The translations under genes were made by a program, and so were the position numbers. The notes under the pieces were generated by a model. The model saw nothing but the letters and a program-made list of their open reading frames with translations. It did no database searches and was not told the origin of the DNA. Of a stretch of 64,000 nt of DNA, positions 1-64,000 are shown piece by piece. The stretch's first letter is position 1; each line of letters begins with the position of its first letter. Origin of the DNA: Actinomycetes bacterium (GTDB lineage: Bacteria > Actinomycetota > Acidimicrobiia > Spongiisociales > UBA5794); the NCBI GenBank assembly GCA_024638645.1, contig JAHEJX010000214.1, positions 1-64,000 of the forward strand. The letters run 5' to 3'.

Positions 1-77
1 CCGCCCTCATCTCGGTGGTCGATGCCGCCACCGCGGCAGGTGCCGCTCGAGTTTCGGTTCAGGTGACCGCGCAATGA
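1..77 (+). CDS. C-terminal fragment of an unidentified protein (…ALISVVDAATAAGAARVSVQVTAQ*), truncated by the window edge
   Basis: Frame 3 is open from the window start to TGA at 75-77, overlapping the ATG at 74 (ATGA coupling). Confidence 0.5.
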   Translation, partial: ALISVVDAATAAGAARVSVQVTAQ

Positions 78-439
78 ACGGAGGAGACCACCCCCTGCTC
101 GAGGCGCTCAGACCGGTCGCAGACGTCGTCGGTGGAGAGATCGTCTCGGTCGACGAGATGGCAAACGGCGATGTGCCCTTGGTTTGGAAAGGCGAGACGA
201 TCGCAGGCTTTCGGATCGCCCCCATGCAAACGGCACTGGACCGACTGGTGAGCAGCGTCGAGCACGAGTTGGGCTCCGAACTCGCCAATCTCGATCGGGT
301 TCAGAAGCAGGTTGCCGTCCGACTTCTCGACGAGAAGGGCGCCTTCCTGCTGCGCAAGTCAATCGAGGACGTCGCGGACTTGATGGGCGTAAGCCGCATC
401 ACCGTCTACAACTACCTCAATACGATCCGGGCTAGCTGA
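74..439 (+). CDS. DauR/YheO-like transcriptional regulator with C-terminal HTH
   Basis: C-terminal KQVAVRLLDEKGAFLLRKSIEDVADLMGVSRITVYNYLNTIR is typical of the HTH_22/DauR-like helix-turn-helix. Confidence 0.7.
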   Translation: MNGGDHPLLEALRPVADVVGGEIVSVDEMANGDVPLVWKGETIAGFRIAPMQTALDRLVSSVEHELGSELANLDRVQKQVAVRLLDEKGAFLLRKSIEDVADLMGVSRITVYNYLNTIRAS

Positions 440-1409
440 CCTCGAACCTGGTGCCGATGGCAGTTGGTGGATCGCTCCGCAGAATCGACCGCAGCCAGGG
501 GTATCGGTCGAGCCAATCGAGCAGGGTCTTCCAGTTGACGACCACCAGTGCCAGGATCATCGCCGGGAACGGAATCGATGGGAGCACCTGCGAGAACGTG
601 GGGAACTCCGGCTGCAGGTTGAGGGCAAAAGCCTGCAGCGCGCCGAAAAGCAACACGCCGAATGCGGCTCGTAGCGGGTGCCAGCCACCGAAGATCACGA
701 TGGCGAGCACAATCCACCCGAAGTTGAGAGTGGGGCGGTCCGACCAGCCCACTTTGACGTCGAGGGTGAATGCGGCTCCACCGACGCCGATGAGGGCGCC
801 GCCAATGGCTGTGTACAGGTAGCGCAATTTGTTAACCGGGATCCCGCGAGAATGAGCCGCCTCTGGCCGTTCCCCCACTCCTTGCAGGGCCAGTCCAGCT
901 CTTGTCCGATAGATGAACCAGTAGGTCACCAGCACCGTGACCATGGACAGATACACGATCAGGTTGTGAGAGAACAGCACCGGGCCGAAGAACGGAATTG
1001 AGCTCAACGCTGGGATATCCCACGCCGGCACCGCAACGGGCTGGCGGCCGACATAACCACTGCCGAGGAACCGGCTCAACGCAGTGCAAAGTGCAAAAAG
1101 CACAAAACCGATCGCCACCTGGTTGAGGCTCAGTTTGATGTTCCCGAAGGCAACCACCAAGGCCGCTGCGACCCCCACGGCAGCCGCAGCCGGGAATCCA
1201 ATCCAGACATTGCCCGTGTGAAACGCAGCCACGAAGCCGGCGAGCGCGGCCAGCATCATCGAACCGTCTACGGACAGGTTTATGACCCCAGCCTTCTCGC
1301 TGATCGTCTCACCCATGGTGGCGAACAGCAGCCCGGAAGCGCCCGCCACGATGGAGGCGATCGTGGCCGTGTCGAACATCTCGCCGAGGGCAGTCAAGAA
1401 CCCGCTCAT
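432..1409 (-). CDS. ABC transporter permease, BMP/nucleoside type (NupQ/YufQ-like)
   Basis: Polytopic protein; GETISEKAGVINLSVDGSMMLAALAGF motif of the BPD_transp_2 family; operon with a second permease, double ATPase and BMP protein. Confidence 0.88.
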   Translation of the reverse strand: MSGFLTALGEMFDTATIASIVAGASGLLFATMGETISEKAGVINLSVDGSMMLAALAGFVAAFHTGNVWIGFPAAAAVGVAAALVVAFGNIKLSLNQVAIGFVLFALCTALSRFLGSGYVGRQPVAVPAWDIPALSSIPFFGPVLFSHNLIVYLSMVTVLVTYWFIYRTRAGLALQGVGERPEAAHSRGIPVNKLRYLYTAIGGALIGVGGAAFTLDVKVGWSDRPTLNFGWIVLAIVIFGGWHPLRAAFGVLLFGALQAFALNLQPEFPTFSQVLPSIPFPAMILALVVVNWKTLLDWLDRYPWLRSILRSDPPTAIGTRFEVS

Positions 1410-2482
1410 GTAGCTGCATCCTGTGCCGCCGAATCGGCAGCGTCGGCATGCTTACGCGCTCGGTACGCCGCCCAGCCCAGCCCCAACATCGCGGACAGAA
1501 CGAGGGTGCCCTGGAGCACACCGCCGAGCGTGGAGCTCAAGTCGAGACGCAGGTCGAGCTGAGAAGCGCCGACCGCAATCATGGCGAAGAAGAACGAAAT
1601 GGGAATCACCCAGAACGCCCGGAACCGGGCAAGCAGCACCACGAGGATCGCCAGGAACCCGTAGTTCCCCGAGATGGCAGGAATCAGCTTGAAGTGGAAG
1701 CCGGTCGCCTGCGAGGTTCCCGCAATGCCGGCCAACGCTCCGCAGATCATGAAGGCGCCGAGCAGGAACCGGTTGGTCGGGATGCCCATCAGAAAGGCGC
1801 TGGGTCGATTGGCGCCGACTGCCTTGAGCTTGAGCCCGTAGAGCGTTCCTCGGAACAGGATCCACACGCCCCCAATGGCCGCCAGAGTGATCACGATTGC
1901 CAGCGGCGACAACCTTGTGCCGCCAAACGAAGGCAACAGGGCGGCGTCCGGGAATATGTCGGTGCCGCTGGTGGACGCAACTCCGGACCGGCTCCACGGC
2001 CCAATGATCAGATACGTCGTAATCGACACGGCCACGAAGTCGAGCCCGAGGCCGCCAAATATCTCATTGACCCCACCCACTGTCCGCAGCACGCCGACCA
2101 ACAGCCCCCACAGCATCCCACCAATGGCACCCGCCACGATCGTGAGAAACACCAGGAGCGGCCGCGGAGCCGAAATCGTCCGGGCGGCCCAGGAGGCGGC
2201 GATCGCTCCCACGATGATCTGACCCTCGATGCCGATGTTCCACATCCCGGCGTTGAACGTCACAATCAACCCTGCGGAGGCGAGGGCGATCGGCACCCAC
2301 ACCATCACCGTATCCCCGATCTTGGATGCGGTGCCAGCCTCGAACGGTGGCCACCCGATCGAGCCCTCGATGATGAACCGGATCGGATCCCACGGATTGG
2401 TGCCGGCGAGGAACAGCAACGCAACGGTCGAGACGACAACAACTGCGATCGGCAGCAGCAGGTTCTGCACCCTGGCGCTCAT
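1406..2482 (-). CDS. ABC transporter permease, BMP/nucleoside type (NupP/YufP-like)
   Basis: Polytopic; NAGMWNIGIEGQIIVGAIAA motif; 4-bp overlap with its neighbour. Confidence 0.88.
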   Translation of the reverse strand: MSARVQNLLLPIAVVVVSTVALLFLAGTNPWDPIRFIIEGSIGWPPFEAGTASKIGDTVMVWVPIALASAGLIVTFNAGMWNIGIEGQIIVGAIAASWAARTISAPRPLLVFLTIVAGAIGGMLWGLLVGVLRTVGGVNEIFGGLGLDFVAVSITTYLIIGPWSRSGVASTSGTDIFPDAALLPSFGGTRLSPLAIVITLAAIGGVWILFRGTLYGLKLKAVGANRPSAFLMGIPTNRFLLGAFMICGALAGIAGTSQATGFHFKLIPAISGNYGFLAILVVLLARFRAFWVIPISFFFAMIAVGASQLDLRLDLSSTLGGVLQGTLVLSAMLGLGWAAYRARKHADAADSAAQDAAT

Positions 2483-3957
2483 GCAGCCCCCGAGTCCACC
2501 GAGCGGCCTCCGATGAGGAGCCCAATCTCGTCGACGTTGGTTGCCTTGGCGTCCAGCTCTCCGATTATCCGGCCGGAGAAGAACACAAGGATGCGATCGC
2601 TATAGCGCAACAATTCGTCGAGGTCGGCCGAGGCGAACACGATGGACGTACCGACTTCGCGGCGCGCCAGCAGTTGTTCCCACACCCAGTCGGCAGACTC
2701 GATGTCGAGCCCTCGCGTCGGATGCTCCATCAGCAACACATTCAGCCGCGGTGGGAGCATTGCGAGCAATAGCCGCTGTTGGTTGCCGCCCGAGAGTGAC
2801 TCCGCGGTCGACGCCTCTGTGCCTTTGATGGTGAAGTGATCCACCTGCGCTTCGGCTCTTTTCTTCGCCTTCCCCCAATCGACAAAGAACCCTCGATCCT
2901 CGCCTGCCAACACGAAATGCTCTGTGATGGTCAGGCCTTCAATCAGGCCCTCCTCGAGCCGCCCTGCGGGCAGGTACTTAACGTCGGCAGCAAGGAAGTC
3001 CCTGTAGTTCTTTCCGGTCAGATCCGTGCCAGCGATTTGAACGGATCCGGACCGGGGGTTGCGCATCCCGGAGCAGATCCGCAGGAACGCGTCCTGACCG
3101 CTGCCTTCCATCCCGGCCAACCCGACGACTTCGCCAGCGCGCACTTCGAGCGATACCGGCTCTTCACTGAGCATTCCCGAGGCGGTGCGGATGTCGCTGA
3201 GTTTGAGCTGGGCGGCACCGTGGTCGACGGCGGGCCTGTCCTTTACTTCGACCGCTTGGCCGAACATCATCTTCACGAGTTGCTCCGGCGGCACCGGCAT
3301 TTCGGCTTCGCCGACCACCTTGCCCCGCGTCATCACCGTGACTCGCTCACACAGGTCGGCCACCTCTTCGAGTTTGTGCGAAACGAAGATGACGCTCATA
3401 CCTTCTGTAGCGAGGGCCTTGAGGGTGACGAACAATTTGGACCGCTGATCCGCCGAGATACCGGTCGTTGGCTCGTCGAGGATCAGCACCCTGGCTCCCA
3501 GCCACAGCAACCGGACGATTTCAAGTTGCTGCCGCTCCCCGACCGTCAGTAGACGAGCGGGCGACGCTGGGTCGATGTTGAAGCCGTAACGGTCGCACAG
3601 CTCGGCAAACTCCTGTGCCGCCTTCTTCCGGTCGAGGCGAGATCCCCCGGGGCTACCAAGCACGAAGTTGTCGATTACGTTGAAAGGAAGGAAGACGAGC
3701 GGGTCCTGGTGGAGCATGCCGATGCCGGCCGCAATTGCGTCGTCAGGCGACGCCAGCTTGATGGACTTGCCATCGAGGACCACTTCGCCCGAGTCTGCAG
3801 AGTGAAACCCGGACAGCACCTTCATAAGTGTCGACTTGCCGGCCCCGTTCTCTCCAAGCAGTCCATGAAGCGTGCCCTCGGCAACAGTGAGAGAAATCCC
3901 GTCGTTGGCGCGAACGGGCCCGTAGTGCTTGTGAATATCCCGCAGCTCCAGGCTCAT
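2479..3957 (-). CDS. Double-domain ABC ATPase (NupO/YufO-like sugar/nucleoside importer)
   Basis: Walker A GLLGENGAGKSTLMKVLSG, ILDEPTTGISADQ, second-domain signature SGGNQQRLLLAM. Confidence 0.92.
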   Translation of the reverse strand: MSLELRDIHKHYGPVRANDGISLTVAEGTLHGLLGENGAGKSTLMKVLSGFHSADSGEVVLDGKSIKLASPDDAIAAGIGMLHQDPLVFLPFNVIDNFVLGSPGGSRLDRKKAAQEFAELCDRYGFNIDPASPARLLTVGERQQLEIVRLLWLGARVLILDEPTTGISADQRSKLFVTLKALATEGMSVIFVSHKLEEVADLCERVTVMTRGKVVGEAEMPVPPEQLVKMMFGQAVEVKDRPAVDHGAAQLKLSDIRTASGMLSEEPVSLEVRAGEVVGLAGMEGSGQDAFLRICSGMRNPRSGSVQIAGTDLTGKNYRDFLAADVKYLPAGRLEEGLIEGLTITEHFVLAGEDRGFFVDWGKAKKRAEAQVDHFTIKGTEASTAESLSGGNQQRLLLAMLPPRLNVLLMEHPTRGLDIESADWVWEQLLARREVGTSIVFASADLDELLRYSDRILVFFSGRIIGELDAKATNVDEIGLLIGGRSVDSGAA

Positions 3958-4005
3958 GGGCGGCAGGCTAGGGAATTGTTCAGTCCAGTGCCGGACGGCA
4001 AAAAG

Positions 4006-4033
4006 GAGCGGCGCCCCTGCCGGGACGCCGCTC
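4006..4033 (-). terminator. Intrinsic terminator/attenuator between the BMP gene and its transport ATPase
   Basis: GAGCGGCG…CGCCGCTC 8-bp stem with inner CCC/GGG pairing; on the minus strand followed by TTTTT (A5 at 4000-4004). Confidence 0.75.
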
Positions 4034-4064
4034 TATCTCTCGATTGTGTTTGGTAATTGGCTCC

Positions 4065-5285
4065 CTAGCCGAGATCACAGACTCCGTTGATGCCCTCGAG
4101 GCACTGATCTGAGTACCAGATCTGGAACTCGCTGGCTGTCTCCCCGGCGCCGAGGAAGGGCGTGCCGTCCTGCCAATTCAGCGGTCCGGTGTACAGGTTG
4201 ATCGTTCCATCGCCGAGACCGGCAATGAAAGTGTCAAGGTTGGCCGCAGCGTCGGCGCTGAGCCCGTTGCCCTTGATGAAGCCGACAACGCTCGAGTCGA
4301 GGTCGTTGATGTCAGCCCAATCCGGCGCGATCCACTGCCACTCCGCCTCGAAGTCACCGTCGATCACCGACTGAGCAATGTCGAGGTAGGCGGGCCCCCA
4401 GTTGAAGTAGGGAACACCGAGGCAGATGTCCGGCGCCTCCTGGCACGCATCGACGAAGTCGTATGGAATCGCCCAAAGCTGCTCGCCGGCGTCGGCGCGC
4501 TGACCGCTGCGGACAAGGGCCTGTGTCGTGTCGATGCCTGACAGCACAACGTCGGCGCCACCGTCGATGAAGTCGTTGACGACCTGCGTTGCGTCGAGCG
4601 TCACACCGGGGATCTCAAACCAGAAACCGATGTAGGTCACATCAAAGGTCAGGTCGGCCGGGTTACCGCCACGGAAGTTCTCCCAGCAGTACTGGGCTCC
4701 CAGGTATGCGGAGTTCACCAGGCGACGAGTCTCGTCGTTGGTTAGCGGCCCGAGGTAACCAAGTTGGCCGGTCTGCGTCTCGAGCGCCGCGGCACAGCCG
4801 GCAATCATCTTGCCGAAGGTCATCTGACCCCAAAGGTTGCCGAGATTCGAAAGATCGGATCGGTAGTCCTTGCCGTCCTCCCATGCGCTGTCGCCAGAAA
4901 CCCAGATCATTGGAACGTCGGGGTTCTGCTCTGCGGCCGCAAAGGCACCATCGCGCATGTCATCCGAGTTGAAGACGATGAGATCGGCGCCTTGGGAGAT
5001 CATGTCAGCAGCCACACCCTCTGGCGTGAGGCCCGGATTGTCGGCAGGATTGATGAAGTCAAGGCTGATCAACGCCTCCTCGGGCAGACCGAGCTGCTCG
5101 ATTGCGTATTGGGCACCTTCGAAGTGAGCCTGGCTGTAGCCCTGATCGAACTCAGGACCAACCAACAGGATTCCGAATTGGAAATCCTCGACGGCGGTGC
5201 CGCCGTCGTCGCTACATGCCGAGGCGAGCAACGCGAACGCCGCCAGCAGCGTGAGCGTCGAAAGCCAGTGGTTTCTCGATTTCAT
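4065..5285 (-). CDS. BMP-family ABC transporter substrate-binding lipoprotein
   Basis: Lipobox LLASACSDD; GPEFDQGYSQAHFEGAQYAIEQLG and GADLIVFNSDDMRDG typical of the BMP/PnrA family; RBS aggagg upstream. Confidence 0.9.
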   Translation of the reverse strand: MKSRNHWLSTLTLLAAFALLASACSDDGGTAVEDFQFGILLVGPEFDQGYSQAHFEGAQYAIEQLGLPEEALISLDFINPADNPGLTPEGVAADMISQGADLIVFNSDDMRDGAFAAAEQNPDVPMIWVSGDSAWEDGKDYRSDLSNLGNLWGQMTFGKMIAGCAAALETQTGQLGYLGPLTNDETRRLVNSAYLGAQYCWENFRGGNPADLTFDVTYIGFWFEIPGVTLDATQVVNDFIDGGADVVLSGIDTTQALVRSGQRADAGEQLWAIPYDFVDACQEAPDICLGVPYFNWGPAYLDIAQSVIDGDFEAEWQWIAPDWADINDLDSSVVGFIKGNGLSADAAANLDTFIAGLGDGTINLYTGPLNWQDGTPFLGAGETASEFQIWYSDQCLEGINGVCDLG

Positions 5286-5464
5286 TGACCAAATCCTCCT
5301 AGATAAGCCCGATCGTGACCAATGCGCGCCTGGTGGGCGATTGCGAGCACTCTGCTCGGCGTCGCACCATGGGTGAGAGATTCTCCCTGATAGACATCGC
5401 GATAATGGCCGTCTCGGGGCTACGGTTCAACTCGACGAACGGGGTCGAACAGCAAGAGATCCAT

Positions 5465-6076
5465 ATGCGAGGATCGGGGAAGATGACTCATCCGCTCACA
5501 GCGTCGATCGCCCTGCCGGATTGGTGGGGCGAAGCCGTCCCCGACGATCTGATCCTGACCACCTCTGAGGCACAGATGGAGTTCGCAATCGGCCTCGCCG
5601 AGCGCAACGTCGCCGCGGATACCGGCGGGCCGTTTGGCGCCGCCATCTTCCGAGAGGAGGGCACGCTGATTGCGGCAGGCGTCAACCGGGTCGTGGCATC
5701 GTCGATGGCGATCGCCCATGCCGAGATGGTGGCGTTCGCCATGGCCGGTTGCGCCATTGGGCACCACGACATCGCCAGTGTCGGGCGAACGACTCTGGTT
5801 GCTACGACCGAGCCATGCGCGATGTGCCTCGGTGCGGTTGGCTGGTCAGGCGTCACATCATTGGTGTGCGGCGCCCGCGACGAGGATGCCCGATCCGTCG
5901 GTTTCGACGAGGGTCCCAAGCCGAGCCACTGGGTCAGCGATCTCGAGGCTGTTGGAATCCGGGTTGAAACAGACGTCCTGCGGGATCGAGCCGCCCAAGT
6001 CCTCGTTCATTACGTGGAGAGCGGCGGGATCATCTACAACGGTCGAGCTGCACTTGGAGAGTCCCCAGATGCATGA
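5465..6076 (+). CDS. Nucleoside/guanine deaminase-like (CMP/dCMP-type zinc deaminase)
   Basis: HAEM and PCAMCLGA zinc-site motifs; GGPFGAAIFRE as in GuaD-type deaminases. Start ATG 5465 or 5483. Confidence 0.82.
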   Translation: MRGSGKMTHPLTASIALPDWWGEAVPDDLILTTSEAQMEFAIGLAERNVAADTGGPFGAAIFREEGTLIAAGVNRVVASSMAIAHAEMVAFAMAGCAIGHHDIASVGRTTLVATTEPCAMCLGAVGWSGVTSLVCGARDEDARSVGFDEGPKPSHWVSDLEAVGIRVETDVLRDRAAQVLVHYVESGGIIYNGRAALGESPDA

Positions 6077-7508
6077 AGTGCAGCGGTCCGCCCACCGCGC
6101 GGCTCGGTACGAACGGCCCAACGACCTCGCAGAGGCCTTGGAACTCCTCGCTGAACATGGTGAGGAGGCCCGGGTGCTTGCCGGCGGAACGGACCTGCTC
6201 CTAGAGATGCAGCGACGAGTCCGCACCGGCTTCAGCGTGCTCGTCGACATCACCGGCATCGTCGGCCTCAACACGATCGAGTCCCCAGATGGCACGATCC
6301 ACATCGGCCCGCTTGTGACTCATGCCCAGGCCGTTGCTTCACCTCTCATCGTGGAGAGGGCTCTCCCCCTCGCCCAGGCATGCTGGGAGGTGGGCTCGCC
6401 GCAACTGCGCAACCGCTCAACAATCGCCGGCAACCTGGTGACCGCAAGCCCTGCCAACGACACGATCAGCGCGCTGTGGGCTTTGGACGCCACAGTCGAG
6501 CTTTCTTCGATGCGGGGCACGCGCCAGGTCGGATTGCGTGACTTCTACACCGGCGTGCGACGCACGGTGATGGAGGCCGACGAACTGCTGACCAAGATCT
6601 CGTGCCAGGCGATCCCCGAAAGCGGCGACGGGATATTCGTGAAACTCGGATTACGCAGGGCACAGGCGATCTCGGTCGTGCATGCTGCCATCGTCATCGA
6701 CCGCGACGAACACGGCGACGTGATGAGAGCGAACATCGCCCTCGGCAGTGTTGCGCCGACCATCGTCTCCGCTGCCGATGCCGAGGCTGCCCTGATCGGC
6801 GAACCGCTGTCTGACGCCTCGATCAGCGCGGCGGCATCCGCAGCTGCTGCAGCAGTTACTCCCATCGACGACCTGAGAGCGACTGCCTCCTACAGGTCCG
6901 ACACCGTCGAAATCCTCGTGGCACGTGGGTTGGCTGTCATCGCCGCTGGTGCTGCTCGTTCCCAATGGCCGAAACTTCCCGTTCTGTTGGGCCCGGCACA
7001 GGGCCTCCTGGCCGGCGGAGGCGCAGTGGAGACGCTGCAAGCCGGCGACACGATCGCCATGCGAGTGAACGGCGACTCGATCGCAGGCGACACCACGCCA
7101 GACGAGACCTTGCTCGACTGGCTGCGCAACCAGGGCCTGACCGGCTCAAAGGAAGGCTGCGCAGAGGGTGAGTGTGGCGCCTGCACCGTGTGGCTCGACG
7201 GTGCCGCCGTCATGTCGTGCCTCGTCGCCGCTCCGGCGGCTGCCGGCTCAAACATCGTGACGATCGAAGGACTGGCCCCCAATCCAGACGAGTTGCACCC
7301 TCTGCAGCACGAATTCATCGAGCACGGCGCAGTGCAATGCGGTTTTTGCATTCCAGGAATCCTGATGGCGGCGGGTCGCCTGCTCGAAGACGTCGGGTCC
7401 CCCACCCGCGACGATGTGGCGCGGGCCCTATCGGGCAACCTGTGCCGGTGCACCGGGTACTACAAGATCGTCGATGCCGTCATGGATGCGGCCGGAGCGG
7501 ACCAGTGA
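6069..7508 (+). CDS. Xanthine dehydrogenase FAD-binding subunit fused to C-terminal 2Fe-2S subunit
   Basis: N-term FAD domain (VLAGGTDLLLEMQ; NRSTIAGNLVTASPANDT) then GCAEGECGACTVWLDG and QCGFCIPGILM … LSGNLCRCTGY in the same frame. Confidence 0.9.
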   Translation: MHEVQRSAHRAARYERPNDLAEALELLAEHGEEARVLAGGTDLLLEMQRRVRTGFSVLVDITGIVGLNTIESPDGTIHIGPLVTHAQAVASPLIVERALPLAQACWEVGSPQLRNRSTIAGNLVTASPANDTISALWALDATVELSSMRGTRQVGLRDFYTGVRRTVMEADELLTKISCQAIPESGDGIFVKLGLRRAQAISVVHAAIVIDRDEHGDVMRANIALGSVAPTIVSAADAEAALIGEPLSDASISAAASAAAAAVTPIDDLRATASYRSDTVEILVARGLAVIAAGAARSQWPKLPVLLGPAQGLLAGGGAVETLQAGDTIAMRVNGDSIAGDTTPDETLLDWLRNQGLTGSKEGCAEGECGACTVWLDGAAVMSCLVAAPAAAGSNIVTIEGLAPNPDELHPLQHEFIEHGAVQCGFCIPGILMAAGRLLEDVGSPTRDDVARALSGNLCRCTGYYKIVDAVMDAAGADQ

Positions 7509-9736
7509 CGATAGGGACAGAACACAATCGGGTCGATGCTCGTGACAAAGTCACGGGGGAAACGCCTTATCCAGACGACCTCCGTGGTGACAACGCTTTG
7601 TACGGAAAGGTGGTCTTTTCGGGTCAACCTCATGCCCGGATGATCTCGATGGACACCGCCGAGGCCAAAGCCGACCCCCAAGTCCTCGCTGTCTTCACGG
7701 CCGCAGACGTCCCCGTCAACGAATACGGCCTGACCATGTTTGATCAGCCGGTGCTAGTTGGCCTCAACACCACAGGGCGGGCAGATGTGGCAGCGGACAT
7801 CAGCCGCTGGGAAGCTGATCAGATTGCTTTCGTCGTAGCCGAATCCCCACAAGCTGCTGAGCGCGGCGCCGCCGCGATCAAAGTGGAGTGGGAGCAGCTT
7901 CCGATCGTCCGCAACATCGACGAAGCCCTGACCGGCCGACAGATCCTTCATCCGGAGCAAGGCGAATCCAACGCTTACTACACGTTCCGCATCCGCAAGG
8001 GTGACATGGATGCCGGCTGGAAGGCGGCCGATATCGTCATCGAAGGCACATACGCGGTTCCGCACCAAGAACACGCCTACCTCCAGCCTGAGGCAGGTGT
8101 CGGGTACATCGACGCGGAAGGCCGCGTCACTGTGAAGGTCGGCGGGCAATGGACTTACGAGGAGCTCGGGCAGATAACCCACGCTCTCGATCTACCTGAA
8201 GAGAAGGTCCGCGTCGTCTACGCGGCAACCGGCGGCGCCTTCGGTGGACGCGAGGACATGTCGATCCAGATCGTGCTCGCACTTGCCGCCTGGAAGCTCA
8301 GCCAGGCCGGCGAAACTCGCCCGATCCACACCACGTGGTCGCGGGAAGAGAGCGTCGTCGGCCACCACAAGCGGCACCGGGGACGAATCCAAACCAAATG
8401 GGGCGCCACGAAAGAGGGACGGATCACTGCCGTCGAGGCGCTCGGGTATCTCGATGCCGGCGCTTACAACTACACGTCGAACAAGGTCCTCGGCAACATG
8501 CACCTGACCGTCGCGGGGCCATACGACATCCCGAACGCCCACATCGACAGCCATGCGGTCTACACAAACACTGTGCCCGGAGGGGCTTTTCGCGGGTTCG
8601 GAGCACCGCAGGGAGCCTTTGTAGCGGAGTCGCAGATGAACAAACTCGCCGCAGCCCTCGACAAGGATCCGGTCGAGCTTCGCCTCATCAACTGCTTGCG
8701 GGAAGGCGACCACGGCATCACCCAGGCAGAGATGCCGCGCGGTGTCAGCCTTCCTGAAGTCATCGAAGGCTGTCGTGACCGCTCGGAGTGGGGAGCGCCT
8801 CCGCTCGTCGGTGAGCTGAAGGCGTTTGAGTCGCTGCCGCCGGCCGTAGACCGCATCCGCCGCGGGCGTGGTTTCGCCTGCGCCTACAAGAACATAGGGT
8901 TCTCCTTCGGTTTCCCGGAACGCTGCGACGCCCGGATAGAGCTGCACGGCGACGACTCAGTCGATCGTGTCGTTCTCGCGCACGGGGCTGCGGAAGTCGG
9001 GCAGGGCTCCCACACCGCGCTCACGCAGATGGCAGCCGAGGCAACAGGCGTTGAGGTCGACCAGGTCGAGGGTGTCTTCGCCGACACCGCAACATCGGGA
9101 GACTCGGGCTCGGTCAGCGCATCCCGCATGACCTGGATGGCCGGCAACGCCATTCTCGGTGCCGCCGAGGAGGCCGAAAAGGCATGGCTCGAAGGAGACC
9201 GCCCCGCCGTAGGCGAGTTCCGCTTCGTCCCGCCGCCGACCGAGATGCTCGATCCGCAGACAGGCGTCGGGCAGCCCAACTTCGCGTACGGATACGTGGC
9301 CGAAGCCGTCGATGTCGCCGTCGACATTGACACCGGCCACGTCCACGTTGGCCGGGTGGTCTGCGCAACCGACGTCGGACGCGCCATCAATCCCAATCTG
9401 ATCGAGGGTCAAGTCGAGGGCGCCGTCGTCCAGGCACACGGCTACACACTGAGCGAGAACTTGCACGTGGAAGATGGCCACATCCTCAACCCGCGCTATA
9501 GCGGATACCTCATTCCAGGGATCTTGGATATCCCGGACGAGGTTGATTCGCAGATTCTGGAGTTCGCAGACCCGCGAGGCCCGTTCGGAGTCCGCGGCAT
9601 GGCTGAGATGCCATTCATCCCATACGCACCTGCCGTGGTAGCCGCGCTCCACAACGCCACCGGCGTATGGTTCGACGAGTTTCCGCTCACTCCGAACCGA
9701 GTTCTTGCCGGGCTGAAGGCTGCCGGAGTGACGTGA
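7505..9736 (+). CDS. Xanthine dehydrogenase molybdopterin-binding subunit
   Basis: DKVTGETPYPDDL, GGAFGGRED, VPGGAFRGFGAPQ, EVGQGSHTALTQMAAE; GTG start overlaps the upstream TGA (GTGA). Confidence 0.9.
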   Translation: MTIGTEHNRVDARDKVTGETPYPDDLRGDNALYGKVVFSGQPHARMISMDTAEAKADPQVLAVFTAADVPVNEYGLTMFDQPVLVGLNTTGRADVAADISRWEADQIAFVVAESPQAAERGAAAIKVEWEQLPIVRNIDEALTGRQILHPEQGESNAYYTFRIRKGDMDAGWKAADIVIEGTYAVPHQEHAYLQPEAGVGYIDAEGRVTVKVGGQWTYEELGQITHALDLPEEKVRVVYAATGGAFGGREDMSIQIVLALAAWKLSQAGETRPIHTTWSREESVVGHHKRHRGRIQTKWGATKEGRITAVEALGYLDAGAYNYTSNKVLGNMHLTVAGPYDIPNAHIDSHAVYTNTVPGGAFRGFGAPQGAFVAESQMNKLAAALDKDPVELRLINCLREGDHGITQAEMPRGVSLPEVIEGCRDRSEWGAPPLVGELKAFESLPPAVDRIRRGRGFACAYKNIGFSFGFPERCDARIELHGDDSVDRVVLAHGAAEVGQGSHTALTQMAAEATGVEVDQVEGVFADTATSGDSGSVSASRMTWMAGNAILGAAEEAEKAWLEGDRPAVGEFRFVPPPTEMLDPQTGVGQPNFAYGYVAEAVDVAVDIDTGHVHVGRVVCATDVGRAINPNLIEGQVEGAVVQAHGYTLSENLHVEDGHILNPRYSGYLIPGILDIPDEVDSQILEFADPRGPFGVRGMAEMPFIPYAPAVVAALHNATGVWFDEFPLTPNRVLAGLKAAGVT

Positions 9737-9883
9737 TCGTCGGACCAAACGACACAACGTCTCGGGTCCTGGACGATCCGACAGCATGAGTGCGGCTGCG
9801 ATCGAGTCGCGGTGATGTTCGAGGGCTCCATCGCCGACACGCCAACAGATCGGAGATGTTGGCCGATCTCGTTGGTCAGCCGG

Positions 9884-10411
9884 CTACTCGACGTCGTCGA
9901 ACGAGAAATCCGGATCCCACTCAGGTTGTGGGTGGCGCCTGCGATCGGCCAGTCTGCGACCGCCGAGCACTAGACCTACGAGGACGATCGTGGCGATCAC
10001 CCACTCCCATGGAAGATCCGCATCCTGGGCGGGCGCAGCTCCCGGTACTCGAGCGGATTCGGGCCGCAGGTCTGCTAGCTCGTCGCTCCAGCGAATCGTC
10101 GCTGAGCAGCGGGGATCGGCCAATGGAGATGGGCTACTCGTCGGAAATAGCAGGTAACGGGCGCCCTCGGTATATGCCCGGCCCGCCTCGGGAACGACCT
10201 CGATATCGCGAGGAAGGTCGGGTCCGCGCCAGATCTCTTCGATTTCGATCTGCGCCGTGGTCCCGTCCCAGGACTGCACGGTCCCAACCAAAACGATGGA
10301 GGCGAAGCGGACACGTTCGGTCGCGATCTGGGGGGATGTGCAATCAGTGTCAGCCTGCTCAGTCCCACCGCACGCTACGACAAGTAGCAACCCCGTCAGA
10401 AGGATCCGCAT
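9884..10411 (-). CDS. Putative lipoprotein with C-terminal TM segment
   Basis: MRILLTGLLLVVACGGTEQ lipobox; C-terminal WVIATIVLVGLVLGG. Confidence 0.6.
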   Translation of the reverse strand: MRILLTGLLLVVACGGTEQADTDCTSPQIATERVRFASIVLVGTVQSWDGTTAQIEIEEIWRGPDLPRDIEVVPEAGRAYTEGARYLLFPTSSPSPLADPRCSATIRWSDELADLRPESARVPGAAPAQDADLPWEWVIATIVLVGLVLGGRRLADRRRHPQPEWDPDFSFDDVE

Positions 10412-10526
10412 GCTCACATAAGGCAAACTACCCGGACGCGTCGGAGGTTCCCCGGGAACCACAGCGAGTGGTCGCAGCGTCACAGCCATGAACGACCAAG
10501 ACGACCGCTAACAAAGGACCTCCCTC

Positions 10527-12599
10527 ATGCGTCGCATGACTCTCGCCTTCACAGCGCTGCTGCTGGTGCTCACCGCCTGTTCCTCCACCTCAGCACCGGC
10601 GACCACTACAAGTGGTGGTGCCATCGTTGGCGGCGGCGGCCTGTCCGGAGGTGGCGCCACGGCCGGAGCTGTCCATCTCGTAAAAGGTGCGCTTGTCCGA
10701 TTCCAGGCTTGTGAGGATTTCCTCGCCCACGTCAAGGCGGAGGCTATCGAGCGAGTCGGGCCGTACGGACTCGACTGGTACGGCGGTTGGCCTATCGCAT
10801 TTGGTCGGCTCGACGCTTTGGCCTTCCCCACTGCTGTTCCTGAGGCCGCCGTCGATGATTCGGCGTCCGGCGGAAACGGCCAGAACTATTCGACGACGAA
10901 CAACCAGGAAGTTGGCGTCGACGAAGCAGACATCGTCAAGACTGACGGGCGACGCATCGTCACCCTCACCAACAACACTCTCTCCGTGATCGACGTGTCC
11001 GGCGACGACCCCGCTCTCCTCGGCACCCTTACGCTCAGGCCCGAAATGGCTGTGCGGGACCTCTTCCTCTACGAGGACAAGGTGGTCTTGATGGGCACCA
11101 CGTGGGGCGTCGTGGACGGCTTCGATCGGCCCGTGAGCGGTGCAGCGGAGGCCGTCAGCGATAGCATCGGAATCGTCGCGCCTGAGTACTACGGCTCGCC
11201 GATCGTCACCCTGACCGAAGTCGACATCTCAGACGACCCCGTCATCACTCGCCGGCTTCAGATCGACGGCACGTACCTGAGTTCACGCATGATCGACGGA
11301 GTAGCTCGGATCGTCGTCACCGCGGGTCCCAACGGATTTGTGTGGGCGTATCCAGAAGGCAACGGGCTGCGCGCCGAACGCGAAGCAGTGGAAGCCAACA
11401 AGAAGATCATCGAAGAGTCCACCATCGCAAACTGGGTCCCGTACTACGTGCTCACCGATCGCGGCGGCAACGTGATCAGCGAAGGCGCAGCGATCGAGTG
11501 CGACCGAGCTCATCACCCGGTTGAGTTCGGTGGATTCAACACGCTGAACATCCTCGCCGTTGATCTCGACAAGGGCCTCGATATCGTCGACGCCACCTCG
11601 GTGCTGGCAACCGGCGAAACCGTCTACTCCTCAACCAAGTCAATGTATGTGTCAACCAATGCGTGGCTCGACCCGAGGATCTTTGCTGAGGATCGTTGGG
11701 AGGACGCCCAAGCCCTGATCAACGAGACGCGCACGCAGATTCATCAGTTCGACATCAGCGGCAATACAACCGATTACGTCGCCACCGGCTCGGTACGCGG
11801 CTACCTACTGAACCAATTCGCCATGTCGGAGCACAACGGCGACCTTCGTGTCGCTTCAACCACTTCACCCAACTGGTGGGGCGGTCGAGCTGCGCGGCAA
11901 GAGTCCTTGGTCAGCGTGCTCCGCCCTAATAAAGGCGAACTAGAGGTGATCGGCCAGTTGGACGGCCTCGGCAAGGACGAGAGGATCTACTCGGTGCGTT
12001 TCCTCGGAGACGTTGCCTATCTCGTCACATTCCGCCAGGTTGACCCGCTCTTCACGATTGACCTCAGCGACCCATCGCAACCTGAGTTGCGCGGTGAGTT
12101 GAAGATCCCCGGCTACTCGTCCTACCTTCACCCGCTTGCCGATGGAATCGTCCTCGGCATCGGACAGGACGCCACGGAAGATGGCCGCGTCATTGGGAGC
12201 CAGGTCTCACTCTTCGACGTGAACGACCTCGACAATCCGATCCGGATCGCCAAGCTGAGATTGGGCAGAGATACCAACTCGGTCGCCGAATACGATCACA
12301 AGGCATTCCTCCAGTGGGGTGACACAATCATCGTGCCGCTGACGGCCCACGGCTGGAATAACGAGAAGCAGAGCTTCTTCACGGGTGCGGTGGCCATCGA
12401 CACAACCGACGGAGAGCTGAGCGAGATCACTCGCCTCGTGCACCCGGATGGAGACAATTGGGAGTGGGGTTGGAATGCCGCGATCCTGCGCTCGCTTGTC
12501 GTTGGTGACAACCTGTACACCGTTTCGAACACCGGGATCATGAAGAGCAGCCTCGACGACTTCGACACCGTCGACTTCCTCGAATTCAGCGTCGGCTGA
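10527..12599 (+). CDS. Secreted lipoprotein with C-terminal beta-propeller domain (COG4880-like)
   Basis: Lipobox VLTACSS; NYSTTNNQEVGVDEADIVKTDGRRI motif typical of this family. Confidence 0.85.
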   Translation: MRRMTLAFTALLLVLTACSSTSAPATTTSGGAIVGGGGLSGGGATAGAVHLVKGALVRFQACEDFLAHVKAEAIERVGPYGLDWYGGWPIAFGRLDALAFPTAVPEAAVDDSASGGNGQNYSTTNNQEVGVDEADIVKTDGRRIVTLTNNTLSVIDVSGDDPALLGTLTLRPEMAVRDLFLYEDKVVLMGTTWGVVDGFDRPVSGAAEAVSDSIGIVAPEYYGSPIVTLTEVDISDDPVITRRLQIDGTYLSSRMIDGVARIVVTAGPNGFVWAYPEGNGLRAEREAVEANKKIIEESTIANWVPYYVLTDRGGNVISEGAAIECDRAHHPVEFGGFNTLNILAVDLDKGLDIVDATSVLATGETVYSSTKSMYVSTNAWLDPRIFAEDRWEDAQALINETRTQIHQFDISGNTTDYVATGSVRGYLLNQFAMSEHNGDLRVASTTSPNWWGGRAARQESLVSVLRPNKGELEVIGQLDGLGKDERIYSVRFLGDVAYLVTFRQVDPLFTIDLSDPSQPELRGELKIPGYSSYLHPLADGIVLGIGQDATEDGRVIGSQVSLFDVNDLDNPIRIAKLRLGRDTNSVAEYDHKAFLQWGDTIIVPLTAHGWNNEKQSFFTGAVAIDTTDGELSEITRLVHPDGDNWEWGWNAAILRSLVVGDNLYTVSNTGIMKSSLDDFDTVDFLEFSVG

Positions 12600-12735
12600 G
12601 ACATGTGGCTTGCCGAGTGCAATGTTCCGCCGTGGCCGGATCGATCGGATCTCGATTTCACAAAACCGGCCCGTCACTTGGGGTTTTGGCTCAGATCGAC
12701 CAGTATCTGCCCGCGCTGATCCCGGGGGTCTACTC

Positions 12736-13368
12736 GTGCCACGCCAAGGGCTGAATCGCCGCAAGGTGCTCGAAGCCGCTCTACATGTTGTCGATACGGA
12801 AGGTCTCGACGATCTAACGATGCGCCGGCTGGGCCAGCAGCTCGGCGTTGAAGCTCCATCGCTCTACAAACATGTGAACGGGAAGGCCGACATCCTCGAC
12901 GGCATCATCGACCTCGTCTACGAGGAGATCGACCTCGGAGAAGCGCAGGGTACGTTCCGCGATCGGGTCCGCACGTATGCCGGGTCTTTTCGCCAAGCCT
13001 TGCTCCGACACCCCAACGTGGTCCAGCTTCTCGCGATGCGCCCAGTCACAGGGGCGACGACGATCGAGCTCGTCGAAACCGCGCTCGAAGAGCTGACCAA
13101 TCTCGGATTCGATCCACAAGAAGGTCGCCGCTTTCTCAACGTGACAGTCAACTTCATCATCGGCCACACGCTCTCACAGGTTGGCGAACAGCGAGCTTCA
13201 TTCGAAGAGGTCATGGCAGTCCGCCGCCAGTTCGATCCAGTCGAGTATCCGAACTTTGCGAATAGCCTGGCCACAGCGCCGGTCGATCACGACGGGGAAT
13301 TCGAACTCGGGATAGATCTGATTGTCGACGGCATCGAGAGAAACGTCGCCTCGCTCGCTCAGGCCTGA
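12736..13368 (+). CDS. TetR/AcrR family transcriptional regulator
   Basis: NRRKVLEAALHVVDTEGLDDLTMRRLGQQLGVEAPSLYKHVNGKADILDGI (TetR HTH). GTG start inferred. Confidence 0.85.
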   Translation: MPRQGLNRRKVLEAALHVVDTEGLDDLTMRRLGQQLGVEAPSLYKHVNGKADILDGIIDLVYEEIDLGEAQGTFRDRVRTYAGSFRQALLRHPNVVQLLAMRPVTGATTIELVETALEELTNLGFDPQEGRRFLNVTVNFIIGHTLSQVGEQRASFEEVMAVRRQFDPVEYPNFANSLATAPVDHDGEFELGIDLIVDGIERNVASLAQA

Positions 13369-13802
13369 GCTGAGAACATGTCGAGGGCCCGCGTCACCAG
13401 CTCGACGGTCGGCACCGTGGTGGTCTCGGCTAGCGGCATCCAACGTGATTCACTGACGCTGCCGTCCGTTTCGGTCACCACCGGTTGTCCTGCGGCGTCT
13501 ACGTGATAGATGATGCGGATTGCGTGGAAACTGACTAGGCGGCCGTTGCGACGGCGCTCGAGACGTAATGAGTCGATGCCCAGCAACGAAAGCACCTCTC
13601 CGCTCAGCCCAGTCTCCTCATAGAGCTCACGATGCATCGCTACTTCCGGGTGTTCGCCCCAGTCGATGCCGCCACCCGGAAGAGTCCACGAACCTGCTCC
13701 CGGATAGCCCGCCGCAATGCGGGCAAGGAGAATCTGGTCGTCTTTGATGACCAACCCGTACGCCGATACCCGCTGTCTCTTGTCGGTCAATTCGTCTGCC
13801 AT
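13359..13802 (-). CDS. NUDIX hydrolase
   Basis: Nudix box GGGIDWGEHPEVAMHRELYEETGL. Confidence 0.88.
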   Translation of the reverse strand: MADELTDKRQRVSAYGLVIKDDQILLARIAAGYPGAGSWTLPGGGIDWGEHPEVAMHRELYEETGLSGEVLSLLGIDSLRLERRRNGRLVSFHAIRIIYHVDAAGQPVVTETDGSVSESRWMPLAETTTVPTVELVTRALDMFSAQA

Positions 13803-13915
13803 CGTCCAGGTTCCCCAAGTGGACGAACCATAAGGTTGTTCATTCTCCTCGCCCAAACGACCGATAGACCACATGGCGGAACATCGCGGGTGCCGCCGAG
13901 CGTTCAAAGAGGTAT

Positions 13916-14809
13916 ATGGACAATCCAGCATTCGGAGTATTCGAGGGGGGAGGCATCAAAGGTATTGCCCTGGCGGGTGCGGCCGCGGCCGTGCTCGATT
14001 CCGGATATCGGTTTGAGCGAGTTGCCGGCACCTCAGCGGGAGCCTTGGCTGCGTCGCTGATTGCCGCTGACTACACAGCCGACGAAATGAGACGGCAGGT
14101 CGCCAAGATCGATTGGCCGTCGCTTCTCGACGGTGTGCCCGGCATCAAGATCCCGATCTTCGGCAAACACATCGCATTTCTCCGCGGTGGCGGTCTCTAC
14201 CACGGCGCTGCGTTGCAACGCACTTGGGGAAGACTCCTTGCGGAAAAGGGCGTTCACACGTTCGGTGACCTGCCCGCCGGCAAGCTTCGTATCGTGACGG
14301 TCGACCTCACCCACGAGCGCGGAGTCGTCCTCCCCGACGGGCTCGAGGAATACGGCATTGATGCCAGCAAGTTCCCAATCGCTCGGGCGGTCCGCATGTC
14401 TTCCGCCGTGCCGTTCGTGTTCAAGCCGGTGGAACTCCAGAATCGATTCACAGGCGACCTCAGCTTGATGGCGGACGGCGCCCTCGGCTCGAAGTTTCCG
14501 GTCGAATTGGTCGACCAGCGCAGCGAAACCCCGGTGTTTGGATTCCGTCCAGTCGATACTGATGACGTGCATCGCCATAATGACATTCGGGGTCCGGCCA
14601 GCCTGGCAGGCGCTGTAATGACGACTGGCATGTCGGCGCGCGAGACACTTCCGCGCGGCAGGTTCGAGTCGGTTCTCCAGATTCTCGTGCCGTCGCGCCG
14701 CGATTCGCTCGACTTCAATCTCAGCCGTCGCGAAGCCCTCGAGATGTTTGACGAGGGTTACGAAACCGGTTTCCGCTTCCTCGCCGAATCAGAGTTGATT
14801 GCCACCTGA
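13916..14809 (+). CDS. Patatin-like phospholipase
   Basis: FEGGGIKGIALAGAA (oxyanion hole), GTSAGA nucleophile elbow, MADGALGSKFP catalytic Asp (DGA/G). Confidence 0.88.
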   Translation: MDNPAFGVFEGGGIKGIALAGAAAAVLDSGYRFERVAGTSAGALAASLIAADYTADEMRRQVAKIDWPSLLDGVPGIKIPIFGKHIAFLRGGGLYHGAALQRTWGRLLAEKGVHTFGDLPAGKLRIVTVDLTHERGVVLPDGLEEYGIDASKFPIARAVRMSSAVPFVFKPVELQNRFTGDLSLMADGALGSKFPVELVDQRSETPVFGFRPVDTDDVHRHNDIRGPASLAGAVMTTGMSARETLPRGRFESVLQILVPSRRDSLDFNLSRREALEMFDEGYETGFRFLAESELIAT

Positions 14810-14846
14810 ACTTGATTCTCCCGACCGACATACCGAGATAGATCCC

Positions 14847-15389
14847 GTGAAAGCAATTGGCCAGGATTTTCCACAGGTGCTCGCCGCCGCCCAGGAGGGA
14901 GCGGAATGGGCCTGGTCGCAGCTGTATCACAGCGTCGCCAACCAGCTTGCCGGTTACGCACGAGCCAAAGGTGCTCCTGAGCCGGAAGATGTCGTCGGAG
15001 AGGTCTTCCACGACGTTGCTCGCAACATCAACTCGTTTGCCGGCTCTGAGAGCAAGTTTCGTTCGTGGGTCTTCGGTATCGCTCACAATCGGCTGATCGA
15101 CCAGTGGCGCAAGCGGAGCCGACGCCGAAACGAGCCCGAGCCGACTCACGTCACCGTGGAGTCCGCCGAGGCGGCGGCGATCGGGAAGGCGATGGATGGA
15201 CCGGCGTTCCAAGCTCTGGAGACACTCACAGAACAGCAGCAGACCGTGCTGATGCTCAGGACCATCGCCGACCTGTCGGTCGACGAAGTGGCATCGGCGC
15301 TGGATATGAAGCCGAATGCGGTGAAAGCGACACAGCACAGAGCCGTCAAGCAGCTCCGGAAAAACCTCACCAAACCCGTAACCAAATGA
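14847..15389 (+). CDS. ECF-type RNA polymerase sigma-70 factor
   Basis: PEDVVGEVFHDVARNI…FRSWVFGIAHNRLIDQWRKRSRR region 2; LSVDEVASALDMKPNAVKATQHRAVKQLRK region 4. Start TTG 14799 or GTG 14847. Confidence 0.87.
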   Translation: MKAIGQDFPQVLAAAQEGAEWAWSQLYHSVANQLAGYARAKGAPEPEDVVGEVFHDVARNINSFAGSESKFRSWVFGIAHNRLIDQWRKRSRRRNEPEPTHVTVESAEAAAIGKAMDGPAFQALETLTEQQQTVLMLRTIADLSVDEVASALDMKPNAVKATQHRAVKQLRKNLTKPVTK

Positions 15390-16018
15390 CGCGCTTCAAC
15401 GGTTACCGCAGCGAGATGGAATTGCCGAACTTCGACCCGCATCAGATCGACGCAGCACTTGGCTCCGATGCCGGGACGCCTCCCGGGATGGAAGCCATCG
15501 CGTCGTGGGCCGAGTCACTGCGCGCTGAAGCGAGTGCTTCTGTTGCGCAGGCAACTGCCACGGCTCACATATCATCCATAGCAGCAGTTGCAGCCGCCGC
15601 CCCATCTGCGGCAGCGCCTGTAGCAGCAGCTCCTTCCCGACTCGAGCGCATCAAGCGCCGCCTTGTCCTCTCCGGTCTGTTTTCGGGGATATTCGCCAAG
15701 GTGTTTGCGGCATCGATTGCAGTTGCCACCGTGACCGGCGGCGTGGCGGCCACAGGGACCTTGCCCGACCCGGTGCAGGATCCGATCGCCAACGTCTACA
15801 ACACGTTCGGTTTCGACTTCCCGACTTCGGACGATTCCGAAGACGAGGACGCCAACGACGACTCGGAGAACGTAGACGACGTCGACGAGCCGACAACCAC
15901 AGTCCCTGTGGACGACCCCGATGACTCAGACGACGAATCAGACGACGAAGACAGCGACGAATCAGACGACGAAGAAGACGGTTCCAGCCGTGGCGATGAC
16001 GACCAAGACGACGACTAG
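15386..16018 (+). CDS. Sigma-factor-linked single-pass membrane protein with extremely acidic C-terminus
   Basis: ATGA overlap with the sigma factor; TM segment GIFAKVFAASIAVATVTGGVAATG; C-terminal ~70 residues dominated by D/E. Confidence 0.75.
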   Translation: MTRFNGYRSEMELPNFDPHQIDAALGSDAGTPPGMEAIASWAESLRAEASASVAQATATAHISSIAAVAAAAPSAAAPVAAAPSRLERIKRRLVLSGLFSGIFAKVFAASIAVATVTGGVAATGTLPDPVQDPIANVYNTFGFDFPTSDDSEDEDANDDSENVDDVDEPTTTVPVDDPDDSDDESDDEDSDESDDEEDGSSRGDDDQDDD

Positions 16019-16226
16019 ATCGCGTAGACGAACACACGTATAGGACGAGAGGACGAGGAATGACTTTGAGGCTTGGCGCTGCACCATCTGTGCGTCAGTC
16101 GGGACCCCGGAAATACAACATTCCTGGGTTACGGATAAGCATGCGGTCGATTCGACCCGCCGTACTAGCAAAGCCGACGAAGACAGCCAACAAGTCTGTC
16201 TAACGACAACCAGATCCTCACGTAAA

Positions 16227-16259
16227 CGAAGCGGCCCCGCCACCCCGGGGGCCGCTTCG
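16227..16259. terminator. Hairpin, probable terminator of the sigma operon
   Basis: CGAAGCGGCCCC-gccaccccg-GGGGCCGCTTCG, 12-bp perfect stem. Confidence 0.65.
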
Positions 16260-16266
16260 CTGTGTT

Positions 16267-16391
16267 TCGGGCAAGTGAGCACTTGCCCGAGTCTCTACGC
16301 AACGCTGAATGCGTTGCGTAGAGGACCGGCCCTACGGCCGGGCTTACATCCGAAATCGCGCATGTCACCGTGGATTCGCGGAGCGAATCCA
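16267..16391. repeat. Array of four further perfect hairpins
   Basis: 16267-16290 TCGGGCAAGTG/CACTTGCCCGA; 16293-16323 CTCTACGCAACGC-TGAAT-GCGTTGCGTAGAG; 16326-16341 CCGGCC-CTAC-GGCCGG; 16371-16391 TGGATTCGC-GGA-GCGAATCCA. Confidence 0.8.
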
Positions 16392-16452
16392 TACGGCGTG
16401 AGGGGCGAAGGATCGTCCCCCTTCCGATCCCCCTCGACTGTTGGGTCGGCTT

Positions 16453-17271
16453 ATGGGCCAACAAGACGACGTCATCCGTGGCGATGCGCAGCCTCGGATA
16501 GTGGCTGTGACTACTTCAATTGACTCAAAGACAAGTTTCAGGCTGCGCCGGTTCAACCTATTCATGGGTGCGTTGCACCTGTTGCAGGGCGCTGCGGTGC
16601 TGGCGCTCACCAATGACTTCGCCCTTCCCGTTACAGCGACGTTTCTCGAGAACGCTCCTGGGATCGAGCCGCCGACGATCGATGTTCTGTTCGACGTCTC
16701 AATCGGCTGGGGCGTTGCCATCTTCCTGTTCATGTCTGCGGCCGCCCACTTCATAATCGCCAGCCCCGGCGTGTTCCCTTGGTACATCGCCAACCTCGAG
16801 AAGCGCCGCAACTACGCCCGCTGGATCGAGTACGCCTTCAGCTCTTCCGTGATGATCGTCCTAATCGCAATGCTGACCGGCATCTCGACGATTGACGCGC
16901 TGATCGGCCTATCTGGCGTCAACGCTGCGATGATCCTCTTCGGTCTTCTCATGGAGAAGTATGAAGATCCCGGCAAGCCAAGCTGGCTTTCTTTCAACTT
17001 CGGCAGCTTCGCGGGCGCCATCCCATGGGTTGTGATCGGGATATACATCTGGTCGCCAGGCAATCCCGGATCCCCTCCCGCATTCGTCTACGCGATCTTT
17101 GTGACGTTGTTCATCTTCTTCAATACGTTCGCCGTCAACATGGTGCTGCAGTACCGCCAGATCGGTAAGTGGAGCAGCTATGTATACGGTGAGCGCGCCT
17201 ACATCTTCCTATCGCTCTTTGCCAAGAGTGCGCTCGCGTGGCAGGTCTTCGGCGGAACATTGGCGACGTGA
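16453..17271 (+). CDS. Heliorhodopsin
   Basis: Strong motif match to HeR 48C12 as recalled: GALHLLQGAAVLALTNDFALP, SAAAHFIIAS, RWIEYAFSSSVMIVLIA, GVNAAMILFG, GERAYIFLSLFAKSALAWQVFGGTL. Retinal Lys codon 17224-17226; Glu counterion codon 16828-16830. Confidence 0.96.
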   Translation: MGQQDDVIRGDAQPRIVAVTTSIDSKTSFRLRRFNLFMGALHLLQGAAVLALTNDFALPVTATFLENAPGIEPPTIDVLFDVSIGWGVAIFLFMSAAAHFIIASPGVFPWYIANLEKRRNYARWIEYAFSSSVMIVLIAMLTGISTIDALIGLSGVNAAMILFGLLMEKYEDPGKPSWLSFNFGSFAGAIPWVVIGIYIWSPGNPGSPPAFVYAIFVTLFIFFNTFAVNMVLQYRQIGKWSSYVYGERAYIFLSLFAKSALAWQVFGGTLAT

Positions 17272-17323
17272 GCATCAAGTATTGGTATTAGGTATCGGCG
17301 GCGCTCCTCAGCCGATCGGAAAC

Positions 17324-17725
17324 CTAGCCCCAGGGGTTGTATGAGCCGAAGCTCCAGATGTTGCCCTCGTGGTCCTTCAGTGCGTAAGCGGCGCCCCCGT
17401 AGTCCTGCTCCTCTGGCTCCATGATGATGTTGGCTCCGAACGAGCGCGCCTTTTCGGCATGGGCGTATGGATCGTCGACAACGATGTAGATCGCGCCGGT
17501 ACCGGTCGGATCTCGGCCGTCGTCGTCTGCAGCTCGCTGATACTCGCTGTCTTGGATGCTGGAGAGCATGACCATCCCGCTTCCGTGTCGCAGCTGAGCA
17601 TGTTCGATGGCACCGCCCGTCCCGTCGACGACGAGCGTTGCCTCGAAGCCGAGGACATTCTGCAGATATTCGATGCCAGCCTGCGCATCGCGATAACGCA
17701 ACGTCGGAATGACCGTGGACGACAT
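17324..17725 (-). CDS. VOC/glyoxalase-like protein (PhnB type)
   Basis: VIPTLRYRDAQAGIEYLQNVLGFE and YALKDHEGNIWSFGSYNP. Confidence 0.85.
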   Translation of the reverse strand: MSSTVIPTLRYRDAQAGIEYLQNVLGFEATLVVDGTGGAIEHAQLRHGSGMVMLSSIQDSEYQRAADDDGRDPTGTGAIYIVVDDPYAHAEKARSFGANIIMEPEEQDYGGAAYALKDHEGNIWSFGSYNPWG

Positions 17726-17761
17726 CTCGCCCTCCCCTCACTCGTGGTCAGCGAACAGTAC

Positions 17762-18976
17762 TTATGCGGAGGCGTACGCGTCGCCGGCCAGTCGAGCGCG
17801 TTCCACCTCGTCCATACGCCAGGTGCGATTGCCCCGCCATATCACGTACGACGTAGCACCAAGCGGCACCGGGAGCACGTAGGTGATCGCCCGGAACAGC
17901 AGGATCGCCGCGACTACTTTGGCCGAAGTCGCATCATCCATGCCGATAGTCATGACGGCTGCATAACCCAGCTCGACAACGCCGACTCCTCCTGGGGTCA
18001 CAGGCAGCGCGGACACCAGGCGTACGAAGGCGAAAGCAGCAAGCGCCTCGATCCAGGTGAGGTCATCCTGGCCGATCCCCACGTTGCGCAACGCAACCAG
18101 CAAGACGATGTAGAGCGATAGGTGGCTCAGCAGCGAGGCCAACGTCAACGAAAGCCAGCGGTGCCGCAGCAAGCCAATGGTATCTCTGCGAAATGACACC
18201 GCTCGCTGCGCCCAGCTACCCAGCGGCGGCTTGCGGGCAAGACGACGGGCTCGATCCACCAGACGCCCAAAGAATCTCCCGACCCGCTCGGCAGCCTGTT
18301 CGCTACGGAGTACCAATCCAAATCCGACGATCGATCCAATGAGCACGGCAACGCCGATTGTGGCGGCGATGACTCTCGCAACGGTGGCTCCGCCCTCCAA
18401 CGCCAGAAGGGCAAGTGCCACTACCGGCATGCCCAGCTTCACGAAGTTGTTCCATATGCCGGTCACCACCGCCGAGCGGGTGATCGAGCTGAGACGGAAA
18501 CCCCAGGAGCGAAGCATGGCGACCGTCACCCCGACTCCGATGGCGCCGCCTCCCGGCAGCGTGTTGGAAACGGCAGTTGAAGCCTGGTTCACGACTGCAG
18601 CTTCTCTCAGCCGGAGCCCGGGGAGCGCGGCCACCAGCACGAACCAGTAGGTCACGAGATTCCAAACGCCCACGACAAACAACCCGAACAGCTCGAGACC
18701 GGTCATGGCGCTGATCGTGTCCCAGACATCGCCGTAACTGGCGATCCGGGGCATCACACCAACGAAGATCCCGACGACCACAACGGTGGAGATGAAGCTC
18801 TGAAGGATGCGCTTACCTGTGACGAGGCGTTCCTTCTCTCCGGCGTCGAGAGCATCTACCTCGTCCGGGACCACGCTGCTTACAGTCACGTCGGTCCCCT
18901 TATCTTCCATCGGCTCCCAGGCTACAGATGCGGACGCCCCATCGCCCAGCATCGCTACGCGCACAGCTGGATTCAC
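17762..18976 (-). CDS. Flippase-like / lysylphosphatidylglycerol synthase TM-domain protein (UPF0104/YbhN family)
   Basis: Polytopic; NTLPGGGAIGVGVTVAML and LPVTPGGVGVVELGYAA motifs. Confidence 0.83.
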   Translation of the reverse strand: MNPAVRVAMLGDGASASVAWEPMEDKGTDVTVSSVVPDEVDALDAGEKERLVTGKRILQSFISTVVVVGIFVGVMPRIASYGDVWDTISAMTGLELFGLFVVGVWNLVTYWFVLVAALPGLRLREAAVVNQASTAVSNTLPGGGAIGVGVTVAMLRSWGFRLSSITRSAVVTGIWNNFVKLGMPVVALALLALEGGATVARVIAATIGVAVLIGSIVGFGLVLRSEQAAERVGRFFGRLVDRARRLARKPPLGSWAQRAVSFRRDTIGLLRHRWLSLTLASLLSHLSLYIVLLVALRNVGIGQDDLTWIEALAAFAFVRLVSALPVTPGGVGVVELGYAAVMTIGMDDATSAKVVAAILLFRAITYVLPVPLGATSYVIWRGNRTWRMDEVERARLAGDAYASA

Positions 18977-19057
18977 GTTGGGATGCGGTCGGGAACGCGC
19001 CGTTCGGCCCTGGCGGACGCCGAATAAGGGCGCGATGTTGTCAGTTGGAGGTCAATC

Positions 19058-19708
19058 GTGCGCCACGTTGCGTCAGATTTCCGGCGCCGACCGGTCGATG
19101 CCCTACTGGTGTTGATGGGATTGGCGCTGGCTGGCGCAAGTGCAGGATTAGCTCTGGGCTCAATGCCGAGGTGGGAGCACGATTTGTTCAGGGCTCTCAA
19201 CAACCTGTCGCACCGCTTCGAACTGGCGACGTGGCCGTTGCAGCAACTCGGCATGGCGCTGGCCATCCCTGTCGGCGCCTTCTGGCTCGCTCGCCTGTCC
19301 GGGTCGTGGCGAAGCCCGGCTGCGCTGGTGGCTACTTCAGCAGCCATCGGGTGGGGCGGCGCCAATGTGGTGCGAGAGATTGTCGAGCGGGGCCGGCCCC
19401 CTTCTTTCCTCGCAGGCGTTCAGCTTGGCTACGACGTCCCAGATGCCGGGCCTGCCTTTCCTTCGGGCCATGCCATCGTGGTGTGGGTGTTGATCGTCGT
19501 GCTGGCCCCCTACCTGCGTGGCCCGGTGGTGGCCGCACTATGTGTGCTTGCGCTCGGTGTGATGGCATGTCGGGTGTATGTCGGGGCCCACCTGCCGCTT
19601 GATGTGATCGGTGGAGCCGGGTTTGGGTTGGCTGTCGGCGGGCTCAGCAACCTCATTGGGGGAATAACTCATTCAAGCCGTGTTGAATTGAAGGTAAGAG
19701 ATGGTTGA
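19058..19708 (+). CDS. PAP2-family membrane phosphatase
   Basis: ERGRPPSF … FPSGHAIV … CRVYVGAHLPLDVIGG. Confidence 0.9.
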   Translation: MRHVASDFRRRPVDALLVLMGLALAGASAGLALGSMPRWEHDLFRALNNLSHRFELATWPLQQLGMALAIPVGAFWLARLSGSWRSPAALVATSAAIGWGGANVVREIVERGRPPSFLAGVQLGYDVPDAGPAFPSGHAIVVWVLIVVLAPYLRGPVVAALCVLALGVMACRVYVGAHLPLDVIGGAGFGLAVGGLSNLIGGITHSSRVELKVRDG

Positions 19709-20426
19709 TTCAACGGTCAGGGAAGAACATCAGGGCCTGAGCCACATCCTCGTGGACGACCACGAGTGGGCTTGGCGATTCGCGCTCGGACTATGGGCCG
19801 TGGCGGGATTTCTGTTCGTCCTCATGACAATTACGCCGATCCGCGACGTGATCTTTGCGATGGACGACTGGATCTACGAGACCACCTATCCGGTGAAGAT
19901 CGGGGTCGTCACCGGCCTCGCCTGGTTTCTCAACTTCATCGGCGGTGGCTTGTTCGCCTGGCCGTTCCGAACGGTCATCGCGCTGATCCTCGCAGCGAAG
20001 AAGCGGTGGGAAGCCTTCTACGCATGGCTCCTTGCCCTCGCCCTCAGCGAGCCGTTCATCTGGCTGCTGAAAAACCTGTACGGTCGGGAGCGGCCACCGG
20101 AGGCGCTGGTTGAGGCCACATCCGGCTCATTCCCTTCGGGCCATGCCATTGGCGGAGCCGTAATGGCGGTCGGCCTTGTTGTGGCGTTTGTCCCGGCAGG
20201 ACCCGAGCGGCGGAATCTCGAGATCGTTGCGGCTGGTTTCGCTTTTGTCATGGGTGGAAGTCGGATGTACTTGGGCGCTCACTACCTCACGGATGTGATA
20301 TCGGGGGTGGCCTTCGGTGCGGCAGCGGCTATCGGAGCCGCAGTGATCGTTCATCGCTCCTTCCTGCGGCGCTTCATCAAGGAGCGTGAAGTGGCCTACC
20401 GAGTGCTACAAGCCAGGAAGAGCTAG
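19701..20426 (+). CDS. PAP2-family membrane phosphatase
   Basis: LYGRERPPEALV … SFPSGHAIGG … SRMYLGAHYLTDVISG. Confidence 0.92.
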   Translation: MVDSTVREEHQGLSHILVDDHEWAWRFALGLWAVAGFLFVLMTITPIRDVIFAMDDWIYETTYPVKIGVVTGLAWFLNFIGGGLFAWPFRTVIALILAAKKRWEAFYAWLLALALSEPFIWLLKNLYGRERPPEALVEATSGSFPSGHAIGGAVMAVGLVVAFVPAGPERRNLEIVAAGFAFVMGGSRMYLGAHYLTDVISGVAFGAAAAIGAAVIVHRSFLRRFIKEREVAYRVLQARKS

Positions 20427-21253
20427 CGATTCGCCCGGTCGGTTCTCTCCCGGAGTTCAAAGGCCGGATAGAAGCCGAGGTTTTCTTCAGCGGCGATCGG
20501 AGCCGCGTCTGCCATACGCTTCTCCGCGTTGAAGACATAGGTGATGCAACCGCCTTCGAACCTGAAAAACCAATTGCCCTCGTAGACCGGGCTTGGGGCG
20601 AGGTCCTCGATCTGATCCAGCGCTTCTGCGGGTGTGATCCTGGAGAAGTTCTGGCCGCCGACCGTACGGAGCTCGACCGTCAATTCCGCCGCGTCGAGCT
20701 CGTCTATGAACCACACGAAGTCTGACCGCATCGCGGCCGCAGCCAATCGTGTCGAGATGTCTGCAGCGGTGTCGTCGTCGAGATCCAACCTCACGGGCCG
20801 CTCGTCGAGCTCCACCGCTTGCCATAGGTCGATCAACCCAATTGCGTAGCTCAGCTGTTGCGCACTCGCTGGAACGACGGCGACCGTGATCAGCGACGGG
20901 ATATGTGTGACGTCCTCGTAACGCTCGACGTCTGGAACGCCGCTGTCCCGCCGAATGGCGTCTCCGACGTCGCACGACTCGGTGACGATTGCGGCTAGGA
21001 AGGTATCGGTTCCCTCGACGATGGCGATGCCTGCTCGGCCGGACTCCGCTTCGAATTCGACGTGGTCCCATCCGGGATCGATGGTCACAAAGCACGGCGT
21101 GTAGCGAGCGGTCGGCACGGATTGTGCCGCAAGGATGTTTGCCGCCGTGGGAACTCGAACGTGGGGCTCGCAGCTTTGCTCACCCAAGCCAAGTCGGCTG
21201 CACGCCGAAAGAAGGACCAGCAGCGACATCACAGCGGCGGCTATCTGCTTCAC
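20423..21253 (-). CDS. Putative lipoprotein of unknown function
   Basis: GTG start giving VKQIAAAVMSLLVLLSACSRLG lipobox; 4-bp overlap with the upstream gene. Confidence 0.65.
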   Translation of the reverse strand: MKQIAAAVMSLLVLLSACSRLGLGEQSCEPHVRVPTAANILAAQSVPTARYTPCFVTIDPGWDHVEFEAESGRAGIAIVEGTDTFLAAIVTESCDVGDAIRRDSGVPDVERYEDVTHIPSLITVAVVPASAQQLSYAIGLIDLWQAVELDERPVRLDLDDDTAADISTRLAAAAMRSDFVWFIDELDAAELTVELRTVGGQNFSRITPAEALDQIEDLAPSPVYEGNWFFRFEGGCITYVFNAEKRMADAAPIAAEENLGFYPAFELRERTDRANR

Positions 21254-23130
21254 AACACCCCCGTCCCTCTGATCTCCGAGTAGATCTGGAACACGACTAC
21301 GCCCACGATGGACGCGGCAATGGCGGTCCGGAAGATCCGCTGCGAACTCCACCGCTGGATGGCGATCGCTTCCCGGAATGGCGTGATGTCCTGGAATTCC
21401 TCGACGATGTCGATTCCCGTTTGGCGCTTGTGCTCGGCGAGCAGTGTTCGCGTCTGCGCGGGGATCGTGACGCTGCGGGTGGCGGCAAATGCCTCTGCGA
21501 TGTCTGTCGGAGCAAAGTGAAGAAGCGCTCGCTCATAGACCGCCTCCACGTCCGACTTCAGAGCTAGGAGAAGCATCATGTTGGCGAGGTCGACGGCCTG
21601 GCGCCACGGGCTGGGACGGATCATGCCGAAGGCAACGTCGATCAGCACCAGTTTGCCGTGATGCACCATCACGTTGGAAGGCTTTATGTCTCGATGGGCG
21701 AGCCCGTTGTCCCACATCAGGCGTATCGCCCGCAAAGCATCGTCCATCATCCGTTCTGTGACCTTCGCTGCAGTTATCTCCGCGGCGTCATGTAGGAACT
21801 CGTTGACCAGGAGGTATTCACGCTCTGGGGTGATCTCAACGACCGCAATCGGTCGGGCAGTCGGCACTCCACAGCCGACCATCACTCTCTGGATGTAGTC
21901 CTCGTATTCGACGAACCTCCTGACGCTCGTGAAACGAACCTCGTCCTCGAGTGCCCCGTAGAGGATCGACCGGCCAATCTTGTACCACCGGTCCGAGTTG
22001 AGATGGGTCTGGCTGTAGAGCTTGGCAAAGAGATACGTGTCGCCTGTGCCGTCGGTGCCGGCAACCCTGATACGCAGCGGGGTCGAACCTCCAGACTCCT
22101 CGAGATTGAATGGCTCCACGTCGATCACTTCAACACCGATCTGCTCTTGGACTGCCCGACGAATCGCCACCCCTCGGCTCCCCGACACGTCGAGATGGGC
22201 CTTCACACCCGTGCTCCACGTGACGGGGAAGATTGAGTTCGGGGCGAACCATCTGAACAGCACAAACGCCACAGCTGGAGCGAACAGCGTCGATACGAAC
22301 CCGTCAGTCGGGTGATCGATACCCAAGTACATTCGCGAAATCGCTGCAACGCCCACGATGACGCCGGCGCTCCACATGGCGATCGCCCGCCACTTGCCTT
22401 TCGCGACCAAAGATAGGGACATCGCCATGGCAGTAACCGAGAGCGACGCAATCGGGGCCGAAGGGTGAGACGGCCCGTCCCAAGTTCCGAGAATCTCGAC
22501 GGTCGGGCGGATACGCCCGATTGAGTCCTGCAGCTGCTCGATCGAGATTTCAACAACTGCGATTGCGAAGAGCACTGCGAAGAAGTGGCGCCACCGTCTG
22601 ACTACGGCCAAGGCAACGAGAGAGCCGATCCGGAGGAAGCGGATAACTCCCTCTGAGGTGAACCAGTTGAAGAACTTGGCCGTCGATATCCCGGCTTCGG
22701 TACGGAGGTCGACCATCCAATCAAGGATGGTCAGATCCCTTTGCGTCCACCACGACGTCGTGGCGGGTGCGGCGAACAGGCTCAGCCACACGAGGATCAT
22801 CAGCAATCCGGCCCCCAGCCACGCCCGTCCACCAAAGCTGAGCTCACGCGGCAGTGGGGCCTTTTCACCCGATGGCCGACGCCGCCGGCCCGTGATGAGA
22901 ACACCCGCGATCCGCAGCTCGCGCCGCTCCCCCAACACGGCCAACTCGGGCGCAACCGGAAGCGTCGGGCCCATCAGCTGTGGAGGCATGTCGGATGCGG
23001 CCGCGTACGGTTCCGGCGCCTGCTCCTGTTGCTCGGCTTGCTCAGAGGTCCGTTCCACGTTCCTCCATCCAACCCCGTCCAAGATCAGGCTATAGCAGCC
23101 TGCAAGCGGGCGATACGGCACAAAGGCCAT
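21250..23130 (-). CDS. PAP2-like membrane domain fused to a protein-kinase-like phosphotransferase domain
   Basis: DSIGRIRPTVE … PSHPSAPIAS … SRMYLGIDHPTDGF (PAP2-like) followed by NGLAHRDIKPSNVMVHHGKLVLIDVAFG (kinase HRDxKxxN/D). Confidence 0.85.
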   Translation of the reverse strand: MAFVPYRPLAGCYSLILDGVGWRNVERTSEQAEQQEQAPEPYAAASDMPPQLMGPTLPVAPELAVLGERRELRIAGVLITGRRRRPSGEKAPLPRELSFGGRAWLGAGLLMILVWLSLFAAPATTSWWTQRDLTILDWMVDLRTEAGISTAKFFNWFTSEGVIRFLRIGSLVALAVVRRWRHFFAVLFAIAVVEISIEQLQDSIGRIRPTVEILGTWDGPSHPSAPIASLSVTAMAMSLSLVAKGKWRAIAMWSAGVIVGVAAISRMYLGIDHPTDGFVSTLFAPAVAFVLFRWFAPNSIFPVTWSTGVKAHLDVSGSRGVAIRRAVQEQIGVEVIDVEPFNLEESGGSTPLRIRVAGTDGTGDTYLFAKLYSQTHLNSDRWYKIGRSILYGALEDEVRFTSVRRFVEYEDYIQRVMVGCGVPTARPIAVVEITPEREYLLVNEFLHDAAEITAAKVTERMMDDALRAIRLMWDNGLAHRDIKPSNVMVHHGKLVLIDVAFGMIRPSPWRQAVDLANMMLLLALKSDVEAVYERALLHFAPTDIAEAFAATRSVTIPAQTRTLLAEHKRQTGIDIVEEFQDITPFREAIAIQRWSSQRIFRTAIAASIVGVVVFQIYSEIRGTGVL

Positions 23131-23235
23131 TTCGTCCCGATCTGCTCCCCCTCCCCCGGCTGCGCCGCGTACACCCCCAGAATCGACCCACGATGGAGGG
23201 ATACGCAGCTCGAGCGGGCTCGTTTGCGAGGACGC

Positions 23236-24459
23236 CTAGGCCTCGCTCATCGGGACCCAGGGGCCGTCGAACTCGAAAACCTTCTCACCTTCGATGTATG
23301 TGGCGATTACCGGATTGCGAGCGTCCCATGGATCGGCCTCAAAAACGACGAAATCGGCGTCTTTGCCGACCTGCAGCGACCCGACTCGATTTTCAACGCC
23401 GAGGATCTTGGCCGGGTTGATCGTGATCGTCTCCAGAGCAAGATGCTGTGGCAGGCCGTCGCGTATCGAAACGATCGCCATATCCCTGAGGTGTTGAACC
23501 GGGTCTACTGGGGCGTCGGTCATCACCGCGACCGTTGCCCCGGCGGCGACCATGAGACCGGCGGAAGCGGAGGTCCTATGCCGGGTCTCTCGCTTGCCCC
23601 GGGCCGCTCCGACCGGGCCGATCGCCAGCATGATTCCCCGCGATACGATTTCCTCTGGGATCTTGAAGGCCTCTGTGGCGTGGTCGAGCACAAGCCGATA
23701 CCCGAATTCCTCCGACAGTCGAATCGCAGTCCGGATGTCGTCGAGCCGGTGGGCGTGATTGCGGATCGGGATCTCGCCATCGAGCACCCGCACCAGCACC
23801 TCCTTGCTCAGGTCCCGCTTCGGCGGGCGGAGCGGTTTGCGCTTCTCCTCCGGCTTAGCCGCTTCCGCGACCAACTGCGCCTCGTAATGCTCCCAATCCA
23901 GCTTGTATTCCTGAGCCGCTACGAAAGCCTCGCGAGCGACATAGGCGTTGCCCATTCGCGTCGTAGGCGCCCGCTTCAACCGCTCCCCCACTCGTTTGGG
24001 GTTCTCACCAAGGGCCATCTTCACGCCCGCCGGCTCCTTGATGACCATCTCGTCGGCCACCAGCCCTGCGGTCTTACAAGCTGCCACTTGGCCACCAATG
24101 ACATTGCCAGAACCGTGCGTGATGCCCAGCAGGGTTATGCCGGCTCGCCTGGCATCGGCGAAGGCCTGATCGGCTGGATGGATCGCGTCGAGGACTCGGA
24201 CATGCGGCGTGACCTTCTCAGCCATCTCGTTGACGTCGTGGTCGTTCCAGTCTCCAGTGGAGGCAACTCCGGCATGCGAGTGACAGTCGATCATTCCGGG
24301 CCAGACGACACCGCCCTCCAGATCGACGACATCGGCGTCGCCCGTTGCGATGTCGGCGCCGACGGCGGTGATCTTGCCGGCCTCGACGATGAGGGCGCCA
24401 CTCTCGAGCGCCGGCCCGGCTGCCGTGTGGATTGTCGCGTTTGTGTATGCAGTTGCCAT
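23236..24459 (-). CDS. Amidohydrolase (imidazolonepropionase-like)
   Basis: GGVVWPGMIDCHSHAGV; LVLDHATEAFKIPEEI; VMTDAPVDP; QVGKDADFVVFEADPW. Confidence 0.88.
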   Translation of the reverse strand: MATAYTNATIHTAAGPALESGALIVEAGKITAVGADIATGDADVVDLEGGVVWPGMIDCHSHAGVASTGDWNDHDVNEMAEKVTPHVRVLDAIHPADQAFADARRAGITLLGITHGSGNVIGGQVAACKTAGLVADEMVIKEPAGVKMALGENPKRVGERLKRAPTTRMGNAYVAREAFVAAQEYKLDWEHYEAQLVAEAAKPEEKRKPLRPPKRDLSKEVLVRVLDGEIPIRNHAHRLDDIRTAIRLSEEFGYRLVLDHATEAFKIPEEIVSRGIMLAIGPVGAARGKRETRHRTSASAGLMVAAGATVAVMTDAPVDPVQHLRDMAIVSIRDGLPQHLALETITINPAKILGVENRVGSLQVGKDADFVVFEADPWDARNPVIATYIEGEKVFEFDGPWVPMSEA

Positions 24460-24483
24460 GAAGCCGACGCTAGCGTCATCGTC

Positions 24484-24861
24484 TCAACCATCAGAGAAGT
24501 CGTAGATGACCCCAATCACTGAATCCGGTTCGATGAGGGCTTGAACGAATGAGTCCGGATCCGTAGACGAGCCGTCGACGACTCGAATCGGGCCCTCGAT
24601 CATCACATACCGCTCTACTTGAACCCCTGACTCGTAGCGCTCGTGATGGATCAGCGCCGTGGCCCGACCCGTCGCCAAGAATGCCTTGGTGTGACGCCGA
24701 CTCGGCTTGGTCGAGAATCGGATCTTGCCGTCCGACCATCGGAAACTGAGTGGCACGGTCAGCGGACCCTTGCCGGGCCTGGCCACTGCCAGGATCATCG
24801 TGCCCTTGTGGTCCGAGCCGTCCAGGAACTCGTCGATCTCGTTGCTTTTCATCCGGGCCAC
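24484..24861 (-). CDS. Pyridoxamine 5'-phosphate oxidase-like / F420-type FMN-binding split-barrel protein
   Basis: GPLTVPLSFRWSDGKIRFSTKPSRRHTKAFLATGRATALIHHERY pattern. Confidence 0.7.
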   Translation of the reverse strand: MARMKSNEIDEFLDGSDHKGTMILAVARPGKGPLTVPLSFRWSDGKIRFSTKPSRRHTKAFLATGRATALIHHERYESGVQVERYVMIEGPIRVVDGSSTDPDSFVQALIEPDSVIGVIYDFSDG

Positions 24862-24921
24862 TGCTCATCCTCCTTGACCTAAGTATGCGCGGGCGGCGGA
24901 GCCGAGATCTACCCTGAACTC

Positions 24922-26073
24922 ATGGGTATAGCGGATCGGCTCGAGCGGTTTGGGGAAACCATCTTTACGACTATCACCGCGCTGGCCAACAAGCACGAGG
25001 CAATCAACCTTGGCCAGGGGTTTCCCAACTTCGACGGGCCGCAATTCGTGAAGGATGCCGCCGAACGCGCAATGCGCGAGGGAGCCAACCAGTACCCCCG
25101 ATCGTTCGGCGTTTCCGAGCTCGTCCACGCCATTGCCAAACGATTTAACGCGGACACCGGGCTCGACGTCGACGCTATGACCCAGGTAACCGTCACTTCA
25201 GGCTGCACAGAGGCTCTGGCTGCCAGTTTCCTGGGTCTGATCGAGCCAGGCGATGAGGTTGTGTTGATCGAGCCGACCTACGACGCCTACCTCCCCGACG
25301 CTTCGATGGCGGGGGCGATCCCGAAGTTCGTGACGCTACGCGCACCCGACTTCCGGCTCGACCCGGACGCGCTGCGTCAGGCATTCTCGCCCAAGACCCG
25401 GGCCATCGTGGTCAACACGCCCCATAACCCGACTGGGCGCGTTTTCGACAGCGAAGAACTACAGGCGATTGCCGACCTGTGTCACGAGTTCGATGCCATC
25501 GCGATCACGGACGAGGTGTACGAGCACATGGTGTACGAAGGGAAACACGTCTCGCTGGCATCGCTCGATGGTATGTGGGACCGCACTGTGACCCTCTCTT
25601 CGCTTGGGAAGTCCTTCTCGCTCACGGGATGGAAGGTCGGCTGGGCGATCGCCCCTGAACATCTGACCGCAGGAGTTCGCGCCGCCCACCAGTTCCTGAC
25701 ATTTACCACCGCCTCTCCCCTGCAATACGGCGCCGCGGCAGCTTTGCACGCACCGAACTCCTATTACGTGAACCTCGCCACCGATTACAAGGTGAAGCGG
25801 GATCTGCTCGCCGGCGGTCTTGGCGCAATCGGTTTCAAGGTGTCCATGCCGCAGGGGACGTATTTCATGCTGGCCGACCACACCCGGTTTGGCTTCGACA
25901 ACGACATCGAATTTGTCAAACATCTCATCGAGACGGCCGGTGTCGCCGCCATCCCGCCGTCGGCGTTCTATCACCGGCCCGAAGATGGAGCCTCTCTGGT
26001 GCGTTTCGCCTTCTGCAAGGACGAAGAGACCCTTCGTGCCGCCATCGAACGGCTCGCTGCCCTCGATGCGTGA
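24922..26073 (+). CDS. PLP-dependent aminotransferase class I/II (methionine/kynurenine aminotransferase-like)
   Basis: INLGQGFPNFDGP, NTPHNPTGRVF, SLGKSFSLTGWKVGWAIAP (PLP Lys). Confidence 0.92.
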   Translation: MGIADRLERFGETIFTTITALANKHEAINLGQGFPNFDGPQFVKDAAERAMREGANQYPRSFGVSELVHAIAKRFNADTGLDVDAMTQVTVTSGCTEALAASFLGLIEPGDEVVLIEPTYDAYLPDASMAGAIPKFVTLRAPDFRLDPDALRQAFSPKTRAIVVNTPHNPTGRVFDSEELQAIADLCHEFDAIAITDEVYEHMVYEGKHVSLASLDGMWDRTVTLSSLGKSFSLTGWKVGWAIAPEHLTAGVRAAHQFLTFTTASPLQYGAAAALHAPNSYYVNLATDYKVKRDLLAGGLGAIGFKVSMPQGTYFMLADHTRFGFDNDIEFVKHLIETAGVAAIPPSAFYHRPEDGASLVRFAFCKDEETLRAAIERLAALDA

Positions 26074-26503
26074 CGGCACCGCCAAGTGGCTGTCTGCCAC
26101 CCACAGCCAGCTCTATCGTGCCAGCGGTGGCCGCCTCGGCAAGCGGCTCGTGGACAACGACATTCTGCTGCTGACCACCACCGGGCGGCGCAGCGCAAGG
26201 GACCACACAGTCCCGCTCCTCTATCTGCGTGACGGTCGGGACGTCGTGATTGTCGCGTCATGGGGTGGAAGGGATTACCCGCCGGACTGGTACGTCAACG
26301 CGATCGCGCACCCGCGGGTTGGGGTCCAAATCGAGTCCGAGCGATGGATCGGTTCCGCAGTTGAGCTGGATGAGCCGGAACGCAGCGAGTGGTGGAGGCA
26401 AGCCGTGGCCGCCTATGACGGATACAGCAAGTATCAGAGCCGCACCAAACGGGTGATTCCCATTTTGCGAATCACACCGGTTCGTTGCGATCGCACCTCG
26501 TGA
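26066..26503 (+). CDS. Deazaflavin (F420)-dependent nitroreductase-family protein
   Basis: LLLTTTGRRSARDHTVPLLYLRDGRDVVIVASWGGRDYPPDWYVNAIAHPRVGVQI is characteristic. Confidence 0.88.
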   Translation: MRDGTAKWLSATHSQLYRASGGRLGKRLVDNDILLLTTTGRRSARDHTVPLLYLRDGRDVVIVASWGGRDYPPDWYVNAIAHPRVGVQIESERWIGSAVELDEPERSEWWRQAVAAYDGYSKYQSRTKRVIPILRITPVRCDRTS

Positions 26504-26543
26504 GGTTCTCGTTCGTCGGCAGCGCCGGATTCCGAGTGCGCGC

Positions 26544-27983
26544 CTACGGGATGTATTGCTGCACGATCTGGTGGATGTAGCTCTCGCCGTCGACCATGAA
26601 CCAGAACGGCGTGAACGCTGAAGCAGCGCCGTACCAGCGGCCGTCATCGCTCGTTTCGATGATCCGGATGAACTCAGAGATCGGCACCGTCACCGATTCG
26701 AGGGGGCCGCTTGTGGCGTCGATGAGTCGGACGGTCGTGAAGTCATCGACCGGGATGACCCGCAGCCGGGGATTGTCGTTGCGGATGTAGTAGTCGTTAT
26801 CGACGAATTCGTCGGGGCCGATCACACCGTCCTCTCGCGCTGCGGTCGTCGCCTCGTCGCCGCTGAACCACTGTGCGTAATCCGTCTCGATTGCCACGCC
26901 GCCGGCTTCCGTACGTACGATGCTCGTGATGTAGCCGAAGGTCTGCTCGACTTCTGGCACGTAGCTCACTTGGATTTCCTCAGCGCGCCTGGTGCCGTTC
27001 GGAGCCTCACCAACAACCTCGATCAGGCCGGTTGGCGGAACGCCAACAGTCAGCTCCCACCAGTTGTCTGTGACCGTGAGCGAGGCGCGACCGATCGAGA
27101 TCGTCGTACCGGCGACCGCCCATCCAAAGAGAGTCACCTCAGGCTCGTTGACCACCATGCCGTCGAAGACATGGCTCACCTTGGTGTCGATGGCAAAGGC
27201 AGGCACTTCGGCGAGGAAGCCCTCAACCGGCACCCAGCCGTCCAGGTTCTGCATCATGATCGACGTGTCGTCGCCGGCGCCGGTGTCGGAGACGATGGTC
27301 ACCGTGCCGGTGAAGAGACCGTTCTCCACCATGCCGAGCGGGTTGGCCACCGTGGCAGGCGGCAAGTACCAAGCTGTGCCCCAGTCGCAATCCTCGCGAG
27401 CACAGAGCTCGAGTTCTTGGGCTACGAAGGCACGGTTGAGATCGGTCATCATCTCGCCGTACTGACCGTACGCTTTGTTCGCCGACTCCCACAGCGAGTT
27501 CGAGATTTCGAAGGCTTGGCCGGTCGGCCAGAAGGCCGGCACGGATTGCGTTCCGCTTGGTCTGCCGTACTGCTGCATGGCCACGAGTGTCGGTATCGAC
27601 CAAGGATCACCGGATGCCAGGCTGGCGAACACGACCTCAAGCACCTCAGGCGAGCCAACCTCGACGAAGTGCGGCAGGTTGAACGCGGGTCGCGGTCCCG
27701 TCACCTCCAGAGCCGCTTGAAGCGTGCGTGCATCGCCGGTTGCGGGGTCGAAGCCGAAGATCAGCTGATAGGCCTCCTGCTGGGTCAACGGACCGGCCGT
27801 TGTCGGTGGTGCAGTAACGGGCGGAAGCGTTGTCGTCGGCGCGACGGTTGCTGTAGTGGTGACCGTGATGACCGGTTCGATCGTGCTGACAGTCGTCGTG
27901 GAGTCTGCGGTGGATGAACAGGCGGCGACCAGGACCGTGAGCGTCGCGGCCGCCGTTGCGGTGCGGAAGCTCTGTGTTCTCAT
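26544..27983 (-). CDS. Secreted lipoprotein with Thr/Pro linker, function unknown
   Basis: LTVLVAACSSTADS lipobox; TTTVSTIEPVITVTTTATVAPTTTLPPVTAPPTT linker. Confidence 0.7.
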   Translation of the reverse strand: MRTQSFRTATAAATLTVLVAACSSTADSTTTVSTIEPVITVTTTATVAPTTTLPPVTAPPTTAGPLTQQEAYQLIFGFDPATGDARTLQAALEVTGPRPAFNLPHFVEVGSPEVLEVVFASLASGDPWSIPTLVAMQQYGRPSGTQSVPAFWPTGQAFEISNSLWESANKAYGQYGEMMTDLNRAFVAQELELCAREDCDWGTAWYLPPATVANPLGMVENGLFTGTVTIVSDTGAGDDTSIMMQNLDGWVPVEGFLAEVPAFAIDTKVSHVFDGMVVNEPEVTLFGWAVAGTTISIGRASLTVTDNWWELTVGVPPTGLIEVVGEAPNGTRRAEEIQVSYVPEVEQTFGYITSIVRTEAGGVAIETDYAQWFSGDEATTAAREDGVIGPDEFVDNDYYIRNDNPRLRVIPVDDFTTVRLIDATSGPLESVTVPISEFIRIIETSDDGRWYGAASAFTPFWFMVDGESYIHQIVQQYIP

Positions 27984-28074
27984 GGTTCCAGCGTCGCCTT
28001 GGCGCGAAGTCACTGCCAGAGGCTTTGGACCGCTGCGGCAGGTAATCCGAGACTGCTTCTTTCATGGCGTTGAG

Positions 28075-28309
28075 ATGCAAACCCCGACCGCGCCGACCGC
28101 CGATACGCGGCGCCTGGTAATCCGGTACGCGATCATCGCCGCGATGGCTGGGCGGCCCGTATGTCGAACAACCGTGGTGGATCTGGCTGGAACATAGCCA
28201 GGCGACACAACGCGAACTGCTGGTGACAGGTTGGCAGTTCGGTTTCGCGACATGTGCCGTCGCATTCGTGCTCGCCACCAGGCCAAACCGTCGCAGGCTC
28301 TCCGACTAG
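28075..28309 (+). pseudogene. Possible frameshifted small membrane protein
   Basis: MQTPTAPTADTRRLVIRYAIIAAMA… continues sensibly in the +1 frame as GGPYVEQPWWIWLEHSQATQRELLVTGWQFGFATCAVAFVLATRPNRRRLSD* if one G of GGG 28150-28152 is removed. Confidence 0.4.
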
Positions 28310-29274
28310 TTCCAGTCAAGCATGGAGCGGCGGGTCCAATACTCCGCCGACGGCTCGGCGAGGTGAGCCAGATCCGGCACTTCGATCTCGAAGGCCGCCG
28401 CGTTGTCCCGCAGCTGATCCTCCGTCGCCGCACCGCTCAACACCACGTCTGCCCACGGCTGCGCCAGCACTGCCGCCAGGGCGGCGGCGTCCCGCGGGAC
28501 GTCGTGGATGGCATGCTGAAGCGACATTGCCGCCCGTGACTCTGCATGCGTAAGCCGGCCGTTTGCCATGGCCTCCTTGACAATCACACCAAGCCCGGCT
28601 TCGTGAGCCTCAGCCAGAGCGCTGCCGGCCGAGGGTTCCAGGACATTCCACGTTGCCTGAACCGTGCCAAACAACAAAGAGCCGCCAACTTCCACCTCGA
28701 GCGCATGGCGGATGGTGTCCGCCTGATCGGGACCGCTTGTCGTGAGGCCGATGGTCAATCCCTGATCGCGCAGCTCTCCGAGCCTCAACAGCACATCGGC
28801 GTTGTGCAAGACACCGCTGTCCTCGGTCGCTGAGTGGATCTGGTAAATGTCCAGGTTGTCGTGCAGCAGCTGAAGAGACTCATGAATCTGCCGATCGAGC
28901 GTTTCGATGTCGTGACTCTTCACCTCGTGAACCGCGGCATCGGCTTCCCAGTCCGCCACGTAGGTGTATCCCCACTTGGAAGCGACCACTACATCGTGAA
29001 GTGTGCCCTCCTGGCCATCGATCCACGATGCGAGGAACTCCTCCGCCTTGCCGTATGAGCGGGCTACGTCGAAGTAGCGGACTCCATATTCCAATGCGAG
29101 GTCGAGGATGTGGTGGGTGTGCAGGGAGAGGCCGGCGACATCACGGTGGCCGGCGAGGTCCGAGTGGTGGCCAATGTTGATGTAAGCGGGTCGCCCCAAC
29201 GCTGCCAGACCCAAGCCGAGCCGTGACACCACGAGCCGGGTCTTGCCGAGCTGACGCATAGGGAGTTGCCTCAT
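28306..29274 (-). CDS. Aldo/keto reductase
   Basis: VSRLGLGLAALG, GVRYFDVARSYGKAEEFLASW, GLGVIVKEAMANGRL. Confidence 0.9.
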   Translation of the reverse strand: MRQLPMRQLGKTRLVVSRLGLGLAALGRPAYINIGHHSDLAGHRDVAGLSLHTHHILDLALEYGVRYFDVARSYGKAEEFLASWIDGQEGTLHDVVVASKWGYTYVADWEADAAVHEVKSHDIETLDRQIHESLQLLHDNLDIYQIHSATEDSGVLHNADVLLRLGELRDQGLTIGLTTSGPDQADTIRHALEVEVGGSLLFGTVQATWNVLEPSAGSALAEAHEAGLGVIVKEAMANGRLTHAESRAAMSLQHAIHDVPRDAAALAAVLAQPWADVVLSGAATEDQLRDNAAAFEIEVPDLAHLAEPSAEYWTRRSMLDWN

Positions 29275-29314
29275 ATCCCCAGGCTAGGGAAGTTGAACCG
29301 CCGTTGGCAGGGTC

Positions 29315-30205
29315 CTATGGCAGCACTTGAAGAGCCTTGCGCTCCAGGAAGTCGTGCACGATGCCTGTGTACACGTCCGTGCGCAGCTCGTAAGCGTGGA
29401 GGTGGACGCCATCGGCCTCCAAGACGTGACGTTCGATGGCAAGGTTCGCTTCGGCGATCCGTTCACTGTGGTCGACCGGAACATCTTCGTCGCCCAGCGT
29501 GTGCATCAGCAGGATCGGAGTTGCCTTGCCCACGACCGCATCGGCCGGATCGACCTTGCCGACCTCGAAGTTGGCTCGAAGCTCGATTAGCAGGAACGCC
29601 AGTGGCCGCACCAACGGCTCGGCAATGCCGAGGCTGTCCTTTGCCGCATACGACACGATGGCTGCCATTGAGCGATAGGGCGAGTCGGCCACTATGAACG
29701 CAAGGTCGTCGCGCTGGTCGAGGACTTCGAGTGCCGTCGCAGCTCCATAAGATATTCCGTGAAGCCCGATCTGGCTCGGCGGAAGGGCCGTGCGATCCAT
29801 CAGCCACCCAATCGCCGCGTTGGCATCGTCTGCCTCGTAGAAGCCGTATGTCCGATGCGCCGGTGTGCTCCTTCCGTGATCACGCTGGTCGAACGCGAAG
29901 AGCGAACATCCCAGGTCCCAGTAGAGGGGCGCGTAGCGGAGCACGCTTGCCCGATCGTCGTCGATGCCGTGGACCAGGACGACACCACAATCGCCATTCG
30001 CCGGATTGGCATAGAAGCTTGCATCGAGTTCGATCTCGCCCTGCGTCAGCGTGACCGGCTCCGGCGCCACGCCGGCGACCAGCGGTGGTTCAGCGCTCTT
30101 GACAAGCCCGGACATTGCTCCTGATGAATACACCCAAGCGACTGCGATGTATGTCACCACCAGTACCAGGCCGAACCACGGAGCCAGGCGGCGAGTCCAT
30201 TTCAT
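29315..30205 (-). CDS. Membrane-anchored alpha/beta hydrolase
   Basis: N-term TM; VVLVHGIDDDRASVL, LHGISYGAATAL (GxSxG), LLMHTLGDEDVPVDHSERI. Confidence 0.88.
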   Translation of the reverse strand: MKWTRRLAPWFGLVLVVTYIAVAWVYSSGAMSGLVKSAEPPLVAGVAPEPVTLTQGEIELDASFYANPANGDCGVVLVHGIDDDRASVLRYAPLYWDLGCSLFAFDQRDHGRSTPAHRTYGFYEADDANAAIGWLMDRTALPPSQIGLHGISYGAATALEVLDQRDDLAFIVADSPYRSMAAIVSYAAKDSLGIAEPLVRPLAFLLIELRANFEVGKVDPADAVVGKATPILLMHTLGDEDVPVDHSERIAEANLAIERHVLEADGVHLHAYELRTDVYTGIVHDFLERKALQVLP

Positions 30206-30280
30206 ATCGCAAACATACGAAATCGGCGGACGCCTGCCCATGGGGGAAATCCCCTGAATCGGTCGGGATAACCGCCCTAG

Positions 30281-30604
30281 CTAGTCCAGCGACCTGAAGC
30301 ACACTACGTCGCGGTCGCCGGCCTGCAGCATGTCGGCATCCGGAAGGAGAGTTGGACCGTCGCAATCAGCGGCCAACAACGTCACCGTCAGAGGGTCAGA
30401 ATCGGCCGATTCTCGGATCCACACCACTCTGAAGATGCCATCTGTATCGACGGTGTCACAGTCCACCGTCACCAGCCGCTCGGTTGCGGCTGAACTACCG
30501 GTTCCAACGATGTCCACGCAATCGCCGGGTTGTAGCTCGACGGGGCCGGTCGTGCACGCCGTTATCAATAGCGCAACAGGAACGACGCTGCGGAAGCGCC
30601 TCAT
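30281..30604 (-). CDS. Small putative lipoprotein
   Basis: VALLITACTTGPVELQPGDCVD lipobox; overlaps the upstream start by 4 bp. Confidence 0.6.
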   Translation of the reverse strand: MRRFRSVVPVALLITACTTGPVELQPGDCVDIVGTGSSAATERLVTVDCDTVDTDGIFRVVWIRESADSDPLTVTLLAADCDGPTLLPDADMLQAGDRDVVCFRSLD

Positions 30605-31023
30605 TCGGTCGATGGTGGTTCAGGCGCCCGTGGCGGCGGGATGTCCGCCGGAGGAAACCTTGGCGAAGGAGCCGCTTGCGGGGGTGGCGCCGGGTTGCCG
30701 AGAGCGGCGGCGAAGTCGTGATCGCAGACTTGGCACTTGGTGGTGCCCTTCGTGACGTCGCTGCCGCACGCAGGGCATTGCCGGGTTGTCGATCGCGGTT
30801 GAGTGATGATCCAGATCGTACCGAGCACGATCGTCCCGATGACGAGCCACCCGATAGCAGCCCGAAAGCCCACTCGGGCATTCCAGCGGCAACCCAGCTC
30901 GTCGAAGCCACCGGTGCCAACACACGCCTGATCTGCCGCGGCATAGCTAAGTGCGGCGATCAGCGTGATGAAGATCCAGGTGATGATCACCCACGTCAGG
31001 ATGCGGCGGCGCGGTCGTGCCAT
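30601..31023 (-). CDS. Small membrane protein with zinc ribbon (CPACG…CQVC)
   Basis: Two TM stretches then QCPACGSDVTKGTTKCQVCDHDF. Confidence 0.65.
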   Translation of the reverse strand: MARPRRRILTWVIITWIFITLIAALSYAAADQACVGTGGFDELGCRWNARVGFRAAIGWLVIGTIVLGTIWIITQPRSTTRQCPACGSDVTKGTTKCQVCDHDFAAALGNPAPPPQAAPSPRFPPADIPPPRAPEPPSTE

Positions 31024-31078
31024 GTGCCGACGTTACATCCGATCCCGGCCAAGCCCGATCAATAGAATCCGTAGGCAA

Positions 31079-33652
31079 ATGAGCAAAGCACTGCCGTCGG
31101 GAACCGTGACTCTTCTCTTCACAGACATCGAAGGAAGCAGTCGGCTGTGGGATGAGCATCGCACTGACATGGCCGCAGCGTTGACACGCCACAACGAGCT
31201 TCTGCGGCTGGCTATCGAGGCAGCTGCAGGCGCAGTGGTGAAGGACAAGGGCGACGGTTTCTTCGCGGTGTTCCACACCGCCACTGATGCACTCCAGGCT
31301 GCCGTGGCAGCACAGCGAGCCATTCGGGCAACGCACTGGCCTGAGTCCACTGGCGCGCTCAAAGTCCGCATGGCAGTACACACGGGTTCAGTGACTCCGG
31401 AGGGCGGGGACTATCGCGGACCAGCCGTCAACCGAGTCGCCAGGCTCGAAGGACTCGGCCACGGTGGCCAGATCCTGGTGTCTGAATCGACGAAGGCTCT
31501 CGTCGAAGATCTCATGCCTGCTGATGCCAATCTCGAGGATCTCGGATCGCACCTGCTGCGAGGAATGTCGCGTCCTGAGAGGGTGTACCAGCTCGTAGCT
31601 CCAGACCTTCCGGCCGTATTTCCGGCACTGCGCACCGATATCGGTGGCGGGGTCGAGCTACCGACTTATCCGACCTCATTCGTAGGGAGGGCGAATGAAA
31701 TGGAGGCAATTGACTCGCTTCTCGCCAGTGGCGAAACACGGCTGGTGACGCTCCTCGGCCCCGGCGGCATCGGAAAGACGCGACTCGCAGTCGAAACTGC
31801 AAGGGTCGCAGGCTCCACGCTGCGGGGCCGCGCCTACTTCGCAGACCTCGCTCCCCTGTCCAACCCATCTGATGTCGGACTCGCAATCGCCGAGGCCGTC
31901 GGCGCCCACACAGAAGGATCGGCGAGCCCAGTGGCACTGGCTGCTTCCCGCATCACCGAGCCGACGCTTGTAGTCCTTGACAACTTCGAGCATGTCACAG
32001 ATGCGGCCGTGACCGTGGCCGAGTTGCTGGATGCGACAAGTGAGCTGCGGCTGCTCGCAACCAGTAGGACACCGCTCAACGTTCGAGGTGAGCGCATCTT
32101 CCATATCGAGCCGCTCAGCTCGGCAAACGGCGACGGATCAACGCCTCCGGCTTTGGCCCTTCTCTACGAACGCGCCGCCAGCTTCGGAGTGACGATTGCC
32201 GACGAAGGGCCGGACAGGGAATCGGCGCTGGCGATCACGAAGCGTCTAGACGGGTTGCCACTCGCAATCGAGCTGGTCGCGGCCAGAACGCGCATCGTCG
32301 GCATCGCCGAACTGGCCGAGTTGCTCGACGAATCTCTCGACGCGCTGGGTGCCGGCTCCGCCGACATGCCGGATCGACAGCGAACGATCCGGTCGACGAT
32401 CGAGTGGAGCCTCCAAGGGCTGACCCAGCAGCAACGAGCACTGTTTGCCCACGCCTCGATATTCCCCGAAGGGTCGACGTTGGCACAGCTCGGAGCCATA
32501 GAACCTGAGGTTTCCAAGACGGAACTACTCGAGAGCATCACGGCTCTTGTCGACAATTCGCTGATCAACGTGGTCACGGAGCAGCCGGGCGCTACCCGGT
32601 ACCGACAATTGGTCGTGCTGCGCGACTACGGCCGTAAACGCCTCGTCGCTGAAGGCACTTACGACGAAACCATGAGCCGGCTCGTCGATTACTACGTCGA
32701 TGCTGCACCGGCGCTGAGTAGGCGGCTACAGCAATCAGATGAAGTCCACAGGGAGCTAGCGCCGGATCACGCGAATTTGCTCGCGGCCATGGACTGGAGC
32801 ATTGCAGGAGGCAGGGTCAGCGAAATGGTCGACGTGACCTGCTCACTGTGGGTGTATTGGTTCAATGGCGACCTTGCGCGGAGCGGCTGGGAATGGTTGG
32901 AGGCTGTGAGGCCGCACTTGCAATCGGCCAAGGTCGAGTGGCTGACTGGCTTCCTGGCCCTGCAATCTGGTGATGCGGAAACCGCCATCCTCAAGCTGAC
33001 CGCAGCAAAGGAGATGTTCGTGGCGGCGGGAGATGATGAGTGGTCGGCTCGGGCGGGCGCGTTCATGTCATTCCTCGCGGAGGATCCTGTTGAAGGCGGG
33101 GCGTGGGCAAGCGAGGCGGTTGAATTCTTCTCCGATGGAGAGCCGGGAGTCGACCTCTTTCTGGCACGATTGATGCAGTCGTCGTTCTACTTCAGGACTG
33201 GCGACCTTGATACCGCCATCGACATTCGACGCAGTCTTCTCGAATGGGGCCAGAACCTCTTCTTCAGCACCATGATCGCCTGGGGACACTGGAATCTCGG
33301 TCTCGCGTTACTCGCTGCCGGACAAGTGGAGGAAGCTCGAGAGCACAACGACGCTGCAGTCGGAACCATGCTCCAAGAGGGGTACCAGGAAGGCGTTGCT
33401 TCGGCGGCTGACATCGAGGCAGCAATCCGGCTGCGCAGCGACGACTATGAATCCGGGCTGCGGATCCTCGGCGGCGCAGATCGCGTTTGGGACACGATCG
33501 GCGCCGTCCGTTGGCCTGAGGCAGGCTTGTTGGTCGAGCAAGCACTTGCGGAGGTCAGTGACAGAATCGGCGCAGATGCAGCCTCCGAGAAGATCGCTGC
33601 CGGCCACGACCTCACACTCGAACAGCTGGCCGCTCTAGCCCTCGATCACTAG
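31079..33652 (+). CDS. Class III adenylate/guanylate cyclase domain fused to NB-ARC/AfsR-like STAND ATPase and TPR-like C-terminus
   Basis: VTLLFTDIEGSSRLWDEH, KDKGDGFFAVF, PAVNRVARLEGLGHGGQILVS (cyclase); LLGPGGIGKTRLAVETA (Walker A); LVVLDNFEHVTDAA; LRLLATSRTPLNVRGE. Confidence 0.92.
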   Translation: MSKALPSGTVTLLFTDIEGSSRLWDEHRTDMAAALTRHNELLRLAIEAAAGAVVKDKGDGFFAVFHTATDALQAAVAAQRAIRATHWPESTGALKVRMAVHTGSVTPEGGDYRGPAVNRVARLEGLGHGGQILVSESTKALVEDLMPADANLEDLGSHLLRGMSRPERVYQLVAPDLPAVFPALRTDIGGGVELPTYPTSFVGRANEMEAIDSLLASGETRLVTLLGPGGIGKTRLAVETARVAGSTLRGRAYFADLAPLSNPSDVGLAIAEAVGAHTEGSASPVALAASRITEPTLVVLDNFEHVTDAAVTVAELLDATSELRLLATSRTPLNVRGERIFHIEPLSSANGDGSTPPALALLYERAASFGVTIADEGPDRESALAITKRLDGLPLAIELVAARTRIVGIAELAELLDESLDALGAGSADMPDRQRTIRSTIEWSLQGLTQQQRALFAHASIFPEGSTLAQLGAIEPEVSKTELLESITALVDNSLINVVTEQPGATRYRQLVVLRDYGRKRLVAEGTYDETMSRLVDYYVDAAPALSRRLQQSDEVHRELAPDHANLLAAMDWSIAGGRVSEMVDVTCSLWVYWFNGDLARSGWEWLEAVRPHLQSAKVEWLTGFLALQSGDAETAILKLTAAKEMFVAAGDDEWSARAGAFMSFLAEDPVEGGAWASEAVEFFSDGEPGVDLFLARLMQSSFYFRTGDLDTAIDIRRSLLEWGQNLFFSTMIAWGHWNLGLALLAAGQVEEAREHNDAAVGTMLQEGYQEGVASAADIEAAIRLRSDDYESGLRILGGADRVWDTIGAVRWPEAGLLVEQALAEVSDRIGADAASEKIAAGHDLTLEQLAALALDH

Positions 33653-33851
33653 CGACGCGTGGGGCCGCCCGCTGGGGCGCGGCGCGGAATTGTTGGTCCA
33701 CCCGCAGGGGGACAGACCGGCGCTGATGGTCAAGAGGGGCGGTGTCTACAGGCGCGAGAACACACCGCCCGCGCTTCCCGACAACCCCAAACCATTCGTG
33801 CCCGCGGGCTGGGTGTTCACCCTATGAGAGAACCAACGCCAGAATGCCCCT

Positions 33852-34838
33852 ATGACATCAACTATGCGTGCCGTGGTTCTCGACGGGCCGGGCCCGCCCG
33901 AGGCGCTGCAAATTCGGGAGCTCCCGATCCCGCAGCCTGGCGCCGGCGAGGTGCTCATACGGGTCCGGGCCTTCGGGCTCAACCGATCCGAACTGCACAC
34001 TCGGCTCGGTCTGGCGGGCTACGGCGTGACGTTTCCTCGCGTCCTGGGCATCGAAGCTGCCGGGGAGGTCGTCAAGGCTCCCACCGGAGAGTTCGAGCCG
34101 GGCCGGCAGGTGGTGGCAATGATGGGCGGCATGGGCCGCAGGATCGACGGAGGCTATGCCGAGTACACGGTGGTGCCGGCAAGGCAGTGTGTGCCGTTTG
34201 AGTCAGATCTCGATTGGGCGACTATCGGCGCTGTACCGCAGATGTTGCAGACCGCCTACGGCTCGTTGACGGTGGGCATGGACGCCGAGCCGAGCGAGAC
34301 GATCCTCATCCGCGGTGGCACGTCATCGGTCGGGATGGCAACAGCGATCCTCGCCAAGAAACGCGATATGACGGTCATCTCGACAACTCGCAGTGACGAT
34401 AAATCGGCGGCACTGGAAAGCATCGGCGTTGACTACGTGGTCATCGACGATGGGGACATCGTCGACAAGGTGCGAGCGATCGTGCCGGAAGGTGTGGCAG
34501 GGGCATTGGAGCTCGTCGGTACCCCGACGTTGCGAGACACGTTGCGCTGCACCCGAGTTGGCGGCGTTGTCTGCTTCACGGGGATGCTGTCGAACGTGTG
34601 GACCGTTGATGACTTCTACCCCATCGAGTTCATCCCAACGGGCGTAAGGCTCACGGCATACGGCGGCGACGCCAGCGATCTGCCACGGCCGGTGCTCCAG
34701 GGTTTCCTCGACGACGTCGCGGCCGGCAGGATCGAGGTACCGATCCACAAGGTCTACAAGCTGGACGAGATCGTGGAAGCGCACACCGAGATGGAGGCCA
34801 ACCGGGCCACCGGCAAGCTCGTGGTGGTCACCGGGTGA
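33852..34838 (+). CDS. Zinc-type alcohol dehydrogenase / quinone oxidoreductase family
   Basis: MRAVVLDGPGPPEALQIRELPIPQPGAGEVLIRVRAFGLNRSEL; IRGGTSSVGMATAILAK. Confidence 0.9.
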   Translation: MTSTMRAVVLDGPGPPEALQIRELPIPQPGAGEVLIRVRAFGLNRSELHTRLGLAGYGVTFPRVLGIEAAGEVVKAPTGEFEPGRQVVAMMGGMGRRIDGGYAEYTVVPARQCVPFESDLDWATIGAVPQMLQTAYGSLTVGMDAEPSETILIRGGTSSVGMATAILAKKRDMTVISTTRSDDKSAALESIGVDYVVIDDGDIVDKVRAIVPEGVAGALELVGTPTLRDTLRCTRVGGVVCFTGMLSNVWTVDDFYPIEFIPTGVRLTAYGGDASDLPRPVLQGFLDDVAAGRIEVPIHKVYKLDEIVEAHTEMEANRATGKLVVVTG

Positions 34839-35299
34839 CTGCGCCGCGGTCGCGGATGGGGCCGAATCGGCAGATCGACGTGACGATCCGGCCTTCGACA
34901 GGCGCGCTGTTTCTGGTCATCGTGTTCGGGTCCATTGTGCTGCCGGCGGCAGCATTTCTTGCATTCGTGTACCGAATTGGGACGAACGAGGATGTCGTTG
35001 CTGTAGCCACCGTCTTCATTCTTCTCTGGATCTTCGCGGCTGGGGTGAGACAACGCGCCGGGGCCCGCGGTTCACTTCGAGTGATGACCGCAAAGGTTGT
35101 CGTCGGAACAGCCGCGTGGGTGGGATTGAGCCTGATCGGGGCCAAGCTCGTGCAGGATGCATACCCGGGCCCTGACTACGACACCTTGAGCGAACCGCAT
35201 CTCGTGTTCTATTCAGGGCTGTCGGTACTCACATTCGTGATCATGGCCCTGCTCTTGGGGTCAGTCCGCGCCGCGGCGCACCGCCTCCGAGCTCGCTGA
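34835..35299 (+). CDS. Hypothetical membrane protein
   Basis: Four hydrophobic stretches; GTGA coupling to the upstream dehydrogenase. Confidence 0.6.
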   Translation: MTAPRSRMGPNRQIDVTIRPSTGALFLVIVFGSIVLPAAAFLAFVYRIGTNEDVVAVATVFILLWIFAAGVRQRAGARGSLRVMTAKVVVGTAAWVGLSLIGAKLVQDAYPGPDYDTLSEPHLVFYSGLSVLTFVIMALLLGSVRAAAHRLRAR

Positions 35300-35400
35300 T
35301 TGCGATGCGGGCCGTTAGTGCCACAGATTCACTCCAGAATCCCCTCTGCTGACTGCCTTCGGAGGGCAGTTCCCCCTGCGGGGGAACCAACACGAACCCG

Positions 35401-36060
35401 CTACGAGGACAGGGCGACGAACAGGCGCTCTGCAGCGTGGGCGCCGACGCCGACCGGATCGCCGTTGACCTTGATCGTCAGTGCCCCGTGCGGGTCCTTC
35501 GCCACCAGCTCAACCTGGGCGTCTGGACGCAGGTCGGCCTCGTCGAGGTAACGCATCATCTCGGCGTCGAGCTCCAGCTCTTCCGAAATGCGCTCGAGCC
35601 GTAGCTTCTCGCCCTGTGCCATCTCGGACATCGGCTTCATCTTCGGGGGCTTGTAGCCGGCGCCGGGGATGGGGTTGCCGTGAGGGCAGGTCTTGGGGTC
35701 TTCCATGACGGCCCACATAGCGGCTTCGACGTCGTCAGAGATCGTCGTTTCCCAGACCTCGGCCTCGGCGTGGACCTTGGCCCACGGCAGCTTCAGCACC
35801 TCGGATAGAAACCGTTCGGCGAGGCGATGCCGCCGCACGACGACGGCAGCCAGGTGTTTGCCCTCGTCCGTGAGCCGAATCTCGCCCTCGAGGGTCACCA
35901 ACCCCTCGGCGGCCATGCGGTGCACCATCTCTGACACACTGGCCCGCGACACGCCCAACCAGTCGGCGATTCTTGCCTGGATGACCGGGATGCCTTCCTC
36001 TTCGATCTCCCAGATCGCCTCGACGTATTCGCGATATCGCACGGAGTAGGTCGTGTCCAC
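35401..36060 (-). CDS. DtxR/MntR-family metal-dependent transcriptional regulator
   Basis: VRYREYVEAIWEIEEEGIPVIQARIADWLGVSRASVSEMVHRMAAEGLVTLEG; RHRLAERFLSEVL; CPHGNPIP. Confidence 0.93.
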   Translation of the reverse strand: MDTTYSVRYREYVEAIWEIEEEGIPVIQARIADWLGVSRASVSEMVHRMAAEGLVTLEGEIRLTDEGKHLAAVVVRRHRLAERFLSEVLKLPWAKVHAEAEVWETTISDDVEAAMWAVMEDPKTCPHGNPIPGAGYKPPKMKPMSEMAQGEKLRLERISEELELDAEMMRYLDEADLRPDAQVELVAKDPHGALTIKVNGDPVGVGAHAAERLFVALSS

Positions 36061-36092
36061 CAACGGAACTGTAGCCCTGCCTCGAAGGCAGT

Positions 36093-36137
36093 CGATTGTG
36101 CTTATTCTCCGGTTATAGGCCGAATTAAGCACAATCG
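36093..36137. promoter_or_regulatory. Candidate operator between DtxR-family gene and Fe3+ ABC operon
   Basis: Perfect 12-bp inverted repeat CGATTGTGCTTA (36093-36104) … TAAGCACAATCG (36126-36137), 21-nt spacer, in a 133-bp divergent intergenic region. Confidence 0.6.
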
Positions 36138-36193
36138 TCTGGCTTTCTCGGCCTTCCCGCACCGTTCAGGCCGGGGTTAACCTGTTAGGGCAG

Positions 36194-37246
36194 ATGAACA
36201 GCGCTACTTCACCGACCCGAACATATGTGGCGATCGAGGGCGTCTCCAAGGCGTTCGACGGTATCGTCGCCGTCGACAACGTCGACCTCGGTGTCGAGCG
36301 CGGGCAAACGCTGGCGCTGTTGGGCCCGAGTGGCTGCGGCAAAACGACTTTGCTGCGGATGATCGCCGGGCTCGAGACTCCAGACAGCGGCACGATCACA
36401 ATCGGTGACCGGCTCGTTTTTGGCGGCGGTACCGACGTGCGGCCGCAGAAGCGTGACGTCGGCATGGTGTTCCAGACGGGCGCCCTCTTCCCGCACATGA
36501 CCGTCGGCGAGAACATCGCGTACGGCCTCGGCAAAAACCCAGACATCGCGCGCGTCGAGCGAGCATTGGCGCTGGTCGACTTGGACGGATTCGCGGCGCG
36601 CTCCGTTTCCACTCTTTCTGGCGGGCAGCAGCAGCGCGTTGCCCTGGCCAGAGCGCTCGCACCCGAACCCGACATGATCCTGCTGGACGAGCCGCTCGGC
36701 GCCCTCGACGCAGAGTTGCGAGTCAGGCTGCGCTCGGAGGTAGCCGCACTCCTCCATCGCCTCGACATCACGACGATCTTCGTGACGCACGACCAGGAGG
36801 AAGCTTTCGTCGTCGGCGACACGGCAGCGGTCATGCGGCACGGCAGGATCCTCCAGATCGGTACCCCAGAGGAGATCTACCAGCAGCCGGTTGACGCTTG
36901 GGTGGCTCGCTTCGTCGGCGACGCCAATCTCGTTCTCGCCGAAGCCGGCGGAACCGTCGCCCAGACTCAATTCGGCGCGATTCCGCTGGCGAAACCCCAC
37001 CACGGTGCATGCATGGTCGTGGTCCGACCCGAGTTCCTCCACCTCACGGAAGGCACCACGGCGCGAATAGTGGGCATAGAGTTTTACGGCCACGACACCT
37101 CGTACATACTTGCGCTGAATGGTGATCGAATCACGGTACGCGGGTTGGCAGACCCACGATTCAGCCAGGGGGCCTTCGTGGATGTGAGCTACGAAGGCCC
37201 GCCGGCCGCCGCATTCGCGGATTCACCACTCGTTGCCAGCCGCTAG
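36194..37246 (+). CDS. Fe3+-type ABC transporter ATP-binding protein (FbpC-like)
   Basis: LLGPSGCGKTTLLRMIAGLE, LSGGQQQRVALARALA, LLDEPLGALD, DVRPQKRDVGMVFQ; C-term TOBE-like. Confidence 0.9.
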   Translation: MNSATSPTRTYVAIEGVSKAFDGIVAVDNVDLGVERGQTLALLGPSGCGKTTLLRMIAGLETPDSGTITIGDRLVFGGGTDVRPQKRDVGMVFQTGALFPHMTVGENIAYGLGKNPDIARVERALALVDLDGFAARSVSTLSGGQQQRVALARALAPEPDMILLDEPLGALDAELRVRLRSEVAALLHRLDITTIFVTHDQEEAFVVGDTAAVMRHGRILQIGTPEEIYQQPVDAWVARFVGDANLVLAEAGGTVAQTQFGAIPLAKPHHGACMVVVRPEFLHLTEGTTARIVGIEFYGHDTSYILALNGDRITVRGLADPRFSQGAFVDVSYEGPPAAAFADSPLVASR

Positions 37247-37355
37247 CCCAAAACTGTTCGTTAGGGTTCCCTGACAAAACGTCTCTGGCCTCCTTTACGA
37301 GTTGGCAGCGACCAGTTACCGTTTCGGCCGCAACCCGGTCAAAGGAGTCCACAAG

Positions 37356-38357
37356 ATGCGTTTACGGATCTTCGCCGCACTCGCCGCACTCGCCCTGCTG
37401 AGCGCCGCGTGCGGCGGCTCGTCCGATTCCGTCACGGTGTACTCCGGCCGCACCGAAAACCTGATCCAGCCGATCCTGGACCAGTTCACTGAGGAAACCG
37501 GTATCGCCGTCGAAGTCCGCTACGGCGGCTCGACCGACTTGGCGCTCCTGATCGACGAGGAGGGCGACCGCACCCCAGCTGACGTATTCATCTCACAGAG
37601 CCCAGGCGCCATCGGGTTCCTCGCAGGCAAGGGCCACTTGCAGCCGATCGCCGGCGACACTCTCGACCTCGTGGATGCCCAGTTCCGCAATGCTGCCGGG
37701 TTGTGGGTCGGCATGAGCGGGCGGGTGCGAGTGATCGTCTACAACAAGGATCTGGTCGACCCGGCAACACTTCCCTCCTCAGTGTTCGATCTCACGCAAG
37801 ACCAATACAAGGGCCAGGTCGCGATTGCCCCGGCCAACGGATCTTTTCAAGACTTCGTTACCGCCATGCGCGAGATACACGGCGACGATGTCACGGCAGA
37901 CTGGCTGGCCGGGATGGCCGCCAACGATGCGCAGGCATATTCCAACAACAGCTCGATCGTCCAGGCCGTGGGCCGGGGCGAGATTCCGATGGGCCTGGTC
38001 AACCACTACTACAACTTCCGCCTGACGACGGAAGAGCCGTCGTTGGCCTCGGAGAACTTCTACCTGCCCGCCGGCGATATTGGGTCGCTGGTGATCGTCA
38101 CCGGCATCGGCATTCTCGAAGCTTCGGACAACACAGATTCGGCCAATCGCCTCATCGAGTGGATGCTCGGCGAGTCTGCGCAGACGTTCTTCAGCCAGGA
38201 GACGCTCGAGTACCCGCTGGCCGCCGATGTGGCCGCGTCCGATCGACTTCCGGTGCTGGAGACAATCGGGCTGACGACTTACGATTTCGATCAACTCGGG
38301 GGCGGGCTGGAGCGCACTAAGGAGCTGATCGATGCAAGTGGCCTCGAGGCTCCCTGA
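37356..38357 (+). CDS. Fe3+-type ABC transporter substrate-binding lipoprotein (FbpA-like)
   Basis: Lipobox LLSAACGG; VTVYSGRTENLIQPILDQFTEETGIAVEVRYGGSTDLALLI; RBS aaaggag. Confidence 0.92.
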   Translation: MRLRIFAALAALALLSAACGGSSDSVTVYSGRTENLIQPILDQFTEETGIAVEVRYGGSTDLALLIDEEGDRTPADVFISQSPGAIGFLAGKGHLQPIAGDTLDLVDAQFRNAAGLWVGMSGRVRVIVYNKDLVDPATLPSSVFDLTQDQYKGQVAIAPANGSFQDFVTAMREIHGDDVTADWLAGMAANDAQAYSNNSSIVQAVGRGEIPMGLVNHYYNFRLTTEEPSLASENFYLPAGDIGSLVIVTGIGILEASDNTDSANRLIEWMLGESAQTFFSQETLEYPLAADVAASDRLPVLETIGLTTYDFDQLGGGLERTKELIDASGLEAP

Positions 38358-39924
38358 TCCGAAGCTAGAACAGCAACCCAAACTCGGCCTCGGCCCGATC
38401 CTCGCCGGCGTCGTCGGCCTGCTGTTCCTCTTTCCGGCCGTCTACCTCGCATTCGGGACCATCGACCTCGGCGGCGACGTGTGGTCGACCGTGACCAGCC
38501 GGCGCACGCTCGTCCCCCTGCGCAACTCGATCGCGGTAGCCGTGGCGGTGACTGCCCTTGCCGGAACCGCCGGGACACTGGCTGCCTGGGCGGTATCCCG
38601 CACCGATATCCCGGGGCGACGACTGCTGAAGACGGTGCTGCCGTTACCCCTTGTCATCCCCTCGTTCGTTGGGGCGTCCGCATACCTGGCTGCGTTCGGG
38701 CCTGGAGGCCTGGTGACCTGGATTCCGCGGCCGAGTGGGTTCTGGGGTTCGACGATCCTGCTGAGCCTGCTCACCTACCCCTACGTCTACCTACCGGTGC
38801 TGGCTCGACTCACAACCACGTCTGCGTCGCTCGAAGAGGCCGCCCGCATGCTCGACGGCAATTTCGTCAACACCGCACGCAACGTGGTGTGGCCCCAGAT
38901 TCGCAGCACCGCCAACGCAGGCATGCTGCTCGTGTTCCTGTACGTGCTCAGCGACTTTGGCGCTGTGTCACTAATGCGGTACGACACGATCACACGCGCC
39001 ATCTTCTCTTCACGATTGTTCGATCGGGCCGCGTCACTGACCCTGGGCCTCGTCTTGGCGATCCTGGCTTTGATCGTCGCAGGGATCGGGCGCCGCACTC
39101 CGCCGCCGAGCCACGCTTCAGCTGGTGCCGCTGGACGCCAGCCCACGTATACGCTGGGCCGGTGGCGGCTTGCAACGTTCAGCGCGGTGTGGGCGCTGGT
39201 CGGAGCCGGGTTCGTCGTGCCGATCCTCGTGTTCTTGACCTGGGTGCTGCGAGGCTCGACGACCGTGGGCGTGGGCTACTCCGGCTTAGGCGATGACGTC
39301 GCATTCCTCGCGAGCCCGCTCTTGAACTCGACGGTCGCATCGGTCGTGGCGGCCGTCGTTGCCGTATTCGTCGTATTGCCGGTGGCATACGTTGCCGGGC
39401 GGCGCCGCCACTGGATCGGTTCTTGGGCGGCGACAACGGTTTCGTCGGTGTTTGCGCTTCCCGGCCTGGTTGTGGCGCTGGCCATCGTCTTCTGGGCTCT
39501 GCAGGCGCCCGGCCCGCTGGCGAGCTTGTACCAGTCGTTCCCTTTGTTGATCCTGGCCTACGTGCTGCATTTCGGAGCGCAGTCCCTCACCTCGTCTCAG
39601 GTGGCGGTCGCTTCGCTTCCCAAGGTGTTCGACGAGGCCGCGATGACGCTCGGGGCGGACGCAGCCAGGCGGTTCCGCACGATCGAGTTGCCTTTGATAC
39701 TGCCCGCAGTGCTGGCCGGCGGCGGCCTGGTGATGTTGTCGACCCTCAAGGAGCTTCCGGCCACCCTGCTGCTCGCCCCTATCGGATTCCAAACGCTCGC
39801 CACCCAGATCTGGGGCGCAGCCGAGGATGGGTTCTTCGCCGAAGTCGGAATCACCAGCCTCGTATTGATCGCACTGAGCTGGGCCCTGACTTGGCTACTG
39901 GTGCTTCGCAACCAGAAGGGTTAG
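38332..39924 (+). CDS. Fe3+-type ABC transporter permease (FbpB-like, two permease domains)
   Basis: Two BPD_transp_1-like EAA regions: LEEAARMLDGNFVNTARNVVWPQIRS and FDEAAMTLGADAARRFRTIELPLILPAVLAG. Confidence 0.92.
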   Translation: MQVASRLPDPKLEQQPKLGLGPILAGVVGLLFLFPAVYLAFGTIDLGGDVWSTVTSRRTLVPLRNSIAVAVAVTALAGTAGTLAAWAVSRTDIPGRRLLKTVLPLPLVIPSFVGASAYLAAFGPGGLVTWIPRPSGFWGSTILLSLLTYPYVYLPVLARLTTTSASLEEAARMLDGNFVNTARNVVWPQIRSTANAGMLLVFLYVLSDFGAVSLMRYDTITRAIFSSRLFDRAASLTLGLVLAILALIVAGIGRRTPPPSHASAGAAGRQPTYTLGRWRLATFSAVWALVGAGFVVPILVFLTWVLRGSTTVGVGYSGLGDDVAFLASPLLNSTVASVVAAVVAVFVVLPVAYVAGRRRHWIGSWAATTVSSVFALPGLVVALAIVFWALQAPGPLASLYQSFPLLILAYVLHFGAQSLTSSQVAVASLPKVFDEAAMTLGADAARRFRTIELPLILPAVLAGGGLVMLSTLKELPATLLLAPIGFQTLATQIWGAAEDGFFAEVGITSLVLIALSWALTWLLVLRNQKG

Positions 39925-40113
39925 ATAGCAAGTCTTCCCACCTGCGGTCGGCGAACGGGCTCGGCGGGACAACGACATATCGAATCTTCTCGCCTCGAGC
40001 GTCCCGTTCACATCGTGGAAGTTTCCCTCTCGCGGTGTCGCTTCTCTCAGCAAGGCATCACATGGAAGCACTACTCTCCGTGAGCGGTTGTCGCGAGGGC
40101 TGGAGGAACCCAA

Positions 40114-41445
40114 ATGAAGCGTCTTGGGATCATGAGTGCGGTGTTCATGCTCGCAATTGTCGGAATAACGCCGGCGAGTGTGGCCGGAGCCGGCGGTGGG
40201 CCGCCCCCGGATTACTTCGTGGACGAGGAAGCCCTTCCGTTCGACGCCCTTGCCGGAGCCACCGCTTATTGGGGAGTCCACAAGGGCGCCGGCTACCGCA
40301 TCGAAGTACCTGACAACTGGAACGGCGACCTCGTCATGTGGGCCCATGGCTTCCGCGGGACGGGTCTGGAGCTCACCGTCGACAACCATCCACTGCGCTC
40401 GCTGTTGATCCCGCTGGGTTACGCCTGGGCTTCGTCGAGCTACAGCCGCAATGACTACGACATTTCGGTCGGCGTCAAGGACACCCATGCTCTGGCGAAA
40501 CGCTTCAACGGCATCGTCGCTCAGCCCGACAAGGTGTACATCACCGGGGTCTCGATGGGCGGCCACATCACAGCCGTCTCGCTCGAGCAGTACAACACCT
40601 ATGACGGAGCTATCGCCGCATGCGGCGTAGTGGGTGATCACGAGCTGTTCGACTATTTCACCGACTTCAGCCTTGCCGGTCAGCAGCTGGGGACGGGCTC
40701 GTCGACCTTCCCAGTCGATCCAGCGCAGTACATCGGTGTCACGGTTCCCACCATCAAGGCAAATCTGGAATTGGTGCCCAACACCTTCCCGTTCACGCTC
40801 AATAGCACCGGCAAGGCTTTCAAGCAGTTGGTCGAGCTCCAGTCGGGTGGAGATCGACCCAACTTCGACGAGGCGTTCGCGTTCTGGAATTCGATCGACG
40901 GCAACACCGGTCCGGGGAATTTCCTGTTCGAGTTCGGCGCGGGAGATGGCACTCTCCCCCGCGCGCCGGGCGTCGCAGTCGACAACTCCGACACCGTGTA
41001 TCAACTCGATCTCGACCCAACGCTTTCGCCGGCTGAGCAGGCTCTCAACGACGATATCTTCAGGGTGAGCGCCGACCCGCAGACCCGGCGGCCCCAGGGC
41101 CTCGCCCAGGTGCCGACAATCACGGGCGACATCTCTGTGCCGGTGATCACCCTGCACAACCTGGGTGACCTGTTCGTACCGGTGCACAACGAAGTCGTCT
41201 ACGGCGAGCGCGTTGCTGCTCAGGGCAACAGCGACCTCCTGGTGCAGCGGGCAATCCGCGGTGTGCTGCACTGCGACTTCACGCCTGAGGAGTTCGGCAC
41301 GGCATTCATCGACCTGGTGACGTGGGTGGAGGCAGGCGTCAAGCCCGATGGGGATGACTTCCTCGACCCGGCTGCCGTTGCCGATCCGCTGTTCGGCTGC
41401 ACATTCACAGACGGGTTCCACTTCCTGGGGACACCCTGCCCCTAG
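40114..41445 (+). CDS. Secreted alpha/beta hydrolase-like protein
   Basis: Signal peptide; YITGVSMGGHITAVSLEQY (GxSxG-like); PVITLHNLGDLFVPVHNE. Confidence 0.75.
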   Translation: MKRLGIMSAVFMLAIVGITPASVAGAGGGPPPDYFVDEEALPFDALAGATAYWGVHKGAGYRIEVPDNWNGDLVMWAHGFRGTGLELTVDNHPLRSLLIPLGYAWASSSYSRNDYDISVGVKDTHALAKRFNGIVAQPDKVYITGVSMGGHITAVSLEQYNTYDGAIAACGVVGDHELFDYFTDFSLAGQQLGTGSSTFPVDPAQYIGVTVPTIKANLELVPNTFPFTLNSTGKAFKQLVELQSGGDRPNFDEAFAFWNSIDGNTGPGNFLFEFGAGDGTLPRAPGVAVDNSDTVYQLDLDPTLSPAEQALNDDIFRVSADPQTRRPQGLAQVPTITGDISVPVITLHNLGDLFVPVHNEVVYGERVAAQGNSDLLVQRAIRGVLHCDFTPEEFGTAFIDLVTWVEAGVKPDGDDFLDPAAVADPLFGCTFTDGFHFLGTPCP

Positions 41446-41466
41446 GACGCCGGGCTAGCGACACTT

Positions 41467-41570
41467 GTGAGGGCCGGCTTGCCGGCCCTCACTTCGTTGG
41501 AGCCTCCGGACACTGGCGCCGGCCGCAGTTTGCGAAGCAAACCTAGGGACGGGCCGGCGTGTGCCGGCCC
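41467..41570. repeat. Cluster of three perfect hairpins sharing a GGGCCGGC/GCCGGCCC core
   Basis: 41467-41492 GTGAGGGCCGGC-TT-GCCGGCCCTCAC; 41528-41542 GTTTGC-GAA-GCAAAC; 41551-41570 GGGCCGGC-GTGT-GCCGGCCC. Confidence 0.75.
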
Positions 41571-41591
41571 TCGTATACCCTGCGGTCTCGA

Positions 41592-42863
41592 ATGACAGAC
41601 ACCTCGCTCAAGAGCTTCGGCCAACGTCAGCTGACTGCCCTGCTCGCCATGCTGATGGCTCTTGGAGCTCTCGGCATCGATCTGATGCTGCCGGTGTTCG
41701 ACGAGATCCGGGAACATTTCGGCCTGGCGCCCGACGCCACCGACGTCGCCCAAATCGTCACTGTGTACTTCTTCGGAATGGCGGCGGCGCAGATCCTCTA
41801 CGGCCCCATCGCCGATCGTTACGGCCGCAAGCCGGCTGCCTTCCTCGGTCTGTCCATCTACGCGGTCGGCGCAGTCGGCAGTGCGCTGGCTCCGACCCTT
41901 CCCGCTCTGCTCGGAGCTCGGTTCGTAATGGGCATCGGCGCCGCGGGCGGACGCGTCGTCGCGGTCGCCGTGGTGCGCGACGTGTATGCGGGCGAACGCA
42001 TGGCCAGGGCGATGTCCTTCATCATGGCCGTGTTCGTCAGCGTGCCTATCTTTGCTCCGCTCCTCGGCGCCGCAATCGCCGCGGTGGCGCCCTGGCAGTG
42101 GCTCTTCTGGGCGTGTGCCATCTACGCAGCGGTCATTGCGGTCTGGACCATCCGGCTGCCGGAGACGCTGCGCGAGGAGAACAGGCGGCCCTTGCGTTTG
42201 CGGCCCGTCGTCGATGCAGCACGTGAAGTCCTCAGCCATCGCAGCGCGGTCGGCTACACGTTGGCGATGACATTCCTCTTCGGCGCCTTCACTTCGTACC
42301 TCGCCAGCTCGGAGCTCATCATTGGCGAGATCTATGGTCGGCCGACGCTGTTCCCATTCATATTCGGTGGCGTAGCCACGACGATGGGCATCGGCATGCT
42401 GACGAACGCTCGCGTTGTTGCGAGCCTCGGCGTGGCCCGGACGATCCGGGGCGCCATCATCGGTTACACGGTGTTGGCGTTCATCTTCCTTGGAATCACC
42501 CTAGCGACAGGCGGAAAACCGCCGTTCTGGCTGGCCATCGGCGGCATCAGCGCCATCCTCATCATGCACTCGACGATGATCCCGAACATCAACACTGCCG
42601 CAATGCAATCGCTCGGCCATATCGCTGGGATGGCGGCTGCGGTAGTCGGCACCGTGTCGCTGGCGGGGGGCGCCGCGCTTGGCTCGATCATCGATCGCAG
42701 CCTCGGCGACACGATCACTCCTTTCGTCGTCGGATTCGTGGTTTACGGCTTGATCGCGGCGGGGTGGGTCGCGTGGGCGGAACGGTGGGACAGTCATGTG
42801 AGCGGACGCGCAGTGCCCTCTGTTTCTTCTGTGCACGCCACGCTTGATGGTGACGCCGACTGA
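41592..42863 (+). CDS. MFS transporter, Bcr/CflA-like drug resistance family
   Basis: 12-TM-like; GIDLMLPVFDEI, GPIADRYGRKPAAFLGLSIY, GIGAAGGRVVAVAVVRDVY. Confidence 0.88.
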   Translation: MTDTSLKSFGQRQLTALLAMLMALGALGIDLMLPVFDEIREHFGLAPDATDVAQIVTVYFFGMAAAQILYGPIADRYGRKPAAFLGLSIYAVGAVGSALAPTLPALLGARFVMGIGAAGGRVVAVAVVRDVYAGERMARAMSFIMAVFVSVPIFAPLLGAAIAAVAPWQWLFWACAIYAAVIAVWTIRLPETLREENRRPLRLRPVVDAAREVLSHRSAVGYTLAMTFLFGAFTSYLASSELIIGEIYGRPTLFPFIFGGVATTMGIGMLTNARVVASLGVARTIRGAIIGYTVLAFIFLGITLATGGKPPFWLAIGGISAILIMHSTMIPNINTAAMQSLGHIAGMAAAVVGTVSLAGGAALGSIIDRSLGDTITPFVVGFVVYGLIAAGWVAWAERWDSHVSGRAVPSVSSVHATLDGDAD

Positions 42864-42928
42864 TCACCACGACGTCTAGGCACTCGAGCGGGGGATGCGC
42901 GGCAGGCCGCGACTCCGCTTCGGGTCGT

Positions 42929-45253
42929 CTAAGGGTCAGTCAGCAGCGCCTCGGCGTAGGTCTCATCAAGTGAGGCGTACAGCTCCTCCTCCTGTTCAAA
43001 GTGGAGCCGCAGCACGGCATGCAGCCCATACAGGAGGCGATGAAGGTCGCGCAGATCGGCCGGCTCCGGGCCGGATGGATGCAGGTCGGCGACGACACGA
43101 TCGAACGAGTCGATGAGGTGGAAGATCTCGCGATGCGAGCGGCTCATGGCCGCAAGGGGGTCCTCACCGTCGAGGCTGGCGGCGATCTCCGGGTAGATCT
43201 GCTGTTCGTCCGCTCGCTCGTGGGGCAGGATGACGTCGCTGAGGAAGCTGCGCATCGCCTTGAGTTCGGCTCCCGCCGCGGCCGGTTCGAGGCTCAGCAA
43301 GCGGTCGGCCGTATCGCGAATAGCGTCCAGGCGTGGCATGAGCTGGTCATGCTCGGCACGCAGCTTGCGGGACAGCTCGGGAGACAATGTCGGTCGGCGA
43401 TCGCCGCCTTGTCCGTCACCGAGGGCTCGAAGTGCGTTGCCGATGGCAACAATGTCGATGAGCTCCTGGGTTATGGCCCCGAGGATCGGAGCCAGCAGCC
43501 CGACTGCGGCGAAACCCATGGCGCCTAGCGACAGCCCCATTCCGATGACAACGCTCTGGAGAGCGATGCGACGCGACCGCTTGGCGATGTGGATGCCGTC
43601 GAGGACCCGGTGCAACCTGTCCACCATGATGACGACGTCCGCCGCCTCAGAGGAGGCACCGGCACCGCGAGCACCCATCGCCACGCCCACGTGAGCTGCG
43701 GCCAGCGCCGGAGCGTCGTTGATGCCGTCACCGACCATGACGGTTACGCCCTCCTCGGTGAACTGGCGCACTGCATCCACTTTTTCGGCCGGGGTGCATT
43801 CGGCGAGGACCTGATCGATCCCGATAGCAAGACCGACAGACTGGGCGACGACCGGGTGATCGCCGGTTGCCATCACAATCCGGGCCACACCGGCGCGGCG
43901 CAGCCCGCGGATCGCACGGGCCGCATCCGGCCGGATGACATCGTCAAACATGGCCGCGCCCACAATGTCGTCGTCAACGGCTACGAAAACCGTCATCGGC
44001 GCCAACCGGCCCATACGTCGCCGGAACTCTGATACCGCAGCCGACTCCGGACGACTCTCCAGAAGCCAATTGGCGTTGCCCACGCTGACTCGGTGGCCGG
44101 CAACGATGCCGGATATCCCGCCGCCTGGTGTTTCAACGACGTCGACCGGAAGTTCGAGGTCGAGGCCCCGGTCCTGGGCGGTCCTGACGATGGCGCGGGC
44201 GAGCACATGGCTCGAGGCCTGATCGGCTGAGGCCGCCAGGCGAAGGACCTCGGTTTCATCGAATCCGGGTGTGAAGGCCGTCACCGTGCGGAGGCTTGGT
44301 TCGCCGGCGGTAACGGTGCCGGTCTTGTCGAAGACCAGTACCTCGGCTCGCGCCAACGTCTCGAGTGGGCCACCACCACGGAAGATGATGCCGCGTCGCG
44401 CCCCGCGTGAAACGCCGGACACGATGGCGATGGGCACGGCCAGCAATAGCGGGCAAGGAGTTGCCACGACCAGCACGGCCAGCGCTCGAACCGGATCCCC
44501 AGACACAGCCCAGGCCAGGCCGGCGAGGCCAAGCGTCAGCGGCACGAACCAGCCCGCCCAGCGATCGGCCAGCCGCACCACGGGAGCCCGCGACTCCTGC
44601 GCGCTGCGCACCAGCCTGACGATTCCCTCGTACGTACTGGCGGCGGCCGTAGCCACCGCCTGGATCTCGAACGTAGCGGCGGCATTGACGGCGCCGCTAC
44701 TGACCAAATCTCCAGCCGGCCGCTCCACGGGCAATGGCTCCCCGGTGAGTGCCGATTCGTCCAGCACTGCGGGCCCGTCGAGCACGACGCCGTCTACCGG
44801 GACCACTTCCCCGGCCTTCACCATCAGCCGGTTACCGACCTCGACCGCGTCGATGGCGACGGTCACGACATCGTCGCCGAGGATCCGGTGAGCTATTCGG
44901 GGTGCCCTCTCCAGCAGTGCTGTGAGCTCGCGTTCGGCGCGACCAGAGGCGTATTCGTCGAGGAACTGGCCCGTCGCCAGCATGAGTCCGACGATCGCCG
45001 CTGTAAGGATTTCACCGAGGGTCAGAGCTCCGCCGATGGCCAACAGCGCAATCACGTCGATGCCGGGCCGACCCCGCCGCAGCTCTTGAATGATTCCGAC
45101 GACCAGTTGGCTGAGCGGAATGACGGCGGCGACGACGAATGCGGCGTCAGCCGGCCCGTCGGACCCCGCCAGCCAGAGGACACCACCGGCTAGAAGGGCA
45201 ACCACCGAGCCGATAAGGACTGCGAGTGATCTTCTTTTCATCGGGATTCTCAT
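42929..45253 (-). CDS. P-type heavy-metal ATPase, P1B-5-like (TPC motif) with C-terminal hemerythrin-like domain
   Basis: VVATPCPLLLAVPIAIVSG, VFDKTGTVTAGE, VGDGINDAPALAAAHVGVAMG; C-term EHDQLMPRL…LPHERADEQQIYPE…SHREIFHLI…LHFEQEEELY. Confidence 0.92.
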   Translation of the reverse strand: MRIPMKRRSLAVLIGSVVALLAGGVLWLAGSDGPADAAFVVAAVIPLSQLVVGIIQELRRGRPGIDVIALLAIGGALTLGEILTAAIVGLMLATGQFLDEYASGRAERELTALLERAPRIAHRILGDDVVTVAIDAVEVGNRLMVKAGEVVPVDGVVLDGPAVLDESALTGEPLPVERPAGDLVSSGAVNAAATFEIQAVATAAASTYEGIVRLVRSAQESRAPVVRLADRWAGWFVPLTLGLAGLAWAVSGDPVRALAVLVVATPCPLLLAVPIAIVSGVSRGARRGIIFRGGGPLETLARAEVLVFDKTGTVTAGEPSLRTVTAFTPGFDETEVLRLAASADQASSHVLARAIVRTAQDRGLDLELPVDVVETPGGGISGIVAGHRVSVGNANWLLESRPESAAVSEFRRRMGRLAPMTVFVAVDDDIVGAAMFDDVIRPDAARAIRGLRRAGVARIVMATGDHPVVAQSVGLAIGIDQVLAECTPAEKVDAVRQFTEEGVTVMVGDGINDAPALAAAHVGVAMGARGAGASSEAADVVIMVDRLHRVLDGIHIAKRSRRIALQSVVIGMGLSLGAMGFAAVGLLAPILGAITQELIDIVAIGNALRALGDGQGGDRRPTLSPELSRKLRAEHDQLMPRLDAIRDTADRLLSLEPAAAGAELKAMRSFLSDVILPHERADEQQIYPEIAASLDGEDPLAAMSRSHREIFHLIDSFDRVVADLHPSGPEPADLRDLHRLLYGLHAVLRLHFEQEEELYASLDETYAEALLTDP

Positions 45254-45344
45254 CCTCGGCCCGTCCCGGCCGGTTCCTCAGGGCGCAATGTCGCGGATGG
45301 TCATCGGCCATCACTTCGAAAATAGGACACGTGTCGTATGGCCA

Positions 45345-45360
45345 TGTAGAGGCAAAGGAC
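45345..45360 (-). promoter_or_regulatory. Shared upstream motif copy 1 (TGTAGAGGCAAAGGAC) 5' of the P-type ATPase
   Basis: Identical 16-mer at 49897-49912; 12-bp core also at 46499-46510. Confidence 0.5.
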
Positions 45361-45407
45361 TGTGACGCAGGCCGCCTAGACATGGCCGCTTCCCGCCCGA
45401 GCGCGCC

Positions 45408-46439
45408 TTACCGATCCAACCTCACTCGATGATGACTTGTGCCGAGGAGCTCGCTGCCTTCGAAACCGAAGAACTCGGAGCTGGCCATGAAGAAGATCCG
45501 CCAGCGTTGGATCCATAGCTTCGTGGCGTCGCCATAGACAGGCCGCAGTGCCGCCTCGACCGCCCGTCGGTTCTTGTCGAGATTCGCCAGCCAGGCGTCG
45601 AGCGTCTTGCGGTAGTGACTGCCGTCGATCCACCAAGTCTGCTCGAGCTGGTGCGGCTCGATCAAGCGATGGAACAGATGGTGTGACGGCATGACGCCAC
45701 CCGCAAAGAAATGGCGTGCCATCCAGTCGCCGGGACCGCGGTCCTCGAACTCCCACCAGTGTTCGACGTGGGAGAAGACATGGACGAACAGCGGGGCGTT
45801 TGGCGTCGTGATCTCGGTCAGGCGGTCGAGCAACGCCGGATGGTTGCGAACGTGCTCCATTGACTCGATCGACACAACGGCGTCGAACTCGCCTGCGACA
45901 TCAAGGCTGTTCACGTCGGCTCGGTGGTGGGTGACATTGGTGAGGCCCTTACCGGCAGCTCGTTTGCGAATGAAGTCGCCCTGCGATTCCGAATTGGAGA
46001 CCGCAACCACATCGGCACCGGGGAACCGTTCGCCGAGGTAGAGCGACATCGAGCCCCATCCGCAGCCAAGGTCGAGCACCCGCATGCCGTCCTCGATGCC
46101 CGCTCGCTCGGCGCTGAGGGCGAGCATGGCCTCTTCGGCGTCGGCAAGGTCTGTGGTGTCGTCTTCCCAGAGGCACGAGGAGTACTTGAGATGGGGTCCG
46201 AGGACGACCTCGAAGAACTCGGCCGGCACCTCGTAATGCTGTTCGTTGGCCTGCTCGGGAGCGAGCGCGATTGGGCCCGCATGCCAGCGGCGCAACACCG
46301 CGGCCCGCTCGGCGGCCGGCATGCCGGCCTCCTCCTTGAGGCGCTGCCGCACGACGTAGCGGCAGCCCTGCCGCAGGATGTGGTCCGGCAGGCCACGCTC
46401 TGCAGCGGCAATGGCGAGTTTGGACAGCTGATCTCGCAT
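45408..46439 (-). CDS. SAM-dependent methyltransferase, cyclopropane-fatty-acyl-phospholipid synthase-like
   Basis: NEQHYEVPAEFFEVVLGPHLKYSSCLW; VLDLGCGWGSMSLYL; VVAVSNSESQGDFI. Confidence 0.85.
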   Translation of the reverse strand: MRDQLSKLAIAAAERGLPDHILRQGCRYVVRQRLKEEAGMPAAERAAVLRRWHAGPIALAPEQANEQHYEVPAEFFEVVLGPHLKYSSCLWEDDTTDLADAEEAMLALSAERAGIEDGMRVLDLGCGWGSMSLYLGERFPGADVVAVSNSESQGDFIRKRAAGKGLTNVTHHRADVNSLDVAGEFDAVVSIESMEHVRNHPALLDRLTEITTPNAPLFVHVFSHVEHWWEFEDRGPGDWMARHFFAGGVMPSHHLFHRLIEPHQLEQTWWIDGSHYRKTLDAWLANLDKNRRAVEAALRPVYGDATKLWIQRWRIFFMASSEFFGFEGSELLGTSHHRVRLDR

Positions 46440-46498
46440 ACATAGAAGGTAACGGTGCGGCGGGCCTAGACGGATGACGGGCGGAAGCGGCACCCGCT

Positions 46499-46510
46499 GA
46501 GGCAAAGGAC
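46499..46510 (-). promoter_or_regulatory. Shared upstream motif copy 2 (GAGGCAAAGGAC) 5' of the CFA-synthase-like gene
   Basis: Exact 12-bp core, 60-71 bp upstream of the predicted start. Confidence 0.45.
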
Positions 46511-46657
46511 GAGGCGAGCAAGAGCCAGAGCAGCCAACCGCGAAGCCGAAGCCCAAGGCCTCAGTATCTGAGTCCGAGGCCGAGTCGACCTCTGCAAAGA
46601 AGTAGGCGGCGACAGCCGGCTCCGGGTGGCGGCGGAACAGGGAGACGAATGTTCCGT

Positions 46658-49081
46658 CTACTCCACGAGGCGCAGCGTGCCGGGGACGTCCATCCGCCGC
46701 ATTCGGCGCACCGTCAGCAACGGGGCGGCGGCTACCACGAGGATGCCCATTGCAGCCACGATGGCCACGGTCTGCGGGTTGACGACGACCAATAACCCGA
46801 AGTCGGGCAATGTCTCCGTCAGCAGCCGCTGCGTCATCCACCACACCATGGCGAAGCCGCCGGCTAGCCCGACGAGCGTGGCGGCGATCCCGAGGACCAA
46901 GCTCTCCGTTGAGGCCAGCCGCAGCGCCTTTCGCACTTTGACGCCGAAGGCGAACATGGTGGCGTGCTCTCTGGCCCGGGCCTCGAGATTGATCGCAGCA
47001 GTGTTGAAGGCAATCAACAGCGCCAGGAACAGGATCGCAACGATCATCACCCGCAGTACACCAAGAATCTGATCGAACGCGTCGCGCACCGCATCCGTGA
47101 CAGCAGTGACCGACTGCACCGAGGTGACGGCGCCCAGGGGGAATAGCTCTTGCTGCACTTGCGCCGTCGCCGATCCCGTCTCTGGCAGCACATTGAGGGC
47201 ATTGGTGATGCCGGTCATGTTCAACATGCCCGCCTGGCCGAGGTCCATATAGACGATGCTGCGCAGCGGCGATGGGTGCGTGCCCAAGACCGGCAGCCGG
47301 CTCTCCACAAACCGATAAGAGAGTCCGTCGCGCAGAGGGTGGCGGAGCGTGACCGTGTCGCCGACGCTCAGGTTGAGGTCGGTTGCAGCCTTGTCGGCAA
47401 GCAACACGCCGGCCTGTTCCGTCAACTCACCAGAGGAGACTGTCGGGCTCCACATGCCATTGCGCATGTCGGCCAGCTCGATGAACACCTCGAACTCGGT
47501 TGCCGCGCTGGCCACGGATCCCCCCACACGCAGCGTTGGCTCGACCACGTCAACCGACTCCGCCGCCTGGACCGCGACCACCTGGGGTGCAGTGACCGGG
47601 TAGAACGTATCGAGAGATACCGCGACCCGATCGGGTGCGCTTCCAACAGACTCGCGTTCCGCCGTATCGACAGCTTCAAAGACAGAGTCCATGATGCCGA
47701 GGAATCCCATCAGCACGGTCAACGAGGCGGCGATCCCGAGGACCGTGAGCGCGGTGCGCCGGCGAGCCCTTCGCAGGTTGCGGAACGGGAGCACGGAGAA
47801 GGTGTTGCGCACACGCCTGGCCTTGCCGCCCCGCAGCCCGACGGCAGTCAGATGCATCGGCTTGATAGCTTCGATCGGCGCTACCCGCACTGCGCGCCAC
47901 ACCGGGATTGCGCTGGCCAGGAACGGAATGAAGAACCCGATCGCTGCGACTCTCATGAAAACTGCCACCGGGAAAGCTGTCTCCCAGGTTGGCAGCGGAA
48001 TCAGGGAGGTGAAGACCGTGGCCATCGCGTTGCCGATGAAGACCCCGAACATGACCCCGAACAGCACGCCGAGCACCGCGATCTGGGCGCTCACCAGCAG
48101 CGGGCGGATCGCCAGAAGGCGTGGGCTCACGCCGAGCGCCATGCCGACGCCGATCTCCCTGCGCTGCTGTTCGGCAAGCCGGTGGATCAGGTTGAAGGCG
48201 GCCCCGACGGCGCCGCCGATCAAAAGGAAGGCGAGCGCATTGAACATTGCCTGGTCCTGGTCGACGTCCGTCGTCAGCGCGGTGTACGAGAGGTTGTCGT
48301 CGCGGGTAAAGACGGTGGATCCGAATGGCTGCTCGGCGAGGGCAGCTTCGAGCTCGGTCTTGACCGCGTCCCTGTCCGCGCCCGGCACCAGTGTCAGCAC
48401 GAGGTTGTTCACTTGCCCGGGCAGGGCGGCGAGCTCCTGGGCCGTGGCGAGCGTCGTGAACAAGCCGGCGAACGTAGCTTCTGACATGAACATCTCGCCT
48501 TCGGGGGCCACGGTGAAGTACTCCGGCGTGGTGGCTTGGCCGACGAAGTCAACGCTGCGGCCGCCGCTCACCTCGATCGTCCCGGTTGGTGCAATGTCGT
48601 AGAAGGTGGCGAACGTGCGTTCCAGCATTACGGCCGGAGCGCCGGAGTCGGCCTCGTTCAGTAGCCGCCCGCTGAACGCGTGGTACGAGTTGACGTGCGG
48701 TCCGCCCTGCGAGAAGTCAGAGCCGACGATTGCACCGCGCACCAGAACGGTCTGGGCGTCGGTCGAGGCGTCTACCTGGGTGGGTGCGACCAGCCGCTCC
48801 TCCGAGGCTGCCACCGATGCCGCCGCTGGGAAGCTCGCCACCACGGCCTGGAGTGTTCCTTGGTCGACGGTGCTGCCGGACGCAGTGTCGATGCGAAGGT
48901 CGTACATGGCCAGTTCGGCGTAGCTGGCGTCGTAGGAGACGGTGCGCCACTCAGTCGTCGAGGTAAGCCCGGCGTAACCGCCTGTGCCGATGGCGATAAC
49001 GATGGCGATGGCAGTCACTTTGGGCCAGTGGGCTCGCAGATCGCGCCACGACCATTTGAGGAGAAGTCGTGAAGTCTTCAT
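46658..49081 (-). CDS. FtsX-like ABC transporter permease
   Basis: Two FtsX-like segments around large extracytoplasmic domains; RREIGVGMALGVSPRLLAIRPLL. Confidence 0.87.
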   Translation of the reverse strand: MKTSRLLLKWSWRDLRAHWPKVTAIAIVIAIGTGGYAGLTSTTEWRTVSYDASYAELAMYDLRIDTASGSTVDQGTLQAVVASFPAAASVAASEERLVAPTQVDASTDAQTVLVRGAIVGSDFSQGGPHVNSYHAFSGRLLNEADSGAPAVMLERTFATFYDIAPTGTIEVSGGRSVDFVGQATTPEYFTVAPEGEMFMSEATFAGLFTTLATAQELAALPGQVNNLVLTLVPGADRDAVKTELEAALAEQPFGSTVFTRDDNLSYTALTTDVDQDQAMFNALAFLLIGGAVGAAFNLIHRLAEQQRREIGVGMALGVSPRLLAIRPLLVSAQIAVLGVLFGVMFGVFIGNAMATVFTSLIPLPTWETAFPVAVFMRVAAIGFFIPFLASAIPVWRAVRVAPIEAIKPMHLTAVGLRGGKARRVRNTFSVLPFRNLRRARRRTALTVLGIAASLTVLMGFLGIMDSVFEAVDTAERESVGSAPDRVAVSLDTFYPVTAPQVVAVQAAESVDVVEPTLRVGGSVASAATEFEVFIELADMRNGMWSPTVSSGELTEQAGVLLADKAATDLNLSVGDTVTLRHPLRDGLSYRFVESRLPVLGTHPSPLRSIVYMDLGQAGMLNMTGITNALNVLPETGSATAQVQQELFPLGAVTSVQSVTAVTDAVRDAFDQILGVLRVMIVAILFLALLIAFNTAAINLEARAREHATMFAFGVKVRKALRLASTESLVLGIAATLVGLAGGFAMVWWMTQRLLTETLPDFGLLVVVNPQTVAIVAAMGILVVAAAPLLTVRRMRRMDVPGTLRLVE

Positions 49082-49090
49082 TGCATCCCC

Positions 49091-49789
49091 TCACCAGTGC
49101 AGGTCTGCGACTGCGGCCTTACCGCCGACGGGCGGCCCGTCGCTGACGATGCGCCCGTTCGACAACTCGACCACTCGGTCGGCCATGCGGGAGATCTCTC
49201 GATTGTGGGTCACTACCAGCACTGCCCGCCCGGCTGCCGCTTGATCCTGAAGCAGCTCGAGGATCTGCACGCCTGTGCGGAAGTCGAGTTCGCCGGTGGG
49301 CTCGTCGCACAGCAGGATCGGGTTCTTCGTGGCTAGGGCCCGAGCAATGGCGACGCGCTGTTGCTCGCCTCCGGACAGCTCGTGCGGGAAGCGATCCATC
49401 TTGTCAGCAAGACCGACGCTTGCCATCACCTCGCTGGCGTCAGCGTCTGAGCCGGCTGCGTCGGCGCCGAATTGGACGTTCTCGGCCGCAGTCAGGCCGG
49501 GAAACAGGTTGAAAGACTGAAATATGAAGCAGACCGTGCGCGCCCGGAAGTCGAACAGCTCGCGCCGCGAGGCACGGGTGATATCGACGCCATTGACTCG
49601 CACGAGCCCATCGCTCGCGGTGTCGAGCGCCCCGACGACGTTGAGGAGGGTCGTCTTGCCGCTGCCGGACGGTCCGAGTACTACGACGAACTCGCCCCGG
49701 TCGACGAGCAGTTCGATGTCGTCGAGGGCGGTGACGGCGAGCGGTCCTTCTCCGTAGCGCTTGGCGACATCCTTCATCTCGATCAGCAT
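49091..49789 (-). CDS. ABC transporter ATP-binding protein (MacB/LolD-like)
   Basis: [52 protein letters not shown]. Confidence 0.93.
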
Positions 49790-49896
49790 CTCGCCCCCTT
49801 CTTCAGGAATTGCCGGGGGGCCGAAGACCGGGACCGTCGCCTCGGACCAGGGTCCGACGGCCCACAGCTCGAATCTATGCCGGCGCCACGAAGTGC

Positions 49897-49912
49897 TGTA
49901 GAGGCAAAGGAC
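49897..49912 (-). promoter_or_regulatory. Shared upstream motif copy 3 (TGTAGAGGCAAAGGAC) 5' of the MacB/LolD-like ABC operon
   Basis: Exact 16-mer identity with 45345-45360. Confidence 0.5.
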
Positions 49913-50024
49913 CGGTTGTCAGCGGGCGGCCCCGGTTTTCAGCCGAGCGGTGGCGCCGTCTGGCACAGACGAAGGGCAGTCCAGCTTTGGTGACTAGCGT
50001 CGTCCTGCATCTAAAGGAGGATCA

Positions 50025-50354
50025 GTGTTTTTAGTGAGACGTGTCTGGGAGACCAAGGCGGGCGAGGCGCGGCTGGCTGCTTCGCTGGTGGCGGCCATGG
50101 GCGAGGAATACGAGTCGGTCGGCAAGCGGACGCCGTCGCGGGTGTACTTCAACAACGGCACAGTGCCCGGTGACCGCAACCGGGTCTACATGGAGTGGAC
50201 CGAGGACGTCATCGACAGCACCTATCGCAAAGACATTGTCGAGAGCCCACAACACGCCCGCGACCTCTACGCCAAGCTGCGCGAGCTGACGGTTGACAAC
50301 TGGATCGAGTTCTACGAGCTGATGACGCCGGAGAAGATGCTCGAAGCAGAGTGA
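50025..50354 (+). CDS. Small conserved-looking protein of unknown function
   Basis: GTG start preceded by aaaggaggatc RBS; VFLVRRVWETKAGEARLAASLVAAMGEEY…. Confidence 0.65.
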   Translation: MFLVRRVWETKAGEARLAASLVAAMGEEYESVGKRTPSRVYFNNGTVPGDRNRVYMEWTEDVIDSTYRKDIVESPQHARDLYAKLRELTVDNWIEFYELMTPEKMLEAE

Positions 50355-50576
50355 GGCGGCAGCCGCCGCCATGGGGCGTCGGCCGCATGCAGGTTTGGCC
50401 GCAAGAGGCGCAGATTCGGACAGAACGACCCGACGTTGCAGAGCGCGAGTATCGCCACGAAAACGCGCGAAAACATTCCTTCGGATCGGTCACCAAAAGG
50501 TGAGGGGATCGGTACGTTTACGCGATTCCCGGGGATTTCGGCAGTGACCGGCCCCGCCTAAAAACAGGAGAAACGC

Positions 50577-52112
50577 ATGCGGCGTCGGTTCGTAATGCTC
50601 TCTGTCCTTGCCCTGGTGCTCTCGCTCACGCCCGTCGTGGCCGCAGGCGCCTCCGTCAACTCGTGTGACACACGGGTCAACAACACTTACAAGAAGCTTC
50701 TCGAGTGTGTCACGCTCGACGGCGCTCGTGAACACCAGGCGGCATTCCAAACAATTGCGGACGCCAACGGCGGCATCCGCACATCGGGTACTCCCGGCTA
50801 CGACGATTCGGTCGCCTACGTGGTCGAAAAATTGAACGCAGCCGGCCTCAACGTCATGGTGCAGCCATTCGATTTCCAGACGTTCATCACGTTGAGCCCA
50901 ACGGTGCTCGAGCAAGTCGCTCCGCCACCGGTCGGTCCGGTCGTCAACAGGACCATGTCGTACTCGGGAAGTGGTGACGTCACCGCGGCCGTGAGCACGG
51001 TCAGCCCCATAACGGGCTGCAACGCCGGTGACTTTGCCGGGTTCCCCTCCGGCAACATCGCCCTCATCAGCCGCGGAGCGTGCACGTTTGCGCTCAAGGC
51101 AACCAACGCTTACAACGCAGGTGCGGCTGCCGTGATCATCTACAACAACATCCCGGGCCAGCTCAACGGCACGCTAGGTAACAGCTTCACGCTGAACATC
51201 GGCGTCACCGGCGTTACTCAGGACGTCGGTCAGCAGCTGGCGGCGACGCCGGGCCTGGTGATGCGCCTCAAGACCGAAACGTTCCGCGGTGTCGCCACCA
51301 CGTACAACGTGATCGCAGAGACGCCGTGGGGCAACCCGAACAACGTCGTGATGGTCGGTGCCCACCTCGACTCAGTCAATGCCGGCCCCGGCATCCAGGA
51401 CAATGGCTCCGGTTCCGCAGCCATCCTCGAGGTGGCCGAGAACATGGCCAAGACGAAGGGCGTCAACAAAGTGCGCTTCGCCTGGTGGGGCGCAGAAGAG
51501 TCAGGCCTGGTCGGCTCGACCTTCTACGTCAACAACCTGAGCCAAGCCCAGCAAGACAAGATCGCGCTCTACCTGAACTTCGACATGATCGGCTCGCCGA
51601 ACCACGTGTTCTTCGTTTACGACGGCGATGACTCGGATGCCGTGGGCGCCGGCCCCGGTCCGGCTGGATCCGCGCAGATCGAGAAACTGTTCGAGACCTA
51701 CTACGCCAACACCAACAACTCGTGGAAGGGCACCGATTTCTCAGGCCGTTCCGACTACGGACCGTTCATTGCGGTGGGTATCCCATCGGGCGGTCTGTTC
51801 ACGGGAGCTGAGGGGATCAAGACTGATGCGGAGGCCGCGATCTGGGGCGGCACCGCAGGCGACCAGTACGACCCGTGCTACCACCTGGCGTGCGACACCT
51901 ACGACAACATCAACTTGAGCGCGTTCGACACCAACACGGATGCCGTGGCGTTCTCAACGCTGACGTACGCCTTCTCGACCTATCCGGTCAACGGAGTGCC
52001 CGGCAAGCACGTACCAGGGGCACCGTCGGGCGGGTCAGGCAACGGCAGCGCTGCCGGATATCCCGGTGGCGATTCGAGCGGGCTCCACGACGACGAGCCA
52101 GTAGCGGAGTAG
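50577..52112 (+). CDS. Secreted M28-family aminopeptidase with PA domain
   Basis: Signal peptide; GDFAGFPSGNIALISRGACTFALKATNAYNAGAAAVIIYNN (PA); GAHLDSVNAGPGIQDNGSGSAAILEVAE and WWGAEESGLVGS (zinc ligands). Confidence 0.92.
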   Translation: MRRRFVMLSVLALVLSLTPVVAAGASVNSCDTRVNNTYKKLLECVTLDGAREHQAAFQTIADANGGIRTSGTPGYDDSVAYVVEKLNAAGLNVMVQPFDFQTFITLSPTVLEQVAPPPVGPVVNRTMSYSGSGDVTAAVSTVSPITGCNAGDFAGFPSGNIALISRGACTFALKATNAYNAGAAAVIIYNNIPGQLNGTLGNSFTLNIGVTGVTQDVGQQLAATPGLVMRLKTETFRGVATTYNVIAETPWGNPNNVVMVGAHLDSVNAGPGIQDNGSGSAAILEVAENMAKTKGVNKVRFAWWGAEESGLVGSTFYVNNLSQAQQDKIALYLNFDMIGSPNHVFFVYDGDDSDAVGAGPGPAGSAQIEKLFETYYANTNNSWKGTDFSGRSDYGPFIAVGIPSGGLFTGAEGIKTDAEAAIWGGTAGDQYDPCYHLACDTYDNINLSAFDTNTDAVAFSTLTYAFSTYPVNGVPGKHVPGAPSGGSGNGSAAGYPGGDSSGLHDDEPVAE

Positions 52113-52136
52113 ATCGCCCGCACCATGAAGATGACA

Positions 52137-52165
52137 GCGAGGGGGCGCCGATGGCGCCCCCTCGC
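52137..52165 (+). terminator. Intrinsic-terminator-like hairpin downstream of the M28 peptidase
   Basis: GCGAGGGGGCGCC-GAT-GGCGCCCCCTCGC, 13-bp perfect stem. Confidence 0.7.
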
Positions 52166-52440
52166 TTCGCGAGAAAAGTCGCAGTTTCGGCAATCGGGAG
52201 CATGGGTAGGGCCACTATTCTCTGGCGCAGTCTTCTACGGCAGCGTTTGATTGAGTTGGAGCCGGATGCGGCTCGCGGGCTGAGCAGCCCGCACCGAAAC
52301 GCAGGAATCCCTGCACTCGCCGAAGAGGCGCCCGTGGGCACCGTGTGGTGTCGAGTTTGCGGCGTTGATGCGGGTGTGAACCCGAGCGCTGGCTGCCACC
52401 CCGGCACAGAGCCTCTTCGCTTCGCACACTGGAGCATGCC

Positions 52441-53028
52441 ATGACTCTTTGGCACTTCTTCTCGGCCGACTCATCGAAGGCGCTGCGGTTCGAGATCAGC
52501 AGGTGGATCCTGTGTTCCGAAGCGCCGGATAGGTGCCCGCCCGACGCCATGGCTGAGGGCGTTTTCGCCGGCGACGACGTGACCGTTCGGGATGTCCCGC
52601 TGGACGATGCGTTGACTGTCGTGTTCTGGCCTCTCGCCAATCCCTTTGCGGGTTTCGAAGAGAATGTCGCGCTCGTCGGTTCCGGAACCGGTCTCGGCGA
52701 GCTCCTCACATCCGGGATCGATCCGGCGCTGCGCACGTGGGTGCTCGACCCGTACGAAGCCGGTGTACCGATCGAGGAGATCATCTCAACGGTCACCGCG
52801 CTCGGGCGCGAGTTCGAAGACTTCCCGTTCGGGGAGGATCCGGTGACGACCACCATCTGCTACCGGGCGCCGGAAGACACATGGCTGCTGGCGAACCCGG
52901 TTTGGCTGACGCATCCCGACGACCCGTGGCCGCCCGGCTACAACGGTCTATACGACTGGTGGACGACGCTGGAGATTCGAGACGGATCCCCGATCCTCTA
53001 CCTGCACGCCAACCTCGTCGCCGGTTGA
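52441..53028 (+). CDS. Hypothetical protein
   Basis: Long ORF with good codon-position bias by eye; no recognised motif. Confidence 0.5.
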   Translation: MTLWHFFSADSSKALRFEISRWILCSEAPDRCPPDAMAEGVFAGDDVTVRDVPLDDALTVVFWPLANPFAGFEENVALVGSGTGLGELLTSGIDPALRTWVLDPYEAGVPIEEIISTVTALGREFEDFPFGEDPVTTTICYRAPEDTWLLANPVWLTHPDDPWPPGYNGLYDWWTTLEIRDGSPILYLHANLVAG

Positions 53029-53056
53029 CGTCGAGCGGGGTCGGCCGGCTGGCGAG

Positions 53057-53383
53057 CTAGCCGGCGGCGGTTGCCTTCGCCAGTCTGCCGTCGGACTTCT
53101 TCACGCGCGCCACAGCGCCCCCCACGTTGACTCCCCAGCCGACGCCGAACAGCCGCGGCGTGAAGACCGGGCCCTCGGGGTTCCACACCGTTTCCTTGAA
53201 CCGTTGCATCGTCGGCTTGCGGAAGTCGTACGGCACGACCTTGAGCACGACGCCGTGCCAGGTTCGATCTGCCTTCGGAGTCCTCAACTCCTTGACCACA
53301 GCCGCGATGGCGAGCGCCACTAGAACGAGTTTGATCAAGTCTCGAAGCTTGGACCGTTTGCGGCCCTTTTCCTCAGAGTTCAT
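53057..53383 (-). CDS. Small hypothetical membrane-associated protein
   Basis: N-term KLRDLIKLVLVALAIAAVVKEL hydrophobic segment. Confidence 0.5.
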   Translation of the reverse strand: MNSEEKGRKRSKLRDLIKLVLVALAIAAVVKELRTPKADRTWHGVVLKVVPYDFRKPTMQRFKETVWNPEGPVFTPRLFGVGWGVNVGGAVARVKKSDGRLAKATAAG

Positions 53384-53725
53384 TCGTGCTCCATTCGTGA
53401 TCTGCCGCCATTCTCGTCCACCTGCCCACACTATGGGAGGGGCGATCGGCCCCGATCTTTTCCCTCCCGGCGCAGCAATCCGCGAAATCTCCGCTCCCAT
53501 CGCGAAAACTTCCCACGCCGTCGGCTTGCCCCCGTCCCGGCGCCGCGGGCATACTCGCGCTCGCTTCCCCTTCTTCCCCCACTTCCCGCTTGTGGGTCGC
53601 GTTCGCCCGAAATCTGTCGCGCGCGACCCTCAGAATGGACACCTCGCGCGATTTGGCGCGCGGCGCAATGGCGAAAACGGAGCAAAAACACTGAGGCACA
53701 AGCGGTTTTCAGATGGTTGACAGCA

Positions 53726-53753
53726 TTACACGCGTGTAATTACACTCGTGTGT
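53726..53753. promoter_or_regulatory. Two directly abutting 14-bp palindromes upstream of nrdJ
   Basis: TTACACGCGTGTAA (perfect) immediately followed by TTACACTCGTGTGT (near-perfect). Confidence 0.55.
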
Positions 53754-53757
53754 CCGT

Positions 53758-53805
53758 CCGCAACATCTTGGGTCTATAGCGCTTCCCCACCACAAGATGT
53801 TGTAG
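53758..53805 (+). promoter_or_regulatory. Paired NrdR-like boxes, 32 bp centre to centre
   Basis: CCGCAACATCTTGGGT (53758-53773) and CCACAAGATGTTGTAG (53790-53805), each 11/16 to the NrdR consensus ACACWATATATWGTGT; cores CAACATCTTG/CAAGATGTTG are exact inverted repeats. Confidence 0.7.
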
Positions 53806-53818
53806 GTGTGGAGAAAGA

Positions 53819-53827
53819 TGTGGATAA
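53819..53827 (-). promoter_or_regulatory. Perfect DnaA-box 9-mer in the nrdJ leader
   Basis: TGTGGATAA, reverse complement of TTATCCACA. Confidence 0.35.
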
Positions 53828-53976
53828 GTCGAAGAGCCGGTGGCTCGAGACATCACGGGCTTCGAAGTCCGAGACGATTCAGACGCTGGGGGGCAGCGGT
53901 CTGAGTTACCACAGAATCCTCTCACCAGACCGGGACGAAAAGAAGAGACAGGCCGGAGAGCATTAGGAGAGGGCCA

Positions 53977-56900
53977 GTGGCAACGAGAGTCGAAGAGAGC
54001 AACGCCGAAGATCTCACAGCGGCGAAGAGCGGGACGGGCAAGGGTCTCGTCATTGAGCGTCGCTTCACGAAGGATGGGCAGAGCCCCTACGACACGGTGG
54101 AATGGTCGTTCAGGGATTCGCGCATCACGAACCCGGACGGCAGCATCGTCTTCGAGATGCTCGGTGCCGAGATTCCGTCTGGCTGGTCCCAGGTGGCAGC
54201 CGACATCATGGTGTCGAAGTACTTCCGCAAGGCAGGCGTCCCCCAGTTCGACGAGAAGGGCAAGCCGATCCTCGACGAGGACGGCAACCAAGTCACCGGC
54301 TCCGAGACTTCAGCCCGCCAAGTCATCGGCCGCCTCGCCGAGACGTGGCGCCACTGGGGCGAAGAGCACGGCTACTTCGCCGATGAGCAGTCAGCCCAGA
54401 TCTTCGAAGACGAGCTTGCTTACATGCTCGTGCATCAGATGGCCGCCCCCAACTCGCCACAGTGGTTCAACACCGGCCTGGCCAACAACTACGGCATCAC
54501 CGGAACCGCCGAGGGCTTCTGGTACGTGGATCCCGAGACCGAGGAAATGGTCGCCTCTCCCGACTCATACACCCGTCCGGCTCCCCACGCTTGTTTCATC
54601 CAGGCAGTCGACGACGACCTCGTCAACGAGGGCGGCATCATGGACCTGTGGGTTCGTGAGGCTCGCCTCTTCAAGTTCGGCTCAGGCACCGGCACCAACT
54701 TCAGCCACATCCGTGCCGAGGGTGAGCGCCTGTCGGGCGGGGGCAAGTCGTCCGGCCTGATGTCATTCCTCAAGGTCGGCGACCGGGCTGCCGGCGCCAT
54801 CAAGTCGGGCGGCACGACCCGCCGCGCCGCCAAGATGGTCATCCTCGACATCGACCACCCCGACGTCGAAGCCTTCATCAACTGGAAGGCCGAAGAGGAG
54901 AACAAGGTCCGTGCCCTGATCGCGGCGGGTTACCCGAGCGACTTCAACGGCGAGGCCTACATGACGGTCTCCGGCCAGAACTCGAACAACTCGGTGCGCC
55001 TCTCCAACGAATTCGTCGAAGCTGTGCTCCATGACGCCGAATGGGACTTGACCGCCCGCACCGACGGCTCAGTCATGAAGACGGTGCGAGCTCGCAACTT
55101 ATGGCATCAGATCGCCGATGCCGCCTGGCAGTGCGCCGATCCGGGAGTTCAGTTCGACACCACGATCCAGGAGTGGCACACCTCCCCCGCCGGCGGCAAG
55201 ATCCGCGCCACCAACCCGTGCTCCGAATACGTGTTCCTCGACAACACTGCCTGCAACCTCGCCAGCTTGAACCTGGTGAAGTTCTACGACGAGACGACCG
55301 GCGACGTGGATCTCGAGGCATACCGCCACGCCATCCGGCTGTGGACGATCGTCCTCGAAATCTCGGTGACGATGGCGCATTTCCCTTCGGCTGAGATCGC
55401 CCAGGGCAGCTACGACTACCGCACCCTCGGCCTTGGCTACGCCAACCTCGGCTCCCTGCTGATGCAGATGGGTATCCCATACGACAGCGACGAGGGCCGC
55501 GGCATCGCCGGGGCAATGACCGCGATCCTCACCGGCTACTCGTATGCCGCCTCCAGTGAAATGGCTGAGGCGCTCGGCCCGTTCCCCAAGTATTACGAGA
55601 ACGCCGACTCGATGCTGCGGGTGATGCGTAACCATCGCCGCGCTTCGTACAACGCGCCGGACGACGAGTTCGACGGAGTGTCCACCCATGTCATGGGAGT
55701 GAACCCGGATGTCACCCCGAACGACATGGTCCATGAGGCCCAGAACGCCTGGAACATTGCAGTGAAGATGGGAGAGGAGTACGGCTACCGCAACGCCCAG
55801 GCGACGGTGCTGGCCCCAACAGGCACCATCGGCCTGCTGATGGACTGCGACACGACGGGCGTCGAGCCGGATTTTGCGCTGGTGAAGTTCAAGAAGCTGG
55901 CCGGTGGCGGTTACTTCAAAATCGCTAACCAGTCCATCGAGCCGGCCCTGCGCAACCTCGGCTACGACGCAATCGAGATCGAGCAGATCATCGACTACGT
56001 CATCGGCACGATGAAGTTGCACCGGGCCCCGCACATCAATACCTCGAGCCTGATTGCCAAAGGCTTCACCGTCCAGGAAATCGACAAGATCGAGGCTCTG
56101 CTGCCGGGTGTGTTCGAACTCGGCTTTGCGTTCAACCAGTGGACGCTCGGCGAGGAGACGATGCAGCGCCTCGGCTTCACTCCGCAGCAGTACAACTCCC
56201 CGGGCTTCGACATGCTGCGTGAGCTCGGCTACTCGGCGCAGGATGTTCAGGAGGCCAACGACTACGTGTGCGGCCGCCAGACCATCGAAGGTGCGCCGGG
56301 CCTGCGCGACGAGCACCTCCCGGTTTTCGATTGCGCCAACCGCAACGGCAAGTACGGCGAACGTTTCATCCACCACACCGGCCACATCAAGATGATGGCG
56401 GCAGCTCAGCCGTTCATCTCTGGTGCCATCTCGAAGACGATCAACATGCCGAACGAGGTATCGATCGAGGACATCGAGGAGAGCTACCGGATGAGCTGGG
56501 AGCTCGGCCTCAAGGCAATGGCCCTGTACCGGGATGGAAGTAAGGCTTCGCAGCCGCTGAGCGCTAAGTCAGACGACGGCGTCTCAGACGAGGCGGAAGA
56601 AGCTCTCGAGGATGCCCTCGCCCAGGAGATCGGCTTGGTGTCGACCAACCATGCCACGATCCACGGTGGCATGTTCCAGCCGGGCATCTCCCCCACCGAG
56701 GCATATGCAGACCTTCCTCGCCCCCGCTTCCTGCTCCCCGGCCGTCGCGGCGGCTACACGCAGGAGGCAAGAGTCGGCGGCCACAAGTTGTTCCTGCGCA
56801 CCGGCGAATACGAGGACGGCACCCTCGGCGAGGTCTTCATCGATCTGGCCAAAGAAGGCGCCACCCTGCGCGGCATTCTGAGCTGCTTCGCGATTGCAGT

Positions 56901-57477
56901 GTCCAAGGGCCTGCAGTACGGCGTTCCGCTGGAAGAGTTCGTCGACACGTTCACGTTCCAGACGTTCGAGCCGAGAGGCATGGTGGAGGGTCACCCCAAC
57001 ATCAAGATGTCGAACTCGATCGTGGACTATGTGTTCAGGGCGTTGGGTGTCGAATACCTGCACCGCGACGAGCTGGCCCAGGTCCCACCGGAGCGCACCG
57101 GCCTCCCCGAGCCCGCCAAGGGCGTCGCGGTCGACGCCGGCTATCAGCCCGAGCTGGTCGAAGCAGTCATGGAAGATGACATCGACGCCCAGGCGAAGGC
57201 AGCAGCGTTCGTGGACAAGGTCGTGGACCTGCGTGACGAAGACACCCCGACGGTGCACGCCAACGGGACTCCGGCGACGGTTCCGGTGGCTCTGTCCGAC
57301 GGACCAGGCACGATGGCGGCGAAGTCAGCCACAGGCGTGCAGACGGCAGCGATCCAGGCAGTGTTGGCGGACAAGATGGGCGATGCCCCCCTGTGCGACA
57401 CCTGCGGACACATCACCGTGCGGAACGGCAGCTGCTACCGATGCCTGAACTGCGGTGACTCGAAGGGTTGTAGCTGA
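53977..57477 (+). CDS. nrdJ: Vitamin B12-dependent (class II) ribonucleoside-diphosphate reductase
   Basis: [70 protein letters not shown]; C-term zinc ribbon [27 protein letters not shown]. Confidence 0.97.
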   Translation: [1166 protein letters not shown]

Positions 57478-57732
57478 GACGGGCGCTGCATCCGACTCAG
57501 CCGCCTCAACGCGGAGATCACCTTGCGCCATGCGTTCGTAGTTGTGCGGAGATCCGCGTAACAACGTCCGCCATCGCGATGGAGAGAATCAACTCGTCGC
57601 GGATAGGGCTGCCCGCTCTCCCCCGTGAACCTGCTCGGCAGCAGCTGAATCGTGTAGCGGGATCTCTTGAGGACAGTGTGCTTGGAGAACAGCCAATACA
57701 TCGACGAATTCTGCCCGGTAGCGTCAGGCGCA

Positions 57733-60700
57733 ATGCAGTTCGGCATTCTTGGGCCATTGCTGGTCACGACTGGGGGCGACTCGATCGACCTGCCGTCGGC
57801 CAAACAGAGGACGCTTCTGGCGATTCTCCTGATTCACGCGAACGAAGTCATCTCCGTCGACCGGCTGACTGACCTCCTGTGGGAGAACGACCTGCCGGAG
57901 GATCCAGCCAACGCCTTGCGGTTCCACGTCTCGAAGTTGCGGGACAGTCTGCAGATCCGAGAAGCGATCGCGACGGAGGCGCCGGGGTATGTCTTGCATG
58001 TCGAGGCGACTCATCTGGACACCTTGCGCTTCGACGAACTGGCGGCCAACGCACGAGAGCTCGCTCCGCATGATGTGGATCAAGCGCTAACGATGATGAA
58101 CGAAGCGCTGGGCCTATGGCGCGGACCGGTCTTGGCCGAGTTCGAGTACTCGCTCTTCGCGCGGGAAACGGCGCTCCACTACAACGAGAAGCGAATCTCA
58201 CTTCTTGAAGATCGCATCGCGATCGAAGTCGAGAGTGGTCGCGGGGCCAATGCCATCGGCGAGTTGGAAGGCCTCGCAGCTGAGCATCCCTTCCGAGAAC
58301 GAATCGCCTGCCTGCTCATGCTCGCCTTGTACCGATCCGGGCGTCAGGCAGAGGCGCTGCGGGCTTGCGGTCGGCTGCGAAGCCGCCTCGTCGAGGAGCT
58401 CGGCATCGACCCCAGCGAATCAACCCAGCTGCTCGAACAACGCATCCTGGATCAAGACCCGACGCTCCTAGAGGGATTGGAGCCCGCAAGGCTCACCCCG
58501 CTCGGCAAGGCTGTCCGGGACTTCGAGATCGGCAATCGTATTGGAGAAGGCCGGTTCGGAATCGTCTACCGAGGGCGACAGACGACGGTTGGCAGGGACG
58601 TTGCGCTCAAAGCGATCCGCCCTGAGTACGCCAACGATCCAGAGTTCCTGCGGCGATTCGAAGCGGAGGCGCAGCTGGTCGCACGACTCGAGCATCCTCA
58701 CATCGTGCCGCTCTACAACTACTGGCGCGAGCTCGACACGGCGTATCTGGCGATGCGCCTGCTCCGGGGTGGGAGCCTTCGCGAATCGCTGCACCTCGGC
58801 CCGTGGCGAGGTGACCGGCTCGGGGCGCTGATTGAACAGATTGCTGCAGCGGCCAATGCGGCGCATCGTCAGGGAGTCATCCACCGCGACATCAAGCCAG
58901 CCAACATCCTTCTCGACGAGGACGGCAACGGATACTTGTCCGATTTCGGAATCGCAAAGTTCATCGACGCCGGCCAGGCCTTAACCCGAACCGGTGGGGC
59001 CCCGATCACTCCCGCCTACATGGCTCCGGAATTGCTTGACGGATCAGGGAACGTGGGACCCGCCTCGGATATCTATTCGCTGGCAATCGTGGCCCATGAA
59101 GCCCTCACAGGAGCGCACCCATACGTCACAGACTCTGTTTCCGCCATGATCAAGCACCAGCTCCACGAACCCCTGCCGCAGATAGCGAACGAGTCTGCGG
59201 CGACTGCGGTTCTGGCTAGAGCCGCTTCGAAAGACCCGTCCGAACGGCATCCCGACATTCGAAGTTTCGCCCGAGAATTGAGCGAAGCCCTCGATCCAAC
59301 CAGCTCAGTTGACGTCTTGATCCGAACCGAACAGCCCGAGATTGATGAGCAACCGATGACACTCTCCGATTTCATTTCGGCGGAGGCGCCGTTTGGCCCA
59401 ATCGCTATGGACGAGATTTCGTCGCCTGCCATTTACCGACAGCTGTACGACAGCGACAACCGGATCTATGAGGAGATCAACCAGCGCAACCCCTCCTTCA
59501 TCGTGGGGCGCCGCGGCGCCGGGAAGACTGCGCTCATGCGCGCACCGCTGCTCGATCCGGGCAACCTGCTGATCGAGTTCCAGTCAGCCGAGCTGTTTGC
59601 CCACGTGCTGCGCTGTGTCGATTCCATGGAGGCGAGCGGGGGGCGCATCTTCGCCAACCAGATAGCCGATCTGTGGGACGGCGTTGTATGGACCGGGTTG
59701 TGCCTGGGGACCCTTCGTTCGATAGACGGGTCGGCTGCGTCTCAGCACGACCTCCGCGTGGTGCAGCGGTTCGTGGCAGGCCACGGCGACATAAACACAA
59801 TGACAATCGACGGTATCGCCGCCCGCCACTGCCGGAAGGTCTCCGACGGGTCAGCAACCACTGCGGAGACTACGGGAGCGCTCGATGTGTCCTCGGGCGG
59901 AGTCGATATCCGAACAGCAAGGGTGTCCTGCTCGAAACTGCTACGGGATGCTGAGCTCAAACCGATCGTTCTCATCGACACTATGGAGGACCTGCACAAC
60001 GAGGTTCACACCCTGGCGCGAGTGCTGGCAGGCCTCTTCACGCTGATAGGCCGCACCGACCGCTCGCCGAATCGTGAGATCCAGTTCCGCTTCTGCTACC
60101 CGTCTGAGCTGTGGAGCAAACTCGCCGAGTTCGCAGCCAACCCACTCAAAGATGCTGAGAACAACATCAAGCTGTTCTGGCACGCTCGGGAGCTAATCAG
60201 AATCGCCGGGCATCGCCTCTCGCTCTATCTCGACATGAACAGCCCCGCCGTGCTTGACGAACTGTTCGGCCGCCGCGGGTACGACAAGACGTCCTATGAA
60301 GATGCGCGAGCCGTACTCGAACGGGTCCTGCCGGTAGGTGTAGAGAACTCATTCGGTGTGGAGGAGGCGACACTGGCATATGCGCTGCGGCACACACAGT
60401 TGCTACCACGCCACCTCCTCCGGATCCTCAACGGGGTGATGCGGCGCAGCAGAGAGCTCGAGGACGAGCCGCTCACCGTGTCACCTGCCGCTGTGACCGA
60501 TGGCGTACGACGCGTGGAAGAGCTTCTCGTCACAGAGATCTTCACCGCCTACTCCGCGGTCCACCCCAGCGCTCGTGAGGTGTGCAGGCGAGTCATTCCA
60601 GACCTTGCGCTGGCCTTCACTGACGGCAACCTACACAAGGTGTTCAACCAGGCCGGGATTCGCAAGGCAACGGGACTCCAGTACTTCGACTTCAAGGAGA

Positions 60701-60921
60701 TGCTGTTGGAAATCGGGTGCGTTGGCAGAGTCATCGGGCACACCGATCGATACGTCGAAGGCGAGTTCGACTACACCCTGCCGACACCCCTCTTCCCAGG
60801 CGCGGATGACGAGCTGTGCCTTCATCCCTTGTTCTCAAGAGTGTTCCGCGCTCGCATTGATGAGGGCGCTATGCCTGTCTACCCATATGGTGCCGACCCG
60901 CAGCATCAACCCACTTGGTGA
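57733..60921 (+). CDS. SARP-type regulator (wHTH+BTAD) fused to Ser/Thr protein kinase and C-terminal P-loop ATPase
   Basis: MQFGILGPLLVTTGGDSIDLPSAKQRTLLAILL…VDRLTDLLW…LRFHVSKLRD (SARP HTH), BTAD repeats; IGEGRFGIVYRG, VALKAIRP, HRDIKPANIL, SDFGIAKF, YMAPELL (kinase); SFIVGRRGAGKTALMR (Walker A), PIVLIDTMED (Walker B-like). Confidence 0.92.
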   Translation: MQFGILGPLLVTTGGDSIDLPSAKQRTLLAILLIHANEVISVDRLTDLLWENDLPEDPANALRFHVSKLRDSLQIREAIATEAPGYVLHVEATHLDTLRFDELAANARELAPHDVDQALTMMNEALGLWRGPVLAEFEYSLFARETALHYNEKRISLLEDRIAIEVESGRGANAIGELEGLAAEHPFRERIACLLMLALYRSGRQAEALRACGRLRSRLVEELGIDPSESTQLLEQRILDQDPTLLEGLEPARLTPLGKAVRDFEIGNRIGEGRFGIVYRGRQTTVGRDVALKAIRPEYANDPEFLRRFEAEAQLVARLEHPHIVPLYNYWRELDTAYLAMRLLRGGSLRESLHLGPWRGDRLGALIEQIAAAANAAHRQGVIHRDIKPANILLDEDGNGYLSDFGIAKFIDAGQALTRTGGAPITPAYMAPELLDGSGNVGPASDIYSLAIVAHEALTGAHPYVTDSVSAMIKHQLHEPLPQIANESAATAVLARAASKDPSERHPDIRSFARELSEALDPTSSVDVLIRTEQPEIDEQPMTLSDFISAEAPFGPIAMDEISSPAIYRQLYDSDNRIYEEINQRNPSFIVGRRGAGKTALMRAPLLDPGNLLIEFQSAELFAHVLRCVDSMEASGGRIFANQIADLWDGVVWTGLCLGTLRSIDGSAASQHDLRVVQRFVAGHGDINTMTIDGIAARHCRKVSDGSATTAETTGALDVSSGGVDIRTARVSCSKLLRDAELKPIVLIDTMEDLHNEVHTLARVLAGLFTLIGRTDRSPNREIQFRFCYPSELWSKLAEFAANPLKDAENNIKLFWHARELIRIAGHRLSLYLDMNSPAVLDELFGRRGYDKTSYEDARAVLERVLPVGVENSFGVEEATLAYALRHTQLLPRHLLRILNGVMRRSRELEDEPLTVSPAAVTDGVRRVEELLVTEIFTAYSAVHPSAREVCRRVIPDLALAFTDGNLHKVFNQAGIRKATGLQYFDFKEMLLEIGCVGRVIGHTDRYVEGEFDYTLPTPLFPGADDELCLHPLFSRVFRARIDEGAMPVYPYGADPQHQPTW

Positions 60922-60928
60922 CGCGGAG

Positions 60929-60955
60929 GGGCCGCACCGTTAACCGGTGCGGCCC
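60929..60955. terminator. Hairpin between convergent genes
   Basis: GGGCCGCACCG-TTAAC-CGGTGCGGCCC, 11-bp perfect stem. Confidence 0.7.
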
Positions 60956-60985
60956 TTCATAGCGCCCGAGGTGCGAAAGGGATAT

Positions 60986-61636
60986 CTACTCCGTGGCAAT
61001 TTCGAAGGCCTGTGACAGACTCTCGTCATCATTTGGTGTAGTCCGGCTCGGGCGCACATTTCCGTCCTGGAGACCCCAGGCCAGCACGTCTGCGAAGTGC
61101 TCGCCGCCAGCGTGAGCCCACTCTTCGTGGGTCCAGGAGTCGAGGCCACGTGCTGCCAAGAAGGCCTCACGAGTCTCGTCATCCAGCGACTGCACGTCCC
61201 ACACATGGGCCAGCTCATGCAGCAGTGTGAAGACCGTTCCGCAGTTGTAGACCACGTAGCTTCCGTTGCCGAAGGCCAGGTAACCGGCCCGAGTCCGGCC
61301 GTCGGCCGAGGTGCAGCGATCGCCGTCGCTGAAGTAGCGAACCTCGACCTCGGTCAGCTCGAGGCCATACTCGGCAAAGCGAGCGACCGCGAACCGCACG
61401 TCTGCGACCTGCGCCTCAGTGTCGGCGAAAACGACGACACCGTAGACGTGCTCCACGTACTTGGCGCCAGCAAAGCCGGACCGTGCGCCGTCTCGATGGC
61501 TGCTATCGGCGGACTTGGCTGCCTTGACGGCCTGGTCGACGCCGCTGTCGACGACAGTCACGTCTGTACCGGACACTGCCGTCACCACGAAGGCGACGGC
61601 CAAAGCCACTGTTCGAATGTTGCGTGCATAAGTCAT
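60986..61636 (-). CDS. Secreted putative zinc metallopeptidase-like protein
   Basis: Signal-peptide-like N-terminus; FTLLHELAHVWDVQ (HExxH) with downstream GGEHFADVLAWGL. Confidence 0.65.
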   Translation of the reverse strand: MTYARNIRTVALAVAFVVTAVSGTDVTVVDSGVDQAVKAAKSADSSHRDGARSGFAGAKYVEHVYGVVVFADTEAQVADVRFAVARFAEYGLELTEVEVRYFSDGDRCTSADGRTRAGYLAFGNGSYVVYNCGTVFTLLHELAHVWDVQSLDDETREAFLAARGLDSWTHEEWAHAGGEHFADVLAWGLQDGNVRPSRTTPNDDESLSQAFEIATE

Positions 61637-61689
61637 GCACGCAAACTCCGCTTCGGGCCTTAGCGGGCAGTTTGTGCTCGCTTAGGTGA

Positions 61690-61905
61690 GCCCGACACCG
61701 GGCTAAGGCAGCCGGGAACACGGTCGCTCGCTGGCGAGTCACCGCAGTCGAACCGGGCACCTCGGTGGACTGGGACCTCATCGAGGGTCCTTACGTCGGT
61801 ACGGGCGGCTACCGGCTCGAGGACCTAGGCGAGAGCACTCGTTTCACGCCGCGCGTGCAGCCACGGCCTGCGACTTTCGGACACAATCAGTACCCTCAGG
61901 AATAG
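61690..61905 (+). pseudogene. N-terminally truncated SRPBCC (START-like) remnant
   Basis: Frame without a start reads AKAAGNTVARWRVTAVEPGTSVDWDLIEGPYVGTGGYRLEDLGESTRFTPRVQPRP…*, matching the SRPBCC C-terminal pattern. Confidence 0.45.
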
Positions 61906-61947
61906 CTCTCGGAGACTCACTTCGGGGAATGGTGGAGGGGAGGACCC

Positions 61948-63567
61948 ATGAGGTCCCGGATCGCACTTGCGCTCGTCCTACTTCTGTCCGTCGCAACGCC
62001 GGCAACTGCAAAGCAGGAGCCGAAGCCGTTACACGCCAACGAGGGGATCAAGGTGGCGCGCGCTGCGCCCACTAACAGCCTCAACGGGATCTACGTGTCT
62101 CCGTACGACGGGAACGTCTACGTCGCCAGCGTGGGTGGTGACGAGATCACGGTGCACGACCCAAGGTCGGGCAGGTTGCTCGACCGCCTCGGGCCGGAGC
62201 GGGGCGTTCACGGTCCAGACGACGTCTTCATCACCGACGACGGCACGATCTACTGGACTGAGATTCTCACCGGCCACGTCGGGATGCTGAAGCCCGACGG
62301 CACGTTCACGCGTCAGTTCGTGGGACCGGGTGTGAACCCGATCACCATGAACGATGAAGGCCGCCTGTTCGTGAATCGATTGTTCCTCGGTCAAGGCCTA
62401 TGGGAGCTCGATGCAGATCTGGTGGATCCGCCGGTGGAGATCCACCCCGACCTGATGATCAACTCGTTCGACTTCGGCCCCGATGGCTACCTGTATGCCC
62501 CCTCGTTCTTCACTGGCGAGGTCCTGAGGATCGACGTCGACTCTGCGATCCCCGTCTCATTCGATGTCGTGGCCAACGTCGGTGGCGTCTCGTCTGCTGT
62601 GAAGTTCAACTCGCTGGGTGAGGCATACGCCGTCAACATCGGCGAAGGGAAGGTCGTGAAGCTCGACCTCTCCGGCGCAAACGATCACGACCTCGTGCTC
62701 GACGTCGAGGGCACAATCGACAACATCGCTTTCAATACGGACGACGTTCTCTTCGTCGCGGTCGGCGCTGACAATGAGATCATCCGAATCAGGCCCAACG
62801 GTCATACACGGACCATCACCCGGCGCGGCCTCGGGCTACCCGGCGACGTCGCGGTGTCCCCTGACGGGACAGTGTGGGTTACCGAGCTGTTCGCCATGAA
62901 CGGCTTCACCCGCGGCAAAACGCCGACGACGTCGTTCTACGACCGGTTCTTGCCACCAGGTGCCGGGTTCGCCGGAGCTACGACGGTTGTTGCCGACGGC
63001 GACAACCTGATTCTCTCGAGCGGCTTCGCCAATGCGGTGCAGGTGTTCGATCCGGAGACGGGTGCGGTGTCATTGGACATCCGGACGCTTGGCGGTGTCA
63101 CCAACGCCATCCGCCACGACGGCGACATCGTCGCCGCCCAGATCGCACTCGGCAACGTGGTGAACGCCGAGGATCCGACCGAGGTCCTCGTCGATGGGCT
63201 GTTTGTCCCGCTAGGGCTGGCAACGGACGGTGACACCCTCTACGTCGGCGACTGGGCGTCGGGCATCGTGTGGGCCGTCGGTGACGGCGGCGTTGCGCCG
63301 CTGACGTTCGGGCTGTCTTTCCCCGAAGGAATGGTCGTCGACGGTGACCGCCTGCTGGTGGTCGAAACCGGAGCCCAGCAGGTGACGGCGGTCGACCTGG
63401 CCACAGGCGCCCAGTCGGCCGTGATCATCGGCCTCGACTACTCGGACCGCAACCCGGAAGGGTTCTTCCCCTTCGGAATCATGTCCGGCGTCGACGTCAC
63501 CGACCGCTGGATCTACGTATCCGACGACGGCGTGAACCAAGTGTTCAAGTTCCGCAAACGCAAGTAG
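61948..63567 (+). CDS. Secreted NHL/SMP-30-like beta-propeller protein
   Basis: Signal peptide; repeated LNGIYVSPYDGNVYVAS, PDDVFITDDGTIYWTE, PGDVAVSPDGTVWVTE blades. Confidence 0.83.
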   Translation: MRSRIALALVLLLSVATPATAKQEPKPLHANEGIKVARAAPTNSLNGIYVSPYDGNVYVASVGGDEITVHDPRSGRLLDRLGPERGVHGPDDVFITDDGTIYWTEILTGHVGMLKPDGTFTRQFVGPGVNPITMNDEGRLFVNRLFLGQGLWELDADLVDPPVEIHPDLMINSFDFGPDGYLYAPSFFTGEVLRIDVDSAIPVSFDVVANVGGVSSAVKFNSLGEAYAVNIGEGKVVKLDLSGANDHDLVLDVEGTIDNIAFNTDDVLFVAVGADNEIIRIRPNGHTRTITRRGLGLPGDVAVSPDGTVWVTELFAMNGFTRGKTPTTSFYDRFLPPGAGFAGATTVVADGDNLILSSGFANAVQVFDPETGAVSLDIRTLGGVTNAIRHDGDIVAAQIALGNVVNAEDPTEVLVDGLFVPLGLATDGDTLYVGDWASGIVWAVGDGGVAPLTFGLSFPEGMVVDGDRLLVVETGAQQVTAVDLATGAQSAVIIGLDYSDRNPEGFFPFGIMSGVDVTDRWIYVSDDGVNQVFKFRKRK

Positions 63568-63582
63568 AGGCACTGACCGAAT

Positions 63583-63608
63583 GTGGGCGCTCCTCAGGGA
63601 GCGCCCAC
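63583..63608. terminator. Hairpin downstream of the beta-propeller gene
   Basis: GTGGGCGCTCC-TCAG-GGAGCGCCCAC, 11-bp perfect stem. Confidence 0.7.
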
Positions 63609-63669
63609 TGCGCACACGCGCCACCGGCCGACAGCCCTTCCCGAGGAACCGGTTGCACCTCAGCTTCTG

Positions 63670-64000
63670 CTACCCAAGCAGCGGCGTCGATTTCGACTCG
63701 CGCTCTCGACGGTGGCCCGCTGCGACGTCGTGCAGCACGGATTCTTGGATGTCGACTCCGCGTGCCGACGCCACCCTTGCCGGCGTCACTGCGCGCAGGG
63801 TGGACGTGCGGACCCCTCCTTCTACGAGAGAGCGCTCCCCCAGGATCGACCCTGGTCCGACTTCCGCGATGACTTCACCGTCGACGGCGACGGAGAGCAA
63901 GCCGTCGAGGAGAAGGTACAACTCAGTCCCTGGCTCGCCTTGCTCGACTAGCGCTTCCCCGGCTGACAGGCTGAGGATCTTGGGCTTCTTGCCCCCTCGC
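63670..64000 (-). CDS. Cyclic-nucleotide-binding (Crp-like) domain protein, truncated by the window edge
   Basis: ILSLSAGEALVEQGEPGTELYLLLDGLLSVAVDGEVIAEVGPGSILGERSLVEGGVRTSTLRAVTPARV is a cNMP-binding domain; the frame stays open to the window end. Confidence 0.85.
   Translation of the reverse strand, partial: RGGKKPKILSLSAGEALVEQGEPGTELYLLLDGLLSVAVDGEVIAEVGPGSILGERSLVEGGVRTSTLRAVTPARVASARGVDIQESVLHDVAAGHRRERESKSTPLLG

Follow-up and report, generated by a model that had tools for sequence, protein, structure and literature searches.

The locus raises the question of whether one gene can join a DNA-binding activator, a protein kinase and an ATPase, and how such a protein might operate. Within the window (the whole 64,000-nucleotide stretch of DNA that was analysed), the gene is a single open frame of 1062 codons for amino acids without internal stops, and Pfam and NCBIfam profile searches placed along it, in this order, an OmpR-type winged helix followed by a BTAD (together a SARP head), a Hanks-type Ser/Thr kinase and an Sll1717-family P-loop ATPase. 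The original prediction, made from the letters alone, had described one uninterrupted frame in which a SARP module and a kinase are fused in cis and followed by a P-loop ATPase, and the frame, the domain matches and the homologues described below all bear this out. Each motif it named is present (GEGRFG, VALK, HRDIKPAN, DFG, APE, Walker A and Walker B), and the features are collected in Table 1.

Table 1. Position and basis of the features of the fusion gene.
Feature	Coordinates	Strand	Basis
Whole gene, SARP head + Ser/Thr kinase + Sll1717 ATPase	57733..60921	+	Open frame, Pfam, NCBIfam, full-length homologues
OmpR-type winged helix (Trans_reg_C), residues 22-81	57796..57975	+	Pfam PF00486; aligns with AfsR DNA-binding domain
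BTAD, residues 95-239	58015..58449	+	Pfam PF03704, 4e-37
Hanks-type Ser/Thr kinase domain, residues 264-512	58522..59268	+	Pfam PF00069, 7.6e-47; nearest solved structures PknE/PknB/PknA
Catalytic Lys K293 (VALK)	58609..58611	+	Motif read in sequence
Catalytic loop HRDIKPAN, residues 384-391	58882..58905	+	Motif read in sequence
DFG, residues 404-406	58942..58950	+	Motif read in sequence
Activation-loop T418-R-T420	58984..58992	+	Aligned with PknB loop V-T-Q-T; T418 invariant in three fusions
Sll1717-family P-loop ATPase, PFGPI motif to C-terminus	59389..60918	+	NCBIfam NF047389 and alignments
Walker A GRRGAGKT, residues 592-599	59506..59529	+	G592, G595, G597, K598 unchanged throughout a 15-sequence Sll1717 alignment
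Walker B VLIDTMED, residues 746-753	59968..59991	+	D749 invariant (15-sequence Sll1717 alignment)
RHTQLLPR motif, residues 886-893	60388..60411	+	P892, R893 invariant in family (15-sequence Sll1717 alignment)
Possible C-terminal winged helix, ~residues 945-1015	60565..60777	+	Predicted helices then strand, weak

Full-length homologues were found in two other Acidimicrobiia genomes, G042 (contig 2, CAMYMH010000002.1; 59% identity) and G004 (contig 129, DKBA01000146.1; 54% identity), and the recurrence of the same domain order in both excludes chance. Among the three fusions, identity is 56-65% in the kinase, 60-63% in the ATPase, 49-55% in the BTAD, 34-46% in the winged helix and 20-33% in the linker. 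These homologues also decide whether separate genes could have been merged into a three-domain frame by an error of assembly or annotation. The three genomes are all fragmented (~100 to 340 contigs) and both homologue records are titled as MAGs, but two independent genomes show the same three domains, order and joins, the window frame has no stops, and codon-position GC is similar across its three modules. The two full-length homologues thus refute a merger of genes, and we regard the probability of an artefact as negligible. The Sll1717 version of the fusion is rare, occurring in 3 of the 138 genomes of the order. Its ATPase subfamily was detected in four genomes, both among the 396 of the class sample and among the 138 of the order; three are the fusions and the fourth, G013, has a frame that lacks both head and kinase and lies close to the end of a contig. 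Searches of three further congeneric genomes did not recover the subfamily, and a scan of viral contigs yielded no relative.

Both parts of the SARP head scored above their Pfam cut-offs (Trans_reg_C, 33.8 bits against 26.2; BTAD, 128 bits against 22.1), and AfsR and EmbR are its nearest solved structures. Of the AfsR DNA-contact residues, S46, W74, P79, R87, S91 and R94 are retained and Q48, T88, R92 and K95 are altered; the changes at DNA- or RNAP-contacting positions include T88 to F64, R92 to K68, K95 to D71 and E76 to N52. All three fusions share the DNA contacts S91 and R94, while the base-reading positions T88 (F/T/T) and R92 (K/R/N) differ among them, which suggests that the three heads recognise different targets. 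No repeat with 11- or 22-bp spacing was found upstream of the gene, giving no sign of autoregulation. In the BTAD tree, the three heads seem to be of different origin, the L039 head grouping with cyclase-type fusions, but an AU test did not reject a single clade of the three (p 0.07), so that head-swapping among these fusions is suggestive only.

The kinase domain matches Pkinase over residues 264-485 (160 bits) and has all the hallmarks of a Hanks-type enzyme, with an intact Gly loop, Lys, HRD, DFG and APE; motif reading and alignment agree with the earlier claim that every catalytic residue is present. Its T418 aligns with the activation-loop threonines of PknB. Catalytic motifs and activation loop are shared with PknB/PknE-type kinases, which are stand-alone receptors, whereas the fusion kinase is joined to a DNA-binding domain. 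In a kinase tree, the fusion kinases form one group relative to the eight stand-alone kinases tested (100/99), inside which those of the three Sll1717-type proteins make up a clade (97/93).

The ATPase had been predicted to resemble Sll1717-type or KAP/defence-type P-loop ATPases more than NB-ARC; the Sll1717 call is borne out by a score above the curated NF047389 cut-off (residues 568-1036; 122.8 bits against 75). Neither NB-ARC or TPR after the BTAD nor nSTAND1 (PF20703) after the kinase was matched by Pfam in the 1062-residue protein, and the AfsR equivalog profile of NCBIfam reached 176 bits, far below its cut-off of 1430. Walker A, Walker B (D749) and the PR motif (P892-R893) are held in common with stand-alone Sll1717 ATPases; the other Sll1717 proteins above the cut-off in the phylum sample, unlike the fusion, are separate frames of 507-604 amino acids. 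Profile searches of the PDB with ATPase alignments returned Walker-A-level matches only. Structure prediction gave a mean pLDDT of 56.5 for the ATPase (5 sequences) and 39.5 for the whole protein (3 sequences), and a fold search with the ATPase model returned no match at E <0.9. The predicted C-terminal winged helix fared less well than the other domains: a helix-helix-helix-strand run reaches a pLDDT of ~82, but within a low-confidence model, and we treat it as a weak candidate. At two other loci (L060:1949-2725 and L061:6874-7953), a distant Sll1717 ATPase that has neither head nor kinase adjoins a gene whose product is hydrophobic at its N-terminus and matches no Pfam family, a possible partner.

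To place the fusion among its relatives, we read 27 SARP-kinase frames in full or in part, drawn from searches in relatives and the phylum. Three have Sll1717 and 22 carry nSTAND1, in many cases together with WD40 repeats or an SBP domain; the remaining two are truncated frames in which no C-terminal domain was recognised. A cyclase domain lies between BTAD and kinase in 5 of the 22 nSTAND1-type proteins, one of them in the window's own genome (G000:C206). Such fusions are frequent in the order, and some occur outside the class (G592, G651, G719, G604, G671, G486). As many such frames turned up and their kinases group together, joining a SARP head to a kinase is a common design, in which the C-terminal ATPase varies. 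The BTAD-kinase-nSTAND1-WD40 and -SBP proteins (for example L041, L047, L051; with a cyclase, L040) share SARP head, Hanks kinase and domain order with the window protein, but carry nSTAND1 plus repeats or a solute-binding domain in place of Sll1717, run to 1500-2000 amino acids, and sometimes have a degraded kinase. The same-genome protein L040 (G000:C206:10761-16724) comprises 1988 amino acids with cyclase, kinase, nSTAND1 and WD40-like repeats, its kinase residues all intact. Three others (L047:4443-9377, L050:6111-11021, L051:5692-10338) end in SBP_bac_1, normally extracytoplasmic and here apparently an intracellular sensor.

The uniqueness implied by the original prediction does not hold, as 24 of the 27 frames lack an Sll1717 tail and one of these is in the same genome. 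The open literature searched yielded no publication on Sll1717 or on SARP-kinase fusions, and the parts of Krupa and Srinivasan 2005 that we consulted discuss AfsR only as an AfsK substrate (PMC1262709). We conclude that the window protein is a genuine but rare member of a group of SARPs with their own kinase, which is widespread and apparently undescribed.

The surroundings of the gene offer no conserved partner. A class II ribonucleotide reductase gene, nrdJ (53977-57477), ends 255 bp upstream, and a gene for a 216-residue protein without a Pfam match follows on the opposite strand; both homologues lack these neighbours, in keeping with the view that the gene stands alone. We rejected a link to nrdJ because of the 255 bp gap and because the homologue genomes carry nrdJ elsewhere and the relatives read carry it without the fusion gene. 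The nrdJ genes of two genomes of the same genus (L129:3323-7996, minus strand; L130:736-6051, plus strand) contain inteins (Intein_splicing/LAGLIDADG, Hint) at different sites, and that of the window has none. Class III cyclase + AAA_16 proteins are encoded in the window (30965-33652) and at L058:2789-6229, one of them lying directly upstream of the G042 homologue.

How might the fusion work? Judging from its sequence and from analogy, we give about an even chance to its being a self-contained, signal-responsive transcription activator, with the ATPase as sensor and switch and the kinase acting in cis or in trans. The notion that the ATPase switches and the kinase tunes derives from AfsR of Streptomyces coelicolor, which aligns with the fusion over residues 1-245 (E 1e-40) and likewise couples a SARP head to an ATPase switch modified by a Ser/Thr kinase. 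In AfsR, the C-terminal NOD and TPR inhibit the SARP head and ATP binding relieves the inhibition, whereas phosphorylation raises ATPase activity, counteracts ATP and hardly alters transcription activation (PMC10936776). AfsR differs from the fusion in having NB-ARC/NOD and TPR and in lacking a built-in kinase, AfsK being a separate protein; similarly, in EmbR of Mycobacterium tuberculosis a SARP head is under Ser/Thr kinase control, but an FHA domain is present and PknH is separate. By motif position, T599 of Walker A corresponds to AfsR T337, the last Walker A residue and an AfsK target. In the proposed sequence of events, binding of a cue to the Sll1717 ATPase would alter its nucleotide and oligomer state and bring kinase domains together, which would autophosphorylate the activation loop, with T418 the first candidate, and may phosphorylate further sites within the protein. 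The rearrangement would release the N-terminal SARP head, which, like that of AfsR, would dimerise side by side on a direct-repeat box and recruit RNA polymerase. The effect of the kinase could be activating, or resetting as in AfsR. In favour of this proposal are the domain matches, the recurrence of the architecture in three genomes, the retained kinase and nucleotide-binding residues, the invariant T418 and the kinase clade; counting against it are the altered AfsR contact residues, the absence of an 11- or 22-bp-spaced repeat upstream, the slight effect of phosphorylation on activation by AfsR and the low quality of the structural models of the ATPase and the whole protein.

A self-contained activator has to be weighed against two other functions. 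The ATPase alone could be the switch, with a kinase that is vestigial or structural, as in relatives with lost catalytic residues: of the 23 other SARP-kinase proteins whose kinase region is complete, 8 have lost at least one of K/D/N/D, and AfsR is itself activated by ATP binding, not phosphorylation (PMC10936776). However, all three Sll1717-type fusions retain K293, R385-D386, N391, D404 and the activation-loop Thr, a contrast that with only three proteins is statistically not strong, and retention of these residues at 56-65% kinase identity implies selection on activity; we consider a vestigial kinase unlikely. Less probable still is a kinase that acts mainly on other proteins, with head and ATPase serving to localise or gate it and an output of cell-wide phosphorylation, for example phage-induced shutdown, rather than transcription. 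P-loop ATPases are frequent in defence systems, and the kinase domain scores well against the PADLOC defence kinases PD-T4-6 and MAD6. Yet these matches span the kinase domain only, as expected of any Hanks kinase, the MAD6 score is 143 against an NCBIfam cut-off of 460, and neither the system-specific domains nor the partner genes of PD-T4-6 and MAD6 were found at the locus. No defence genes are adjacent, neighbours are not conserved, and the BTAD is fully kept.

A bolder extension of the self-contained activator, which we hold only as a long shot, is that kinase and Sll1717 ATPase form a conserved core with exchangeable heads, the cis kinase setting the ATPase switch, for instance at T599, and the heads wiring it to different genes; if true, no earlier role assigned to an Sll1717 ATPase was found in our search. 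More broadly, the locus brings to light a group of actinobacterial transcription factors equipped with a kinase of their own, of which the open literature searched yielded no description. Being short and catalytically intact, the Sll1717 version is the most tractable member of the group. It lets one ask whether SARP activators obey phosphorylation in cis, and it offers a route to a first function for the Sll1717 ATPase family.
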